DNA of 64,000 nucleotides from an uncultured Olleya sp. (GTDB lineage: Bacteria > Bacteroidota > Bacteroidia > Flavobacteriales > Flavobacteriaceae): positions 1-64,000 of the forward strand of contig CANNFD010000006.1 in the NCBI GenBank assembly GCA_947503885.1. Reading direction: 5' to 3'. The notes below the pieces were generated by a model, which saw only the letters and a list, made by a program, of their open reading frames with translations, ran no database searches and was not told the DNA's origin. This document shows, piece by piece, positions 1 to 64,000 of this stretch; positions within the stretch are counted from its first letter, which is position 1; every line of letters starts with the position of its first letter. The translations under genes and the position numbers were made by a program.

Positions 1-934
1 TCAATACTAGTAAAACCGTCCGGAGTACCATCATCACAAACTTCTAGTGGTGTTGGGTCTACTGCTGAAGGTAATGGGTTTACAACTATATTAAAAGTAG
101 TAGAGCCATAACATGTTGGATTAGTGTTATCATTTACTCTAACATAAATCGTTTGTACAGGAGAATCAATGTTTTGATAAGTTGTTGGGTTTACTATTGG
201 ATTGGTCTCTGTAGCAACATCTGCTAAATTTTCATAAAAAGTAACTGTATAATCTGCAGGATTTTGAGTACCAAGAATTTCTGCTTCCTGACTTGTTAAA
301 TCAAAAATCTCAAAACCATCCTCACTTACATCATCACAAACCTCCATATCAATTGGCTGATTAGCAATTGCATTTGGGTTGACTATTAATGTAAATCCAC
401 CGTTAGGCAATGTCGTTGCCAAATAACATGTTGGATCTAATACACTTTCAATTCTAACAAAAATATACTCGCCATTACTTCCATTATATAAACTTGTTAA
501 TGGATTATCTCCTAAATCTGCTTCAGCAAAAGAATTATGATAGGTAACCACATATTCAGCAGGAGATTGAGCACCTAATATCGTTGCTGTTTGTGACTCT
601 AAATCAAATAACTCAAATCCATCATTTGATAAATCATCGCACACTTCCATATCTGGAGCTTGATTAAGTACAGTAGTAATTACATCTAAGTTAAAAGTAC
701 TAACATCTGAACATGCTTGAGAAGCTGTATCTTCAATTCTAACATATATTACTTCTGGATAAACGCCTCCTCCAACATAATTTACCGGGTCTGCTATAGG
801 GTTCTGATCTAATTGAGCATCATTTAAATTATTATGATAACTAACATTTACGTCAGCAGGAACTTGACCGCCTATGACTTCAGTATCATTTATAGTTAAA
901 TCAAATATCTCATTACCTGCAGGATTATCACAAA
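1..934 (-). repeat. Tandem ~100-codon repeats within the secreted protein gene
   Basis: The element encoding VCD(D) recurs near 31-43, 331-343, 634-646 and 925-937, giving a period of 291-303 bp. Each unit encodes VCDD-x-S-x-DGFE-x-FDL, then a segment like ILGxQxPAxYxVTYHNxxxxA and then NPI. The copies differ clearly in sequence, so these are old protein repeats and not recent DNA duplications. The array continues past the left edge. Confidence 0.75.
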
Positions 935-2687
935 CAATGACATCCACTGTGTTTTCTACTGTTGGACCAGCAATAAATTCTATTAAAATAGAATCAGTTG
1001 CTTGACAAGATGCTGAAAAAACAACATCAACACTATATACTCCATTTTCAGTTGCGTCTAAAGTAGATCCTGTCTCTCCTGGTATTTCTGTACCGTCTAA
1101 ATACCATGTGTGTGTCGCTGTTGGTAAATTAGTATCAAGAGGAACGATTCCTCCTGCACAAATTGCAGTTCCTGAGGCAATTGTTACATCATCTCCTAAA
1201 TCTCCACCTAAATCAAAAGTACCTGCTCCTAAAAATACAGCTGCATTATATTGAGTATCTCCGTCATCTGCAATTACCAATTTAATATTATAGGTATTAT
1301 TAGGCGTAACGTTTGCAAAAGCAGTCATTGGGGTTGTATATCCTCTAAAATCTATCGGACTATTACCAACTGGTAAACCTCCAGCGCCATAATAAGAATC
1401 AAAATAAGTTGGATTAACTGAAGGGCAACCGCCATTATAGGCATTATCTCTAACAGTAAAGACAGAAACAATATCTGTTGTACCAGGGACAATAGCTAGG
1501 TTTGTAACTGTTCCAGTTGATAAATCCGTTAATAAAAAGGCAAATGCATCTGTATATCCACATTGAAAACCTCCATACTCTTCAGATGCAAATAAGAAGT
1601 CAAAACTTATACTATCCGCAATTGGCACAAAATTAAATTCGATAAAACTTGCATCATTTGAATCTCCTGGATTTAGTGCTGGAATTGCATTTTCTAAATC
1701 TGCATCACCTGGCCAACCACCACTACTTTGTGTACCGGTTTCTGGTCCCTCTGCCTCCATAGCGTCACCTGAATTTAAAACAATTCCGGACTCAAAAGCA
1801 AAAGCACCTGGAAGTGCTGTAAAATATCCAATACCATTTTCTTCTCCATAGTTTGTACCAGTACTCCAATTAAAATTAGAAACAGCAGCACATGGACTAT
1901 CAATTAAAACATCTTCTATTAATTGTGGAACTGTATAAGTTGTTTGGTCTACCGTTATGTATGGACTTAACACTTCTACTTGAATTGTTGTAGACTCAGA
2001 ACATCCAGTAGGATTAGTATCAGTTGCAGTAAAAGTAACCGTAAAAGTTCCTATGTTATTAAACACATGATTTGCTGACTGAGAGTTAGCTACTGAACCA
2101 TCACCAAAATTCCAATTATATGTAGCGCCTGTTGCATCATCTTCAAAAATTGCACTTCCATCAAAACTTACAGAGCTTCCTAAAGGGATTTGAATCACAC
2201 CACTACCATTAGCAGCAGGACTTGTAGCATCAATAGTAGGCGTTATAGTTTGACAAGATTGTAAGCAAGATATATTTGCTGCCCAACCTAAAGTATTACT
2301 AGCATCATTAGATACATATGCTATTGTTATACACCCTGTTGGACTTGTTGGAGACGCAGAAATAGTCCCTGGATTATTAGCTGCTCCACCACCAGAATAA
2401 GTACCGATTACTGCACCAGTAACATCATCTCCATCATAAATAGTCATCTGATCTGCATTTAGCTGCGTACTAAACAATGTAAATTGTATTTGTACAAATT
2501 GGTCAGGACCATCAGGACAAAGCGTTAACACATAATCTTCGTTGTCTGCATAATTACCTGCTACCCCTCCTGAATCATAAAATACACCAGAACATTGAGA
2601 AAATGTTCCGTTTTGCATATTTATATCTTGTGAATAAGCTGAAAATAAAGCACTTAGAAAGGTTACAATTAGTAGAAATTTTTTCAT
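1..2687 (-). CDS. Large secreted repeat protein with CUB-like, PKD and choice-of-anchor L regions (5' part only)
   Basis: The reading frame is open from an ATG at 2687 to the window edge, giving 895 codons; the C-terminus lies outside. It begins with a signal peptide (MKKFLLIVTFLSA, ending near AYSQ). A CUB-like region follows (about residues 20-120). Next comes a PKD domain around residues 160-230 with the motif YNWNFGDGS. After that is a choice-of-anchor L-like region containing FLFASEEYGGFQCGYTDAF. The last ~330 visible residues are tandem ~100-residue repeats, each with a VCDD...DGFE.FDL element. Signal peptide plus such modules is typical of flavobacterial surface proteins exported by type IX secretion, usually with a CHU_C (type B) sorting domain at the end; that part is not visible, so the route is inferred. 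SprA, the translocon, is encoded in this window. Function unknown; adhesion is a guess. Confidence 0.85.
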   Translation of the reverse strand, partial: MKKFLLIVTFLSALFSAYSQDINMQNGTFSQCSGVFYDSGGVAGNYADNEDYVLTLCPDGPDQFVQIQFTLFSTQLNADQMTIYDGDDVTGAVIGTYSGGGAANNPGTISASPTSPTGCITIAYVSNDASNTLGWAANISCLQSCQTITPTIDATSPAANGSGVIQIPLGSSVSFDGSAIFEDDATGATYNWNFGDGSVANSQSANHVFNNIGTFTVTFTATDTNPTGCSESTTIQVEVLSPYITVDQTTYTVPQLIEDVLIDSPCAAVSNFNWSTGTNYGEENGIGYFTALPGAFAFESGIVLNSGDAMEAEGPETGTQSSGGWPGDADLENAIPALNPGDSNDASFIEFNFVPIADSISFDFLFASEEYGGFQCGYTDAFAFLLTDLSTGTVTNLAIVPGTTDIVSVFTVRDNAYNGGCPSVNPTYFDSYYGAGGLPVGNSPIDFRGYTTPMTAFANVTPNNTYNIKLVIADDGDTQYNAAVFLGAGTFDLGGDLGDDVTIASGTAICAGGIVPLDTNLPTATHTWYLDGTEIPGETGSTLDATENGVYSVDVVFSASCQATDSILIEFIAGPTVENTVDVIVCDNPAGNEIFDLTINDTEVIGGQVPADVNVSYHNNLNDAQLDQNPIADPVNYVGGGVYPEVIYVRIEDTASQACSDVSTFNLDVITTVLNQAPDMEVCDDLSNDGFELFDLESQTATILGAQSPAEYVVTYHNSFAEADLGDNPLTSLYNGSNGEYIFVRIESVLDPTCYLATTLPNGGFTLIVNPNAIANQPIDMEVCDDVSEDGFEIFDLTSQEAEILGTQNPADYTVTFYENLADVATETNPIVNPTTYQNIDSPVQTIYVRVNDNTNPTCYGSTTFNIVVNPLPSAVDPTPLEVCDDGTPDGFTSI

Positions 2688-2909
2688 TTCTTTTAGTAAA
2701 AAGGTTTAATATTTGATTAATTTACAATTATACTGAAATATTGCCTAATAAATCGGCTATTTTAATCTTAAAAGCCATTAAAAACATCACTTTAATAAAA
2801 ATAATAATTAGCACGATTAATTAATTTAATAGAAATTATTTTGTCTTAACTATTAAAACAGTTCAGACTTAATTACTCCTACCTAAATAAAGAATTTACA
2901 ATTAATACA

Positions 2910-2917
2910 TATATTTG
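2910..2917 (+). promoter_or_regulatory. Candidate -7 box for the MscS-type gene
   Basis: TATATTTG matches the Bacteroidota -7 consensus TAnnTTTG and lies 21 bases before the start codon. No convincing -33 TTTG is present at the expected distance. Confidence 0.45.
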
Positions 2918-2938
2918 CATTAAACAAAACACACATAT

Positions 2939-3751
2939 ATGGAACTACAAAAATGGATAGATAAAGGCTCTGAATTGATTGTTGAATATGCGCCAAAATT
3001 AGTTGCTGCTATTGTAATTTGGTTAATTGGAGCTTTTGTAATTAAACAATTATCTAAAGCTTTAAAAAAATTAATGTTTGCAAGAAGTTATGATGAGAGT
3101 TTACAAAAATTTTTATTAAACTTATTAAAATGGATTTTAAAAATAGTTTTAATTGTTGTTGTTTTAGGCACCCTAGGTGTTGAAACCACATCATTTGCTG
3201 CAATACTTGCTGCTGCAGGTCTTGCTATTGGTTTAGCTTTACAAGGCTCATTAGCTAACTTTGCAGGTGGTGTTTTAATTATGCTATTTAAACCTTTTAA
3301 AATTGGAGATTTAATACAAGCTCAAGGTGAAACTGGTGTTGTAAAAGAAATTCAAATTTTTACAACTAAACTAACTGGATTATCAAACAGAGAAATTATA
3401 ATTCCAAATGGATCGTTATCCAATGGAAATATTATCAATTTTACAACTGAAGGCACAAGACGTGTAGACTTAATATTTGGAGTTGGTTATGATTCTGACA
3501 TTAAACAAACCAAGGAGGTTTTAATGAAAGTTATCACCTCTAACCCTAAAGTTTTAGAAACCCCTGCACCAACTGTTAATGTAATGGAACTTGCAGACAG
3601 TTCTGTAAATTTTGCTGTTAGACCTTGGTGTAAAGCAGAAGACTATTGGGCTGTTTATTTTGAAACAATGGAACAAACCAAAGAAGCATTAGATGCTGCT
3701 GGAATTGACATACCATACCCACACTCTGTTGAAATACAAAAACAAGGTTAA
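2939..3751 (+). CDS. MscS-family small-conductance mechanosensitive channel
   Basis: This 270-residue inner-membrane channel should open under membrane tension and release solutes during osmotic downshock. It has three predicted transmembrane helices (about 17-37, 60-80 and 86-120). The third is the Gly/Ala-rich pore helix (AAAGLAIGLALQGSLANFAGG) leading into the MscS beta domain (FKIGDLIQAQGETGVVKEI). A soluble C-terminal cage follows, with the IIIPNGSLSNGNIINF signature. The length is usual for the compact MscS class. It stands alone between a divergent surface-protein gene and the convergent tsaB gene, with one base between the two stop codons. Confidence 0.93.
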   Translation: MELQKWIDKGSELIVEYAPKLVAAIVIWLIGAFVIKQLSKALKKLMFARSYDESLQKFLLNLLKWILKIVLIVVVLGTLGVETTSFAAILAAAGLAIGLALQGSLANFAGGVLIMLFKPFKIGDLIQAQGETGVVKEIQIFTTKLTGLSNREIIIPNGSLSNGNIINFTTEGTRRVDLIFGVGYDSDIKQTKEVLMKVITSNPKVLETPAPTVNVMELADSSVNFAVRPWCKAEDYWAVYFETMEQTKEALDAAGIDIPYPHSVEIQKQG

Positions 3752-3752
3752 A

Positions 3753-4424
3753 TTATTTTTTAGATTTTATTGCAACAAAATCTTTTAAATAATAAGGCTC
3801 AAAATAGGCGACATCTTCGATGTCGCTTTTTTTATACTTATCAAAGCTTAACTGACTCATTTGGTCGGCAGATGGTAGTTTGTTTTCAATAAAAACTGCA
3901 TTTTGATTTGTTATCAAAGTTTTAGTTTTTGCTACTCCGTCTCCTACAAAATAGACCTTACCTTCTTTTAATTGTTGTTCAAAAGAATTCTCGTCAAGGA
4001 TTTGTGCTTCAATAGCTCTAATTAAATTATAATCTGTATCAAAAATAGCCGAATAAACTTCTAACCGCCTAGCATCTAACATAGGTACAATTAATCCGGA
4101 TTCTGCTTTAACCTGATAAGCAAGCGCTTCTAAAGTTGATACTGAGATTAACGGTTTATCTAAAGCAAATGCTAATCCTTTAGCTGCAGACACCCCAATA
4201 CGCAAACCTGTATAAGACCCAGGTCCTTTACTTACTGCTATCGCATCTAACTGCTTTGAATCAATATCTGCTTCTTTTAAAATATCTTCAATATACACAT
4301 GAAGTTTTTCAGCATGCGAATATCCATTACCGTAATCTTCTTTTAACACCAAAGTCTCTCCTTTGTTAGAAAGAGAGACTGAGCAGTTTGTTGTAGATGT
4401 TTCTATATTTAATATGTAGGCCAC
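3753..4424 (-). CDS. tsaB: tRNA threonylcarbamoyladenosine biosynthesis protein TsaB
   Basis: TsaB is the scaffold partner of TsaD in making t6A at position 37 of ANN-decoding tRNAs. The 223-residue protein has the ASKHA-fold start ILNIETSTTNCSVSLS and the family signature KGPGSYTGLRIG at residues 66-77. The length is normal. It lies 2 bp after the tolC-like gene and is probably the last gene of the export operon transcribed from about 10.2 kb. That is a co-transcription link rather than a functional one. Cytoplasmic. Confidence 0.95.
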   Translation of the reverse strand: MAYILNIETSTTNCSVSLSNKGETLVLKEDYGNGYSHAEKLHVYIEDILKEADIDSKQLDAIAVSKGPGSYTGLRIGVSAAKGLAFALDKPLISVSTLEALAYQVKAESGLIVPMLDARRLEVYSAIFDTDYNLIRAIEAQILDENSFEQQLKEGKVYFVGDGVAKTKTLITNQNAVFIENKLPSADQMSQLSFDKYKKSDIEDVAYFEPYYLKDFVAIKSKK

Positions 4425-4426
4425 TA

Positions 4427-5806
4427 TTATTGTGTTATTGGTTTGTCTAGATAAAAGTCTAAAACCTTAGTTTTAAATACATAATTATATTTAGCATTTA
4501 AAAATGAAGACTGTGCATTAATAAGTCTATTTCTAACCTGTTCTAATTGAAAAGAAGTACTTACACCAAGGTCATATTTATCTTGCTCGTTTTTAAAAGC
4601 TAATTCTTGAGACTCTAAAGACAATTTTGATGCTTCGTATTGTATTAAAGCCGCCTTAGCATCAGCAAATGCTTGCTCTACATTAGCGGTTAAAGTCTGT
4701 TTTTCTTGTTCTAATGCTAATACAATTTGTTCTTTACTAATCTCTGCACGCTTAACGCTTGCATCTGTCTTAAATCCATTAAAAATTGGCACATTTAAAC
4801 TAAAACCAATATTATAACCCAAATTATTTTCTATTTGCTCTGCAAAGCCATTTTTCTGTAATTCGATAATCGCTTCACCAGAAGTAGCATCAAAACCTGT
4901 AACTATAGGCAATACATCGTCTTGTCCTTGTAAATGCTGATAAGATGTACTTGCGCCTAAACCAAAACTTAAAGTTGGGTAATACGCACTTCTAGCGATT
5001 TGATAATTTAATTCTGCATTATCAATATTAAGTTGTGCCCCTTTAATTTCTGGTCGATTATCTAACGCATAAGATAAAATTTCGTTTGTGTTATTGTAAG
5101 CTAAAACTGCTTCCGTTAAGTTTATATTTACATCTTGTATATCAAATCCTTCTGATGGTAATTGTAATAATTGCGACAGGTTTAATAACGCTAAAACTAC
5201 GTTATTATTAGCATTTACTAAGCGTTCATTATCTGAAGCTAATTGAGATTTAGATACTAATAAATCTGCACTAGCTCTGGTACCGGCATCAACAAGCGCT
5301 TGTACTTGGTCTAAACTTTTTTGGCTAATTACAACCTGCTCTTGAGCTTGCTTGACCGCTTCGCGATTAAACAATATGTTTAAATAAGCATTGACTACAT
5401 TTAAAGATATATTGTTTTTTAAAACATCTAATTGAATTTTACTCCTTTCTATACCTAATTGGGCTTGTTTTTGAATATTGGTATTTCTAAACCCATTAAA
5501 TAATGTCACTCCTGTATTTAAACCAAACCCATTACCTCTAGAATCTCTAGAGATTCGGCTTCCGTTTTGATCTATAAACGAACCAAAATTCCAGTTTTGA
5601 GATGCACTTGCATTTAAAGATGGTAAAAAGTTACCTTTTGCAGACACTAAATCTTGTTCTGCAATTTGTTGATCAAGTAAAGACTGTCTAACTGAAATAT
5701 TGTTTTCTAAAGCGTAATCTACACACTGCTTTAACGTCCATTTTTTTTGTTGTGCTGTAGCTGAAAAACCAACTAGCAACAATAGTATATAAGCGATCTG
5801 TTTCAT
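4427..5806 (-). CDS. TolC-family outer-membrane efflux protein
   Basis: This is the outer-membrane exit duct of a tripartite pump. I chose the start at 5806 (MKQIAYILLLLVGFSATAQ) because it gives a clean signal peptide and lies 1 bp after the adaptor's stop codon. The frame runs upstream to 5899, but that would add 31 lysine-rich residues overlapping the adaptor gene. From 5806 the protein has 459 residues. It shows the two-fold OEP repeat: WTLKQCVDYALENN near the N-terminus, long alpha-helical coiled coils, and a second half with NRPEIKGAQLNIDNAELNYQ. Its neighbours are an HlyD-type adaptor and MacB-type permeases, which suggests an ABC-driven exporter of unknown substrate. Confidence 0.9.
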   Translation of the reverse strand: MKQIAYILLLLVGFSATAQQKKWTLKQCVDYALENNISVRQSLLDQQIAEQDLVSAKGNFLPSLNASASQNWNFGSFIDQNGSRISRDSRGNGFGLNTGVTLFNGFRNTNIQKQAQLGIERSKIQLDVLKNNISLNVVNAYLNILFNREAVKQAQEQVVISQKSLDQVQALVDAGTRASADLLVSKSQLASDNERLVNANNNVVLALLNLSQLLQLPSEGFDIQDVNINLTEAVLAYNNTNEILSYALDNRPEIKGAQLNIDNAELNYQIARSAYYPTLSFGLGASTSYQHLQGQDDVLPIVTGFDATSGEAIIELQKNGFAEQIENNLGYNIGFSLNVPIFNGFKTDASVKRAEISKEQIVLALEQEKQTLTANVEQAFADAKAALIQYEASKLSLESQELAFKNEQDKYDLGVSTSFQLEQVRNRLINAQSSFLNAKYNYVFKTKVLDFYLDKPITQ

Positions 5807-5807
5807 A

Positions 5808-6926
5808 TTAGTCTTCTTCTTCATCGTTATCTTCTTTTGAAGCTTTGTTCCAAACTTTAATTTTATCCCCTTCCTTAACACCATCAGTAATTTCGACATT
5901 TATACCGTCAGACAATCCTAATTCTACATTTTGTTTTTCGAATTTTCCAGCTTCTTTTTCAATCTCTACAAACGGTTTTTCTGTAATTCTATTAAACTGA
6001 AGTAAAGACTCTTTTATAACAAGGGTGCTATCTCTAGATTCCATTTCAATTTCAGCATTAGCACTATAACCCGCTCTAATTTTAGTTGAAGGTTCTACTG
6101 TAACATCTGCTTTAATAGTAAACTGTACTGCACCATTTTCTTCCATTCCTTTAGGTGCTACAAAAGTTAATTTAGCAGGAAATTCTTTTCCGTTTATTGC
6201 TCCTAAAATAACTTTTATTTCTTTTCCTTCTTCTAGTTTACCAACTTCTGCTTCATCAACTTTACCTTCAAAAATCATTTTGCTCATATCTGCAATAGTA
6301 GCAATTGTTGTTCCTGCATTAAAGTTATTACTTTCAATAACTTGATCACCTTCGCGTACCGGAATTTCTAAAATAGTCCCAGGGATTAGAGCTATAATAT
6401 TTGTGTTAGCAGATCCTCCGCCTGATAAAGATCCACGTTTAATAATTTGGTAATTATTTTGAGCTTGACTTAAAGTCTCTCTTGCTTGGTTTAATGCTAG
6501 CTCGCTATTTTCAAAATCTTGTCTTGAGATAACCCCTTTATCAAACAATGCTTTGTTACGATCATAAATGGTTTTTGAGTTATTATAAGATAGTTTTGCG
6601 CTTGCAATTTGACTGTTTGCACCAACCAGACTCTGCTCGTTAGGGACCACTCTAATTTTAGCAATAACATCTCCTTTTTTTACAATATCACCTTCTTCTA
6701 CTAGAATTTTATCAATAATTCCTGAGATTTGAGGTTTAAGCTCTACTTCTTCTTCTGGATTTAATTTTCCGGTTGCTACTGTTTTAGTATTAATTGATGT
6801 GTAAAAAGGCTCTGCTGTTTTAAAATCTTCAACAGATTTTGAGTTAGAGTCTTTAAAATATTTTAACACCATAACTAGTGCTACTACCAAAGCAAGAATT
6901 ACAATAATCTTTATTACTTTTTTCAT
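5808..6926 (-). CDS. HlyD/MacA-family periplasmic adaptor subunit of an efflux system
   Basis: The 372-residue protein should bridge inner-membrane ABC permeases and the outer-membrane TolC-like duct. It has one N-terminal membrane anchor (residues 5-22) and a split biotinyl-lipoyl domain (VELKPQISGIIDKILVEEGD and, later, GTILEIPVREGDQV). Between these halves is an alpha-helical hairpin with NKALFDKGVISRQDFENSE, and a beta-barrel domain follows. The acidic C-terminal tail (EDNDEEED) is unusual but unproblematic. It sits between the second permease and tolC in one operon. It resembles MacA, but the substrate (macrolide, lipopeptide or other) cannot be inferred. Confidence 0.92.
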   Translation of the reverse strand: MKKVIKIIVILALVVALVMVLKYFKDSNSKSVEDFKTAEPFYTSINTKTVATGKLNPEEEVELKPQISGIIDKILVEEGDIVKKGDVIAKIRVVPNEQSLVGANSQIASAKLSYNNSKTIYDRNKALFDKGVISRQDFENSELALNQARETLSQAQNNYQIIKRGSLSGGGSANTNIIALIPGTILEIPVREGDQVIESNNFNAGTTIATIADMSKMIFEGKVDEAEVGKLEEGKEIKVILGAINGKEFPAKLTFVAPKGMEENGAVQFTIKADVTVEPSTKIRAGYSANAEIEMESRDSTLVIKESLLQFNRITEKPFVEIEKEAGKFEKQNVELGLSDGINVEITDGVKEGDKIKVWNKASKEDNDEEED

Positions 6927-6993
6927 TTTTATTTAGTTTACTCGGTTGATTATAAAAGTTTATTAAACTTAATTTTATTTATGTTTGATTGAT

Positions 6994-8232
6994 TTATTCT
7001 TCTCTTAACGCATCAATTGGCTTAATACTAGTTGCTTTAAACGCTGGAATCAACCCTATTAAAGTCCCTAACACAACCAATATTAATAATGCTATAAATA
7101 CAACAGTTATAGGTACAGATGCATTTACAATTACAGCTTCTGTCCCTTGTCCAAAAGCGTTATCTAATGCTATTAATATCCAACCTCCTGTTATTATTCC
7201 TAATAACCCAGCCATTAAGGTTATAAACACTGCTTCTACAACAATCTGTCTTTTAATCTCATAAGGTGTTGCGCCTAAAGCCCGTCTTACCCCTATTTCT
7301 TTTGTTCTTTCTTTTACCGTAATAAGTAATATGTTACCAATTGCAAATACACCTGCGATTAAAGTCGCTATACCTACAAACCATGTTAAAAATTGCATTG
7401 CAGTTAAAAATCCTGTGATTTTAGCAAACTCTTTTCCTAAGTTAAAACTACCAAAAGCACGGGAATCGTCTGGATGGATGCTATTTAAGTTTCTTAATAT
7501 AAGTTTAGCGTCAGACTCTATTTGTGAAATATCATATTCTGGTTTACCAGTAATCATCATCCATCTAATCTCATCCCCCATATTATATATTTGCTGAAAC
7601 GTAGTAAAAGGAATATGCATATCACTAGTTGGTCCCATGTTTGCATTACCAGTTTCAAACATACCAACAACCATAAAATTCATTCCGTTTAGCTGAATGT
7701 ATTTACCAATCATATCGGCATCTTTTTCAAAAAGCTGTTTATATATCTCTTCAGAAATCACGACTACTTTTCTGTTTTGATCAATATCTGTTTGATTGAT
7801 AAAACGTCCTTGTATCATTTTCTTTTTTTGGACTTGATCTAAAATCGGATAATCTCCGTTTACACTAAAATTACCTGATAAAAAATCGTGAACTACTAAT
7901 GCCGAATTAACATTTCTAGGAATTACAAACTCAATACCTTCGACGTTTTCTTCAATCTTTTTAGCATCTCCAACCGTCAAACTTACTTGACGACCTTCTT
8001 GAAAACCTTTAAATGGTTTGCTTGTACTTTGCGCCCAAACAAACACACTATTTGTTGCAAAATCACCAAATAAGCGATTAAAAGAATTTTCTAATCCTTT
8101 TGCAGACCCAAGTAATCCGATAAGTAGTAAAATCCCCCACCAAACACCAACCATAGTTAATGCAGAACGGAGTTTATTTTTACTTAAACTATCGTAAACT
8201 TCTTGCCATGTATCTCTTTCGAATAAAAACAT
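6994..8232 (-). CDS. MacB-like ABC transporter permease (second of two)
   Basis: This 412-residue inner-membrane permease has the MacB/FtsX layout: an N-terminal helix (about 21-45), a large periplasmic MacB_PCD domain (50-280), then three C-terminal helices. Just before the second of those helices is the cytoplasmic coupling motif VKERTKEIGVRRALGATP. It ends IKPIDALREE, typical of the family. Unlike canonical MacB it has no ATPase domain; that is supplied by the separate gene at 9461-10162. It starts 6 bp after the first permease gene, with which it presumably forms a heterodimer. Confidence 0.92.
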   Translation of the reverse strand: MFLFERDTWQEVYDSLSKNKLRSALTMVGVWWGILLLIGLLGSAKGLENSFNRLFGDFATNSVFVWAQSTSKPFKGFQEGRQVSLTVGDAKKIEENVEGIEFVIPRNVNSALVVHDFLSGNFSVNGDYPILDQVQKKKMIQGRFINQTDIDQNRKVVVISEEIYKQLFEKDADMIGKYIQLNGMNFMVVGMFETGNANMGPTSDMHIPFTTFQQIYNMGDEIRWMMITGKPEYDISQIESDAKLILRNLNSIHPDDSRAFGSFNLGKEFAKITGFLTAMQFLTWFVGIATLIAGVFAIGNILLITVKERTKEIGVRRALGATPYEIKRQIVVEAVFITLMAGLLGIITGGWILIALDNAFGQGTEAVIVNASVPITVVFIALLILVVLGTLIGLIPAFKATSIKPIDALREE

Positions 8233-8238
8233 TATAAT

Positions 8239-9468
8239 TTAATCATTTCTAAGTGCGACAATTGGTTTAATCTTGGATGCTTTTTTAGCTGGTAAATAGC
8301 CTGCAATACCACCAGCTACAATAAGTGTAATAGTTGCTGCTATAACAACACTTAAACTTACAGAAGGGTCTTTAATAAAATATTCTTCTAAAACAGGTTT
8401 GGCCAGTTCTATGACTCCCATACCTATAAACAGTCCAACAAATCCTGCTATTACTGTTACCAAAATAGACTCTAATAAAATTATTGAAACTATAGATTTT
8501 GGTGAGGCCCCAAGAGCTTTTCTAACACCAATTTCTTTGGTACGTTCTTTTACAATAAAAATCATCATGTTACTAATACCAACAATACCCGCTATTAATG
8601 TTCCAAATCCAATGACTAAAACCATAACACCTAATCCGCTTGTCATTTGGGTTATTGCTTTAGACTCGTTAGCTAAGTTTCTTACTCTAATTGCACGTTG
8701 ATCGTTTTGAGAGACCGAAAATCGGTCTTTAAGTTTTTTAGTTAATGTTGTACTAAAACCAATTGCTTGGTCAAAACTCATGTCTGGATTATAGGTCAAG
8801 TTAATTTGATCTACATAATCGTTGTTACCATAAATTTGTTGTGCAGTGGATAATGGCATATATATAAGGCGCTCTTCATTATCACCCCCATCGTCACTAA
8901 ATACCCCAACAACTTTGTATTGGATACCGTTTAAATTAACATATTTACCTAAAGCTGTTGTTTTTAAAAACAGGTCTTCTTCAACTAATCTACCAATAAC
9001 AATAACCTTTGTGTTATTATCGATATCTAATTGATTGATATATCGACCAAATTCTACTTTAGTATTTTCTAAAAACTGATGATCAGGATGTACAGCTCTA
9101 ACGTTATAATTATTTTTTTCGTTACCAAAAGAGGCGTTTACATTTCTGTAAATTCTAGAGGTAATATATTGTACTTTATCACCAAATTCATCTTTTATAT
9201 ATTGGTAATCGTCATTTGTAAACTGAATTTGACGACCTGCTTGCAAGCCTTTATTAGCTTTAGATGTTCTTCCTGAATTAATAAATATTGAATTTGCAGC
9301 GTCATCGACAAAAGCAGTATCAAAAGTATTTACCAAGCCATTAACTACACCAAATAAAATGGCAAATAATGAAATAGCAAATGCTACCGTAAAACCAGAC
9401 AATAAACTTCTGGTTCTGTTCATGTTTATACTCTGAAATATTTCGCGCCAAAGGTCTCTATCAAACAT
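8239..9468 (-). CDS. MacB-like ABC transporter permease (first of two)
   Basis: This 409-residue permease has the same topology as its neighbour: an N-terminal helix after MFDRDLWREIFQSINMNRTRS, a periplasmic MacB_PCD domain, and a C-terminal FtsX domain with VKERTKEIGVRKALGASP. The two permeases share coupling motifs but differ widely elsewhere, so they look like old paralogues making a heterodimer. The gene overlaps the ATPase gene by 8 bp (9461-9468), implying translational coupling. Confidence 0.92.
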   Translation of the reverse strand: MFDRDLWREIFQSINMNRTRSLLSGFTVAFAISLFAILFGVVNGLVNTFDTAFVDDAANSIFINSGRTSKANKGLQAGRQIQFTNDDYQYIKDEFGDKVQYITSRIYRNVNASFGNEKNNYNVRAVHPDHQFLENTKVEFGRYINQLDIDNNTKVIVIGRLVEEDLFLKTTALGKYVNLNGIQYKVVGVFSDDGGDNEERLIYMPLSTAQQIYGNNDYVDQINLTYNPDMSFDQAIGFSTTLTKKLKDRFSVSQNDQRAIRVRNLANESKAITQMTSGLGVMVLVIGFGTLIAGIVGISNMMIFIVKERTKEIGVRKALGASPKSIVSIILLESILVTVIAGFVGLFIGMGVIELAKPVLEEYFIKDPSVSLSVVIAATITLIVAGGIAGYLPAKKASKIKPIVALRND

Positions 9469-10162
9469 TTGCTGAGGCTCTTACTTGATTAACAAACACA
9501 TCTTCCATAATAACACCATCTTTAAGACGCACAATACGCTTACACATATTTGCAATATCCTCTTCGTGAGTTACCATTAATATGGTTTTACCTTCATCAT
9601 TTAGGGATTGGATAAAATCCATAATCTCATAAGATGTTGTGGTATCTAAAGCTCCTGTTGGCTCATCTGCCAAAAGTAATTTTGGATTTGCTGCTAAAGC
9701 TCTTGCTATAGCGACACGTTGTTTTTGACCCCCAGACAACTCATTAGGTAAATGTGTCGCCCAATTAGACAATCCAACTTTTTCAAGGTGAAACATTGCT
9801 TTTTCTATACGCTCTTTACGTTTTAAACCTTGATAGTATAATGGTAATGCAACGTTTTCGACTGCATTTTTATAATTTATTAAGTTGAAAGATTGAAAGA
9901 TAAATCCTAAGAATTTATTTCGGTAAATGGCTGCTTTTTTCTCGGTAAGATTTTTAATTGGAACCCCATCAAGAATATACTCGCCTTCATCAGCTTCATC
10001 CAACATCCCTATAATATTAAGTAGAGTAGATTTTCCGGAACCTGAGGACCCCATTATTGCTACCATTTCTCCATCTTCTACAGATAGATCTATTCCTTTT
10101 AAAACATGAAGACTAGAATCGCCAATTGGATAAGACTTATGTAGCTTGTTTATTTTGAGCAT
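9461..10162 (-). CDS. MacB/LolD-type ABC transporter ATP-binding protein
   Basis: This 233-residue cytoplasmic ATPase powers the adjacent permeases. Walker A is GSSGSGKST (38-46), the Q-loop lies near FIFQSFNL, the signature is LSGGQ (142-146), Walker B is LLLADEPT (162-169), and the switch histidine lies in MVTHEEDIA. The length and the sequence around Walker A are typical of the MacB/LolD/FtsE class, which works by transmembrane conformational coupling. It is the first gene of the six-gene run ending in tsaB. Confidence 0.95.
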   Translation of the reverse strand: MLKINKLHKSYPIGDSSLHVLKGIDLSVEDGEMVAIMGSSGSGKSTLLNIIGMLDEADEGEYILDGVPIKNLTEKKAAIYRNKFLGFIFQSFNLINYKNAVENVALPLYYQGLKRKERIEKAMFHLEKVGLSNWATHLPNELSGGQKQRVAIARALAANPKLLLADEPTGALDTTTSYEIMDFIQSLNDEGKTILMVTHEEDIANMCKRIVRLKDGVIMEDVFVNQVRASANV

Positions 10163-10221
10163 AATTGGTGTTTTTTTTGATTGATAAGTAACTCAATATC
10201 AATAAGACTACAAAGGATGTA

Positions 10222-10237
10222 AATTGTTACAACAATT
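10222..10237. promoter_or_regulatory. Perfect palindrome upstream of the export operon
   Basis: AATTGTT-AC-AACAATT is a perfect 7+7 bp inverted repeat, 60 bp before the start codon of the ATPase gene. Its place and symmetry suit an operator for a dimeric repressor. No regulator gene is adjacent, and AT-rich DNA produces some palindromes by chance. Confidence 0.3.
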
Positions 10238-10274
10238 ATTAAAAAATAATGTTAAATGTTGATTACTAGCAACT

Positions 10275-10496
10275 TTACTGTTTTTTAGTTCTAAAAAACT
10301 TCCAATAGATAAAAAAGCCTAGACCAAACACTAAGATGTAAGGTACTGACATTAAATAGACAATCCCGTTATTAATTCCTTTTGCAGCTAATTGTCCTTC
10401 TTCATTTTCAAGTACTGCTCGACACATAGCGCATTGCGCTTTCATTTCTAGAAACGAGAAAAAGGTAAACAGTATAAATAAAAATTTTATTTTCAT
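10275..10496 (-). CDS. Small exported membrane protein with a CxxC motif, in the oxidase assembly cluster
   Basis: The protein has 73 residues. It starts with a signal-like hydrophobic segment (KIKFLFILFTFFSFLEMKA), followed at once by QCAMCRAV, a CxxC pair that would face the periplasm. One transmembrane helix (about 47-67) and a short basic tail (RTKKQ) complete it. No named family is recognised with certainty. It lies 1 bp after the DUF420 gene and is the last gene of the group with Sco and the cysteine-less Sco-like protein. I infer a role in copper or thiol handling during oxidase assembly, but this is not shown. Confidence 0.75.
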   Translation of the reverse strand: MKIKFLFILFTFFSFLEMKAQCAMCRAVLENEEGQLAAKGINNGIVYLMSVPYILVFGLGFFIYWKFFRTKKQ

Positions 10497-10497
10497 T

Positions 10498-11043
10498 TTA
10501 AATGTAATAAGGTGAAATCATTATATACACTACAACTCCAGATATTGCAACATATAGCCATAAAGGAAAAGTGATTCTTGCAATTTTTTTATGACGTTGA
10601 ATATTATTGGTTATTGCTCTAACATAGGTAATTAAAACAAACGGAATAACAACAACAGATAAAACAATATGCGTCAATAAGATAAATAGATAAACGTATT
10701 TAATAACGCCTTCTCCTCCAAATTTTGTCGAGTCACTAGTCATATGATAAGCAACATACATGACTAAAAACAATACTGAAAACGAAATTGCAAGCTTCAT
10801 TAAATTTTCATGTAGCTTACGGTTATTGTTTTTAATTGCCCATACTGCTATAATTAAAATTAAGGCAGTTAATCCATTAATAGTAGCGTATATAGGCGGT
10901 AAAAACGTTAAAGGCTCAACATTAAACCCAAAGTCCTTTAGTTTAAAACTAAATAAAGCAGCAACTGCTAATGGAATAATTATTGACAACGCAATAATCC
11001 ATTTATTATATTTTTTTTCGTTTTGCAGATTATCTATACTCAT
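10498..11043 (-). CDS. DUF420 membrane protein (CtaM/YozB-like)
   Basis: This is an integral membrane protein of 181 residues from MSIDNLQNEKKYNKW; an upstream in-frame ATG at 11076 would give 192. I prefer 11043 because the extra 11 residues are weakly conserved in character, but the choice is uncertain. Five or so hydrophobic helices are visible, with the family pattern IYATINGLTALILI, KLHENLMKLAISF (with a conserved His) and LTHIVLSVVVIPFVL. DUF420 proteins are often next to oxidase genes, and CtaM is needed for oxidase function in Firmicutes. It sits directly downstream of Sco. Confidence 0.88.
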   Translation of the reverse strand: MSIDNLQNEKKYNKWIIALSIIIPLAVAALFSFKLKDFGFNVEPLTFLPPIYATINGLTALILIIAVWAIKNNNRKLHENLMKLAISFSVLFLVMYVAYHMTSDSTKFGGEGVIKYVYLFILLTHIVLSVVVIPFVLITYVRAITNNIQRHKKIARITFPLWLYVAISGVVVYIMISPYYI

Positions 11044-11115
11044 CTTATGATTTAAATTTTTTAATGCTTGTATCAATTAATTAAAATGTTAAGACGGGCA
11101 CTAAATATTTAATAA

Positions 11116-11865
11116 TTATTTTTCTTTTAATAGTTTAGCAATATCTTCTTTTAGCATCGAAATTTCTTGTTCAACACCATCTTCATCCATTTTTTCTTGT
11201 TCGCTAATTACACCTTTATAAAATATTTTTGGATTACCAAAAGCATCTTTTCTAGAGCGCAAATACCCTTCTTTATCCACTAAAGCAAAATCGCCTGAAT
11301 GCTCAAAATTATCCGTATCAACAAAAATATTGAAGCCGATATTAGATAGTTTGTATATGTCTTCCTTTGGACCTGTTAATAAATGCCAGTTAGGACTAGT
11401 TACTCCGTAATCTGCTGCATAAGTTTTTAAAACCTCAGGAGTATCATTATCTGGCATAATACTAAAAGAGGCTATACCAAAATCCGCATTGTCTTTAAAA
11501 GTGTTTTGAATTGATGCTAAGTTGGAGGTCATCCTAGGACAAATTGTCGGGCAGGTAGTAAAAAAGAAGTCTACCACATATACTTTACCTAAATAGTCTT
11601 TATTGGTAATAATCTTACCATCTTGATTTGTAAAACTGAATTCAGGAACTTTTTTAGGTTGATCATTAATAATTAAATAGCCTATATCTGATTTTTTATC
11701 AGAAGTTTTAGAACTATTTACTACAACGCCACCACTTCTACTTTCGTCAATACGATTAATATCCTTATTACTTATTCTGTCTATTATTTTAGGAATAAAA
11801 ATAATACCGAATAATAATATTATAAACGAAATACCTATATACGAATAATTAGCTTTTTTACTCAT
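11116..11865 (-). CDS. SCO1/SenC-family copper chaperone
   Basis: The 249-residue membrane-anchored thioredoxin-fold protein delivers copper to the CuA site of oxidase subunit II. It has an N-terminal helix (10-25) followed by a periplasmic domain. The copper ligands are visible: Cys105 and Cys109 in TTCPTICPRM and His189 in NFEHSGDFALVD. The length is usual for bacterial Sco with a linker. It follows the cysteine-less Sco-like gene by 9 bp and precedes the DUF420 gene; its likely client, subunit II, is encoded at 37.4 kb. Confidence 0.94.
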   Translation of the reverse strand: MSKKANYSYIGISFIILLFGIIFIPKIIDRISNKDINRIDESRSGGVVVNSSKTSDKKSDIGYLIINDQPKKVPEFSFTNQDGKIITNKDYLGKVYVVDFFFTTCPTICPRMTSNLASIQNTFKDNADFGIASFSIMPDNDTPEVLKTYAADYGVTSPNWHLLTGPKEDIYKLSNIGFNIFVDTDNFEHSGDFALVDKEGYLRSRKDAFGNPKIFYKGVISEQEKMDEDGVEQEISMLKEDIAKLLKEK

Positions 11866-11874
11866 TATGATTTA

Positions 11875-12591
11875 TTATTTAGTGTCACCTTTAAGGTCTT
11901 CTGCTCGTCGTGAAGTGGAGTTAAACTCTCCTTTACGTTTTTGTCTATATTCTGTAAACAACACACGTAAATCGTCTGCACCCATTATATTTTTAAGTTG
12001 TGCAACTTCAGATGTACTATATGCTGTTAATGGGTAAGCGTCTTTACCTTGCTCAATTTCATTTTTAGTTCTATTATCTAAACGACCACGTTGACTTAAT
12101 TCTTTATCGATTATAAACACTTTATCTGTTGATAAATTAAAATCTAAAACTGCGCTAGTTCTTAAACTATTAAACATTTTTTTTGTATCAGTATCATTTA
12201 AAGGCACAAACTGCCAATACTTAAGTTCGCCATGTCTAGTTAATTCTTTTTTAAGCCTATCTGCAGCTTCTTCTGTGCCTTGAGATACAAATATTAAAAC
12301 TTGAAACTTTTTAAAACCTTGAAACTTGTCATAAATCAGTTGTTTTAAATTAGACATTTCAACCACTTTTTTTTCAGGGTCTTTACCTAAAAAGCCTAAG
12401 ACGGTAATATGATCTTTTAATTTTAAGTCTGTTTTTGCTGATGATAAATTAGTAATATCTAGCACTTCTTTTTTAACAATATCTAACGGAGTGTAATTAT
12501 TGGTAGAAGGATATAAAAACAATAAAAAGATAACTGGAAGAAAAAACAAAGCACCTAAAGTAATTCCTTTTTTCAATTTCTTTATATCCAT
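11875..12591 (-). CDS. Membrane-anchored thioredoxin-fold protein without cysteines, Sco-like
   Basis: This 238-residue protein has one N-terminal helix (12-28) and a soluble domain presumably in the periplasm. The order of elements resembles Sco: a strand with ITVLGFLGKDPEKK, a helix, FQVLIFVSQGTEEA, a segment about a computed response, and VFIIDKELSQRGRLDNR, which parallels FALVDKEGYLRSRKDA in the next gene. It contains no cysteine, so it cannot bind copper as Sco does or catalyse thiol exchange. No named family is recognised. Being the first gene of the group, and paired with a true Sco, it may be an assembly partner; this is an inference from context. Confidence 0.8.
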   Translation of the reverse strand: MDIKKLKKGITLGALFFLPVIFLLFLYPSTNNYTPLDIVKKEVLDITNLSSAKTDLKLKDHITVLGFLGKDPEKKVVEMSNLKQLIYDKFQGFKKFQVLIFVSQGTEEAADRLKKELTRHGELKYWQFVPLNDTDTKKMFNSLRTSAVLDFNLSTDKVFIIDKELSQRGRLDNRTKNEIEQGKDAYPLTAYSTSEVAQLKNIMGADDLRVLFTEYRQKRKGEFNSTSRRAEDLKGDTK

Positions 12592-12616
12592 AATAAAATG
12601 CTTTTATTTAATTATA

Positions 12617-12624
12617 CAAAAATA
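12617..12624 (-). promoter_or_regulatory. Candidate -7 box for the oxidase assembly genes
   Basis: On the minus strand this reads TATTTTTG, matching TAnnTTTG, 26 bases before the start codon at 12591. It overlaps the U-rich tail of the preceding terminator, which would allow the assembly genes their own transcript. No clear -33 element is seen. Confidence 0.35.
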
Positions 12625-12625
12625 A

Positions 12626-12653
12626 AAAAGGTGGCTTTAATAAACCACCTTTT
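12626..12653 (-). terminator. Intrinsic terminator after the subunit IV gene
   Basis: A 9-bp stem (AAAAGGTGG/CCACCTTTT) with a 10-nt loop is followed on the minus strand by TTTTTTATTTTTG. It ends the ctaB-ctaF transcript. Confidence 0.8.
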
Positions 12654-12679
12654 AACTATATTTTATGTTGATTACTTAA

Positions 12680-13060
12680 TTAGAAATCGTTTTTTATAAA
12701 CCCACTGTCATAGACATCAAAAACATATCCGCCTTCTTGTAATAGGATAAAAATTAAATAACTAATAAGGAACACTCCTGTCCAAACTACTGCACGTCTT
12801 AAACCAACAGTTTCATCACGCATGTGCATGAAATCCCAAGCGATATAATATGCTTTAACTAAAGTTAATATTATGAAAATCCAGTTTAATAGTTTCATTC
12901 CTAAAACTACATTGTAACCCCAATCAGGTTTTAGTATACCTAATACTACCTCTATTGCAGTAATAATAGATAATAAAATTAATACTCCCCAAATTTTTTG
13001 AGTGTTAGATTTAAACTTAACTAAACCTCTAAATATTTCTAATTTATGTGCGTCTGCCAT
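12680..13060 (-). CDS. ctaF: Cytochrome c oxidase subunit IV family protein
   Basis: This 126-residue inner-membrane protein has three predicted helices: about 24-42, 52-75 (with GMKLLNWIFIILTLVKAYYIAWDFMHM) and 88-110. The KAYYIAWDFMHMRDE stretch is characteristic of prokaryotic subunit IV. It is a small accessory subunit of the heme-copper oxidase. It follows the two subunit III genes and is the last gene before a clear terminator. Confidence 0.9.
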   Translation of the reverse strand: MADAHKLEIFRGLVKFKSNTQKIWGVLILLSIITAIEVVLGILKPDWGYNVVLGMKLLNWIFIILTLVKAYYIAWDFMHMRDETVGLRRAVVWTGVFLISYLIFILLQEGGYVFDVYDSGFIKNDF

Positions 13061-13081
13061 GATATTTTGTTTCTATATTAA

Positions 13082-14080
13082 TTAAACTAAGTAGAAGAAT
13101 GTAAATACAAATACCCAAACTAAATCTACAAAGTGCCAGTAAAGACCAACTTTTTCAACCATTTCGTAGTTTTTACGTCTATCGTAAGTTCCTAAAACCA
13201 CATTAAAGAAAATAATGATGTTAAGTACTACTCCTGAAAACACGTGAAACCCGTGAAAACCTGTTATAAAGAAAAAGAAATCTGCAAATAAAGGAGAGCC
13301 ATACTCGTTAACTACTAAGTTAGCACCTTCAACAACAAGCTTTCCATTGTTTTTGATTTGATTTAAAGACTCACCTCTTGACAAAACAGTCTTCTCTCCT
13401 TCTTCATTTATAATTTGAGTTCTAACTAATACATTAGAGTTAGCTTCCATACCTTTAACGATATCACTTACTTGATAAGCAGGTAATGTCCCTTCGTCGT
13501 CAAACCATAATCCATTTTTACGCTCATGCTTAACTCTGTCTCCAGGTGCAGCAACAGCAAAGTCTGCTATTGCAAGACGCTTAAACTTTTGCTCTCCGTC
13601 GACATTAACATATTCTCCAAACTGAAGAATGTTACCTCCTTTAGTTTGTACAGCGCCATAGTCTCCTTTTATAAAAGTTTTCCACTCCCAAGCTTGAGAC
13701 CCAAGAAATATTAAACCACCAATGATGGTTAAAAACATATACCAAGTTACTTTTTTCTTATTTAGGTGGTGACCTGCATCTACTGCTAATACCATTGTTA
13801 CAGAGGACATAATTAACACAAACGTCATAAACGCTACATAAATCATAGGGTAGCTACCATGAAAAAACGGTACGTGTGTAAAAACCTCGTCAGCAATTGG
13901 CCAAGCATCCATAAATTTGAATCTTGAAAAACCATATGCTGCTAAAAATCCAGTGAATGTTAATGCATCTGATAGGATAAAAAACCACATCATCATCTTA
14001 CCATAACTTGCTTTTAGCGGTTCATTACCACCTCCCCAAGTCTTTCCTTCTGTATCAGTAGTTGCAACTGTAGTATTCAT
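13082..14080 (-). CDS. ctaE: Heme-copper oxidase subunit III with a large inserted loop
   Basis: This membrane protein has 332 residues. Subunit III supports the stability of the oxidase and its oxygen and proton pathways. The N-terminal half has helices with KMMMWFFILSDALTFTGFLAAY, and the C-terminal part has GFHGFHVFSGVVLNII and GLYWHFVDLVWVFVF, both subunit III signatures. Between helices, residues about 130-260 form a hydrophilic segment not present in ordinary five-helix subunit III proteins (for example the neighbour of 194 residues). The insertion is in frame and contains regular sequence. It lies between the shorter subunit III gene and ctaF. Confidence 0.92.
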   Translation of the reverse strand: MNTTVATTDTEGKTWGGGNEPLKASYGKMMMWFFILSDALTFTGFLAAYGFSRFKFMDAWPIADEVFTHVPFFHGSYPMIYVAFMTFVLIMSSVTMVLAVDAGHHLNKKKVTWYMFLTIIGGLIFLGSQAWEWKTFIKGDYGAVQTKGGNILQFGEYVNVDGEQKFKRLAIADFAVAAPGDRVKHERKNGLWFDDEGTLPAYQVSDIVKGMEANSNVLVRTQIINEEGEKTVLSRGESLNQIKNNGKLVVEGANLVVNEYGSPLFADFFFFITGFHGFHVFSGVVLNIIIFFNVVLGTYDRRKNYEMVEKVGLYWHFVDLVWVFVFTFFYLV

Positions 14081-14201
14081 AGTGTTAAATTAGTTGTTAA
14101 AATGTGGCACAAAAATAATCATTTTATTCAGTTAAAAAAATCCCAAACTCTAATTTTATAGTATCTAAATAAGGTTTTATTATTATTTAGCTAGAATTAT
14201 T

Positions 14202-14786
14202 TTAGTTTAGAAAAAAATATAAGAAGAAAAACAGGTAAATCCATAACAGATCTACAAAGTGCCAAAATGTTGCTGCTAATTCAAATCCAACCATATTTGT
14301 ACTTGAATATTTTCCTTGTAGATGCCTGATTAACACCACTAATACAGGAATTAAACCGACTAACACGTGTACTATATGCACTACTGCTATTAAGTATATA
14401 TAAGTTACCGTAATACTACTTGTTGGTCCGGTAAAGTTGTAACCCATATCAATAATTTGGTTGAACCCAACAAATTGATTAAAAACAAAAAATAATCCTA
14501 ATACAAATGTTAAAATCAACATTCCGGTAGTTAATCCATTATTACCTTGCTTTAATGCTCTTTTAGCAATAATAAAGGTAATACTACTAATAAGCATAAT
14601 AATTATGCTAATCCAAAATGGTTGTGGCATTTCAAAATCTTGAAGCCAGTCTGGTCTAGTACTACTTACTATAAAAGCACTTGTCCATCCAGCAAAAGAC
14701 ATTATTAAAGACACGATACCAAAATAAAGCATCATTTTTTTTGCACGTCCAGTTTTTTCTTCTAAAGTTCCTTGAGTTAAATCCAT
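14202..14786 (-). CDS. Heme-copper oxidase subunit III, short form
   Basis: This 194-residue protein has five predicted helices. It shows the family motifs at the C-terminus (FWHFVDLLWIYLFFFLYF) and VVHIVHVLVGLIPVLVV in the fourth helix. It is the usual size for a CyoC/CtaE-like subunit without extra loops. It starts 1 bp after ctaB ends, so the two are surely co-transcribed. The longer subunit III gene follows after 121 bp. The two proteins are clearly divergent, so both are probably used, either together in one complex or in alternative ones. Confidence 0.9.
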   Translation of the reverse strand: MDLTQGTLEEKTGRAKKMMLYFGIVSLIMSFAGWTSAFIVSSTRPDWLQDFEMPQPFWISIIIMLISSITFIIAKRALKQGNNGLTTGMLILTFVLGLFFVFNQFVGFNQIIDMGYNFTGPTSSITVTYIYLIAVVHIVHVLVGLIPVLVVLIRHLQGKYSSTNMVGFELAATFWHFVDLLWIYLFFFLYFFLN

Positions 14787-14787
14787 T

Positions 14788-15681
14788 TTATCTTATAAAT
14801 TTATCAACTACATATACAATCTGTATTAATGTAATGTATAATACACTTGACAACATTAGTTGTTTAGCTGCTTTTTCTGTCATTTTTTTATACAATTTAA
14901 TAGCATAGTAAAGCATTACTAATCCTAAACTAAAAACTACTATTGCAGCAACAATAGATAATTTTAAACGTCCTGTTACACCAAACACAGGAACTATTGA
15001 CACTAAAATAGTCCATATTGTATACAAAATTACTTGCACTGCTGTACCTTTATCTTGCTTACCTGTAGGCAACATAAAAAAGCCTCCTCGTTTATAGTCT
15101 TCAAACAAGAACCAACCTATAGCCCAAAAATGTGGAAACTGCCAAAAAAACTGTAAAGCAAATAATGTCCCTGGTTCTATACCAAAATTATCTGTTGCAG
15201 CAACCCATCCTAACATAAAAGGAATTGCACCTGGAATGGCTCCAACAAAAACAGATAATGGTGTTTTAGTTTTTAAAGGCGTATAAACACTTGTGTATAA
15301 AAATATTGAAATAGCACCAAACATAGCTGTCTGTGCATTAATTGTATATAATATAGCAATCCCTAATACCGTAAAAATACATGCAATTGCAAATGCTGTA
15401 TTAACAGACATGCGCCCAGAAGCAACTGGTCTGTTTTTGGTACGATGCATTAAGGCATCTAAATCTTTTTCGATAATTTGATTAAAAGCATTGCTGGCAC
15501 CAACCATAAAATAACCTCCTAAAGCTAGCAATAAAACAATTTTTAAGCTGATAGTATCAGCGCCCAGAAAATAACCAGCAACTGATGAAAACACGACACT
15601 TAAAGACAAGCGCATCTTAGTGATTTCTTTAAAATCTGATATAACCGTATGTTTTATTGAAGGTGTTGCTGTTGTACTCAA
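14788..15681 (-). CDS. ctaB: Protoheme IX farnesyltransferase (heme O synthase)
   Basis: The enzyme attaches farnesyl diphosphate to heme b to make heme O, the precursor of heme A for the oxidase. It has 297 residues and eight or nine membrane helices of the UbiA superfamily. The polyprenyl-diphosphate binding motif is NQIIEKDLDALMHRTKNRP, and YTPLKTKTPLSVFVGAIPGA is the second signature. It is the first gene of the ctaB-subunit III-subunit III-ctaF transcript, with a recognisable -7 box upstream. Also known as cyoE. Confidence 0.96.
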   Translation of the reverse strand: MSTTATPSIKHTVISDFKEITKMRLSLSVVFSSVAGYFLGADTISLKIVLLLALGGYFMVGASNAFNQIIEKDLDALMHRTKNRPVASGRMSVNTAFAIACIFTVLGIAILYTINAQTAMFGAISIFLYTSVYTPLKTKTPLSVFVGAIPGAIPFMLGWVAATDNFGIEPGTLFALQFFWQFPHFWAIGWFLFEDYKRGGFFMLPTGKQDKGTAVQVILYTIWTILVSIVPVFGVTGRLKLSIVAAIVVFSLGLVMLYYAIKLYKKMTEKAAKQLMLSSVLYITLIQIVYVVDKFIR

Positions 15682-15706
15682 ACCAACGCTATTTTTTTTG
15701 CTGGTG

Positions 15707-15714
15707 CAAAGATA
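15707..15714 (-). promoter_or_regulatory. Candidate -7 box for the ctaB operon
   Basis: The minus strand reads TATCTTTG, a match to TAnnTTTG, 25 bases upstream of the ctaB start codon. A matching -33 element is not evident. Confidence 0.45.
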
Positions 15715-15736
15715 CTGCTAAAAAGGAATTTGGCAT

Positions 15737-15773
15737 AAAAAAACCACAAGGTTTTTAGGCTTGAGGTTTTTTT
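15737..15773 (-). terminator. Terminator just beyond the displaced remB 3' end
   Basis: A 14-bp stem with one mismatch (AAAAAAACCTCAAG against CTTGTGGTTTTTTT on the minus strand) has a 9-nt loop and ends in seven U. It lies 15 bases past the stop codon of the decayed remB tail at 15787-15920. It is therefore best read as the original remB terminator. Confidence 0.75.
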
Positions 15774-15786
15774 ACGTTTTTAAAAA

Positions 15787-15920
15787 TTTTACAAATCAAA
15801 ATACCAATTAAATAAGTCTGTTCTAACCCCAAAATTAATCTATACTGTATTGTTATTATAAACCGAAGCTGTTTGTGCTTCTGGGTTAAAATTACGATAA
15901 CTTAAATTCACAAATGCTTT
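15787..15920 (-). pseudogene. Displaced, decayed 3' end of the remB-like gene
   Basis: These 134 bases match 17056-17189, the end of the intact remB-like gene, at 131 positions. The fragment encodes the last ~43 residues and the same stop codon. The three differences change Ser to Asn, make one silent change, and turn a Trp codon (TGG) into TAG, so the fragment could not work as a protein end. Similarity stops abruptly at both sides. A strong terminator follows it, as expected for the original end of remB. Confidence 0.93.
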
Positions 15921-15937
15921 CTATTATTTGGTTATTA

Positions 15938-16159
15938 TTATTTGAAAATATTATTCTTTAATAAGCCTAAAAGTATAATAGGTAAGTATAACAAAAATAT
16001 TATATAATATTTATATTTTTCTGTTTCAGAAAATATACAAATCAAAAAGATTAATAAGCTAAACCCAAAAATTAAATATTTATATATTTTTTTTAATGGC
16101 ATAACCAAAGAAATAAATAAATATAAAAATGCTGTTATTACCAAAGATATTATTTTCAT
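15938..16159 (-). CDS. Small three-helix membrane protein carried by the inserted segment
   Basis: I chose the ATG at 16159 (MKIISLVITAFLYLF), giving 73 residues. An upstream ATG at 16186 would add nine lysine-rich residues and would overlap the lost reading frame of the lipoprotein tail. Almost the whole protein is hydrophobic: helices at about 3-20, 25-42 and 50-66, with basic residues at both ends (KKIYKY, LLKNNIFK). No family is recognised. It follows the lipoprotein gene closely. A membrane immunity or partner protein is one reading of such a pair, but only by analogy. Confidence 0.6.
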   Translation of the reverse strand: MKIISLVITAFLYLFISLVMPLKKIYKYLIFGFSLLIFLICIFSETEKYKYYIIFLLYLPIILLGLLKNNIFK

Positions 16160-16234
16160 TTTTTTTATTTTTAGTTTAACATACAATAAGCAAATTGGCC
16201 TAACATAAATAAAGCTCCGGAACCTGTTGCATAC

Positions 16235-16876
16235 CTAAGTATTATTTTTTTTAGCTATACTTAAGGCTGCAGATTGAAAAGCAGTCGCAGCTGCAGAATC
16301 AACAGCCCACCCTGCAGCAACTTCTCCACTATAAATTGCTGCAGCAGAATCTCCTAAAGCGGATAATGAATTTAATCCAGTTGCTTGCATTAAACATTCT
16401 ACAAAATCTCCATCAACTTTTGACATGGTTGGTGTTTCTGATTGATTATTATAACTTACAATTAGTGCTAATCCGAAAGCAAAATAAATATCATCTGTAT
16501 TAATATTTTCTATGGTATCAATATTTAGTAAATCATTTTGACTTACACCCAATTGTTCAAATATTATTCTTGTTTCATCAACTACACTTTGTATTATGAT
16601 TTCAGGATAATCATTTGTATCTATATCATTCAATTTATTTGCTTTTGCTGAGTTTGACATATCAACAATTTTTAGACTTAATTTCTCTAAATTTTCAACT
16701 CGTTCTTGATATGAAGGTAGTATGATTTCTGACTCGGAATCTTTTTGATTTTCAATTTCATCACTACTACAAGATTGTAAAAAAAAGTTAATGAATACTA
16801 TACCTATAAAGGACAATAAGATTATTTTATTTGTTTTCAAATTTGAAATAATAAATTTTAGATTAATTTTTCTCAT
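16235..16876 (-). CDS. Lipoprotein of unknown function, probably frameshifted at its C-terminus
   Basis: The protein has 213 residues. It has a basic N-region, a hydrophobic core (18-34) and a lipobox FLQS-Cys36 followed by SSDE, so it should be lipid-anchored. The middle is acidic and helical. From Cys161 the character changes to a small-residue, Ala/Gly-rich segment (GDSAAAIYSGEVAAGWAVDS). It ends IAKKNNT at a run of eight A on the coding strand (16245-16252). Removing one A would continue the frame to 16171 with IILRYATGSGALFMLGQFAY and then CMLN, a 234-residue protein with a second Cys near its end. No named family recognised. Confidence 0.65.
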   Translation of the reverse strand: MRKINLKFIISNLKTNKIILLSFIGIVFINFFLQSCSSDEIENQKDSESEIILPSYQERVENLEKLSLKIVDMSNSAKANKLNDIDTNDYPEIIIQSVVDETRIIFEQLGVSQNDLLNIDTIENINTDDIYFAFGLALIVSYNNQSETPTMSKVDGDFVECLMQATGLNSLSALGDSAAAIYSGEVAAGWAVDSAAATAFQSAALSIAKKNNT

Positions 16877-16998
16877 GGTTGATTTTGTTTAAAAATTAAT
16901 ATGGTTTTCAACAAATCAAAAAAAAACACTTCTAAACTAATTTATTTTTCAAAAAACACTGTATTTCATCGAAAAAGCCATTATTTTCAAAATCGTGT

Positions 16999-17053
16999 TG
17001 TGGTTAAAACCACACTTGACTGATTTTCAATCAAAAAAAGACTGAGAAAATCA
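16999..17053 (-). other. Two short hairpins after the present remB stop codon
   Basis: TGATTTTC/GAAAATCA (17021-17028 with 17046-17053) begins 5 bases after the remB stop. The palindrome TGTGGTT-AA-AACCACA follows at 16999-17014. Neither has a proper U-tract, so termination here is likely to be weaker than at 15737-15773. Confidence 0.35.
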
Positions 17054-17055
17054 AC

Positions 17056-17189
17056 TTTTACAAATCAAAATACCAATTAAATAAGTCTGTTCTAACCCCA
17101 AAATTAATCCAAACTGTACTGTTATTATAAACCGAAGCTGTTTGTGCTTCTGGGTTAAAATTACGATAACTTAAATTCACAAATGCTTT
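17056..17189 (-). repeat. Second (functional) copy of the duplicated remB 3' end
   Basis: These bases are the counterpart of 15787-15920, with three differences in 134. This copy is in frame with the rest of the remB-like gene and keeps the Trp codon, so it serves as the working end of the gene. Confidence 0.93.
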
Positions 17190-19193
17190 TAAATTAGAGG
17201 CTGGATTAACCAAATAACCTAATTGCCCACTTGCATTTATAGACGTTGTTTTTATACCTTGACCAATTGTTACTCCTGTATCAAAAGGACGGTCATTATA
17301 ATCTTTATATATATCTGCTCCGTAACTAAAGTTATCTGTACCGTCGTTAACATCCAATCCTCTTACACCTGTTACTAATTTAGCCTCACCAAACCAACGG
17401 TCTTTTTGGTAACGCCCAATTAATACTAACTCTCTAAAATTTGCTCCCCAAAGGTGTGCCATAGGCTGATTATTGTGTGCATAGTTTAGTACAATTGTAT
17501 TATGAGAATAAGTATATGGTCTTACTTGGTTGTATTCTGCTTGAAGCATTAAATTTTTCACTTTAAAGGCATTGTAATATTTTGCACCTAATTGGAAACC
17601 AAATTTGTTTTTCCAACTTTTGTTCCCTCCTGTAACATCACTTAATGAAAATTCGTCTAAAATAAATTGACCATATAAATTAGCGTTATCGCTTAACTTA
17701 TATTTTGCTGAGGCACCTAAAATTGCATTTCCAGCACCTTGACCTGTTTCAAACTCTATAGCTCTAAAAAAGATTAAAGGGTTTAGATAATTAATATCAA
17801 AACCTCTGTCGTTAGAGTTTTCCCAAATTACAGATTCAAATAACCCTAAATTAAAACGTTTGGACACATTCCAACTTAAATAATGGTTTGCAATATATTT
17901 TGTTCTAAATGCTTTATCCACCACTGCAGCATCACGCACATCCTTTAACCATGTCCAAGTATTAGTGTATTTGATTTTCCAAAAAGTAGTATTTAATTTT
18001 AAAAATGGATAAGGTGAGGCAACATCACTTTGTAACAAGCTTCTATAACCATCACCAATAAACTGTTTACCATGACCAAATTGTACATTTAAAAACTTTG
18101 CAGGTGTATAAGACAAATAAGCTTCAGCTACGGGGTAATCATAACCATCCTCTTTAAAGCGTTTAGCGATACCACGTCCAGGGATTATTGCAGGGTCGGG
18201 ACCAAAAGCCTTCAGACTTTCTGCATATTGATTATAATATTGAGCAAATCGTCCTTGGTTTTCAAAAACTGAGGCTGAAAAACTAAGCTTACCACCTAAA
18301 CCTCCTTGAATATACAAACCACGAGTATTGTTATAGGTGCTACCAAAATCAGCATCTGTGTCTTTTCCTAATTGTAAATCTAAAATAGGATCTACGGTAA
18401 ACCAATAATCTTCACCTTGTATTTGTGCAAGATGTTGGTTCCACAACTTACGTCCAACCCACGTATCTGTTTTTTTATTTAGTTTATCATTTTCTGCAGA
18501 AAAATCATAATAATTAGAAACATCTTCATACCTAAAAGGTTTTGAGGCAGTATGGCTATTTGTTCCTATCCTGTTAATATCTTGATCAAATCTAGAATAA
18601 TTCTCATGCGAAAACGGGATGTTGACTTGACTTGTATATGCTTTGTTAGAGTATTTTGTTATCGCTTTTTGAACGCTATCAAATTCTTTTTTGGCTTGTT
18701 GCTGTAAGGCGGTTAGTTGTTCTATTTGATTAACTTCCTTTAGGTTATCACTTTTAGTTTCTGCTACAGCAGGGCTATCACTTGGGATATTTTTCTTGTT
18801 TAAAGGAAAATATAACGTCATACTGTATTGCTTAAACGTAGGATTACCACTGTAAGTTGCAGGTTCTATTATAGGAAAGTCAGAAAACACACGATTGACT
18901 TCTTCTTTTAATTCTTTGTTTTCTGCCTCAACATATACTGTTTTAAAAACACCTTTTTTAGTGACTTCAAAAATAATAGCAACCTCGCCCTTATAATCTA
19001 CAGTCAGGGTTTCTGGTTGTTTAAATTTTGTATAAATAGTTTTATAAACTTCTTGATTAAAGCAATAATCTAATTGTTTTACTGGAGTGTCTTTACAGTT
19101 TTCAAAACGTGGAGACACTAGATAAACGGTTCTATCCTGCGCATAAGAAACTACAGAACACGTTAATAAAAGTCCTAAAATGAAAGTCTTCAT
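17058..19193 (-). CDS. RemB-like gliding-associated outer-membrane beta-barrel protein with a TonB_C-like N-terminal domain
   Basis: The 711-residue protein has a signal peptide (MKTFILGLLLTCSVVSYAQ). Residues ~25-135 resemble the C-terminal domain of the two TonB proteins encoded next to it: a Cys pair 11 apart, then VAIIFEVTKKGVFKTVYVEA, and a closing TLYFPL. A hydrophilic linker follows. From ~220 on there are alternating beta strands with many aromatic residues, as in Wzi-like outer-membrane barrels (LNVQFGHGKQFIGDGYRSLL), ending in WYFDL. Proteins of this layout are annotated RemB in gliding flavobacteria; I rely on size, layout and neighbourhood (tonB, gcvH, sprA) for that name. Its 3' end was replaced by the inserted segment. 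Confidence 0.7.
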   Translation of the reverse strand: MKTFILGLLLTCSVVSYAQDRTVYLVSPRFENCKDTPVKQLDYCFNQEVYKTIYTKFKQPETLTVDYKGEVAIIFEVTKKGVFKTVYVEAENKELKEEVNRVFSDFPIIEPATYSGNPTFKQYSMTLYFPLNKKNIPSDSPAVAETKSDNLKEVNQIEQLTALQQQAKKEFDSVQKAITKYSNKAYTSQVNIPFSHENYSRFDQDINRIGTNSHTASKPFRYEDVSNYYDFSAENDKLNKKTDTWVGRKLWNQHLAQIQGEDYWFTVDPILDLQLGKDTDADFGSTYNNTRGLYIQGGLGGKLSFSASVFENQGRFAQYYNQYAESLKAFGPDPAIIPGRGIAKRFKEDGYDYPVAEAYLSYTPAKFLNVQFGHGKQFIGDGYRSLLQSDVASPYPFLKLNTTFWKIKYTNTWTWLKDVRDAAVVDKAFRTKYIANHYLSWNVSKRFNLGLFESVIWENSNDRGFDINYLNPLIFFRAIEFETGQGAGNAILGASAKYKLSDNANLYGQFILDEFSLSDVTGGNKSWKNKFGFQLGAKYYNAFKVKNLMLQAEYNQVRPYTYSHNTIVLNYAHNNQPMAHLWGANFRELVLIGRYQKDRWFGEAKLVTGVRGLDVNDGTDNFSYGADIYKDYNDRPFDTGVTIGQGIKTTSINASGQLGYLVNPASNLKAFVNLSYRNFNPEAQTASVYNNSTVWINFGVRTDLFNWYFDL

Positions 19194-19256
19194 ATTTAGT
19201 TTGGGGTTTAAATTATGCCGAAAGATACTGCTTTTTATTAACGCTTTAAAATAGAA

Positions 19257-19287
19257 AAAGTCGCTACTTAAAAAAAGTAACGACTTT
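19257..19287 (-). terminator. Intrinsic terminator after the distal tonB gene
   Basis: A stem of AAAGTCG/CGACTTT plus TACTT/AAGTA, interrupted by one mismatch, closes an A-rich loop. The minus strand continues TTCTATTTTAAAG. It separates the tonB gene from remB. Confidence 0.65.
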
Positions 19288-19306
19288 AAAAAATATTTGA
19301 TTAGTC

Positions 19307-20116
19307 TTAATATTTAACTTGAAATGCAATTGGCAAAGTGTATAAAACAGAAACCGGTTTCCCTCCTTGAAGCCCTGGCGTCATCTGTGGTACCTTTGAC
19401 ACGACATTACCAGCTTCTTCTTCAAGTCTTTTATGTGGCGCCCTAGTTTGCACTAGCTCGGCTTGTCCAAACTTGTTAATTCTAAATTGCACATAAATTT
19501 TTTGAACACCTTCTTTTAACCCTAATTCTGCGCCAAAACTTGCATCAAATCGTCTTTTAACAATTTTAGTAAGCTTTTCAGACATACATTTTTTTCTCTC
19601 GTCATTATTAGTTGCGCTTTCACATCCTGGAAAAATAGGCATAACTTCTACTTTTTCAAATGGTAAGTCTATTGGTTCGTCTACTTTTTCAGGATCTAAA
19701 GTGTTTAGGTCAATAATAACTTTTCCTTTAGGTTTAGTCGGCTGGACAATTTCCGTAACTACATTTTCTGTTTCCTTTTGGTCTGGTGTGTTATTATCAA
19801 TAATTTCTGGTTCAATAATATGCACAGGTTTAGTTTTAACTGGTTCTAGGGTTTCTACAGCTTCTGGTTCTACCAAAACGGACGGAGCAAATAAATAATC
19901 TTCATCAGAGTCTACAAATGCAGTGTCATTTATTTTAAAGTTATCCCCTTCAAAGCGCATCTCTAAAGCACCATAGCTAGCTAATAGGCAAATAATTAAA
20001 CCTATTTGAAAATAAAGCGATGAGTTTTTTTGTAAATTTGCATCATGCTTTTGTGATTTTTGTACGTTTTTCTCATTTTGGCGAGTGAGATCACGAGATT
20101 CTTTCGAGTTTTTCAT
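19307..20116 (-). CDS. TonB-family energy transducer (distal copy)
   Basis: This 269-residue protein couples the proton-motive force to outer-membrane receptors. It has a long polar N-terminus, one membrane helix (about 33-50, LYFQIGLIICLLASYGAL), a Pro/Glu-rich periplasmic linker (60-145) and a TonB_C domain (150-269). The domain starts with the Bacteroidota-type signature VMPIFPGCESATNNDERKK and ends with YTLPIAFQVKY. It is a clear paralogue of the next gene. Each has its own terminator, so the two are probably expressed separately. Confidence 0.93.
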   Translation of the reverse strand: MKNSKESRDLTRQNEKNVQKSQKHDANLQKNSSLYFQIGLIICLLASYGALEMRFEGDNFKINDTAFVDSDEDYLFAPSVLVEPEAVETLEPVKTKPVHIIEPEIIDNNTPDQKETENVVTEIVQPTKPKGKVIIDLNTLDPEKVDEPIDLPFEKVEVMPIFPGCESATNNDERKKCMSEKLTKIVKRRFDASFGAELGLKEGVQKIYVQFRINKFGQAELVQTRAPHKRLEEEAGNVVSKVPQMTPGLQGGKPVSVLYTLPIAFQVKY

Positions 20117-20174
20117 AATATATATAGTTTAAATGTTAATGTTATGTCAAAATCACAATAAGCATACCAAAAAC

Positions 20175-20208
20175 AAAAATCCCGTTACTTAATTGTAACG
20201 GGATTTTT
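20175..20208 (-). terminator. Intrinsic terminator after the proximal tonB gene
   Basis: A perfect 14-bp stem (AAAAATCCCGTTAC/GTAACGGGATTTTT) has a 6-nt loop, with a U-tract on the minus strand. It is one of the strongest terminators in the window. Confidence 0.9.
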
Positions 20209-20228
20209 AAATATATATGGAATATGTA

Positions 20229-20954
20229 TTATTCTACTTTAAAAGTAATAGGTAATCCGTATGGTACGTTTACTGCTTTACCTCTTTGTCTACCTGCCTT
20301 CATTTTTGGTAACTTAGCAATTACACGTTTTGCTTCAGCTTCTAATTTAGGGTGAGGTGCTCTAGCTTGGATATTTACAATGTTACCTGTTTTATCAATT
20401 TTAAAACCAACATTGATACGTTTAATACCACTATCTAATCCTAACTCTTGAGCTAATTCACTATTGAAATTTTTTCTTACGAATTTTCCAATTTTCTCAG
20501 ACATACATTTTTTCTTAGCATTATTGTTTGGTTCTCCCTCGCAACCTGGATAAACTGGTACATTTTCAATAATTGAAAATGGTACATCTACATCCTCTTC
20601 AACTTCTTCAACCTCAACATCTGCTATTTCTATTTCTACAACTTCTTCTTGAGTAGTTTCAGTAGACTCGATAATTGTTTCTTCAACGTCTTCCTCATCT
20701 TCAACAACTTCAATTACTTCAGGAGCTGCTGGTGGTGGCGGTGGTGGCGGTGGTGTGTTTAATATTTCAGTGATTGGAACATCATCATCATCTTCTTCAT
20801 CAAAAACTAATTGTCCGATATCAATATCTGACTTATCTGTTGTTGTATAATTTATTGCTGAATACGATAAAAATAGCATTAATGCTAGTCCTACTGCAAC
20901 ATAAAGCGAACTGTTACGTCCAACGTCTGCTTTTGTATTTTTTTTAGGTTCCAT
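20229..20954 (-). CDS. TonB-family energy transducer (proximal copy)
   Basis: The 241-residue protein has the same plan as the neighbouring TonB: one helix (about 14-33), a linker with eight consecutive prolines followed by a strongly acidic Glu/Val-rich stretch, and a TonB_C domain from ~130 with VPVYPGCEGEPNNNAKKKC. The closing strand is VPYGLPITFKVE. The domain would contact TonB boxes of outer-membrane receptors. It lies between the VanZ-like gene (58 bp upstream) and the second tonB. Confidence 0.94.
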   Translation of the reverse strand: MEPKKNTKADVGRNSSLYVAVGLALMLFLSYSAINYTTTDKSDIDIGQLVFDEEDDDDVPITEILNTPPPPPPPPAAPEVIEVVEDEEDVEETIIESTETTQEEVVEIEIADVEVEEVEEDVDVPFSIIENVPVYPGCEGEPNNNAKKKCMSEKIGKFVRKNFNSELAQELGLDSGIKRINVGFKIDKTGNIVNIQARAPHPKLEAEAKRVIAKLPKMKAGRQRGKAVNVPYGLPITFKVE

Positions 20955-21012
20955 ATCTGTAATTTTAAACTGAATGCTAAAATAACTATTTATTTGTCAA
21001 AAAAACAAGGTA

Positions 21013-21384
21013 TTAGTTGTTTTTAACTTTCAAATTAGTAATAATATTAATTAATAATACTGCTATTAAAGTGCCTGTAATGTTAGCCAAAACATCTTTA
21101 TAGTCAGCTTGTCTACTTTGTGTTGTTACTTGTTGTAATACCTCAATTACTATACCAAAAATCACAGAATATATAACTGTTATTTTAATAGCTTGGCTTT
21201 TGCTTTTTTTAAATGAAATTAAAAAGGTAAAAAACCAAAGAAAAGTAAAAACAAAATATGCTATTGCATGTATGACTTTATCATTACTTTTAGGTAACTC
21301 AACAACTTCTTCAACTTTTATTAGACTTGCTATAAGCAGTGCAATACTAAATCCAACACTAATAATTGGAAGTAATTTACGCAC
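21013..21384 (-). CDS. VanZ-family membrane protein
   Basis: This 123-residue protein has four predicted helices. The VanZ pattern [18 protein letters not shown] is followed by [33 protein letters not shown], where the Glu and the DxxDVLAN-like stretch are the family signature. In enterococci VanZ gives low-level teicoplanin resistance; the role in flavobacteria is not known. Its start overlaps the end of gcvH by 8 bp, implying translational coupling. Confidence 0.9.
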
Positions 21385-21757
21385 TAATTAACGCTTTATA
21401 ATCGTCTGCCGATAATAAATTGTCTAATTGAGATGCATCTGAAAATTTTATTTTAACCATCCAACCGTCTCCGTATGGGTCCGTATTTACTTTTTCAGGC
21501 TCGTCTTCTAATGTGTCATTAAAAGCTATTATCTCTCCAGAAACAGGCAAGAATAAATCTGATACTGTCTTAACAGCTTCTACAGATCCAAAAACTTCAT
21601 CAGCCTCAAGTGTTTCGTCTAAAGTTTCTACCTCGACATATACGATATCTCCTAATTCGCTTTGAGCAAAATCTGTAATACCTACTGTAATTTGATCGCC
21701 TTCTACTTTAACCCACTCGTGGTCCTTAGTATATTTTAATTCTGATGGAATGTTCAT
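21377..21757 (-). CDS. gcvH: Glycine cleavage system H protein
   Basis: The 126-residue cytoplasmic protein carries the lipoyl group that shuttles the methylamine intermediate between the P, T and L proteins. The lipoylation site is Lys63 in [12 protein letters not shown]; the start [19 protein letters not shown] and the GDGWMVKI region are classic. The genes for the other glycine cleavage proteins are not in this window. A well-formed promoter lies directly upstream. Confidence 0.98.
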
Positions 21758-21780
21758 TATTTAATTTATTTAGTGAGTTG

Positions 21781-21811
21781 CAAATGTATTTAAATGCCCT
21801 TTAATTTCAAA
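21781..21811 (-). promoter_or_regulatory. Bacteroidota-type promoter of gcvH
   Basis: On the minus strand TTTG (21811-21808) is followed after 19 bases by TACATTTG (21788-21781), matching the -33/-7 consensus of the Bacteroidota primary sigma factor. The start codon is 24 bases downstream of the -7 box. Confidence 0.8.
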
Positions 21812-21821
21812 CAAAGCTTTC

Positions 21822-24800
21822 TTAATTTCCAAAATTATATCTTAATGTTAATCCTGAACGAATTGTTGTTTGCGGAAATGCTGTAGAAATAGCATATTCT
21901 GAGAATGAATAATCAAAATAGAATACACCTGTTAGGTTTTTACTAAATGCATATTCTGCATTGTATTTAAGCCCCCAAATGGTTTGACCGTTTGTAATTT
22001 GATTATTCTCTAAATCAAGGTAGCGTATTATTGTTTTGTTGTCCCTAACAGAGACATCTGCAGACATTATTAAATCCGAAACTATAGATTTTTTAGGTCC
22101 TGCTAAATTTGATTTAATACGTAAGTCTTTAATACGGTATCCAAGTCCTACGACGTATTCGTTTCCTGCTATTTCTGTCATTAAATTATTATCAAAACTT
22201 AGAGAAAGCATTCTATCTTTTCTCATTTCTAATAATATTCTAACAGAGTTTTTCATTTCCATATCAAAACGGAATAATGGGCTAAACATTTCTGTTAAAG
22301 CGACACTACTATATAATTTTTCGCTTTTATAGTTTCCTGCTTGATCTAAATCTTCGGATGGTTGTGCACTATAATCAAGGCTATAATCTATACCATCAAA
22401 ATCAAGGTTGGTTCTAAATTGACCTATATTATAACTAGATCTGTACCCATGTGTTAATGAGAAACGTTTAAAATTCTTTTTAAACCATTTCATTTTCATA
22501 AAACCAGAATATTTTATATCCCAGTTTGGAATTGGCACATTTCTTAATGCTCCTAATTTAGTTTTACTAGCATTTTGACCTGTATATGCACTAACAAATG
22601 CTGGCAACAATACTTGTTGACTTGTTTTACCATAGCCTTTAGGGTAGCCATCTGCATCAACATCATTTGGATCAGATCCATTTTGTACTGCTAAACGTCT
22701 TGCTATTTCTAGTCTGTTTTCTCTAAAGTCATCAAATGCTTGAGAGCCTGTCTCGTCACTTTTACCAAATGCTGTTGGTAAAGTAAATGTAGAAATACTA
22801 AGATTACCATAGGTATTAGGTGTTAAGGACAAGTACTCTCCGTTTTCTACTCTATAATTTTCTGTGTAGTTTTCTGCGTAAGTCCTAAATCCAACTAAAT
22901 CAATTTTTAAATCATTAAACGGTTCTAAATTTGCAGATAGGTCTAATTGTTTAGTCTGGTTAGTAGTGTATTGTTGGTTAAAATCTGGAAAAGCTGTTAA
23001 CCAACCATTTCTAGCAGCTAAATCTCTAACATCGCTTTGACTTCCAAAAGTATAACCAATGGTAGGTTTTGCTGTCCCTAAAAACCCTGGTGTTTGTAAA
23101 TAACCTGGCAGAAAGGTACCATTGGTCTCACTATAAACAGCTTGAATACGCTTAACTGATGTTAATAATCCAATACCTACGTTTCCTATTTTAGCTCCAA
23201 TACCGTCACCTGCTTTTTTAGTAGCAGTCTGTTCTTTTTTATCTCCTGTTGGAGGCCCACTACTTCGTGTGTTTCTAGCAACTTTATTAGTTCTTGATCT
23301 AGACTTTGTTTTAACGCCTAAATATTTATACAACTTATTCATATCTAAAGTTGAATTTATATTGTGCGTATTACCATTAGAAATAGTGTTTCCTAAATTA
23401 TATGTAAGTCCGTCATTACCTACTAAATTACCAAACAAATCAGACCCTTTTTGCCACTGGAATAATCCTGTGTAAGAATACGTAGCCTTTAAAAAGCTTA
23501 ATGTAGGTATTTTATTAAGTGGTATTTCATAATTAACACCTATTTGTTGTTGTTGCCTGTTTGGGTCACCAAAATCAAAAAAGCCATCCCAAACATCTAA
23601 TAGCGGATCAGGCTCTCCGTTAATAATATTATCCTTAAAGTAATTTCTAACAATATTATTATTTGAAGAAGAGTAATTTAATTGAAGGGACTTTGTTAAA
23701 TTCCAATTTAGATTATACTGATAGTCAAAATTATAATTACGTCTGTACAATTCTTCAAGTCCAATATTACTTCCTGTTAAGTCAACATCTCTAAATTTTT
23801 GACGATTAAATTGTCGTTTTAAATCTGTATTAACGGTAAAGCTTGCTGGCATTACATTAACATTAAACTCTTTTAAAAATTTCCAATATTTTCCAGTAAA
23901 TAATGAATCGTTTTTCTTGAAAGGCTCTAAAAGTTTTGGTTCAAAATTATAAGCATAATTTACACCTGCTCTAACTTGTTTATCTACCGATCTTTCGATT
24001 TCAAAATCACGGTGTTCCATTTTGTTATATGAGTAGTTTAGGGTTAAATTTTCCACATCATAAAAACGTGGTTTACCTTCGCCTGTTCTATTCTTTTTAA
24101 CTCCTATAAAGTTTATACTTTTTCGTTTAGTATACTCTTCTGATTGTTCTAAAATCCTGTCGCGTTCTGCATTATCTTCAGCTGCATCTAAACGAGTATC
24201 CAGCTCGATATCTTCATATTGTTGATCGTATTTAGGTGTAATAACCTCTACCCCTTGTCCATAATTAAAAGGTATTTGCATTCCCCATTTTTCTGGTAAT
24301 AGTTGCCCAACATTTACATTAGTTACTACGTCATATTGTTTGCTATCCTCTAAACTACGTTCTATAGGTCCTTGGTTTACGTTACCAAAACCTGCAGTGC
24401 TCATTCTACCTGTAGCACTAACACTAGCAAAATCTGCAACTTGGGTATCTACAGTAACAATTGCTGCCCATCCCCCTTCGTTATCTAATTCTGACAAACG
24501 AAGCTCGTTAAACCAAACCTCTCCACATTGTGGATTACTAGTTCCGTTTTTAACACCAACCATTAAGGTTCTAACATCACCAAAGTTTGGATTTCCTTTG
24601 ATTGCTACACGTTGTTGTCCTAAAACATACCCACCATATTGGTCTACTACTGGAATTAAATCTCCACCAACAACATCGTAAAAACTAGCTGTCCCATTTG
24701 TTAATGTTTGCGCACTAATACCTAAAGATTTAATACGTTGTAAAATTTCTAAATCTATATTAATTTCGTTTTCTGCTGGCCAGTAGGCTTCTGCAGTTGC

Positions 24801-27800
24801 TCCACCGGTAAATACTTTTAATGGGACTTCGATTTGGTAATAGTTTTCTGTAAGGTCATTACCCATCCTAATAAACCCTACTAAATCTTTATCTGTTAAT
24901 CCTGGTGTTTCTCCATCTCTAGCATGCATAAACATTCTCAGTTTTTTATACTGACGCATGTCTACATCTATATTTTTAAAAACTGCTCTAGCATCTTTAG
25001 CTTTTAAATCACATACATCAACAACAAGAGCTTGTTCATTTTGTCTTACAATAGTATTGTTATTGTTTAATCGTTCTGGCACTACACTTGGAGGAGATAC
25101 ATAACTTCCATCATTTTCTTGTGTACTAACTGCACCCACTGTAAAATCTGTGTCCTCAAAATCTAATGGTGTTGCACCACCATCTAGTGCTAATTGAAAA
25201 CGTCTCCAGTCACTACGTACTAACTCTAATGTTCCGAATCTTAAAGTTGTGTTTTGTTGAAAATCGTTTAAATATAATCTAGAAAATCTTATAGATCTTA
25301 AATCTGTAATACCATTAACTACATATTCATCATCTGTACGAATTGGAATTCTAAATTGATACCATTTTGGATACGCAGTATCTCCGTTAGGCAAAACCCT
25401 TGGATTATTACTGTCTGTAACATTTTTGGTGTCAACAATATATTCGTTATTAATATTTAGAGAAGCAGGAGTTATTTCAATTTCATATTCATAATAACTA
25501 TCAATAGTATTCATTGTGTTATCTCTATTGACATCTTCTACATCTGGTTGAGTGGTTGACCCTCTGTTTGTGTCACTAAATGCATCTGGCGAGTTTCCTT
25601 CTAAACCATTATAAAGTTTATATCTATTAAATAAATCTCCTTCGGCATTTAAATAATAATTATAATTATCTTTTGCTGGATCGGCTAAACCAGAAAACCC
25701 AGACGGGAAATTTGCAGCCTCTTCATTGTCATCATATCCATCAAAACCAACATCCTGATTTGTACGTTCCTGTCCCGTTGTATCAAATGCATAAATTAAT
25801 GCTTGATTTTGTGGCACTACAGATTGAAAAGCTGTTTGTTGTAACAAACTAATATTACCATCTTGTGGCAAACCGTTTTCGTATTGTTTACGTCCATCTT
25901 TAAGCACATCTTCAGAGATATTACCTAAGTTGATATATAATTTTCCTCCCGGGTTACTGGGGTTTTCTTGAAAAGGATCTTGTAACCAAAACTCAATATA
26001 CTCTACATTTGATTGTTCAAAATCTGTTGATGTAATTTGTCTTGTAATACCAGCCCAGCTACTTTGTGGGTTAGATATTGTTCCACTTTCTGTTCCTGGT
26101 TCAAAATTATAAGGACCACGTTCTTGCGGGTAATATGTTAAGTCAAGCGTGTTTAATACTGATGTTTGACCTTGGGCAATATCCTGTTGCGGAAACAACT
26201 CGTTTACAAATACTCTACTTGTATACAAACTAGACATATCATCATCTGAAATACCTGAAGGACGTTGACTGCCATAAAATATTGGGTCAATAGTATACCA
26301 GTTAAGCATTGCTCTACCGTATCCGTTTTCTATTCCGTTATTATCAAATGCTGTAGTATTATTAACATTTAAAGGCCTACTTGAAATACTCCAAGATTGA
26401 GACGATTTTAAATCTATCCCGTTTTGTGTTCCTTCAAAATCATCAATATAAGCTGTTGCTTCTCCGTTAAAATCAGTCCCTTTTGGTGCGCCAGGCAACA
26501 AATAAGCAAAATCTCCTCTAACAGAAATATTAGATGGAGCATCGGTATCAATATTTGGTAGCTTATTTACTAATCGAGAAAGAAATGGCAACTCTGAAGA
26601 ATAGTTGGCGTTAAATCCAAGAATAGTATTATTGATAGGCTCGTTGCTATAGTTAGCTTTTTGAGTGATTGGACGTTCGTTTAAATTAATATACGTTGCT
26701 CCAATCACAAAGTTTTTATTAAACTGGTGCTCTACATTTAAACCTGTGTAGCGTTTAGTTTGCTGTCCAAAAATAGAATTATTTTCTGTAGAAACTTCAA
26801 TAGGTACATTTGAAGCTTTTAGACCTTCGTCTATAATATACACACGTCCTAATTGATAGTTAACAGTATAGTCTTGACCTTCTACCAAAACACGTCCTCC
26901 AGCACTAACACGTACAGAACCTCTTGGCACATTAAATCCTCCGATTGGAATACCATCGCCTCCAGAAGATTTATAACGTCCTTTAATTAGGAATTTATTT
27001 TTCTGACTCTCATCTAAAGCAGCTGTTTTAGTTGCTTTATACAGTAAGTCGTAAACATATTTTTCTTGATTGGCATTAGCATAGGTATCTGATTGATAGT
27101 CTGACGCATTATTACCTGGGTTATTATCATTGTCTAATACATCAAATAAATACCTTCCAAAAGGCTCTACTTTAGTAAACACTATTTTTCCGTTTTGCGG
27201 AATTACGGTTATGCCTGGAACAAAATCAAAAAACCCATCTCCTTTAGCTTGTGGGTCGTTATTATAATTTAATCTATCTAGATTAAATAGTTGTAATAAT
27301 GTTGTTTGATCAATTGGCTCTCCTTCAAAATCAGTTCCAAATGGAGTCCCATCGACCGGTGTAATATAATTTAACGGTGAAGATTCGTTATAAAAAATAT
27401 TAAGCTTAAAATCTTCTTGTGTTAGTTGAAAAGCGCCTGTATCATAAACGTTTTTCATCATTAAGTCCCAAATTGGTTGGGACACACTTGTAATACTACT
27501 TTTAAGTAATTTTAGTACCAATGCATTGTTAGTTACATTAGTTACTTCGCCTTGACTATTAACATCTACATCTGTTGCTCCGATACCATCATTTGCAAAT
27601 TCACCTACTTGAAAAACCTGACCGCCAACAGTATATTGATAAGCTACTGCTAATACTTCGTCATTATTTAAACGTTGATTTAATGAAATATACCCTAACT
27701 GAGTATTAAGTGTAAACTCTTGACCTTCAGTTAACTTTCTAGTATTTTCTTGTTTAGCAAAATCAAATCCTTCGTTAAAACCTGGTATTAATATTCCACT

Positions 27801-29021
27801 TTGCACCGTTGCAATATCTCTAACTGCATCGGTTAATTGAGAGCCTCCATTACCAATATTTGTTGGATCTAACCCGTTATTTCCGTTATCCGGAAACGCA
27901 TTTGGACCACTAGTTACAGCAACACCTGGGTTACCAATTACACCTGTCTCTCCTAAATCCTGAAAGGCTACAAAGTTTCTAACATTTTCAGTCCTATTAC
28001 TTCTATTTGTTACCCAAACTTCAATTCTAGTAATTTGAATATTATTATTTATAAACGGATAATTTGCTAGAGCTTGATCGTAATTATTACGGAAGTATTG
28101 TGCTAGGAAAAAGTGACGATTCTCGTCATAATCTCTGATATAAAACTCAAACTCGTCAACGGTTCCACCACCTTGGGCTGTTACGGATCTTGCGTCAGAT
28201 CTTTGGTCTGAAAACACCCCAGTAATAGTTGTATTACCAAACTTTAATTGTGTTTTTACACCAAATAGGCTTTGCGCTCCAGAAATTAGAGAACTATTTA
28301 AAGGCATACTAACGTTACCAACTTCGATTTTTTGAATGATATCATCTTCTGTTGGCGTATATTCTAATTTAATTAAATTTTGAAAATCAAAGGTAGATTG
28401 TGTGTCGTAATTAGTAGTCACTTGCAACCTTGATCCAACTTTACCAATCATACTTAAACTAATACGTTGATCAAAATCAAATGAAAAATTACGTCTGTTT
28501 CTTGGAGAAAACGACGGGTTGTCCTGCTTTGTAAAAAGGACTCCTAAATCCATCTCTACTGTACCTTGAGGCACGATAGAAATAGGACCTTCACCAAAAA
28601 TACTTTCAAAAAAACTAGAGTTTACATAAAACTCTGGAATTAAATTTTTCTGAGCGTCTTTAGCGTCTCCTTTTTTACCATCGTAAGCATCAATTTTATC
28701 TTTATAATAAGATTTTAAAGATTGTTTTGACACTAGGTCTTGATACTCTGAAGGTGTTAATATAACAGGATAATTAATATTAAACTGTCCAACTGTCTCT
28801 GTATAAATATATCTATCGGTAACTGGGTCGTAAGTATATTTAGACTCTATACTTGATGGGTTTTGCATCTGTATATTACCTAGACTAAAACCTGTTTTTG
28901 TGCTATCTTGTTCCGTTTCATTATCTTCTTGAGCAAACGATAATGTTGATACTAACAATGCAAATGCAGTTAGCAAAAAATATTTTAGGGATTTATAAAA
29001 ACTATGTTGACTTGTATTCAA
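21822..29021 (-). CDS. sprA: SprA, outer-membrane translocon of the type IX secretion system
   Basis: This is one of the largest single-chain outer-membrane beta-barrels known. SprA (Sov in Porphyromonas) forms the channel through which type IX substrates, including gliding adhesins, leave the periplasm. The 2399-residue protein has a signal peptide (LKYFLLTAFALLVSTLSFAQ). The N-terminal region shows MQNPSSIESKYTYDPVTDRY and later SFDFDQRISLSMIGKVGSRL, typical of SprA. The rest is dense in amphipathic strands and ends in TTIRSGLTLRYNFGN with a terminal barrel-type strand. It starts 6 bp after ruvA and the frame is intact throughout. Loss of sprA abolishes gliding and type IX secretion in Flavobacterium johnsoniae. 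Confidence 0.97.
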   Translation of the reverse strand: MNTSQHSFYKSLKYFLLTAFALLVSTLSFAQEDNETEQDSTKTGFSLGNIQMQNPSSIESKYTYDPVTDRYIYTETVGQFNINYPVILTPSEYQDLVSKQSLKSYYKDKIDAYDGKKGDAKDAQKNLIPEFYVNSSFFESIFGEGPISIVPQGTVEMDLGVLFTKQDNPSFSPRNRRNFSFDFDQRISLSMIGKVGSRLQVTTNYDTQSTFDFQNLIKLEYTPTEDDIIQKIEVGNVSMPLNSSLISGAQSLFGVKTQLKFGNTTITGVFSDQRSDARSVTAQGGGTVDEFEFYIRDYDENRHFFLAQYFRNNYDQALANYPFINNNIQITRIEVWVTNRSNRTENVRNFVAFQDLGETGVIGNPGVAVTSGPNAFPDNGNNGLDPTNIGNGGSQLTDAVRDIATVQSGILIPGFNEGFDFAKQENTRKLTEGQEFTLNTQLGYISLNQRLNNDEVLAVAYQYTVGGQVFQVGEFANDGIGATDVDVNSQGEVTNVTNNALVLKLLKSSITSVSQPIWDLMMKNVYDTGAFQLTQEDFKLNIFYNESSPLNYITPVDGTPFGTDFEGEPIDQTTLLQLFNLDRLNYNNDPQAKGDGFFDFVPGITVIPQNGKIVFTKVEPFGRYLFDVLDNDNNPGNNASDYQSDTYANANQEKYVYDLLYKATKTAALDESQKNKFLIKGRYKSSGGDGIPIGGFNVPRGSVRVSAGGRVLVEGQDYTVNYQLGRVYIIDEGLKASNVPIEVSTENNSIFGQQTKRYTGLNVEHQFNKNFVIGATYINLNERPITQKANYSNEPINNTILGFNANYSSELPFLSRLVNKLPNIDTDAPSNISVRGDFAYLLPGAPKGTDFNGEATAYIDDFEGTQNGIDLKSSQSWSISSRPLNVNNTTAFDNNGIENGYGRAMLNWYTIDPIFYGSQRPSGISDDDMSSLYTSRVFVNELFPQQDIAQGQTSVLNTLDLTYYPQERGPYNFEPGTESGTISNPQSSWAGITRQITSTDFEQSNVEYIEFWLQDPFQENPSNPGGKLYINLGNISEDVLKDGRKQYENGLPQDGNISLLQQTAFQSVVPQNQALIYAFDTTGQERTNQDVGFDGYDDNEEAANFPSGFSGLADPAKDNYNYYLNAEGDLFNRYKLYNGLEGNSPDAFSDTNRGSTTQPDVEDVNRDNTMNTIDSYYEYEIEITPASLNINNEYIVDTKNVTDSNNPRVLPNGDTAYPKWYQFRIPIRTDDEYVVNGITDLRSIRFSRLYLNDFQQNTTLRFGTLELVRSDWRRFQLALDGGATPLDFEDTDFTVGAVSTQENDGSYVSPPSVVPERLNNNNTIVRQNEQALVVDVCDLKAKDARAVFKNIDVDMRQYKKLRMFMHARDGETPGLTDKDLVGFIRMGNDLTENYYQIEVPLKVFTGGATAEAYWPAENEINIDLEILQRIKSLGISAQTLTNGTASFYDVVGGDLIPVVDQYGGYVLGQQRVAIKGNPNFGDVRTLMVGVKNGTSNPQCGEVWFNELRLSELDNEGGWAAIVTVDTQVADFASVSATGRMSTAGFGNVNQGPIERSLEDSKQYDVVTNVNVGQLLPEKWGMQIPFNYGQGVEVITPKYDQQYEDIELDTRLDAAEDNAERDRILEQSEEYTKRKSINFIGVKKNRTGEGKPRFYDVENLTLNYSYNKMEHRDFEIERSVDKQVRAGVNYAYNFEPKLLEPFKKNDSLFTGKYWKFLKEFNVNVMPASFTVNTDLKRQFNRQKFRDVDLTGSNIGLEELYRRNYNFDYQYNLNWNLTKSLQLNYSSSNNNIVRNYFKDNIINGEPDPLLDVWDGFFDFGDPNRQQQQIGVNYEIPLNKIPTLSFLKATYSYTGLFQWQKGSDLFGNLVGNDGLTYNLGNTISNGNTHNINSTLDMNKLYKYLGVKTKSRSRTNKVARNTRSSGPPTGDKKEQTATKKAGDGIGAKIGNVGIGLLTSVKRIQAVYSETNGTFLPGYLQTPGFLGTAKPTIGYTFGSQSDVRDLAARNGWLTAFPDFNQQYTTNQTKQLDLSANLEPFNDLKIDLVGFRTYAENYTENYRVENGEYLSLTPNTYGNLSISTFTLPTAFGKSDETGSQAFDDFRENRLEIARRLAVQNGSDPNDVDADGYPKGYGKTSQQVLLPAFVSAYTGQNASKTKLGALRNVPIPNWDIKYSGFMKMKWFKKNFKRFSLTHGYRSSYNIGQFRTNLDFDGIDYSLDYSAQPSEDLDQAGNYKSEKLYSSVALTEMFSPLFRFDMEMKNSVRILLEMRKDRMLSLSFDNNLMTEIAGNEYVVGLGYRIKDLRIKSNLAGPKKSIVSDLIMSADVSVRDNKTIIRYLDLENNQITNGQTIWGLKYNAEYAFSKNLTGVFYFDYSFSEYAISTAFPQTTIRSGLTLRYNFGN

Positions 29022-29027
29022 AATAAA

Positions 29028-29609
29028 TTATAAATTTTTTAAGGCTAGTTTGATAATCGTTTCTACGTTAGCATCGGGTTGTTCTTTAACGATTTTATCC
29101 AATACTTTTTCAGCTTGTTTTTTATTAAAACCAAGTACTTCTAAAGCAGATAACGCTTCATCTTTATTAGTATTGTTTTGACTAACAGAAACTTCGTCTA
29201 TATCGTAGATTTTTAAGATTTTATCTTTAAGATCTATAATAACACGTTGCGCTGTTTTAATACCAATTCCTTTTATAGATTGAATTAAAGCGACATCCTC
29301 TACCGCGATACCCTCTCTAATTTGTTTAGGAGTTAATGATGACAGCATTGTACGTGCTGTATTTGCACCAATACCACTAACGGAAATCAATAGCCTAAAC
29401 AACTCTCTTTCTGATGTTGAAGAAAAGCCATATAATGTATGCGCATCCTCTCTAACCTGAAGATGAGTATATAGCTTTAAGCTTTCTTGATCAGGAATTT
29501 GAGAATAAGTATGTAAAGAAATATTAAGTTTATACCCTACACCACTGCAATCAATAACGACATCCGTAGGGTTTTTCTCCACCAACTTTCCGTGTATGTG
29601 TGTAATCAT
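29028..29609 (-). CDS. ruvA: Holliday junction branch migration protein RuvA
   Basis: RuvA (193 residues) binds four-way DNA junctions and recruits the RuvB motor. It has the N-terminal OB fold (MITHIHGKLVEKNPTDVVID), the helix-hairpin-helix motifs (LLISVSGIGANTARTML and IQSIKGIGIKTAQRVIID) and the small C-terminal domain (DEALSALEVLGFNKKQAEKV) that contacts RuvB. The ruvB gene lies 4.8 kb upstream at 34.4 kb, so the pair is split by the malic enzyme, P450 and queG genes. It is co-transcribed with sprA, by spacing. Confidence 0.98.
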   Translation of the reverse strand: MITHIHGKLVEKNPTDVVIDCSGVGYKLNISLHTYSQIPDQESLKLYTHLQVREDAHTLYGFSSTSERELFRLLISVSGIGANTARTMLSSLTPKQIREGIAVEDVALIQSIKGIGIKTAQRVIIDLKDKILKIYDIDEVSVSQNNTNKDEALSALEVLGFNKKQAEKVLDKIVKEQPDANVETIIKLALKNL

Positions 29610-29632
29610 TTAATTTTATGCTGTTAAACCTC

Positions 29633-29640
29633 CAAATGTA
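29633..29640 (-). promoter_or_regulatory. Candidate -7 box for ruvA-sprA
   Basis: The minus strand reads TACATTTG, 23 bases before the ruvA start codon. No clear -33 TTTG lies at the usual distance. Confidence 0.45.
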
Positions 29641-29662
29641 ATAAAATTATCCTTACTATAAA

Positions 29663-31960
29663 TTAGTTGTTATTTTTAAGACTTTCCTCTAGTTTTTCCT
29701 TTTGTTGAGCGTCAATTACTGCTATTGCAGTCATGTTTACAATCTCGTCTACACTTGCGTGTAATTGTAATATATGGACTGGTTTTCGCATCCCCATCAT
29801 TATTGGTCCAACTGACTCTGCGCCATTAAGTTCTTTTAATAACTTATAGGTAATGTTTGCAGACTCTAAATTAGGGAATATTAAAGTGTTTACCTTTCTT
29901 CCTGCTAGTTTAGAAAAAGGAAAACTATCACTTAACAGTTTACTATTTAAAGCAAAATCTGTTTGTAACTCTCCATCTACTAATAAATTAGGGTGTCGTT
30001 TATGCAGGTAAGACACTGCTTCTCTAACTTTTGTTGCTGTTTGATCTTTAGAAGACCCAAAGTTAGAATAAGAAGTCATTGCCATAACCGGTTCCATACC
30101 AAACATTTTAACCACTTTAGCTGTCATTTGAGCAATCTTGATTAAGTCTTGCGCTGATGGATTAATATTTATTGCAGTATCGCTTAAAAACATAGGACCA
30201 CGCTGTGTCATCATAACGTTTGTGGTTGCTATTCTAGTAGAGCCCGGTGCTAAACCAATAAGCTCTAACATAGGTTTTACAACAGAAGGATAACTTCGAG
30301 AGTAACCAGAAATTAGTGCATCTGCATCCCCTTCATTAACCATCATTGCTGCGTAGTAGTTACGCTCTCTCATTAGTTTTTCTGCTAATAATAAAGTAAC
30401 CCCTTTACGTTTATGTTGTTCCCAATATATTTTGGCGTATTTATTTTTTTGTTGAAATTGCTCGTCAGATTTTGGGTCTATAATTAAAACTTCTGCGTCA
30501 AATTCTAACTCCTCTTTTAGACGTTCTATTTCATCTTTTCTTCCTAATAAAATAGGTGTTGCAACACCTTCTTCATAAACAATTTGAGCTGCTTTTAAAA
30601 CATCTATAGAGTCTGCTTCTGTAAATACAACACGTTTAGGGTTTAGTTTTGCCCTGTTTAATAATAGTCTTACAATTTTATTATCGTTACCTAACCTGTC
30701 TAATAATTGCTCTTCATATTTCTCCCAATCTTCAATCGGCTCTTTAGCTACACCACTTTCCATAGCTGCTTTAGCTACAGCTGGCGGTACAGTTGCGATT
30801 AATCTTGGATCAAAAGGTTTTGGTATAATATACTCTTTACTAAAAGTTAAGCGTGTTTCTCCATAAGCAATATTTACTTGCTCTGGCACAGTCTCTTTAG
30901 CTAATTCGGCTAAAGCCTTAACTGCAGCCATTTTCATTTCTTCATTAATTTTAGTAGCACGTACATCTAAAGCACCTCTAAAAATAAATGGGAAACCTAA
31001 AACATTATTAACTTGATTAGGATGGTCACTTCTACCAGTAGCCATAATAATATCTTTACGCGTTGCTATTGCAAGGTCATAATTAATCTCAGGATCTGGA
31101 TTTGCCATAGCAAATACAATTGGGTTTTTAGCCATAGATAACAACATGTCTTGGCTAACAATATCTGATGTTGACAACCCTATAAAGACATCTGCATCTT
31201 GCATAGCCTCATCTAGTGTATCTATTTTACGATGTGTTGCAAACTCTGCTTTTTGCGACGTTAAATTACCTCTATCATTTCTAATTACACCTTTACTGTC
31301 TAGCATAACAACGTTTTCACGTTTAGCACCAAATGCTAAATATAAACGTGTACAAGATATTGCTGCTGCACCTGCACCACTTACAACGATCTTAACATCT
31401 TCAATTTTCTTTTCTGAAAGCTCTAATGCGTTTAACAATGCTGCTGCAGATATTATAGCTGTTCCATGTTGGTCATCATGCATAACAGGAATATCCAACT
31501 CTTCTTTTAAGCGTCTTTCAATTTCAAAAGCTTCAGGAGCTTTAATGTCTTCTAAATTAATTCCACCAAAAGTTGGAGCAATCATTTTTACAGTTTGAAT
31601 AAACTCTTCAATATTTTCAGTATCTACTTCAATATCAAAAACATCAATATCTGCAAATATTTTAAAAAGCAAGCCTTTACCTTCCATTACTGGTTTAGAG
31701 GCTTCAGGACCAATATTACCTAGCCCTAATACTGCTGTACCATTAGTAATTACAGCTACTAAGTTACCTTTAGCTGTATATTTATATACGTTATTAACGT
31801 CTTTTTCTATTTCTAAACAAGGTTCTGCCACACCTGGAGAGTAAGCTAATGCTAAATCCCTTTGTGTTGCATATTTTTTTGTTGGAACTACTTTTATTTT
31901 ACCCGGAGTTGGCTTTGCATGATATACTAAAGCTTCACGACGTCTACTTTGTTTGCTCAT
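29663..31960 (-). CDS. maeB: NADP-dependent malic enzyme with phosphotransacetylase-like domain
   Basis: This 765-residue cytoplasmic enzyme decarboxylates malate to pyruvate, making NADPH. Residues 1-430 are the malic domain ([30 protein letters not shown], and the NAD(P)-binding [12 protein letters not shown]). Residues ~440-760 are a phosphate acetyl/butyryl transferase-like domain ([20 protein letters not shown]), which regulates the enzyme in E. coli MaeB. The length equals that of the two-domain family. It is a single-gene unit with its own -7 box and a dyad at the start codon. Confidence 0.97.
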
Positions 31961-31994
31961 AATTCACTTTAAGTTTTAGTGAATTACAAATGTA
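31961..31994 (-). promoter_or_regulatory. Malic enzyme -7 box and dyad abutting the start codon
   Basis: TACATTTG (31994-31987 on the minus strand) matches TAnnTTTG. The following 25 bases form an 8-bp inverted repeat, AATTCACT and AGTGAATT, with a 9-base spacer; its last base directly precedes the ATG at 31960. It could be an operator, or an RNA hairpin over the ribosome-binding region if transcription starts early enough. Confidence 0.45.
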
Positions 31995-32045
31995 ATGCTT
32001 TTAAGAAAATAGTTGTTTGACCTTGTGACATTTTATTAAAGAAAC

Positions 32046-32972
32046 TTATTGTTTCAAAAATTGAATATTTCGTTTTAAACCAGAAAATTTTGTACGCTTA
32101 ACTGCTGATTTTTGAAATACTTTTTTAAAAACGTCTTCCGTAATCTCATCCCAATCCTTTTTGGTCATATCCAATAGTTCAGGATGCGGATTAAATAAAG
32201 ATTGGTTGTGGGGTTTAGAAAACTTGTTCCAAGGACAAACATCTTGACAAACGTCACAACCAAACATCCAATCGTCTAATTGTCCTATAAACTCTGTAGG
32301 AATGTTTTCTTTTAATTCAATAGTTAAATAAGATATACATTTACTGCCATCTACAACGTAAGGTTCTGTTATTGCTTGTGTTGGACAAGCGTCAATACAA
32401 GCTGTACATGTCCCACAGTGGTCAGACACAATTGTATCGTATTCTAACTCTAAATCAATAATAAGTTCGGCAATAAAATAAAACGATCCAACTTGTTGGG
32501 TCAATAAATTGCTGTGCTTACCAATCCATCCTAAACCAGATTTTGCAGCCCAAGCTTTATCTAAAACTGGTGCAGAATCTACAAATGCGCGTCCAGAGAC
32601 TTCCCCAATTTCATTTTGTATAAACTGACTTAATTCTATTAATTTTAATTTAATAATCTCATGATAATCTTTCCCATAAGCATACTTGGAAATCTTATAA
32701 CTATCGTCAGTTTGCTTTTGGCTTGGAAAATAATTTAGTAATAATGAAATAACAGATTTAGAATCGTCAACAAGTTTTGTAGGGTCTAACCGTTTATCAA
32801 AATTATTTTGCATGTAACTCATTTGTCCATGCATATTGTTATTAAGCCACTTCTCTAACCTAGGTGCTTCTGTTTCTAAAAATGCAGCTTTGCTAATACC
32901 ACAAGATAAAAACCCTAAGCGTTTAGCTTCAGTTTTTATTAATTTTGCGTATTTAGCTTTATTATCAATCAT
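32046..32972 (-). CDS. queG: Epoxyqueuosine reductase QueG
   Basis: QueG performs the last step of queuosine synthesis in tRNA, reducing epoxyqueuosine with cobalamin and two [4Fe-4S] clusters. The 308-residue protein contains both ferredoxin motifs, [17 protein letters not shown] (near residues 185-201) and [13 protein letters not shown], and the start [18 protein letters not shown] with the DUF1730 region. The start codon overlaps the stop of the P450 gene in TAATG. A tRNA with a G34 anticodon is its target type; the tRNA-Gln in this window is not. Confidence 0.96.
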
Positions 32973-34300
32973 TAGTTTCTTTGCTCAAATTTAAGCTTGG
33001 CATTTTTAGGTTTTAAAGTTATTAACGGAGTGATATCTATTGTATCAAATTCAGGTTTGATTTTGTAATTTTTAACTAGGTCTGTGACTGCAATTATCAT
33101 TTCAAACATAGCAAAATTATTGCCTATACATTTTCTTGGTCCTGCTCCAAACGGAAAATATTGAGCTGAAAATTGTCGACCTCCATCTGCAAATCGTTCT
33201 GGTAAAAAAGCTTCGGCATTATCCCATAATTTAGGATGCCTATGGATTTCGTATACAGAAAACAACAAGTTACATCCTGGCGGAAAGTGCATATCATTAA
33301 AACTGTCTGCTTCAATATTAACACGGTCTATAAAATAAGCTGGTGGATACAATCGCATAGCTTCTTCAAGAACTTGCTGGCATATTTTAGATGCAGCTAT
33401 TCGAGTCATTAAATCGGCATCATCACCTCCTAGGTTTATAAATTCGTCATAAATTTTATCTTGCCATTTTGGGTGTTTAGCAAGTAATTGAAATGTAAAT
33501 GTTAGTGCATTAGAAGTCGTCTCATGTCCAGCAGTAAAGATTATTAATATTTCATCAATAAGTTGGGTTTCGGTCATGCCTTTACCATCGTCATAACGCG
33601 TTTCTAGTAACATATCTAACAAATCGTCGTATTGTTTTCCTGAAGATTTTCTTTGGTTAACGATACTAATCAAAATAGTTCTTGCCTCTTCAGATAGTTT
33701 TAGATGTTTTTTTAAAGCCCCTCCAATTTTAAACCACCATCCTAAATAAGGTTGACGCAATTCTTTTACTAACATACGTTGGTTAGCTTCTGTAATGTAT
33801 TGAAGCCTCTCCATGTCTTTACTGTTAGCAGCTTGAGTGAACAATGACTTTACTACAGTTTGAAAAGCCAGGTCGTTAAGAATGGGAAATAAGTCTATAG
33901 TTTTATTTGGTTCGATTTTTTTAAACTCAGAAGTTATAGTGTCTTGCATACCGCTTAGCAGGTTTTGCAATTGCTTTTTATGAAAAGCAGGCTGCAACAT
34001 TTTACGTTGCCTCTTCCATTTATCTCCTTCTGATGTTAATAGTCCTTCTCCGACGTATTTTACTAAGTCTGCGGTTTGAATTTTAGATTTTACGTAGTTT
34101 TTTTGATTCTTCTGAAGTACATATTGTGCTAAAGCAGCATCACGACAAAAATATATTTTGGTATTAAAGCCTACATTTAATTTGAAAACATCTCCTTTTT
34201 CTTCAAAATTTTTATTGTGAAATGGTAAAGGATTTTTAAGTATTTCTAGTGAATGCTTAATAAACTTTAAAAGAGATACTTCTGGTATAATTTTATTCAT
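32972..34300 (-). CDS. Cytochrome P450
   Basis: This is a soluble, 442-residue heme monooxygenase. The I-helix oxygen-activation motif is AGHETTS (257-263), the K-helix ExxR is EAMR (313-316), and the heme-ligand loop is [10 protein letters not shown] (384-393) with Cys391 as axial ligand. The sequence resembles the CYP102/CYP4-like class ([17 protein letters not shown]). No reductase or ferredoxin partner is adjacent. It overlaps queG in TAATG and lies 72 bp after ruvB. Fatty acids or terpenoids are plausible substrates for this class, but nothing here decides. Confidence 0.95.
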
Positions 34301-34372
34301 CTATAAAAGAGATTTTCTACTTTTTGCTTTAACATCACTAAGGCTAACTTAGAATAATACAATAATTAAAAA

Positions 34373-35395
34373 CTAAAATAGACCTCCTTGAGTTGGCCCT
34401 TTAATTTTACCTAAATGTTTATAAGCTAACTCTGTAACTTCACGCCCTCTTGGTGTACGCATAATAAAACCTTGTTGAATTAAAAAGGGTTCGTAAACCT
34501 CTTCAATCGTTTCTGTACTCTCGCTTACAGCTGTTGCAATAGTAGAAATCCCAACAGGTCCACCTTTAAATTTATCAATGATTGTAGATAATATTTTATT
34601 ATCCATTTCATCTAAGCCATACGCGTCCACATTAAGCGCTTCTAAACTAAATCTTGCAATATTGATATCTATACTACCATTACCTTTAATTTGTGCAAAA
34701 TCACGTACTCTACGTAATAAAGCATTAGCTATCCTAGGTGTCCCACGACTACGTCCAGCAATTTCAATAGCAGCTTCCATAGATATTGGCACATTTAAGA
34801 TATCTGCACTACGTTGGATGATTGTAGTTAGTAAGTCTGTTTTATAATATTGAAGTCTGCTTTGAATACCAAAACGTGCACGCATTGGTGCAGTTAACAA
34901 CCCAGACCTAGTTGTAGCGCCTACTAATGTAAATGGATTTAAATTAATTTGAACAGTCCTAGCATTAGGTCCAGACTCAATCATAATATCGATTTTATAG
35001 TCTTCCATTGCAGAATATAAATACTCTTCTACAATTGGACTTAAACGGTGGATTTCGTCTATAAATAATACATCTCTTTCATCTAGGTTAGTTAATAATC
35101 CTGCTAAATCGCCTGGTTTATCTAAAACAGGACCTGAGGTTACCTTTATGCCTACACCTAACTCATTGGCTAAGATATTAGCTAGTGTAGTTTTACCAAG
35201 CCCAGGAGGACCATGAAACAAAGTATGATCTAAAGCTTCATCGCGACCTACTGCAGCCTGAACAAATACTTGCAAATTTTCCAACACTTGATCTTGACCT
35301 GTAAAGTCTTCAAAAGAAAGTGGTCTTAACTGTTTTTCTACATCAAACTCTTCATGAGAAAAGTTATCGTTTGTTGGGTCTAAGTTTTCGTTCAT
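34373..35395 (-). CDS. ruvB: Holliday junction branch migration helicase RuvB
   Basis: RuvB is the hexameric AAA+ motor that drives branch migration together with RuvA. The 340-residue protein has Walker [10 protein letters not shown] (62-70), Walker [10 protein letters not shown] (110-118), sensor 1 [12 protein letters not shown] and arginine finger region MRARFG, then the C-terminal winged helix ([25 protein letters not shown]). The length is normal. It heads the group ruvB-P450-queG. Possible promoter: CAAATATA at 35493-35500 (minus TATATTTG), which overlaps the terminator of the previous operon. Confidence 0.98.
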
Positions 35396-35505
35396 ATTAA
35401 ATTCCCGATTTGATGGTAATCAAAAAAATTTGCATAATTGCTGTATTAATTAAAGTGGATAAAACTAATACTGGAATAATTTTAAGTATTAGCAAATATA
35501 AAGAA

Positions 35506-35535
35506 AAAGCCTTTCTGAATTAACAGAAAGGCTTT
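35506..35535 (-). terminator. Terminator of the act-cta operon
   Basis: A perfect 12-bp stem (AAAGCCTTTCTG/CAGAAAGGCTTT) with a 6-nt loop is followed on the minus strand by TTCTTTATATT. It lies 24 bases after the ctaD stop codon. Confidence 0.9.
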
Positions 35536-35559
35536 CAATATATTAAATAGACACTGATT

Positions 35560-37350
35560 TTAGTGTTGTAATTCTTCTTCTCCTTCTTTAAGAGGAATAT
35601 TTTGAGGAACAAAATCTTCGTCATGTCCTGGCTTACTATAGTCATAAGACCAACGATACACATGCGGAATTGCTCCTGGCCAGTTACCATGAATATGTTC
35701 TACTGGTGTAGTCCATTCTAAAGTTGTTGATCTCCATGGGTTTTGTTCTGCTTTTTTACCATAGAACATACTATGGAAGAAGTTATAAATAAATACTATT
35801 TGAAAGATACTTCCAACGACAGCAAATACTGTAATAACAACATTAACGTTAGCTAAATCGTCAAATAAAGGAAAGCTTGAATTTGTATAATAACGTCTTG
35901 GTAATCCTGCCATTCCAATAAAGTGCATTGGAAAAAACACACCGTAAGCACAAATAGCTGTTACCCAAAAGTGAATATATCCAAGGTTTTTATTTAACAT
36001 TCGTCCAAACATTTTAGGATACCAATGGTAAATACCTGCAATCATACCATAAAGAGCAGAAATACCCATTACTAAGTGGAAATGCGCGATAACAAAGTAC
36101 GTATCATGAACATTAATATCTAGAGCTGAATCTCCAAGAATAATACCTGTTAGACCTCCTGTAATAAATGTAGAAACAAATCCTATAGAAAATAACATCG
36201 CAGGATTCATTTGAATATTACCTTTCCAAATAGTTGTAATCCAGTTAAATGCTTTTACTGCTGATGGTATTGCGATTAATAGTGTTGTAAATGTAAATAC
36301 CGAACCTAAGAATGGATTCATTCCTGAAATAAACATATGGTGACCCCAAACTATAGTTGAAAGGAATGCAATTGCTAAAATTGAAGCAATCATTGCACGG
36401 TAACCAAAAATTGGTTTACGTGAATTTGTTGCCATAATTTCTGAAACTAATCCCATTGCTGGTAAGATTACAATATATACTTCTGGGTGTCCTAGAAACC
36501 AAAATAAGTGTTCGAATAATACAGGAGAACCTCCTTGGTAATGTAATACTTCACCTTGAATAAATATATCTGATAAGAAGAAAGAAGTACCAAAACTTCT
36601 ATCCATAATTAATAATAATGCAGCAGATAATAATACAGGGAAAGAAACTACACCAATAATAGCAGTTACAAAAAATGCCCATATTGTTAAAGGTAGTCTA
36701 GTCATAGACATTCCTTTAGTACGTAGGTTTATAACAGTTACTATATAATTTAATGATCCTAATAATGAAGATGCAATAAATATAGCCATAGCAACTAACC
36801 ACATTGTCATACCTAAACCTGAACCTCCTTGAGCCATAGGTAAAGCACTTAGTGGTGGATAAATTGTCCATCCTGCTGCTGCTGGTCCAGCCTCAACAAA
36901 GAAAGAACAAACCATAATAACACTTGACAAGAAAAACAACCAATACGATACCATGTTTAAAAAACCTGAAGCCATATCTCTAGCTCCAATTTGCAACGGT
37001 ATTAATAAGTTACTAAACGTACCACTTAATCCTGCAGTTAACACGAAAAATACCATTATGGTACCATGAATGGTTACTAATGCTAAGTATATATCGGCAC
37101 TCATCACTCCTTCTGGAGCCCATTTTCCTAAAAATAATTCAAATAATACATTAGGCTCTTCTGGCCATGCAATTTGAATACGCATCATTATTGACATTAA
37201 CACACCTATGATCCCCATGATTAAACCAGTAATTAAATACTGCTTAGCAATCATTTTATGATCTTGACTAAATATATATTTAGTTATGAATGTTTCTTTA
37301 TGATGGTGACCATGATCGTCATGTCCATGTTCTTCTACGTGTGCTGACAT
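35560..37350 (-). CDS. ctaD: Cytochrome c oxidase subunit I
   Basis: This is the catalytic subunit of the heme-copper oxidase: low-spin heme, heme a3/CuB, oxygen reduction and proton pumping. The 596-residue protein has about 12-14 helices. The CuB ligand motif with the cross-linked Tyr is WFLGHPEVYIVILPAMG; VWGHHMFISGM supplies the two further CuB histidines; HDTYFVIAHFHLVMG gives the heme ligands. The N-terminus is His-rich (EEHGHDDHGHHHKE). It is the last gene of the act-cta operon, 35 bp after ctaC, and is followed by a strong terminator. Confidence 0.98.
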   Translation of the reverse strand: MSAHVEEHGHDDHGHHHKETFITKYIFSQDHKMIAKQYLITGLIMGIIGVLMSIMMRIQIAWPEEPNVLFELFLGKWAPEGVMSADIYLALVTIHGTIMVFFVLTAGLSGTFSNLLIPLQIGARDMASGFLNMVSYWLFFLSSVIMVCSFFVEAGPAAAGWTIYPPLSALPMAQGGSGLGMTMWLVAMAIFIASSLLGSLNYIVTVINLRTKGMSMTRLPLTIWAFFVTAIIGVVSFPVLLSAALLLIMDRSFGTSFFLSDIFIQGEVLHYQGGSPVLFEHLFWFLGHPEVYIVILPAMGLVSEIMATNSRKPIFGYRAMIASILAIAFLSTIVWGHHMFISGMNPFLGSVFTFTTLLIAIPSAVKAFNWITTIWKGNIQMNPAMLFSIGFVSTFITGGLTGIILGDSALDINVHDTYFVIAHFHLVMGISALYGMIAGIYHWYPKMFGRMLNKNLGYIHFWVTAICAYGVFFPMHFIGMAGLPRRYYTNSSFPLFDDLANVNVVITVFAVVGSIFQIVFIYNFFHSMFYGKKAEQNPWRSTTLEWTTPVEHIHGNWPGAIPHVYRWSYDYSKPGHDEDFVPQNIPLKEGEEELQH

Positions 37351-37385
37351 AATCTAAAAATCTTTAAATTTAATTTTTTGTTGCT

Positions 37386-38462
37386 TTAATTTTTTACTAA
37401 TGAATCTACAAAAAGTTTTTGTTGACTCATCCACTCGTCATACTCTTCTTGTGTTTCTACTATAATTTTCATTTGCATGTTATAGTGAGAAGTACCACAA
37501 ATTTTATTACATAATAGTAAATAATCAAACTCATAAGGCTCTAAACCATCTTTGCCTTCAGCAATTAGAGCTTTACTTTTCTCTGTTCTGATTTTATTAA
37601 TATTTGCTACTTTTTCTTTCATCTCTGGTGTCTCACGCATTTCAGCAGTAGTTACAGTTGGAGTAAATCCAAATTGTGTAATCATACCTGGCACACAGTT
37701 CATTTGTGCTCTAAAGTGAGGCATATAAGCAGAGTGTAAAACGTCTTGAGAACGCATCTTGATAACTACCGGCTGACCAACTACCAGGTGTAACTCTTGA
37801 ACAATAACATCATCTTGTGCATTAGGATCAGACTCGTCAACACCTAATTCATTTGCTCTATTAATATCAATTAATCTAACGTTAGCTTTTCCTAAAGCAT
37901 TATCTGGTCCAGAATATCTAGCTTTCCAATTAAATTGTTGTGCATACAGCTCGATAACCATAGGATCTGCATCTTCGTCAATATTCATTATACTTGTCCA
38001 AGTAAATAAACCTTGAATAATTAAACCCGCTAAAACAATTACAGGTATTATAGTCCAAATAGCCTCTAATTTGTTGTTATCTGCATAGAATAAGGCTTTT
38101 TTACCCTTTTCACCTTTATATTTATACGCAAAATAATGTAATAAAAACTGAGTGATTGTTTGTACAAAAAAGATAACAATCATTGAAATGATCATTAAAT
38201 TATCTATTCCTGGTCCATGCTCTGAAGCAGAATTAGACATTAATGGTAAATCACCCCATTTAACAAAACATACTATTGTTATAACGTAAATGAAGATTAA
38301 AAAACCTATCATTAAGTAACCATTAATACGGTTGTCGTTATCGTTTGCTACTTGATTATTTTCTGTTGCTCTTCCAGCTTGAGTTAAATCAAAGATTTTA
38401 ACCATTTGCCAAATTGCAACAAAAATAAATACTAAAACTAAAATTGATAAGAAAGTCGTCAT
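37386..38462 (-). CDS. ctaC: Cytochrome c oxidase subunit II
   Basis: The 358-residue protein carries CuA, which accepts electrons from cytochrome c or from the act complex. The CuA ligands are in CNKICGTSHYNM and the upstream His of VLHSAYMPHFRAQMN. The cupredoxin domain has an extra segment between GFTPTVT and the CuA loop with a charged helix (TPEMKEKVANINKIRTEKSK). The N-terminus has four hydrophobic helices (about 4-21, 47-68, 86-110, 134-155) instead of two, which fits Bacteroidota forms associated with alternative complex III. It lies between actF and ctaD. Confidence 0.96.
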   Translation of the reverse strand: MTTFLSILVLVFIFVAIWQMVKIFDLTQAGRATENNQVANDNDNRINGYLMIGFLIFIYVITIVCFVKWGDLPLMSNSASEHGPGIDNLMIISMIVIFFVQTITQFLLHYFAYKYKGEKGKKALFYADNNKLEAIWTIIPVIVLAGLIIQGLFTWTSIMNIDEDADPMVIELYAQQFNWKARYSGPDNALGKANVRLIDINRANELGVDESDPNAQDDVIVQELHLVVGQPVVIKMRSQDVLHSAYMPHFRAQMNCVPGMITQFGFTPTVTTAEMRETPEMKEKVANINKIRTEKSKALIAEGKDGLEPYEFDYLLLCNKICGTSHYNMQMKIIVETQEEYDEWMSQQKLFVDSLVKN

Positions 38463-38487
38463 TGTTATCGTTCTTCTTTATATTTTA

Positions 38488-39837
38488 TTAATAATGGAAA
38501 TGTTCACTTTCTTTAATGAAAGGGTTTCCTTTAGCTGTAAGTGGTTGTTTAGATATAGAATAAAACACAATTAGCATAAATAATCCTGCAAAAAATAATA
38601 TTGATCCTATTTCAGGCATACCAATAAACCATCTATCTCCTACTGTAGCTGGCATAATCATATTGAAAACATCAATATAATGACCTGCCAAAATAACAAT
38701 ACCTGTTAATACTACAAACCAAGGAATACGTTTATAATCACTATTCATTAATAATAATAATGGGAATAAGAAATTTAAAGCAATCATACCAAAAAATGGT
38801 AGGTTGTAGTCTTCAATTCTTGTAACAAAATAAGTTACTTCCTCTGGAATATTTGAATACCAAATTAACATAAACTGAGAGAACCATAAGTAAGTCCAGA
38901 AAATACTAAATCCGAACATAAATTTAGCTAAATCATGAATATGACTATCGTTTACTTTTTCTAATAATCCTTTAGATTTTAAATATATCGTAATTAAAGC
39001 AATAACAGTAATTGCACAAACCATCATACCTGCAAAAACATACCATCCAAATAATGTAGAGAACCAGTGTGGGTCTACACTCATTATCCAATCCCAAGAC
39101 ATGATTGACTCAGTATAAATAAAGAATACTAAAAAGGCAGCAGCTATACGGAATGATTTTTTAAAATTACTTCTATCTCCTTCTGGAGCTTCATCTTGTG
39201 CTAAAGAAAATTTTCTTGCATAAAATCTATATAAAGACCATCCTCCTATAAATACTAAAGCTCTAATTACAAATCCCGTAGTATTTAACCAAGCGGATTT
39301 ACCAGCTACTAGTTTATCAAACTTATCACTTTCTGGATTGACCATGTCAGGATTCATCCAAACAAAAATATGGTCTCCAGCAAATACAGCAACAGCTACA
39401 ACAATTAATGCTCCAGGTAAAACATAATATGTAATACCTTCCATTACTCTAAATAATAAAGGTGACCAACCTGCTTGAGCAGCAAATTGTATAGCATAAA
39501 ATGCTAAAACCCCTAATGCAATCATCATAAAGAAAAGTGCAGCTACGTATAGTGCTGAATAAGGTCTATTATGTATTTGGTGCATTACATGCTCTGCATG
39601 CTCATCACCATGATTATCTACTGCTTCAGCATGAGATGCATCAGTATCATTATGGTGAGTGTTTTCCGCAGCGTGACTTACATCATGGTTTCCATGACTT
39701 GCCTCTTCAGCTAACATCGTTTTAACGTTATCTATTGTAACATGATGCGATGAATAATAACTGGTTCCCCATAATCCTGCTCCAACTATAATTAGGATTA
39801 TTGAAACTATTTTTAGTCTATTTGAAAGTGTGTACAT
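38488..39837 (-). CDS. actF: Alternative complex III subunit ActF (quinol:cytochrome c oxidoreductase, quinone-binding subunit)
   Basis: This 449-residue integral membrane protein of about ten helices is a NrfD/ActC-related subunit of alternative complex III. Visible features are SIMSWDWIMSVDPHWFSTLFGWYVFAG and FWTYLWFSQFMLIWYSNIPEE, both diagnostic of ActF. Between the first and second helices lies a His/Asp/Glu-rich loop (residues ~27-88, with about fifteen histidines) that may bind metal. The order actA-B-C-D-E-F-ctaC-ctaD is the standard one for Bacteroidota. Confidence 0.94.
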   Translation of the reverse strand: MYTLSNRLKIVSIILIIVGAGLWGTSYYSSHHVTIDNVKTMLAEEASHGNHDVSHAAENTHHNDTDASHAEAVDNHGDEHAEHVMHQIHNRPYSALYVAALFFMMIALGVLAFYAIQFAAQAGWSPLLFRVMEGITYYVLPGALIVVAVAVFAGDHIFVWMNPDMVNPESDKFDKLVAGKSAWLNTTGFVIRALVFIGGWSLYRFYARKFSLAQDEAPEGDRSNFKKSFRIAAAFLVFFIYTESIMSWDWIMSVDPHWFSTLFGWYVFAGMMVCAITVIALITIYLKSKGLLEKVNDSHIHDLAKFMFGFSIFWTYLWFSQFMLIWYSNIPEEVTYFVTRIEDYNLPFFGMIALNFLFPLLLLMNSDYKRIPWFVVLTGIVILAGHYIDVFNMIMPATVGDRWFIGMPEIGSILFFAGLFMLIVFYSISKQPLTAKGNPFIKESEHFHY

Positions 39838-39862
39838 ATCTATATATAAACTTTATCTGATC

Positions 39863-40420
39863 TTATTTTTCTAGGTCTGCCTTTAATTTCTCAACATAAG
39901 AAACAACTTGCCAGCGTTCTTCTTCACTTAAAAAGTTAGCGTAAGAACCCATTGAGTTTTTACCGTAATAAATTACGTGATAAATACTACCTGTAGTAAT
40001 TGCTCTTCCTATATCTGCATAACTAGGTACCCCAAGAATTTTTTCTCTTTTTACTAAGTTACCTTTTCCATCTCCTTTATTACCATGACAAATACCACAA
40101 TAAATAGTATATAATTCTTTACCTCTCTTCTCATCTATTTGAGATGGGTCAAGTGGAGATTTTAATTCAGCTTTAGCTAAGTTAAAACCGTCCAAATCGT
40201 TTGTATATTCAAAAGGTGTATAACCTCTAGGAATTGTCCCTTCAACTGGTAATTGTGCTTGAAAACCACTTGCAAAAGCATCAGACTCTTGATAGGTGTC
40301 ATAAGCTACAGACTCATACATATCAGGCATAAATTGGTAATTAGGTCGTGAACTGTTATTACAAGAAGTAAACGATATTACAATTATGGCTAATATTGAT
40401 ATTTTAATTAAATGCTTCAT
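39863..40420 (-). CDS. actE: Alternative complex III subunit ActE, monoheme cytochrome c lipoprotein
   Basis: The 185-residue periplasmic protein is anchored by a lipid at Cys20 (VISFTSC). A single heme c site is CGICH (108-112), in the setting RGKELYTIYCGICHGNKGDG; the distal Met is probably in NSMGSYANFLSEEERW. As ActE it would pass electrons from the complex to the oxidase CuA. It lies 10 bp after the actD gene and 26 bp before actF. Confidence 0.95.
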   Translation of the reverse strand: MKHLIKISILAIIVISFTSCNNSSRPNYQFMPDMYESVAYDTYQESDAFASGFQAQLPVEGTIPRGYTPFEYTNDLDGFNLAKAELKSPLDPSQIDEKRGKELYTIYCGICHGNKGDGKGNLVKREKILGVPSYADIGRAITTGSIYHVIYYGKNSMGSYANFLSEEERWQVVSYVEKLKADLEK

Positions 40421-40429
40421 TATATCTAA

Positions 40430-40960
40430 TTAATTTGCTTTATCTACTACGTTAATTTCTACTGCACCAGTTTCTGACAACAAGCTTTGTAATTCTGCTT
40501 CATTACCATTAATTGGTAACTCCATTAAAAAATGATCGTCAGTTGTTCTTGGGTCAGGGTTTTCTGCATTTTTAAAAGGCCACATTTTACTTCTTAAAAA
40601 GAAAGTGATAACCATTAAATGGGCAGCAAAAAACACTGTAAGTTCAAACATAATAGGAACAAAAGCAGGCATGTTTTCTAAATAACTAAAACTTGGTTTT
40701 CCTCCAATATCTTGAGGCCAATCTTCAATCATAATAAAATTCATCATTAAAATTGAAACTGCTAACCCAACACAACCGTACAAAAACGCACAGATTGCTA
40801 ATCTAGTTGGAGCTAATCCCATTGCCTTATCTAATCCGTGAACTGGAAAAGGCGTATATATTTCTTCGATTTGATGTTTAGCAGCCTTAACTTTCTTGAC
40901 TGCATTCATTAACACATCGTCATCGTTATAAATAGCGTGAATTACTTTTGAAGCTTCCAT
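40430..40960 (-). CDS. actD: Alternative complex III subunit ActD (DUF3341)
   Basis: The 176-residue membrane subunit has two helices (about 56-76 and 102-124). It has the DUF3341 pattern EEIYTPFPVHGLDKAMGL and, after the second helix, RTTDDHFLMELPINGNEAEL. It binds to the ActC/ActF membrane part; no cofactor is known. It starts 3 bp after actC. Confidence 0.95.
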   Translation of the reverse strand: MEASKVIHAIYNDDDVLMNAVKKVKAAKHQIEEIYTPFPVHGLDKAMGLAPTRLAICAFLYGCVGLAVSILMMNFIMIEDWPQDIGGKPSFSYLENMPAFVPIMFELTVFFAAHLMVITFFLRSKMWPFKNAENPDPRTTDDHFLMELPINGNEAELQSLLSETGAVEINVVDKAN

Positions 40961-40963
40961 ATG

Positions 40964-42421
40964 CTACTTTAAATTTTTTGGTTCTTTATTAATTACTTCT
41001 GAAGTTCTAGAATCTGATCCAGTACCAACTAAACTATCTCCTCTTTCTCTAATATTTTTATATCGTTGCCCAGAAGATTTTAAAATTGTTTTAACTTCTG
41101 CTTGAGCTATTACAGGGAATGTTCTAGAATATAGTAAGAATAATACAAAGAAGAAACCTATTGTTCCAATAAAAATTCCGATATCAACAAATGTTGGAGA
41201 GAACATTGTCCAAGAAGATGGTAAGTAATCTCTATGTAAAGACGTTACAATAATTACAAATCTTTCAAACCACATTCCAATATTTACAACTATCGAAATT
41301 ACAAATGAAAACATAATACTTGTACGTAATTTTTTAAACCACATGAATTGAGGAGAGAAAACATTACAACTCATCATCATCCAATATGCCCATGCATAAG
41401 GTCCAGTTGCTCTGTTTAAGAAAGCATACTGCTCATACTCTACACCTGAATACCATGCTACAAATAGCTCTGTTATATAAGCCACACCCACAATAGATCC
41501 TGTAAGCATGATAACAATATTCATTAATTCGATATGTTGTACAGTAATATAATCTTCTAAATTACACACTTTTCTCATTATAATAAGAAGTGTGTTTACC
41601 ATTGCAAAACCAGAGAAAATAGCTCCTGCTACGAAATAAGGAGGGAAAATTGTCGTGTGCCATCCTGGTATAACTGATGTAGCAAAGTCAAAAGATACAA
41701 TCGTGTGTACAGAAAGTACTAATGGCGTAGCTAATCCTGCAAGTACTAATGATACTTCTTCAAAACGTTGCCAATCTTTTGCTCTACCAGTCCAACCAAA
41801 GCTTAATAAGCTATAGATTTTCTTTTGAAATGGTTTAACTGCTCTATCACGTAGCATTGCAAAATCAGGTAATAAACCTGTCCACCAGAATACTAATGAT
41901 ACAGATAAGTAAGTTGAAATTGCAAATACATCCCAAAGTAGAGGTGAATTAAAGTTTACCCATAACGAACCAAATTGGTTTGGAATTGGTAATACCCAAT
42001 ATGCTAACCATGGACGACCCATGTGAATAATCGGGAATAAACCAGCTTGAACTACCGAGAAAATCGTCATAGCTTCTGCAGAACGGTTAATTGCCATTCT
42101 CCATTTTTGACGGAATAATAAAAGTACTGCAGAAATTAATGTTCCTGCGTGACCAATACCAACCCACCAAACGAAGTTAGTAATATCCCAAGCCCAGTTT
42201 ACTGTTCTGTTTAGACCCCAAGTTCCAATTCCGGTTGAAACTGTATATATTATACAACCTATCCCCCAAAGAAAAGCTACAAGAGCGATAGAAAAAACAA
42301 TCCACCATTGTTTGTTAGCTTTACCCTCTACAGGAGCTGCGATATCTACAGTTACATCGTGATACGATTTCTCGCCTGTAACTAAAGGTCTTCTAATAGG
42401 TGCTTCGTAATGAGACGCCAT
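40964..42421 (-). CDS. actC: Alternative complex III subunit ActC (NrfD/PsrC-type)
   Basis: The 485-residue inner-membrane protein has about ten helices and belongs to the NrfD/PsrC polysulfide reductase family. ActC holds the quinol-oxidising site of the complex. Recognisable segments are WWVGIGHAGTLISAVLLLF, HMGRPWLAYWVLPIPNQ and HTIVSFDFATSVIPGWHTTI. It lies between the ActB iron-sulfur subunit and ActD. Confidence 0.96.
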   Translation of the reverse strand: MASHYEAPIRRPLVTGEKSYHDVTVDIAAPVEGKANKQWWIVFSIALVAFLWGIGCIIYTVSTGIGTWGLNRTVNWAWDITNFVWWVGIGHAGTLISAVLLLFRQKWRMAINRSAEAMTIFSVVQAGLFPIIHMGRPWLAYWVLPIPNQFGSLWVNFNSPLLWDVFAISTYLSVSLVFWWTGLLPDFAMLRDRAVKPFQKKIYSLLSFGWTGRAKDWQRFEEVSLVLAGLATPLVLSVHTIVSFDFATSVIPGWHTTIFPPYFVAGAIFSGFAMVNTLLIIMRKVCNLEDYITVQHIELMNIVIMLTGSIVGVAYITELFVAWYSGVEYEQYAFLNRATGPYAWAYWMMMSCNVFSPQFMWFKKLRTSIMFSFVISIVVNIGMWFERFVIIVTSLHRDYLPSSWTMFSPTFVDIGIFIGTIGFFFVLFLLYSRTFPVIAQAEVKTILKSSGQRYKNIRERGDSLVGTGSDSRTSEVINKEPKNLK

Positions 42422-42453
42422 AATCCTTTATAATTGTTTATTAATTAATCTTT

Positions 42454-45400
42454 TTATGCTTCTGATGTATTTCTCACTTTAGTATGGTACTGAACATTTG
42501 GTTTAGTCCCTACATATTCTAATAAGTGATACATACGATCGTCTTCTAATAGTTTTGCAACTTTACTTTCTTTGTCATTAATGTCACCAAATACCATTGC
42601 ACCGTTGCTACATGCTGCAGAACAAGCTGTTTGGAATTCGCCATCTTTAATAACACGTCCATCACGCTTAGCGTCAAGAATTGTTTTTTGTGTTTTTTGA
42701 ATACACATAGAACATTTTTCCATTACACCACGAGAACGTACAGTTACGTCTGGGTTAATTACCATACGACCTAAATCATTATTCATGTGGTAATCAAACT
42801 CATCATTTCCGTTGTATCGGAACCAGTTAAAACGTCTTACTTTGTAAGGACAGTTGTTAGCACAGTATCTAGTACCAACACATCTGTTATACGCCATGTG
42901 ATTTTGACCTTGACGTCCATGTGCTGTTGCAGCAACTGGACATACAGTCTCACAAGGTGCGTGATTACAATGTTGACACATTACTGGTTGGAATGCTACT
43001 TGTGGATTATCTGCAGGGTCTTCTAACTCTCCAAATCCTCCTAAAGAACCATTATCTCCAAATAAACCTGAGAATCCTTCTTTTTTAGAATCATCTTCAG
43101 CAAAAGTTTCTTCAGATGAATAATATCTATCAATACGTAACCAGTGCATATCACGACTACGTCTTATTTCTTCTTTACCAACTACAGGTACGTTGTTTTC
43201 TGCATGACAAGCGATAACACAAGCACCACAACCGGTACATGCATTTAAATCTATAGATAAGTTAAAGTGATGTCCAATTGAACGATCAAACTCATCCCAT
43301 AAATCTACTTCTGGAGAAGTTACTGGAGTTTCAACATGGTTTAAAGATACCATTGGTATTCTATTCCACCCATTCTTACGATCTTGACTATCATAAGTAT
43401 TGAATATCTCTAGCGTAGTTTCCTTTATAATATCTCCACGACCCATTAAGGTGTTTTGCAACTGTACACATGCAAATTCATGCATTCCGCCCGCTGGTTC
43501 AATCGAGATATTTTGAGTTGTATTAAAGTCTTTATATAATGTAAAGGCATTAACACCAGTTTTCATTTCGTCTTTAAGACCTGATGTTCTACCATAACCA
43601 AATGCTAAACCGACAGAGCCTTTAGCTTGACCAGGTTGAATAATTACTGGAACATTTTTTAAAGTTGTTTCGCCTAATTTTAAGGTTACATAACTTCCAT
43701 TTAATGCACCGGTAGAATCATTTTCGTTAACAATATTCCAAGCAGTTGCATCCGCTTTAGATACTGTTAAGTAGTTATCCCAAGAAGTTCTTGATATTGG
43801 ATCAGGAAACTCCTGTAACCAAGGGTTATTAGCCTGTTGACCATCACCCATTCCTACTTTAGAGTATAAAGTTAATTCTAAACCTTTTGATGTCGCAGAT
43901 GCTGCTAATGTTCTTGCAGCGTTGCTTGCTGGAGCTTCAACCTGTTCAACTTCTTCAGAAGTTACATTTACTGAGGCTGTATTATTTACAAACACACCAT
44001 CATGTAAGGCTTGGTTAAATGAACCTCCGTTAAGGATTGACTGTTTCCAAGTGGATTTGATATAATCATTTAATGACACATCATTTTCATTCCACTTTAA
44101 TAAAACTTCTTGAAATTGTCTTGTGTCAAATAAAGGTCTAATTGTAGGTTGCATTAAAGCAAAGTGACCTTTCTTTAATTCAACATCTCCCCAAGATTCT
44201 AAGTAATGAGGTGCTGCTGCGATATATTGTACAACAGATGCTGTTTCATCTTCTTTTGAAGTAAATGCAACAGACAAAGTTGTGTTTTTTAAACCTTCTG
44301 CAAAATCACTTGCATTAGGTAATGTATACATTGGGTTAACGCCACTCATAATAACAGCTCCAACTTTACCTGCTTTCATATCAGCAATTAAAGTTTGTAC
44401 TGCTTTATTATTTCCTTGACGAGTTTTAATAGGTGTTTTAGGATCAAAAGCCTTACTACCTAATTTAGTGTTTATTTCTAAAACAACAGTTTGTGCATTG
44501 ACATCTTGAATACCTGTTACTAAAACACCATTACTTCCTGCCTTAATTAATTCTGAAGCTGTTTTTTGAACAGCGTCTTTAATTTTAGCTGGTAAATCAT
44601 TAGCATTTACAGAACCTCCTACAATTAAACTATGTAGTTGAGCTAAAGCTAATTTTTGTTGTGTTGGAGTTAATGGTACACGCTTATCTGCATTTGCACC
44701 TGCAAGAGACATATTAGATTCAAATTGAATATGACGAGACATTTTTCCATTTGTAGGTATACGTCCATTTGAATATCCAGAATCAAATCCTCCACCTTGC
44801 CAATCTCCTAAGAAATCTGCTCCGACAGAGACAATTGTCATTGCTTTAGAAAAATCATAGTTTGCTAATCCGCGCTCACCATACATTGCTTGATAAGCAT
44901 CTAAAGCAGCAGACTCTGAAATTGCATCATAAACCACATGGTTTACATTACCATATTTTTCAGTAAACTCAGACACTAATTTTGAAGTCGATGGACTTGC
45001 ATAAGTTTGAGTTAACAATACGATTTGCTTACCAGAATCTTTTAAACTATTTAAAGCTTGAGTCGTTTCAGAATCAAAATCAGACCAAGAAATAGCATTT
45101 CCGCCTTTCATAGGTCCTTGAACTCTTAAACTATCATATAAATCTAAAACTGAAGCATTAACTCTAGCATTTGCACTACCGTTAGTAGCAGCTAGTGTGT
45201 TGTTTTCAATTTTAATTGGACGACCTTCTCGAGTCTTAACTAAAACACTTGCGAAATCGAATCCGTTTGCAATAGTAGTTGCATAATAATTAGCAACTCC
45301 AGGAACAATTCTATCTGGCTGAACTACATACGGGATTGACTTAACTACCGGCCCTTCACAGGCTGCTAATGAAGCAGCAGCTGTACTAAAACCAACATAC

Positions 45401-45567
45401 TTTAAGAAATCACGACGGGTTGTTGAAGAAGCCTCTAACGTATCCTTATCACCTAAGAACTCATCAGTAGGAATTTCTTGAACAAATTCGTTTTGTTTTA
45501 GCGTCTCAACAATAGAGCTATCTTTTAGCTCCTCAACACTTTTCCAGTATTTCTTGTTTGATGACAT
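42454..45567 (-). CDS. actB: Alternative complex III subunit ActB (Tat-variant molybdopterin-like and iron-sulfur subunit)
   Basis: The 1037-residue protein fuses a molybdopterin-oxidoreductase-like domain, which has lost its cofactor in this family, to a ferredoxin domain. A Tat-like signal with the twin arginine at 51-52 (TTRRDFLKYVGF) lies after an unusual 50-residue cytoplasmic leader. The C-terminal third has the cluster motifs CTGCGACVIACHAENN, CQHCNHAPCETVCP, CVGTRYCANNCPYKVRRF, and CSMCIQKTQ with a distal CSAAC, enough for three or four clusters. It passes electrons from the quinol site to the hemes of ActA. It lies 69 bp after actA. Confidence 0.96.
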   Translation of the reverse strand: MSSNKKYWKSVEELKDSSIVETLKQNEFVQEIPTDEFLGDKDTLEASSTTRRDFLKYVGFSTAAASLAACEGPVVKSIPYVVQPDRIVPGVANYYATTIANGFDFASVLVKTREGRPIKIENNTLAATNGSANARVNASVLDLYDSLRVQGPMKGGNAISWSDFDSETTQALNSLKDSGKQIVLLTQTYASPSTSKLVSEFTEKYGNVNHVVYDAISESAALDAYQAMYGERGLANYDFSKAMTIVSVGADFLGDWQGGGFDSGYSNGRIPTNGKMSRHIQFESNMSLAGANADKRVPLTPTQQKLALAQLHSLIVGGSVNANDLPAKIKDAVQKTASELIKAGSNGVLVTGIQDVNAQTVVLEINTKLGSKAFDPKTPIKTRQGNNKAVQTLIADMKAGKVGAVIMSGVNPMYTLPNASDFAEGLKNTTLSVAFTSKEDETASVVQYIAAAPHYLESWGDVELKKGHFALMQPTIRPLFDTRQFQEVLLKWNENDVSLNDYIKSTWKQSILNGGSFNQALHDGVFVNNTASVNVTSEEVEQVEAPASNAARTLAASATSKGLELTLYSKVGMGDGQQANNPWLQEFPDPISRTSWDNYLTVSKADATAWNIVNENDSTGALNGSYVTLKLGETTLKNVPVIIQPGQAKGSVGLAFGYGRTSGLKDEMKTGVNAFTLYKDFNTTQNISIEPAGGMHEFACVQLQNTLMGRGDIIKETTLEIFNTYDSQDRKNGWNRIPMVSLNHVETPVTSPEVDLWDEFDRSIGHHFNLSIDLNACTGCGACVIACHAENNVPVVGKEEIRRSRDMHWLRIDRYYSSEETFAEDDSKKEGFSGLFGDNGSLGGFGELEDPADNPQVAFQPVMCQHCNHAPCETVCPVAATAHGRQGQNHMAYNRCVGTRYCANNCPYKVRRFNWFRYNGNDEFDYHMNNDLGRMVINPDVTVRSRGVMEKCSMCIQKTQKTILDAKRDGRVIKDGEFQTACSAACSNGAMVFGDINDKESKVAKLLEDDRMYHLLEYVGTKPNVQYHTKVRNTSEA

Positions 45568-45636
45568 ATTATATAATTGAATTTATTTCTTTATTAAATA
45601 TTTTAAAGCTTTCTATAATTTATAGAAGAACACTTT

Positions 45637-46938
45637 TTAGTAATGACACTTACCACATTCTAAACCTCCCATTTGAGCAGCAGTAAAGTTTTCTTTACCA
45701 TATTTTTTATATAGTTGCTCATGGATTTTAGTATAGTAAGCATTGTCCTTAACTTTTACATCTGTCTCTCTGTGACAGTTAATACACCACCCCATTGTTA
45801 ATGGTGAATGTTGAGAAACAATTTCCATATCTTCAACTGGACCATGACAAGTTTGGCATTCTACTCCTCCAACAATAACGTGTTGCGAGTGATTAAAATA
45901 AGCAAAATCTGGTAATTTATGTATCTGTATCCATTTAACTGGAGATGTTTTACCTGTATATTTTTGCTCAGCATCATCCCAACCTACAGCATCGTAAAGT
46001 TTTTTGATTTCTAAGTTATAATCTACACCGTACTCAGCTAAACCTTCAGCTTGAGTTTCAGGAGCTACTTCATAAATAGACTTATGACAGTTCATACAAA
46101 CATTTAAAGAAGGTATTCCTGCATTTTTACTAACTCTAGATGAAGAGTGACAAAACTTACAATCGATACCATTATCACCTGCATGAATTCTGTGAGAATA
46201 ATGTATTGGTTGAACTGGTTCGTATCCTTGATTTATACCAACCTGCATAAAGTAGCCATAAACAAAATACCCACTAGCTAGCATTAAACCAATTACAGTA
46301 ACAAATACTAAAAATTGATTTTGAATAAATGCTTTCCAAATTGGCGTTCTTTTAGGAGACTCTGCTAAAACAACTCCTTTTGCCTCAGCAAAATTAGTAA
46401 GCGTTTTATTTACTAAAAACAAAGCACCTGCTAACAAAGCAAACAACAAGCCTAAAGCGCCTAAAATTATTTTGTTTGATATACCTCCTTCTGACGATGT
46501 TGACGAAGTCGCAACCGTACCTGGTGCAACCGGAGGAGCAGCAGTTGGCTCAGAGTTTGTATAAGCTAAGATGTTGTCAATATCCTCATTAGTCAATGTT
46601 GGAAAAGAGGTCATGGCAGCACCATTGTACTCGTTATAAATCTTATTTGCGTAAGCATCTCCAGATTTAACTAGCCCAATACTGTTTTTAATCCATTGGT
46701 ACAACCACTCTCTATCTAAACCTTCTGCGTCAGCAAGTCGCGATTCTACTTTACGTAAAGCCGGACCTGTCATCTTCTTGTCTAACTTATGACAAGCTAT
46801 ACAATTGGCATTAAACAATGATTTACCTACAACTGGATCGCCTTCTTGAGCGAATAGTGAGGTTGAGAACGTTAGTAAAAAAATTAAGCTTAAACGAAGA
46901 TAGTTACTACTTAACTTACGGTGAATCACCTGTTTCAT
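45637..46938 (-). CDS. actA: Alternative complex III subunit ActA, multiheme cytochrome c
   Basis: The 433-residue periplasmic protein is anchored by a signal and an internal helix. The N-terminal monoheme cytochrome c domain has CIACH (46-50). A membrane helix (about 157-175) and a further one (~200-220) follow. The C-terminal half has five CxxCH sites: CKFCH, CMNCH, CQTCH, CINCH and CGKCH. The five-heme half is ActA proper; the extra N-terminal cytochrome domain is a fusion seen in Bacteroidota. It is the first gene of the act-cta operon and has a clear promoter. Confidence 0.95.
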   Translation of the reverse strand: MKQVIHRKLSSNYLRLSLIFLLTFSTSLFAQEGDPVVGKSLFNANCIACHKLDKKMTGPALRKVESRLADAEGLDREWLYQWIKNSIGLVKSGDAYANKIYNEYNGAAMTSFPTLTNEDIDNILAYTNSEPTAAPPVAPGTVATSSTSSEGGISNKIILGALGLLFALLAGALFLVNKTLTNFAEAKGVVLAESPKRTPIWKAFIQNQFLVFVTVIGLMLASGYFVYGYFMQVGINQGYEPVQPIHYSHRIHAGDNGIDCKFCHSSSRVSKNAGIPSLNVCMNCHKSIYEVAPETQAEGLAEYGVDYNLEIKKLYDAVGWDDAEQKYTGKTSPVKWIQIHKLPDFAYFNHSQHVIVGGVECQTCHGPVEDMEIVSQHSPLTMGWCINCHRETDVKVKDNAYYTKIHEQLYKKYGKENFTAAQMGGLECGKCHY

Positions 46939-47019
46939 ATTATATATTGAATTTACTTCTAAACTTTGGTATGGTTTTTTCTTAACTAGGATATTAAATA
47001 TAGTTTAGAAAACGTTACG

Positions 47020-47049
47020 CAAAAGTAATACTTAAAGTCGATTTTCAAA
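47020..47049 (-). promoter_or_regulatory. Promoter of the act-cta operon
   Basis: On the minus strand TTTG (47049-47046), 18 bases and TACTTTTG (47027-47020) match the Bacteroidota -33/-7 pattern. The actA start codon is 82 bases downstream of the -7 box, leaving a leader of about 75 bases. Confidence 0.8.
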
Positions 47050-47125
47050 ATCTTAAAGAAGTCTTAATTGCTAATTTAGATAAATTCTAAATAATAAAAC
47101 AAGTCACTTTTAAGTTTAATACTTT

Positions 47126-47133
47126 TACATTTG
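47126..47133 (+). promoter_or_regulatory. Candidate -7 box for the SPOR protein gene
   Basis: TACATTTG matches TAnnTTTG and lies 18 bases before the start codon. The upstream region has no clear -33 TTTG. Confidence 0.5.
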
Positions 47134-47151
47134 CATTAAATAAAAATTAAA

Positions 47152-47550
47152 ATGAAAACATCACATTTGAAAGCCTTAAGCTTAACTGCCTTAATAACAA
47201 TATGTTTTTCTGCTTTTAGCATGGCTCAACAAGGGACAATAATTATAAATGAAGACCCTACTATCCCTAAGTTATTAGAGATAAAAAAGGACATAAATAA
47301 AAACGATACCAATAGCAATAGATATAAAATACAAATCTATTCGGGTAATTTAGGTGGTGCAGAAAGTAATAAATCTAAATTTGATAGCACGGTTGGCAAA
47401 CACAGGTCTCAATTAGTGTTTGAAACACCAAATTATAAAGTATGGGTTGGAAACTTTAGAACAAGACTTGAAGCTGAAAGGGCTTTAGTTGAAGTTCAGA
47501 AAAAATTTGCTGATGCCTTTTTGTTTAAACCTAAGAAAGACAAAGAGTAA
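47152..47550 (+). CDS. Exported SPOR-domain protein
   Basis: The 132-residue protein has a signal peptide (HLKALSLTALITICFSAFSMAQ). The SPOR domain spans about residues 60-130: YKIQIYSGNLGGAESNKSKF, YKVWVGNFRTRLEAERALVEV. SPOR domains bind denuded glycan strands of peptidoglycan, often at the division site. The protein is small enough to consist only of the signal, a short linker and that domain. It is a lone plus-strand gene between two minus-strand operons. Specific role unknown. Confidence 0.88.
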   Translation: MKTSHLKALSLTALITICFSAFSMAQQGTIIINEDPTIPKLLEIKKDINKNDTNSNRYKIQIYSGNLGGAESNKSKFDSTVGKHRSQLVFETPNYKVWVGNFRTRLEAERALVEVQKKFADAFLFKPKKDKE

Positions 47551-47566
47551 TAAACTTATTCGAAAT

Positions 47567-47600
47567 AAAAAAAGCGATTCAAATTTGAATCGCTTTTTTT
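47567..47600. terminator. Bidirectional terminator between the SPOR gene and infB
   Basis: The sequence is a perfect palindrome of A7-GCGATTCA-AATT-TGAATCGC-T7 with further T on the right. It can end transcription from both directions and lies between two convergent genes. Confidence 0.92.
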
Positions 47601-47619
47601 TTATGTATTAACTTAATAT

Positions 47620-50379
47620 TTATTTAAGTTTTTTCTTAACCTCTACTTCATGGAATGCTTCAATAACATCACCAACATTAATGTCGTTATAGTTTTTAAT
47701 TTGCATACCACAATCGTATCCTTTAGAGACTTCTTTTACATCATCTTTGAATCGTTTAAGCGATTCTAACACGCCTGTATAAGTTACTACTCCATCGCGA
47801 ATTAAACGTATTTGAGAGTTTCTGAATATTTTACCATTCATCACCATACAACCCGCAATAGTACCAACTTTAGATACTTTAAACATTTCTCTTATCTCAG
47901 CAGTTCCAGTTACTTCCTCCTTAACTTCTGGAGATAACATACCTTCCATTGCATCTTTAAGATCGTTTATTGCATCATATATAATTGAGTAAGTTCTAAT
48001 ATCTACTTCTTCTCTATCTGCAATTGTACGTGCATTTCCAACCGGACGTACATTAAATCCTATAATAATTGCATCTGATGCAGTTGCTAATAAAACATCA
48101 CTTTCAGTAATTGCTCCTACTCCTTTATGAAGAATATTTACTTGTATCTCTTCTGTAGATAGTTTTTGGAATGAGTCTGTTAATGCTTCAACAGAACCAT
48201 CAACATCTCCTTTAAGAATTATATTTAATTCTTTAAATGTTCCTAAAGCAATTCGACGTCCAATTTCTGCAAGTGTTAACGTCTTAGTTGTTCTTACATC
48301 TTGTTCACGTTGTAATTGTGTACGTTTAGTTGCTATTTGCTTAGCTTCACGCTCATCAGCAAAAACATTAAACTTATCTCCTGCTTGAGGTGCACCGTCT
48401 AAACCTAATACAGACACTGGAGTTGATGGACCAGCTTCTAAAACATCATGTCCACGTTCGTCATGCATTGCCTTAACTTTACCACTGTTTTTACCTGCTA
48501 AGACATAGTCCCCAACACGTAATGTACCTGACTGTACTAAAACAGTTGACACGTATCCTCTTCCTTTATCTAAGTAAGCTTCAACTACTGTACCTACAGC
48601 TGGTTTATTTGGATTAGCTTTAAGTTCTAATAATTCTGCTTCAAGCAATACTTTTTCTAATAATTCTTTAACACCTGTACCTACTTTTGCAGAAATATCA
48701 TGAGATTGGATTTTTCCACCCCAATCTTCTACAAGTAAATTCATTTGTGCTAAACCTTCTTTAATTTTTTCTGGATTAGCATGTGGCTTATCAATCTTAT
48801 TTATTGCAAACACGATTGGCACGCCTGCTGCTTGAGCATGTGATATTGCTTCTTTTGTTTGAGGCATTATATCGTCATCCGCTGCTGCAACAATAATAGC
48901 TATATCTGTAACTTGAGCACCACGAGCACGCATTGCTGTAAAAGCTTCGTGACCAGGTGTATCTAAAAATGCTATTTTTTGACCATTATCTAGTTGCACT
49001 CCATAAGCACCAATGTGCTGTGTAATACCACCGGACTCACCAGCAATTACATTTTCTTTACGTATGTAATCTAATAATGATGTTTTACCATGATCTACGT
49101 GTCCCATAACGGTTACGATTGGTGCACGAGGTATTAAATCCTCTGGCTTGTCTTCAACTTCATCAATAGACACATCAATATCTGCTGTGATAAATTCTGT
49201 TTTGTATCCAAACTCTTCAGCAACAATAGCTAATGTTTCTGCGTCTAAACGCTGATTCATCGTAACCATCATTCCTAATGACATACAAGCAGAGATAATT
49301 TGTGTTACAGGAACATCCATCATCGTTGCTACTTCATTTGCTGTAACAAACTCAGTAACTTTTAAGATCTTACTTTCTGCAGCTTCAATTTGTTGATCGA
49401 TTTCAGTCTGCTCTCTATGCTGATCTCTTTTTTCTCTTCTATACTTAGCACCTTTACCTTTAGATGATTTACCTTGTAACTTCTCTAAAGTCTCACGTAC
49501 TTGTCTTTGTACTTCTTCTTCACTAGGCTCTGCCTTAACAACAGGACCTCCTGATTTACGACCTCCAGGTTTTTTACCCTTAAATCTATCATTCCCCCCT
49601 CTTGAAGGCCCAGAATTACTTCTATTATTGTCTCCAGGTTTAGATATACGACGACGCTTTTTCTTGTTAGCGTTATCATCTTTTTTAGGGTCTTCTTTTT
49701 TCTTTTTAGGCTTATTAAATTGAGATAAGTCAATCTTTTCACCAGCTATTTTTGGACCAGAAAGCTTAGTATAATTAGTCTTAAGAGTTTCTTCAACAGG
49801 CTCTTGAGCTTCTTCTTCTACTTTTTCTTTTTCCGCTTTAACTGCCTCTTTTTTAGGTGTGACTTTAGCTTCTGATTTAACTTCAACTTTAGTTTCAGCT
49901 TTTGGCTTCTCTTTTTTAGTTGGAGCTTTCTCAGCTTTGCTCACCTCTTTTTTAGGCTCAGCAGTCTTCTGATCTTTTTTAGATACTTTTTTACCAGTAT
50001 CTAGATCTATCTGACCGACAGTTTTTGGACCAGAAAGTGATTTTGAAGCTTTAATAACTTCTTCCTCTTTTTTAAGCTGTGCAGCTTTAGCTGCTTTTGC
50101 AGCCTCTTCCGCTTTTTGCTTTTCTTCTAGTTCTTTTTCGCGTTTAATACGCAACTCTTCCTTCTCCTTGTTCTTAGCTTCATTAACTTCTTGTGATGCC
50201 ATTTTTTTGTTAGCATCAGTTTGAAATTCGCCAGCAAGAATACTATAAGTTTCTTCTGAAATTTTGGTAGTCGGTCGCTTCTCTACATCGATGCCCTTAG
50301 AATCTAAAAATTCTACAGCGCGATCAAGAGAGATGTTAAGCTCACGTAATACCTTATTTAATCTAATTGTTTCAGCCAT
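47620..50379 (-). CDS. infB: Translation initiation factor IF-2
   Basis: IF-2 is the GTPase that places initiator tRNA on the ribosome. The 919-residue protein has an N-terminal IF2_N domain ([20 protein letters not shown]), a long Lys/Glu-rich linker (about 60-330), a second IF2_N domain, the G domain and the C-terminal domains. G-domain motifs: [18 protein letters not shown] (G1, near 423-440), DTPGHEAF (G3), and NKIDKPHAN (G4). The extended lysine-rich middle is common in Bacteroidota. It follows nusA by 41 bp; TATATTTG at 50418-50411 on the minus strand could be an internal promoter. Confidence 0.98.
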
Positions 50380-50420
50380 AAATTGCCTTTAACCTTTATT
50401 CTTTTTTTTCCAAATATATG

Positions 50421-51653
50421 TTAATCTTCGAACTCTTCCTTAAGAATTCTAATAACATCTAAAATTGTTTCTTCTTCTAAGTCTGTTCTTTTGACTAGAT
50501 CTACCACATCTTGCTCTAAAATACTTTTTGCTGTATCTAGACCTGCTTTACTAAATTCTTTGATAATCCAATCTTCGATTTCATCAGAGAATTCTCTTAA
50601 TTCTACATCTTCTTCTGCTCCTTCTCTTAAAACGTCAATTTCGTAACCTGTTAATTGTCCAGCTAGTCTAATATTATGACCACCTCTACCAATTGCTTTA
50701 CTTACTTCTTCTGGTTTTAAGATTGCTTCTGCACGTTTGTTTTCTTCATCAATTTTAATTGATGTTACTCTTGCAGGACTTAAAGCTCTTGTGATATATA
50801 ATTGTAAGTTATTAGTATAATTAATAACATCAATATTTTCGTTTCCTAATTCACGAACAATGCCATGAATACGAGATCCTTTCATCCCAACACAAGCTCC
50901 AACAGGGTCAATTCTATCATCATAAGAATCTACTGCTACTTTTGCTTTTTCTCCTGGAATACGCACCACGTTTTTAATAGTTATTAAACCATCAAATACT
51001 TCTGGTATTTCTGATTCAAAAAGTTTTTCTAAAAACTTAGGTGATGTACGTGACATAATAATTGTTGGCTTATTACCTTTAAGTTCAACACTGTCAATTA
51101 CACCTCTTACATTATCTCCTTTTCTGAAAAAATCAGAAGGGATTTGCTTGTCTTTTGGCAAGATAATTTCATTACCTTCATCGTCTAACAATATAACAGC
51201 TCTGTGACGTATATGGTGCACTTCTGCAGTGTATAAGTCTCCAACAAGCTCTTGAAATTGTTTGAAAACGTTAGTATTATCATGCTCATGAATTTTAGAA
51301 ATCAAATTTTGACGTAACGCTAATATAGCACGACGACCTAAGTCAATTAACTTTACTTCTTCAGACACATCTTCACCTACTTCAAAATCTGGTTCAATTT
51401 TTCTTGCAGCTGTTAAAGATATTTCTTGATTTGGCTCTTCAACTTCTCCATCTGCAACAACAACACGATTTCTCCAAATCTCTAAATCTCCTTTATCTGG
51501 GTTTATAATAATATCAAAATTATCATCATCTCCAAATTTTTTCTTTAATGCATTTCTAAATACATCTTCCAAAATAGCCATTAAGGTGACACGATCTATT
51601 AGCTTATCGTCTTTGAACTCTGAAAAAGATTCAATTAACGCTATATTTTCCAT
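50421..51653 (-). CDS. nusA: Transcription termination/antitermination factor NusA
   Basis: NusA binds RNA polymerase and controls pausing, termination and antitermination. The 410-residue protein has the N-terminal domain (MENIALIESFSEFKDDKLID), an S1 domain (about 135-200), two KH domains with GACVGMKGSRIHGIVREL and AIGRGGHNIRLAGQLTGYEI, and a short C-terminal helical stretch. It lacks the E. coli acidic repeats, as is usual in this phylum. It lies between rimP (13 bp) and infB, the conserved order. Confidence 0.98.
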   Translation of the reverse strand: MENIALIESFSEFKDDKLIDRVTLMAILEDVFRNALKKKFGDDDNFDIIINPDKGDLEIWRNRVVVADGEVEEPNQEISLTAARKIEPDFEVGEDVSEEVKLIDLGRRAILALRQNLISKIHEHDNTNVFKQFQELVGDLYTAEVHHIRHRAVILLDDEGNEIILPKDKQIPSDFFRKGDNVRGVIDSVELKGNKPTIIMSRTSPKFLEKLFESEIPEVFDGLITIKNVVRIPGEKAKVAVDSYDDRIDPVGACVGMKGSRIHGIVRELGNENIDVINYTNNLQLYITRALSPARVTSIKIDEENKRAEAILKPEEVSKAIGRGGHNIRLAGQLTGYEIDVLREGAEEDVELREFSDEIEDWIIKEFSKAGLDTAKSILEQDVVDLVKRTDLEEETILDVIRILKEEFED

Positions 51654-51666
51654 AACTCTATTTGAA

Positions 51667-52128
51667 TTAAAATTTTATAATAACTTTTGCTTCAACAATA
51701 TCTTTGTAAGCAATATTTTCTTTTTTCTCTACAGTAACTTTACCCTTACCTACAGGTTTTGGCTCTCTTGCTTTCCACTCTAAAGTAATTACTTCATCGT
51801 TTACCGCAGTTAAAACCCCTTCCGTTTTTTGTGTTGCAGTTTTCACTTCTAATGTTCTACCAATATGTCTAGGATATTGTCTTGGCAATGTTAAAGGTGC
51901 AGATGCACCAGCAGACATAACTTCAAGAGCAAAATCATGCTCTTCTCTATCAATGTTATGCTCTATAGCACGACTAACAAATATGCAGTCCTCTACTTTA
52001 ACACCTTGATCTCCATCAATGATAATATTAATAGCATTCTCCCCATTAACACTAAAATCTATTAAAAATAAATCTTGACGTTCTGTTAATGCTTCTTCTA
52101 ATAAATTTTTGACTGTATCTATAAACAT
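51667..52128 (-). CDS. rimP: Ribosome maturation factor RimP
   Basis: This 153-residue cytoplasmic protein is needed for 30S subunit maturation. The conserved stretch EVMSAGASAPLTLPRQYPRHIGRTLEVKT-like (SAGASAPLTLPRQYPRHIGR visible near 68-90) and the C-terminal SH3-like strand region are present. It is the first gene of rimP-nusA-infB. The leader contains a strong hairpin 14 bases before the start codon. Confidence 0.96.
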   Translation of the reverse strand: MFIDTVKNLLEEALTERQDLFLIDFSVNGENAINIIIDGDQGVKVEDCIFVSRAIEHNIDREEHDFALEVMSAGASAPLTLPRQYPRHIGRTLEVKTATQKTEGVLTAVNDEVITLEWKAREPKPVGKGKVTVEKKENIAYKDIVEAKVIIKF

Positions 52129-52142
52129 TTTTAAGTATAAAA

Positions 52143-52164
52143 AGAGGGGACTTTAGTCCCCTCT
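52143..52164 (-). promoter_or_regulatory. Leader hairpin of rimP-nusA-infB (candidate attenuator)
   Basis: A perfect 9-bp stem (AGAGGGGAC/GTCCCCTCT) with a 4-base loop is followed on the minus strand by TTTATACTT. It lies wholly between the candidate promoter (52191-52198) and the rimP start codon at 52128. It is far more GC-rich than its surroundings. It might act as an attenuator or affect initiation. Confidence 0.6.
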
Positions 52165-52190
52165 ATTTCAGTTTTTCTCTTGCAACGCTG

Positions 52191-52198
52191 CAAATATA
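52191..52198 (-). promoter_or_regulatory. Candidate -7 box for rimP-nusA-infB
   Basis: The minus strand reads TATATTTG, matching TAnnTTTG, 62 bases before the start codon. No clear -33 TTTG is present. Confidence 0.45.
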
Positions 52199-52289
52199 CA
52201 TATTTTTATTGATTTTCATAACTTTTTAAAAGTCATTTTTTATTACTAACTTTATAATATCTTCTTTATTAACTAACTAAAATCGAATT

Positions 52290-53117
52290 ATGAAAAAACT
52301 ACTAGTCCCAACAGACTTCTCAAAAGAAGCTGAAAACGCAGTTAAAGTCGCTGCTCAATTAGCTAAAAAACATAACTGTGAGCTTATCTTATTACACATG
52401 CTTGAATTACCTTTAAATCAATTAAGTGCGACAGGCAGCACACCTGCGGACTTACCTGAAGCAATGTTTTTTATGAAACTAGCCCATAAGGAGTTTGAAA
52501 AAATTATGGAAAAAGACTATCTTGAAGGGTTGATTGTTCATGAAACTGTTGATTTTAATGAAATTACTAAAGGCATCTTAGACACCTGTAACAAACACGA
52601 TGTAGACTTAATAATTATGGGCTCACATGGTGCAGAAGGATTAAAAGAATTATTTATTGGGTCTACTGCAGAAAAAGTAGTTAGAACATCCAACACTCCT
52701 GTGTTGGTTATCAAAAATGAGCATCAGCATTTTGATATTAAAGAATTTGTTTTTGCTTCGGATTTTAAAAACGATAATAAAGAAACTTATGTTCAAGCAG
52801 TAAAATTAGCTAATCTTTTTAATGCTAAAATTCATTTACTTAATGTTAACACACCAAGTAATTTTACTACAACCGCTGCTTCAAAAGTAAGAATGATGGA
52901 GTTTATAGGAAATAACACGTTTGACAACTACACTATTAATATATATAACGACGAGACTATTGAGAAAGGTATTTTAAATTTTTCACGAATAATTGATGCC
53001 GATCTAATCGGAATAAGCACACATGGACGACAAGGAATTGCACATTTTTTAAACGGTAGTATAAGTGAAGATTTAGTGAATCATGCTAAACGACCAGTAA
53101 TTACATTTAAAATATAA
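52290..53117 (+). CDS. Universal stress protein with two Usp domains
   Basis: The 275-residue cytoplasmic protein is a tandem UspA. The first domain (1-145) starts KKLLVPTDFSKEAENAVKVA and has the nucleotide-binding signature IIMGSHGAEGLKELFIGSTA. The second (150-275) starts KEFVFASDFKNDNKETYVQA and has IGISTHGRQGIAHFLNGSIS. Both keep the G-x2-G-x9-G(S/T) pattern, so ATP binding is likely in each. It stands alone and ends before a bidirectional terminator. Stress type unknown. Confidence 0.93.
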   Translation: MKKLLVPTDFSKEAENAVKVAAQLAKKHNCELILLHMLELPLNQLSATGSTPADLPEAMFFMKLAHKEFEKIMEKDYLEGLIVHETVDFNEITKGILDTCNKHDVDLIIMGSHGAEGLKELFIGSTAEKVVRTSNTPVLVIKNEHQHFDIKEFVFASDFKNDNKETYVQAVKLANLFNAKIHLLNVNTPSNFTTTAASKVRMMEFIGNNTFDNYTINIYNDETIEKGILNFSRIIDADLIGISTHGRQGIAHFLNGSISEDLVNHAKRPVITFKI

Positions 53118-53150
53118 CTAATTATCTTTCACAGAAACTTTATAAAAATA

Positions 53151-53180
53151 AAAAAGCTTCCTTTTAAAGGGAAGCTTTTT
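53151..53180. terminator. Bidirectional terminator between usp and tRNA-Gln
   Basis: An 11-bp stem (AAAAAGCTTCC/GGAAGCTTTTT) with an 8-base inner part carries A and T runs on the two sides. It ends the plus-strand usp gene and the minus-strand tRNA transcript, which come from opposite sides. Confidence 0.85.
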
Positions 53181-53183
53181 TTG

Positions 53184-53256
53184 TTGGCCCACTAGGTTTC
53201 GAACCTAGACTCTTTGGTACCAAAAACCAACGTGTTACCAGTTACACCATAGGCCA
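53184..53256 (-). tRNA. tRNA-Gln (anticodon TTG)
   Basis: This 73-base tRNA folds completely: acceptor TGGCCTA/TGGGCCA (one G-U pair), D stem GTGT/ACAC, anticodon stem TTGGT/ACCAA with loop TTTTGGT, variable AGAGT, T stem CTAGG/CCTAG with loop TTCGAAA, and discriminator A. The anticodon TTG reads CAA and CAG. The 3' CCA is not encoded and must be added. It has its own promoter and terminator. Confidence 0.97.
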
Positions 53257-53273
53257 ATCTCGTAATGAGGATG

Positions 53274-53304
53274 CAAATTTAATACAATTATTTATTCACG
53301 CAAA
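53274..53304 (-). promoter_or_regulatory. Promoter of tRNA-Gln
   Basis: On the minus strand TTTG (53304-53301), 19 bases and TAAATTTG (53281-53274) match the Bacteroidota promoter pattern. The mature tRNA begins 17 bases downstream of the -7 box. Confidence 0.85.
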
Positions 53305-53375
53305 CATTTTTTAAAAAAAATATCAATAAAAACTTAACGTTAACTTAAAAACCGTGTCTATTTAAGAATAATCAC

Positions 53376-53383
53376 TAAATTCG
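53376..53383 (+). promoter_or_regulatory. Candidate -7 box for the DUF2723 gene
   Basis: TAAATTCG differs from TAnnTTTG at one base and lies 23 bases before the start codon. Confidence 0.35.
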
Positions 53384-53406
53384 CAACACATTTAAACCAA
53401 TAATTT

Positions 53407-56400
53407 ATGATGTCTTTTAACTTTAAAAAATGGAACTTAATATTAAGTTGGTTCGCTTTTTTAATTGCACTTATCACCTACACGCTAACAGTAGAACCTA
53501 CAGTAAGTTATTGGGACGCTGGCGAGTACATACTAACTTCTTCTAAATTACAAGTAGGACACCCACCTGGAGCACCATTGTTTCAGATGTTAGGCGCAGT
53601 GTTTTCCGTATTTGCATTAGACCCTTCTCAAATAGGTTTTTTAATGAATATGATGAGTGCTGTATCTAGTGCTTTTGCTATTTTATTTATGTTCTGGACT
53701 ATCGTTTTATTATTAGAAAAAATAGTTGGTAAGCCAGAAAATTTACAAAAAGGACAAAAAATAGCAGTTTTAGGAAGTGCTTTTGTTGGAAGTTTAGCGT
53801 TTGCCTTCACTGATTCGTTTTGGTTTAATGCGGTCGAAACTGAAGTTTATGCTATGGCAACTTTAATTATGACCATAATGTTTTATTTAGGATTACGTTG
53901 GGAAAAAGACATGCATAATCCTAGAGGTAACCGCTGGCTAATCCTAATTGCATTTGTTGTTGGTTTATCTTTTGGAATTCACTTTATGGGATTACTAACT
54001 ATTCCTGCTATTGGATTAATCTACTATTTTAAAAACTACAAAACTATAACTGTCAAAAACTTTATAATAGCCAATGTTGTTTCGGTTGCTGTGTTATTAT
54101 TTGTTTTTAAACTAATGTTTCCTAATGTACTACGCTATTTTAGCGCTTTAGAGTTGTTTTTTGTAAATCAAATAGGCCTTCCTTTTAATTCTGGCTCTAT
54201 AATCGCTGCAATATTATTAGTTGCTGCCTTTTATTATGGACTAAAATATACTAGAGCTAAAAAATTATACCATTATAATACAGGTATCCTTTGCTTATTA
54301 TTTGTGCTTATTGGGTCATCTACATGGTTAATGTTACCAATCAGAGCTAATGCCAACGTGGTAATTAACGAAAACAACCCCTCTAGTGCTAGAGAGCTTT
54401 TAGCTTATTACAACTTAGAGCAGTATCCTGAAACACATTTGTTTTATGGTCCTTTATTTACTGATCAGTATACTGGTTTAGATGAAAATGAGCCATATGT
54501 GGATGATAAACCTAAATATGAAAAAGATGAAGCTGCTGGTAAATACATAATTGTTAATGATTATAAGCGCGCAAAACAGAATTTTAATTCTGAACAAGCC
54601 GCTATCTTACCAAGAATGTGGAGTGGTGAAAATGCTGAAAACTATATGCTATTTACAGGCTATTTAAACTTTAGTTTAAAACCTGAATACCAAGGCGAAG
54701 AGCGATTAGTACAATCTATGATTGACTTTAAAAGTGATGTTAATGCTGGTAAAATAGATTATGAAGATTACCATAACTTTTTAAAACAATTTGGACAATT
54801 TGTAAATATTGAAAAACCATCTCTAGCTAGTAATATCGCTTACCTATTTGAATACCAATTAGGTTATATGTACTGGCGTTACTTTATGTGGAATTTTACT
54901 GGTCGTCAAGATGACTTACAAGGACGTTACGATCAACACGGTAATTGGATTAGTGGTATTAAATTTATTGACGAGTGGCATTTAGGTCAATCTCAAGACA
55001 ACCTACCTAGTGATGTAGCACAAAACAAAGGACGAAACACTTATTTTTTCCTTCCTTTAATATTAGGGCTATTTGGGCTGTTTTTCTTATTTAATAAAGA
55101 CAAAAAACTATTTTGGATAACTATGGTGTTTTTCCTGTTTACAGGATTAGCAATTCAAGTATATACTAACGTTAGACCTTTTGAGCCTAGAGAACGTGAT
55201 TACTCAGTAGTAGGTTCGTTTTATGTATTTGCGCTGTGGATTGGATTAGGCGTCTATGCTATTTTTGACTTACTTAAAAAATATGTGTCAAACAAAGTGT
55301 TAGCACCTACTGTTACCTTAGCTTGCTTACTTTTAGTACCAGTTGTTTTAGCTTCGCAAAACTGGGATGACCACGATCGTTCTGGAAAATACACTGCGTT
55401 ATCTATGGCTAAAAAATATTTAGATTCTTGTGGAGAAAACGGAATTTTATTCTCCATTGGAGATAATGATACTTTCCCGTTATGGTATGCACAAGAAATT
55501 GAAAACTATCGTACAGATGTTAGAGTTGTAAATACAAGCCTGTTTCAGACAGATTGGTATATAGATCAGATGAAGCGCAAAGCTTATAAGAGCGACCCTA
55601 TACCATCTACCTTAACCCATGACAAATACAAACATGGTACACGAGAGTATTTAATGAAACGTTTACGATCTAAAGATACTTTAGACATCAGGACCTTCAT
55701 GAATTTTATAACTAGTGATGATCCAAAAACAAAATTAAAATATGCTTTACAGCAAGAAGGGGAGGATTTTGAACGCTACCCTCAGCAATTCTTAAACTCT
55801 AATTACTTTCCTGTAGAAAACATTAGAATCCCTGTTGACAAGCAATCGGTGTTAGCTAATGGCATTGTAAAACCTGAAGACAGTCATCTAATCGAAGACT
55901 ATTTGGATGTACACATTTCTGACAATGCAATTACAAAAAACCGATTATTAATGCTAGATATTGTAGCAACAAATAATTGGGAACGACCAATATACTTTAC
56001 AGGTGGTGCTTTTGGAGATGATGATTATATCTGGATGAAAGACTACCTACAATTAAACAGTATGGTTTATAAATTGGTACCTATTAAAACTCCTGTAGCA
56101 AGAGCTAACCCTTTTGATATGGGACGTTTAGACACAGAGTTTATGTACAATAAAGTTGTAAATTGGGATTGGGGTAACAGTGGTAGCGACAAAATCTATC
56201 ATGACCCAGAAACTAGACGTAATTCTATTACTTATAGAGGTAATTTAGCACGACTAATAGAAGGGTTAATTAACGAAGAGCAATTAGAAAAAGCTGAAGA
56301 AATTGCAGACATAGCAATGAAAAACATGCCTGTTAATAAATATGGTCATTATACTTTATTAGAGCCTTATATTAGTGCCTATTATGAAGTTGACAATAAA

Positions 56401-56715
56401 GACAAAGCAAGACAGCTATTTAAAGAGGTTGCAACTAAATATCAAGAAACTTTAAAATACTACAGTACGTTAACTAGAGAAAACCAAGACAAAAACTTTA
56501 CTGAAATCTTAACAGATATTGAACGCTACAAGGCATTAGTTGATGTTTTAGTAGAATACGATAGAGAATTTGCTAAAGAGGAGTCAATGACTTTTACTAA
56601 CTACTTAGAGTTATTTAAGTCTTATTACGATAGTGAGCCAGAAGTTAAAACAACACCTATACCTAAAGATATAGATTTAATACAACAATTAGACACAGTC
56701 TTAAAAAGCGAATAA
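53407..56715 (+). CDS. DUF2723 membrane protein (glycosyltransferase 117-like, O-mannosyltransferase fold)
   Basis: This protein has 1102 residues, with two adjacent ATG codons (53407 and 53410) as possible starts. The N-terminal ~340 residues hold about nine helices with the GT-C-type signature TVEPTVSYWDAGEYILTSSK and QVGHPPGAPLF. Helices recur around 540-650 (EPRERDYSVVGSFYVFALW). The rest is a soluble C-terminal part with a TPR-like helical end (EEQLEKAEEIADIAMKNMP). Such proteins are thought to transfer sugars to exported proteins or lipids; the donor and acceptor are unknown. The next gene's ATG follows its stop codon directly, so the two are coupled. Confidence 0.88.
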   Translation: MMSFNFKKWNLILSWFAFLIALITYTLTVEPTVSYWDAGEYILTSSKLQVGHPPGAPLFQMLGAVFSVFALDPSQIGFLMNMMSAVSSAFAILFMFWTIVLLLEKIVGKPENLQKGQKIAVLGSAFVGSLAFAFTDSFWFNAVETEVYAMATLIMTIMFYLGLRWEKDMHNPRGNRWLILIAFVVGLSFGIHFMGLLTIPAIGLIYYFKNYKTITVKNFIIANVVSVAVLLFVFKLMFPNVLRYFSALELFFVNQIGLPFNSGSIIAAILLVAAFYYGLKYTRAKKLYHYNTGILCLLFVLIGSSTWLMLPIRANANVVINENNPSSARELLAYYNLEQYPETHLFYGPLFTDQYTGLDENEPYVDDKPKYEKDEAAGKYIIVNDYKRAKQNFNSEQAAILPRMWSGENAENYMLFTGYLNFSLKPEYQGEERLVQSMIDFKSDVNAGKIDYEDYHNFLKQFGQFVNIEKPSLASNIAYLFEYQLGYMYWRYFMWNFTGRQDDLQGRYDQHGNWISGIKFIDEWHLGQSQDNLPSDVAQNKGRNTYFFLPLILGLFGLFFLFNKDKKLFWITMVFFLFTGLAIQVYTNVRPFEPRERDYSVVGSFYVFALWIGLGVYAIFDLLKKYVSNKVLAPTVTLACLLLVPVVLASQNWDDHDRSGKYTALSMAKKYLDSCGENGILFSIGDNDTFPLWYAQEIENYRTDVRVVNTSLFQTDWYIDQMKRKAYKSDPIPSTLTHDKYKHGTREYLMKRLRSKDTLDIRTFMNFITSDDPKTKLKYALQQEGEDFERYPQQFLNSNYFPVENIRIPVDKQSVLANGIVKPEDSHLIEDYLDVHISDNAITKNRLLMLDIVATNNWERPIYFTGGAFGDDDYIWMKDYLQLNSMVYKLVPIKTPVARANPFDMGRLDTEFMYNKVVNWDWGNSGSDKIYHDPETRRNSITYRGNLARLIEGLINEEQLEKAEEIADIAMKNMPVNKYGHYTLLEPYISAYYEVDNKDKARQLFKEVATKYQETLKYYSTLTRENQDKNFTEILTDIERYKALVDVLVEYDREFAKEESMTFTNYLELFKSYYDSEPEVKTTPIPKDIDLIQQLDTVLKSE

Positions 56716-57342
56716 ATGCCTGTTTTTCCTGCAAAAACACCTAGTTTTATACAACGCCTTTTTCCAAAATACATTTGGAAAAAGGCGTCTTTGTCTAAAA
56801 CAATTTATTTAACTTTTGATGATGGACCAACGCCAGAAATCACACAATGGACCTTGGACACATTAAAACAATATAACGCTAAAGCCACATTTTTTTGCAT
56901 TGGAGACAACATAAAAAAATATCCTGATATTTTTAAATCTACCATTAATGATGGACATACCATAGGCAATCACACCTTTAACCATCTTAAAGGTTGGAGT
57001 ACAAATACACAGCAATATGTTGCAAATACTATAAAAGCCCAGCAATTAATTAACCCTGAAAGCAACCATTTATTCCGACCTCCATTTGGAAAGATCAAAC
57101 GCAGTCAAGCTAAACAATTAATAAATAAAGGTTATAAAATTATAATGTGGAGTGTCTTGTCCTATGACTGGGAAGCAAGCATAACTAAAGAACAGTGCTT
57201 CAAAAACGTTATTAAAAACACCGTTTCTGGAAGCATAGTTGTGTTTCACGACAGTATAAAAGCTTCAAAAAACATGCAATATACTTTACCTAAAGTATTA
57301 GAGTATTACAGTAAAAAAGGGTACCAATTTAAATCGCTTTAA
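56716..57342 (+). CDS. Polysaccharide deacetylase (NodB homology domain)
   Basis: The 208-residue protein is a carbohydrate esterase 4-type deacetylase acting on N-acetylated glycans. Motif 1 is TFDDGP (33-38) with the catalytic Asp pair; motif 2 is HTFNH (86-90), giving the metal-binding histidines; motif 3 is RPPFGK; the C-terminal motif is VVFHDS. There is no signal peptide, so it may act in the cytoplasm or be membrane-associated through its basic N-terminus. It follows the DUF2723 gene with no gap. Its stop codon overlaps the convergent thioredoxin-like gene's stop by 4 bases. Confidence 0.93.
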   Translation: MPVFPAKTPSFIQRLFPKYIWKKASLSKTIYLTFDDGPTPEITQWTLDTLKQYNAKATFFCIGDNIKKYPDIFKSTINDGHTIGNHTFNHLKGWSTNTQQYVANTIKAQQLINPESNHLFRPPFGKIKRSQAKQLINKGYKIIMWSVLSYDWEASITKEQCFKNVIKNTVSGSIVVFHDSIKASKNMQYTLPKVLEYYSKKGYQFKSL

Positions 57343-57635
57343 ACAAATTGCTGCACGATGCTTATTAGCGTGTTAGCATCTTGCTCTCCACTCTGACGCC
57401 ATTTCATTTCGCCATTTTTGTAGATAATTAAGGTAGGCAAACCTTTGACGCGTAATGCTTCAGATAGCTCCTGATTTTTCTCGACGTCTATCTTGATAAC
57501 TTTAGCTTTATCACCAAGTGCAGCTGCAACATCACGCAGTACTGCATGCATTGCTTTTGACGGTTCATTCCACTCTGTAAAAAAGTCTAACAGCACAGGA
57601 ATTTCGACATCTATTAATTCTCCAAATTTTGACAT
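57339..57635 (-). CDS. Thioredoxin-fold protein without catalytic cysteines
   Basis: This 98-residue single-domain thioredoxin has LLDFFTEWNEPSKAMHAVL at the active-site position. Where thioredoxin has WCGPC this protein has WNEPS (22-26), so both redox cysteines are replaced, by Asn and Ser. No cysteine occurs anywhere. The rest of the fold is normal: VIKIDVEKNQELSEALRVKGLPTLIIYKNGE with the cis-Pro before Thr. It cannot act as a disulfide reductase; a binding or chaperone role is possible. It ends tail to tail with the deacetylase gene. Confidence 0.88.
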   Translation of the reverse strand: MSKFGELIDVEIPVLLDFFTEWNEPSKAMHAVLRDVAAALGDKAKVIKIDVEKNQELSEALRVKGLPTLIIYKNGEMKWRQSGEQDANTLISIVQQFV

Positions 57636-57687
57636 TTGATTATAGTTTAGTTAAAACTCTTCACTAAAATATGACATTTAGTTCAAA

Positions 57688-58917
57688 TTAAGCAATTTGA
57701 GACCCTTTTTTAAGTTCTATTACAGTTATTTCCGGCCAAATTCCTACACGTCCTGGATATGCTAAATACCCAAAACCTCTATTAACATTAATATATTGCC
57801 CCTTTTCTTTATAGATACCTGCCCAATGCTTGTAACGCCATTTTACTGGACTCCATTTAATCCAACCCGGAATCTCTATTCCAAACTGCATACCATGAGT
57901 ATGACCACTTAATGTCAAATGGTAATGGTCTTTATGTGCTATTACTTTTTCTTCCCAATGAGAAGGATCGTGTGATAGCAATATTTTAAAGTCTTTAGAA
58001 GTAATGTTGGTAGAGGCTTTGTCTAAATCTCCTGCTTTTTTAAAACCACCTTTACCCCAGTTTTCTACACCTACTAAAGCTAGACGTTCTCCATTTTTTT
58101 CAATAAAACGACTTTCATTTAATAGTAAATCAAAACCCATTTCTTTTTGAATAGCTATTAATTCCTCTAAATTATCTTTTTTATCTTTTTCAGATTTCCA
58201 ATCTACATAATCTCCATAATCATGGTTTCCTAAAACAGAGAACACACCATCTTTAGCGGATAGTTTTGAAAATGTATCTTTCCAGTTATACATTTCAGAA
58301 GCTTTGTTATTTACTAAATCACCTGTAAAAACAATAGCATCTCCTTTTTGTTGATTAACTAAATCTACTGCATAATTAATCTTTTCTTTATTATCAAAAC
58401 TCCCAGAATGAATATCGCTAATATGTGTTACTCTATAACCATCAAAAGCTTCAGGTAAATCGTCAAAATGAAGTGTATATTTTAAAACCTTATAATTATA
58501 GCGTCCTTTATACATTCCGTAAAGTAAAGATGAAAAAGGGATAGCAGCCAGGCCTAAAGCTACTTGACTAATAAACTTACGTCTAGACGGTAAATAAAGA
58601 GAATCCTTTGTTATAAAGTATTTATCGTATAGCCCAATAAATGACCTTATAATATCTTCTCCGATTAAAATAGGAGTAATTACTAAGTTAAAAGACATAT
58701 AGGCTAATAAAAAACCTATTGCATAACCACGCCCTCCAGAAATCACTTTACCCTCAGAAGGTGCAGAAAATTGATAAGCTAAGTTAACCGCTACAAGAAT
58801 AGCTATTGCAATAAATAAATATTGTACCCAAACGGATCTAAATACCGTTTTAATAGCTTGAAAACCATAAGCGGTAAGCACTATATATATAATTGAAAGA
58901 AAAACTAGTCGCGTCAT
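57688..58917 (-). CDS. Membrane-anchored metallophosphoesterase
   Basis: The 409-residue protein has four or five N-terminal helices (to about residue 135) and a C-terminal calcineurin-like phosphoesterase domain. The metal-ligand motifs are all there: THISDIHSGSF, VFTGDLVNN, SVLGNHDYGDY, LLSHDPSHW, and TLSGHTHGMQFG. This architecture is found in YkuE-like enzymes, some of which cleave lipid-linked phosphates such as UDP-diacylglucosamine. The true substrate is not shown. A candidate -7 box TAATTTTG lies at 58941-58934 on the minus strand. Confidence 0.92.
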   Translation of the reverse strand: MTRLVFLSIIYIVLTAYGFQAIKTVFRSVWVQYLFIAIAILVAVNLAYQFSAPSEGKVISGGRGYAIGFLLAYMSFNLVITPILIGEDIIRSFIGLYDKYFITKDSLYLPSRRKFISQVALGLAAIPFSSLLYGMYKGRYNYKVLKYTLHFDDLPEAFDGYRVTHISDIHSGSFDNKEKINYAVDLVNQQKGDAIVFTGDLVNNKASEMYNWKDTFSKLSAKDGVFSVLGNHDYGDYVDWKSEKDKKDNLEELIAIQKEMGFDLLLNESRFIEKNGERLALVGVENWGKGGFKKAGDLDKASTNITSKDFKILLSHDPSHWEEKVIAHKDHYHLTLSGHTHGMQFGIEIPGWIKWSPVKWRYKHWAGIYKEKGQYINVNRGFGYLAYPGRVGIWPEITVIELKKGSQIA

Positions 58918-58980
58918 AATAAAATTTAGTACACAAAATTAACCATTCTAAAAGTTAATTATCTTATTATATTGTTAAAC

Positions 58981-59008
58981 GTTAATACTGTAAGTCTACA
59001 GTTTTAAC
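58981..59008. promoter_or_regulatory. Long imperfect palindrome upstream of the GH92 gene
   Basis: GTTAATACTGTA and TACAGTTTTAAC are 12-base inverted arms with one mismatch around an AGTC spacer; the inner 6 bases of each arm pair perfectly. It ends 40 bases before the start codon, a position that suits an operator controlling the glycan locus. Confidence 0.5.
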
Positions 59009-59048
59009 TTCCTTTTTACTAAATTGTGAAACAAATTTAAAATCACTT

Positions 59049-61985
59049 ATGAGGTTTAAACTAGTACTATTAATTGTTTCAATTTATTTTATTTATGGTT
59101 GTAAAAAACAAACTGATGTAGCACCAATTCAAAAAAACAGTTCCTTACTATCTTATGTTAATCCTTTTATAGGCACCGGTGGTCATGGACACACTTACCC
59201 AGGTGCAAGCTTACCTTTTGGCATGATGCAACTAAGCCCTGACACACGTCTAGATGGTTGGGATGGCTGTTCAGGATATCATTATTCTGACAACTACATC
59301 TATGGGTTTTCACATACGCATTTAAGCGGAACAGGAGTTTCTGATTATGGTGACATTTTAATGATGCCAACCAACAAAATAGAATTTAATAATGGTGCAG
59401 ATGGTAATAAAGGCTATCGTGCTTATTTTTCTCATGATAATGAGATTGCTCAACCTGGTTATTACAAAGTCCATTTAGACAGTACAAATATTGATGTAGA
59501 GTTAACTGTTTCTAAACGAAGTGGGATCCACAAATACACATTTCCTTCTGCCAAAAATCAATTTACAATTGTAGATTTATTACATCGTGATAAAGTCCTT
59601 GATGCTAATATTGAAAAAATTAATGATACAGAAATTGTTGGCTACCGTTTTTCTGAAGCTTGGGCAAAAGACCAACGCCTTTATTTTGTAATTAAAACGT
59701 CTCATCCATTTAACGATATGCTACAATCGCCTCCAAAACAAAGGATGCCTGGCGCTCAAAAAATAGCTTTAAAATTTATTAACCCAAAAAATCAACCCGT
59801 TTATATTAAAATAGGGATTAGCGCTGTAGATATTGAAGGAGCTCGAAAAAATTTGGAAACAGAAATTGGAGACAAATCATTTGAAAGCATAAAAAAGGAA
59901 GCTCAAAACATTTGGGAACAACAATTAGAAAAAATAGTTATTGAAAGTGATAATATAGATTACAAAACCAACTTTTACACGTCAATGTACCACGTTGCAT
60001 TAGCACCAAACCTATATCAAGATGTCGATGGACGTTATCGTGGCATGGATCTAAACATCCATCAAACCAAAAATTTTGATTATTACACTGTATTCTCGTT
60101 ATGGGATACTTATCGGGCTGCACATCCATTATACACCATTATAGATCAAGACAAAACCAACGATTTTATTAATACATTTTTAGCAAAATACGACGAAGGT
60201 GGAATTATGCCAATCTGGGATTTAAGTGCAAACTACACAGGTTGCATGATTGGCTACCACGCTGTTCCAGTAATTGCTGATGCCTATTTAAAAGGAATAA
60301 AAAATTATGATGTAGAAAAAGCGTTTAAAGCGATAAAACATAGTGCTACAAGAAACAAATTAGGGTTAAAATCCTATAAAGCATACGGTTTTATTCCAGT
60401 TGAAGAAGAAAGCGAGTCGGTTTCTAAAACATTAGAATATGCATATGACGATTGGACTATTGCGCAAATGGCAATAAGCTTAAATAAAACGGAAGATTAT
60501 AAACTATTTACTAAAAGAGCACAGTACTACAAAAACAGTTTTGACCCCGAAACACAGTTTATGAGAGGGCGATTTAGAAATACTTGGTTTGCACCATTTG
60601 ACCCGTATGAAGTCAATTTTAACTACACTGAAGCTAATGCTTGGCAATACAGTTTTTACGTACCACAAGACGTCTCAGGTTTTATTAATTTATTAGGCAG
60701 TAAAGAAAAGTTAGAAGCTAATTTAGACCAATTATTTATCGCTAAAGCGGAAACCTCCGGACGTCATCAAGTAGATATTACAGGTTTAATTGGACAATAC
60801 GCGCATGGTAACGAGCCTAGTCACCACATGGCTTACCTCTATAATTTTGTAAACAAACCACATAAAACACAAGAAAAAGTTCATCAAATTTTAACCGAGT
60901 TGTACAAAAACACGCCTGACGGAATCTCGGGTAACGAGGATTGTGGTCAAATGAGTGCTTGGTACATTTTTAGCAGTCTTGGTTTTTATCCCGTCACTCC
61001 CGGAAGTAACGACTACATTATAGGGACACCGCTTTTTGAAAAAGCCACTATCAATCTAGAAAACGGTAAACAATTTACTATATCGGCAGATAATTTAAGT
61101 GCAGATAATATATATATCGCTTCCGCGGAATTAAATAGCGTACCATTAAACCAATCATTTATCTCACATTCAGATATTGTAAATGGAGGCTCGTTGCATT
61201 TTAAAATGACAGACACACCTTCCGATTGGGCAACAAAAGAAGGACAAGAACCAAAAACCGAAATCACAGAACACCTCATCACCCCTGCTCCATTTATCGC
61301 TAAAGGCGCTATTGCATTTAAGGGTAGTACAGAGGTTGTTTTAGATAATGTAGACAAAAAAGCAAGTATCTATTATAGCTTAGACACTAAAAATTTTAAG
61401 CCATATAACTCCCCTTTTATTATCTCTGAAGACACAGCATTAAAAATTTATGCAGAAAAAAACGGAATTAAAAGTGCTACAATTAGCACCCATTTTTATA
61501 AAATAGACCCAAACACATCAATTACATTAAAAACAGAATATGCTAATCAATATAATGGTGGTGGACAAAATGCACTTATAGATGGAGTTTACGGAACACA
61601 AGATTTTAGAACCGGAACTTGGCAAGGGTATTTTGATGAAGACTTAGAGGCTACTATAGATTTAGGAAGCTTAAAAACTGTAAAACAAGTTAGTCTTAAC
61701 TTTTTGCAAGACCAAAGAAGCTGGATTTTCTTACCGTCTCAAGTGGTCTGCTATACTTCTAAAGACGGAATTAATTTTGAACAATTTCATATTAAACAAA
61801 AATTAAATAATAGTACCCCTTCAGACAAAACGCTTATAAAACAAATCTCTTTTAAAGGTAAAAAGGGAGAGTATCGTTACATAAAAATCATAGCTAAAAA
61901 ACTAGGAAAACTCCCAGAATGGCACTTGGGTTATGAGCATGATGGTAGAAGTTGGCTTTTTCTTGACGAAATCACTATTAAATAA
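59049..61985 (+). CDS. GH92 alpha-mannosidase lipoprotein
   Basis: The 978-residue exo-alpha-mannosidase belongs to glycoside hydrolase family 92, which trims mannose from N-glycans in Bacteroidota with a calcium-dependent inverting mechanism. A lipoprotein signal ends at Cys18 (IYGC). Family signatures are YVNPFIGTGGHGHTYPGASL at the start of the N-domain, WDTYRAAHPLYTI, HGNEPSHHMAYLYNF (the GNEPSH catalytic region) and GNEDCGQMSAWYIFSSLGFY. After ~745 it carries a chitobiase C-terminal-like segment (STEVVLDNVDKKASIYYSLD) and a discoidin-like C-domain (about 830-978). It is the first gene of the glycan locus. Confidence 0.95.
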   Translation: MRFKLVLLIVSIYFIYGCKKQTDVAPIQKNSSLLSYVNPFIGTGGHGHTYPGASLPFGMMQLSPDTRLDGWDGCSGYHYSDNYIYGFSHTHLSGTGVSDYGDILMMPTNKIEFNNGADGNKGYRAYFSHDNEIAQPGYYKVHLDSTNIDVELTVSKRSGIHKYTFPSAKNQFTIVDLLHRDKVLDANIEKINDTEIVGYRFSEAWAKDQRLYFVIKTSHPFNDMLQSPPKQRMPGAQKIALKFINPKNQPVYIKIGISAVDIEGARKNLETEIGDKSFESIKKEAQNIWEQQLEKIVIESDNIDYKTNFYTSMYHVALAPNLYQDVDGRYRGMDLNIHQTKNFDYYTVFSLWDTYRAAHPLYTIIDQDKTNDFINTFLAKYDEGGIMPIWDLSANYTGCMIGYHAVPVIADAYLKGIKNYDVEKAFKAIKHSATRNKLGLKSYKAYGFIPVEEESESVSKTLEYAYDDWTIAQMAISLNKTEDYKLFTKRAQYYKNSFDPETQFMRGRFRNTWFAPFDPYEVNFNYTEANAWQYSFYVPQDVSGFINLLGSKEKLEANLDQLFIAKAETSGRHQVDITGLIGQYAHGNEPSHHMAYLYNFVNKPHKTQEKVHQILTELYKNTPDGISGNEDCGQMSAWYIFSSLGFYPVTPGSNDYIIGTPLFEKATINLENGKQFTISADNLSADNIYIASAELNSVPLNQSFISHSDIVNGGSLHFKMTDTPSDWATKEGQEPKTEITEHLITPAPFIAKGAIAFKGSTEVVLDNVDKKASIYYSLDTKNFKPYNSPFIISEDTALKIYAEKNGIKSATISTHFYKIDPNTSITLKTEYANQYNGGGQNALIDGVYGTQDFRTGTWQGYFDEDLEATIDLGSLKTVKQVSLNFLQDQRSWIFLPSQVVCYTSKDGINFEQFHIKQKLNNSTPSDKTLIKQISFKGKKGEYRYIKIIAKKLGKLPEWHLGYEHDGRSWLFLDEITIK

Positions 61986-62055
61986 ATGACATAAATTAAA
62001 GAGACATTGTGCAATAATTATCTACCAACAACTATTAAAAAATCATCTGATAACA

Positions 62056-62091
62056 ATTGATACAAAAATCAAAATCACAAGATGTATCAAT
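62056..62091. promoter_or_regulatory. Inverted repeat upstream of the sugar transporter gene
   Basis: ATTGATACA and TGTATCAAT are exact 9-base inverted arms around an 18-base spacer, 45 bases before the transporter start codon. It may be a regulatory site with two half-sites; it could also act as an RNA hairpin if co-transcribed with the GH92 gene. Confidence 0.4.
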
Positions 62092-62136
62092 AAAATAATT
62101 ATTCTTACTACTTTAGACAAACTAAAAATTAACTAA

Positions 62137-63801
62137 ATGAACAACCAAAATAACAAATCTGCATTAACAACCTTAGTCACCGTTTTCTTTTTCTGGGGAT
62201 TTATAGCTGCTTCAAACGGAGTTTTTATTCCGTTTTGTAAAACCTATTTTAATATTGATCAATTCCAATCACAATTAGTAGATTTTGCTTTTTATGGTGC
62301 GTATTATGTTGGTGCTTTATTACTTTTTATAATATCAAGCACACTTAAAAAAGACATTTTAAATGCTTGGGGCTATAAAAACGGAATCATTTACGGATTA
62401 CTATTATCAGCAGTCGGTGCTTTTGTAATGTATCCTGCAACTGCTGGTGCAGAACAAGGACAAACCAGCGTATTTTACTTAGTACTAATTGCGTTGTTTA
62501 TTGTTGGTTTAGGGTTTTCTTTACAACAAACTACAGCAAACCCGTTTGCAATTGCTTTAGGAGATCCAAAAACAGGTTCTCATCGCCTTAACTTAGCAGG
62601 AGGTATCAACTCCTTCGGAACAACCATTGGACCAATAGTTGTCGCTTTTATCATCTTTGGCTCGGCACCTTTATCTAGTGAAGAATTAGCATTAATGATA
62701 AAAAACAATGACATAAAATTAACCACAGTACAGTCACTATATCTTGGAGTCGGAGTCTTATTTTTATTAGCTGCAGCTTTATTTCATTTTTCAAAAAAAC
62801 TGCCTGCTTTAAAATCAGAAACAGCTTTTGAACCTGCTAATAAAGCTAAAAACATATTAATCTTGTTAACTGTTATAATTGTTGGTTGCTTTGGATATAT
62901 TTTCAGTACTTATACAGGGTCAGAAACTGCTACAGAAGCCCTAGAAAATAAAAGGTTAGTCTTTTTAATTATAGCGTTAGCTGCAGTAGTAGGGTGCTTA
63001 TTATTTGCGTATTCAAGTTCTTCAAAAAAACCAGAAGGATGGGGTGCTATGAAGTATCCACAACTTGTTTTAGGGATGTTAGCTATTTTTACATACGTTG
63101 GTGTAGAGGTAACTGTTGGTAGTAATTTAGGCGAATTATTAAAGCAAAATGTAGAAGGCACTAATTTTAACGCTCTTGGATTACCAACACTTAACGATGC
63201 ACAAATCGCACCATTTATTTCTTTATATTGGGGAGGTCTAATGATTGGACGTTGGGTTGGTGCTATTACTGTTTTTAACCCAAGTAAAGGCTTAAAAAAA
63301 TGGTTACTTATAATTGTACCCTATATCGCTTTTGGCGTAATTCTTTTAGTCAACTTTGGTAAATACTCTACTAATCAAATCTTATTTTTTGCAATCTGTG
63401 TCGCAGTTCAAATTGGAGGGTTCTTTTTAGCAAAAGATAACCCTGTTAAAACACTTAAAATATTTAGTCTTTTAGGAGTATTAGCAATGGTAATTGGATT
63501 GGTATCCACAGGTAACGTTGCATTATTTGCTTTTTTATCTGGAGGTTTATTCTGCTCAATCATGTGGCCATGTATATTTACATTAAGTATTGCAGGTTTA
63601 GGCAAATACACGTCTCAAGGTTCTGCTTTTTTAATTATGATGATTCTTGGTGGTGCAATCATACCGCCATTACAAGGTAAATTAGCAGATGTTTTTGGTA
63701 TTCAACCTTCCTATATTATTGCAGTATTATGCTTTGGATATTTATTATTTTATGCATTCAGAACCAAAACAATACTTGACAAACAAGGCGTTACTTACTA
63801 A
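62137..63801 (+). CDS. FucP-like MFS sugar transporter
   Basis: This 554-residue inner-membrane symporter of the fucose/hexose group has about twelve to fourteen helices. It opens [20 protein letters not shown] and has [11 protein letters not shown], then the family stretch [20 protein letters not shown] and [21 protein letters not shown] middle insertion (about 230-300) adds two helices compared with E. coli FucP. Next to a mannosidase, mannose or a mannose-containing sugar is the likeliest cargo. It lies 151 bp after the GH92 gene. Confidence 0.9.
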
Positions 63802-63810
63802 TACATATTA

Positions 63811-64000
63811 ATGGATAGAAGAAAATTTATAAAAAACGCTTCTTTAACAGGAATTGGCATTGCAGCAGGAAGCACTATATTAAGTTGTGCTAAAACCGAA
63901 AAAAACAAAGCATCTAAAGCAGTAGTAAACAACAACAACTTCCCTATTGCTATTTGCACTTGGGGGTTTGTTAATGCAAATGCTAAAGCAGGTCAAGATT
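63811..64000 (+). CDS. Glycosylasparaginase-like protein (5' part only)
   Basis: Only the first 63 codons are visible. The N-terminus has a Tat-type signal with twin arginine (MDRRKFIKNAS) and a lipobox ending at Cys26 (STILSC). The mature part starts NFPIAICTWGFVNANAKAG, typical of N4-(beta-N-acetylglucosaminyl)-L-asparaginase, which cleaves the GlcNAc-Asn link of glycoproteins. It starts 9 bp after the transporter and fits the N-glycan pathway. The catalytic Thr lies outside the window. Confidence 0.75.
   Translation, partial: MDRRKFIKNASLTGIGIAAGSTILSCAKTEKNKASKAVVNNNNFPIAICTWGFVNANAKAGQD

Follow-up and report, generated by a model that had tools for sequence, protein, structure and literature searches.

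Displaced remB tails in Olleya point to a probable integrase-free accretion site for toxin/immunity-like modules between remB and ctaB

The closest described relatives of the locus reported here are the orphan cdiA-CT/cdiI and rhs-CT/rhsI modules, in which, according to the passages cited, new modules push old ones downstream and the displaced ones start with a fragment homologous to the intact upstream gene (PMC4927057, PMC3967940). The remB-ctaB interval of Olleya resembles these CDI and Rhs orphans in the displacement itself, in the presence of a fragment homologous to an intact upstream gene, and in the possibility of recombination between the copies. The difference lies in the source of the homology: in the CDI and Rhs systems, as those passages present them, it comes from the conserved part of the toxin gene itself, whereas in Olleya a neighbouring housekeeping gene supplies it with its 3' end, to which the leader and the toxin N-terminus are added in one genome (G005). 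CDI arrays are, in the same passages, also often linked to transposase or integrase genes, whereas none was found at the remB site.

Two further toxin systems are comparable. The MafB islands of Neisseria likewise hold a full toxin, alternative C-terminal cassettes with immunity genes, and undergo recombinational exchange, but they represent a different toxin family, and gene-tail scars go unmentioned in the passages that describe them (PMC4287609). The SitA proteins of myxobacteria are likewise lipoprotein toxins with variable C-termini, immunity genes and several cassettes per genome; unlike the Olleya modules, they are described, in the sections cited, as carrying nuclease domains, as restricted to Myxococcales with traAB, and as lying in prophage-like Mx-alpha repeats (PMC5562445).

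With regard to the mode of entry, the published hotspot model, as outlined in its source, invokes a double crossover at flanking genes; it shares with our locus the integrase-free turnover of cargo between conserved genes, but its double homologous recombination leaves no duplicated gene end (PMC5635113). Two other routes are reported in E. coli: linear DNA is ligated to a circle that enters by a single crossover, or it enters by homology-facilitated illegitimate recombination, with one homologous and one illegitimate joint (PMC3240628). The first of these predicts exactly the arrangement seen here, a whole gene, then the module, then a truncated tail, although the part of the source cited describes a laboratory set-up in E. 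coli and does not deal with how a natural locus came about (PMC3240628). On comparison with these systems, we favour placing the locus among cases of module displacement as in CDI, Rhs and Maf, with the homology supplied by the neighbouring housekeeping gene. Among the titles searched, in mostly open-access literature, there were none on toxin modules beside remB or on gene-tail scars of this kind, and no paper linking Olleya with a toxin and immunity protein was found in a likewise mostly open-access literature.

The window is the whole stretch of 64,000 nucleotides analysed, from an uncultured Olleya sp., and the features described in this paragraph all lie on its reverse strand. The upstream border is an intact remB-like gene of 711 aa (17058..19193), for which a match was found in 35 of the 40 relatives searched; the name remB is that of the first-pass annotation, and neither Pfam nor NCBIfam places the protein in a family. 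The working 3' end of this gene forms the inner copy (17053..17189) of a direct repeat, the outer, displaced copy of which lies at 15784..15920. By repeat search the two copies extend over 137 nt at 97%, and their alignment over a coding block of 132 bp has three differences, namely Ser-to-Asn, a silent Val change, and TGG to TAG, the last being a Trp-to-stop change in the outer copy. The three differences, the stop codon, and the inner copy in frame with the full gene (it is the end of the 711-aa ORF) had all been described in the first-pass annotation and are confirmed here. In a whole-genome search, the 134-base remB tail was found in exactly two places at the search threshold, and 15784-17189 had no match among plasmid records.

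Between the two copies, reading away from remB, lie a leader (16877..17052) that includes GGTTTTAACCACA, then cargo ORF 1 (16235..16876; 213 aa, a candidate toxin with a lipoprotein-like N-terminus and an Ala-rich, hydrophobic C-terminus), and cargo ORF 2 (15938..16186; 82 aa, a small hydrophobic protein and candidate immunity protein), all on the reverse strand. Judged by eye, GGTTTTAACCACA is also found in G005 at a similar distance from the remB stop; the leaders of the window and of G005 show no BLAST-level similarity. The outer copy precedes a terminator-like hairpin (about 15734..15776, reverse strand), which is present before ctaB in empty genomes too and is followed by the downstream border of the site, a ctaB-like gene of the UbiA family (14788..15681, reverse strand; Pfam UbiA, 2.8e-56). 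In line with the strong terminator previously proposed beyond the outer copy, this hairpin folds at -15.6 kcal/mol (z -5.2), with none of 200 shuffles equally good; a simple terminator consensus scan did not have it among its matches. What suggests that the outer tail is the original remB end is its joint to this native hairpin.

Within the genus, the interval was compared in 10 Olleya genomes, the window included. Four sites (G002, G003, G004, and G007) are empty, having 98-106 bp from the remB stop to the ctaB start, a single tail and a similar hairpin. The remaining six are occupied by differing cargo, the same distance being 1377 bp in the window, 896 bp in G001, 12287 bp in G005, 4267 bp in G006, 741 bp in G008, and 746 bp in G009, a contig of Olleya marilimosa CAM030; three of these six carry no displaced tail. 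Such a mixture of empty sites and varied cargo had been predicted from the window, and it supports and extends the earlier proposal of a homology-driven insertion site at the remB end, the recombination of incoming DNA being what the pattern suggests.

The 82-aa gene of the window, its junction to the remB tail, and the scar are shared with G009. Because G009 was sequenced separately and has the same junction, the duplication is real and not an assembly artefact, a possibility that the first-pass annotation had named, and chance is likewise ruled out as the origin of the repeat. By the sequence evidence, the window insertion took place before this lineage and O. marilimosa separated. G009 has lost the greater part of the 213-aa gene, with its start and end still recognisable; in the window, the 213-aa frame ends early in a run of A, and another frame beyond that point resembles the end that G009 has kept. 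The 82-aa gene shows 93.5% DNA identity and 90% protein identity between the two genomes, with dN/dS values of 0.047/0.161 by one method and 0.060/0.091 by another; because dN and dS depend on the method, these values do little more than hint at selection. With the G005 interval, that of the window had only the remB tail and hairpin stretches in common at E 1e-5.

At three sites of the 132-bp block the two copies of the window agree with each other and differ from those of G009, and no site sets inner copies apart from outer ones; the outer copies then gained about three changes each. Two of the three genome-grouping sites also vary among other species, and homoplasy is possible there. Because the tails group by genome despite one shared junction, they are best read as having undergone gene conversion in at least one lineage, for which the case is good, if not watertight. 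For the same reason, dating the incoming tail by its divergence fails: the tails would have been homogenised since the insertion, and divergence therefore no longer shows which of them came in.

The most elaborate arrangement is that of G005, whose interval (about 12.3 kb) contains three polymorphic lipoprotein-toxin-like modules, each behind a remB end, a near-identical leader and a toxin N-terminus; here and below, the lipoprotein status of toxin-like proteins was judged by eye from their N-termini. The displaced remB tail before the second module measures 245 bp (99.6% to the genome's own gene), and that before the third about 470-536 bp (98.7% over 469 bp). The repeated unit extends over 1257 bp at 99.92%, with one mismatch, between modules 1 and 3, and over 1718 bp at 98.7% between modules 1 and 2. 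Toxins 1 and 3 are 97% alike over residues 1-275 and then diverge; past the repeated unit the G005 proteins differ, and immunity-like lipoprotein or membrane genes come next. The second toxin gene is broken. The G005 modules thus combine the conserved N-terminus and exchanged C-termini of polymorphic toxins, and modules 2 and 3, each of which starts with a remB tail followed by the leader and the toxin N-terminus, show the displacement typical of orphan modules, whereas in the window the displaced part corresponds to an empty site with no module. The adjacent immunity-like genes, together with orphan ones in relatives (G005, G006, G008, and G001), fit the same class in their layout and in the genes that these genomes share.

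Matches to toxin 1 are present in 41 of the 397 genomes of the family, and its N- and C-terminal parts match separately across genera (for example, only residues 4-236 in G308 and only residues 337-560, at 71%, in G422). Within the C-terminal domain, HExxH and a later HxxM are invariant in all 11 aligned copies. The domain has matches below threshold only, SprT-like in 8 of the 11 and Tox-MPTase3 in one protein (0.0096), and the best PDB hit has an E of 0.85.

Other occupied sites look like remains of such modules. G008 and G006 share with G005 a 179-aa-type gene situated just after the apparent last codons of a toxin gene, G001 and G006 have an immunity-like gene in common, and G006 retains a toxin fragment of 148 aa. 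It would appear, then, that G001, G006, and G008 have kept immunity-like genes beside toxin genes reduced to their last codons or to a fragment. In G006 (L053 13015-13608), an immunity-like gene and the final codons of a toxin 1 type gene are apparently fused; a deletion that joined two modules would give such a fusion.

From this evidence we infer toxin and immunity roles for the Olleya cargo, and reading it as a toxin/immunity-like module would refine the earlier, more general reading of an insertion. In the window, the pair would comprise a lipoprotein (the toxin) and a small membrane protein (the immunity protein); the 213-aa ORF is read as the toxin because of the site, the gene order, and its loss in G009 with the 82-aa gene kept. 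Similarity searches place neither ORF in a family of Pfam, NCBIfam or PADLOC, the window genome (G000) has no match to G005 toxin 1, and the 213-aa ORF shows no detectable similarity to the G005 toxins by which the window's cargo could be placed in their family. For the 213-aa ORF, 1 of 60 genomes matched, which was its own; at E up to 0.1, matches occurred in 104 of 397 genomes, the best outside one (4.4e-4) lying within a 1021-aa frame and none being convincing. Its C-terminal 71 aa matched in 2 of 296 genomes, its own included, and the ORF near one of the matches in G196 looks by eye like an LptE-type lipoprotein. The predicted fold of the 213-aa ORF (pLDDT 35.6) was not usable. Among the 21 stretches compared, the 82-aa gene was found only in G009. 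Accordingly, the counter-evidence that the first-pass annotation had named, both genes in distant relatives with no duplicated tails, was not seen.

The two cargo genes may instead encode an unremarkable lipoprotein and membrane protein that happen to lie in a variable site and form no toxin/immunity pair; to this reading we give a real but clearly minor share of probability. It agrees with the fact that neither cargo gene has a family or a convincing relative, and with Hyunsoonleella aquatilis, where the cargo before a remnant tail is a lipoprotein-like ORF having just a weak match to DUF6252. However, the position of the window genes, their order, and the loss of the first with the second kept in G009 parallel the modules of G005, G006, G008, and G001, and these parallels lead us to retain the reading as a toxin/immunity-like module.

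The remB-ctaB interval in Olleya is therefore probably, in our estimation, an integrase-free accretion site, where toxin/immunity-like modules enter via the remB tail, leave a scar, and later undergo tail conversion and toxin loss. What is observed is that the remB tail is duplicated, that some sites are empty while the others hold varied cargo, that scars recur with differing lengths, and that O. marilimosa shares the junction; to this the reading adds putative cargo roles, presumed gene conversion and a presumed mode of entry. A module would arrive with a piece of the remB 3' end upstream of it, and homologous recombination in the remB tail would leave remB whole. At its far end the incoming DNA would have been cut shortly past the last immunity-like gene, and would there join a broken-off remB end illegitimately; one such illegitimate joint is needed to explain the scars, because a double crossover at flanking genes would leave the gene end in single copy. 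In the simple route, a linear fragment would be ligated to a circle and then undergo one crossover in the tail. The old tail and the native hairpin would stay outside as a scar, the length of which would reflect the break point of the fragment; in the window, the scar would be 15784-15920 and the module the ORFs 16235-16876 and 15938-16186. Later on, conversion would keep the tails alike, and toxins would tend to vanish while immunity genes stay. Circle formation with a crossover, homology-facilitated illegitimate recombination, and duplication with replacement would each yield such a layout and are not separable with these data.

Across the family, displaced remB tails are rare. The named-locus set comprises 80 remB loci of the family, of which at least four are genomes already counted above and 73 have both borders in order, and the 73 remB-ctaB intervals include 20 under 150 bp, 11 of 150-400 bp, 8 of 400-1000 bp, 21 of 1000-1500 bp, and 13 longer ones. 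Displaced tails occur in 3 of the 73, one being the same genome as G009. A family-wide search with the remB end gave matches in 234 of 397 genomes and more than one match only in G000, G005, G252, G266, and G361; the main locus of G252 has no second tail. As a control, 60 named intervals of at least 150 bp were searched with different parts of remB: the last 900 bp gave 4 matches at E below 1e-3 (that in L201 stops short of where the gene ends), against 2 (about 4e-4) for the first 900 bp and none for the middle. In G014, G015, G017, and G021 (L059, L057, L061, and L063, respectively), the interval contains a gene on the opposite strand whose product, judged by eye, resembles a hydrolase of the metallo-beta-lactamase fold.

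Two of the loci with extra tails deserve description. In Gelidibacter gilvus, four remB tails of about 115-155 bp stand in tandem, the last one lacking the gene end, and there is no cargo, an arrangement that local tandem duplication explains better than insertion. The four decayed tails of this locus (L204 12113-13200) are interspersed with copies of a short palindromic repeat (CCTGCGCAGG type). In Hyunsoonleella aquatilis, a remB remnant of 74 bp lies before ctaB; its peptide score is 51, whereas the highest null score across 93 intervals was 28. The ORF between remB and this remnant (L203 12438-12956) is the 172-aa lipoprotein-like one with the weak DUF6252 match.

Displaced tails of other genes were sought around every match to toxin 1 outside Olleya (45 stretches in 40 genomes, picked by similarity to one G005 toxin). 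Three housekeeping genes were found with them. A trhO-like (rhodanese/UPF0176) gene in G108 has a displaced tail of 83 bp (88%), with the native spacer duplicated as well; an mfd-like (TRCF) gene in G272 has one of 106 bp (72%), with the module on the opposite strand; and in G317, a trpS-like gene (tryptophan/tyrosine-type tRNA synthetase) is followed in order by a toxin, an immunity-like gene, a second toxin, an immunity-like gene, the displaced tail, and terminator-like sequence. Sorted into classes by eye, the 11 matches from the 442 ORFs of these 45 contexts comprised 4 full-length or paralogous ones and 7 short ones (3 of housekeeping genes and 4 of toxin-like ORFs' own tails). The control scan of 81 loci and 1038 ORFs, sorted in the same way, gave 98 matches, of which 89 were full-length or paralogous and 9 short (6 of remB at 4 loci, 2 paralog pairs, and 1 exact 33-bp repeat). 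Short tails of other genes, at 3 of 45 toxin contexts versus 1 of 81 control loci, do not differ significantly (Fisher p 0.13), and because of this value gene-tail scars elsewhere are to be taken as a lead and not as proof of enrichment. In L187, the end of a reverse-strand 514-aa ORF is repeated exactly over 33 bp at a point 2.9 kb downstream, which has the look of an ordinary att duplication. In L215 (G125:C33, 4472-11540), a penicillin-binding-protein gene adjacent to gldH (Pfam GldH_lipo) is followed by a toxin array in which a 295-bp leader/N-terminus repeat occurs three times; no displaced tail of that penicillin-binding-protein gene passed the scan.

These loci bear on how the scars arose. 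A history in two steps, in which short-junction exchange between sister chromosomes tandemly duplicates a unit of gene tail, module and downstream spacer and one copy is then changed by allelic replacement or loss, seems to us unlikely, if worth keeping in mind. The duplicated native spacer at the trhO-like locus of G108 and the plain tandem tails of Gelidibacter gilvus are what it would lead one to expect, and a duplication-first model has been proposed for orphan Rhs and CDI modules, as the cited passages relate (PMC3967940, PMC4927057). In the window, however, the outer tail meets only the native hairpin, so that a second, emptying step is needed.

Integrases typically insert at gene 3' ends and restore the gene. 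A site-specific integrative element lacking its integrase, with attL and attR at the gene end as in cis-mobilisable elements, would agree with this habit, and the exact 33-bp gene-end repeat of L187 shows what such a site looks like, but we regard it as highly improbable because the displaced remB tails start at different positions, which leaves no constant att core (they cover 43 codons in both the window and G009, either 245 bp or about 470-536 bp in G005, 155 bp in Gelidibacter, and 74 bp in Hyunsoonleella), the gene ends concerned are unrelated, and a Pfam scan of 20 Olleya cargo ORFs (2 from the window, 10 from G005, 6 from G006, 1 from G001, and 1 from G008) found no integrase, as the first-pass annotation had stated for the two of the window.

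Module entry via a gene tail may extend beyond remB. We offer it as a tentative idea, one that we would not yet back, that Flavobacteria have a general integrase-free route by which lipoprotein toxin/immunity modules settle beside housekeeping genes, on fragments that carry the gene's own 3' end and enter through a single crossover, restoring the gene and leaving a truncated tail as a datable scar; remB-, trhO-, trpS- and mfd-like genes would all serve, and the scars would help find new toxin islands. If the reading of the Olleya locus is true, ordinary recombination would let toxin arsenals grow module by module without the enzymes of mobile elements, and a truncated copy of a neighbouring gene's end would be a sequence mark with which one may find such islands and order the arrivals within them. 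Attention is also drawn to toxin-like lipoprotein families and immunity-like ones that pass no Pfam cut-off, one C-terminal domain among them having an invariant HExxH.
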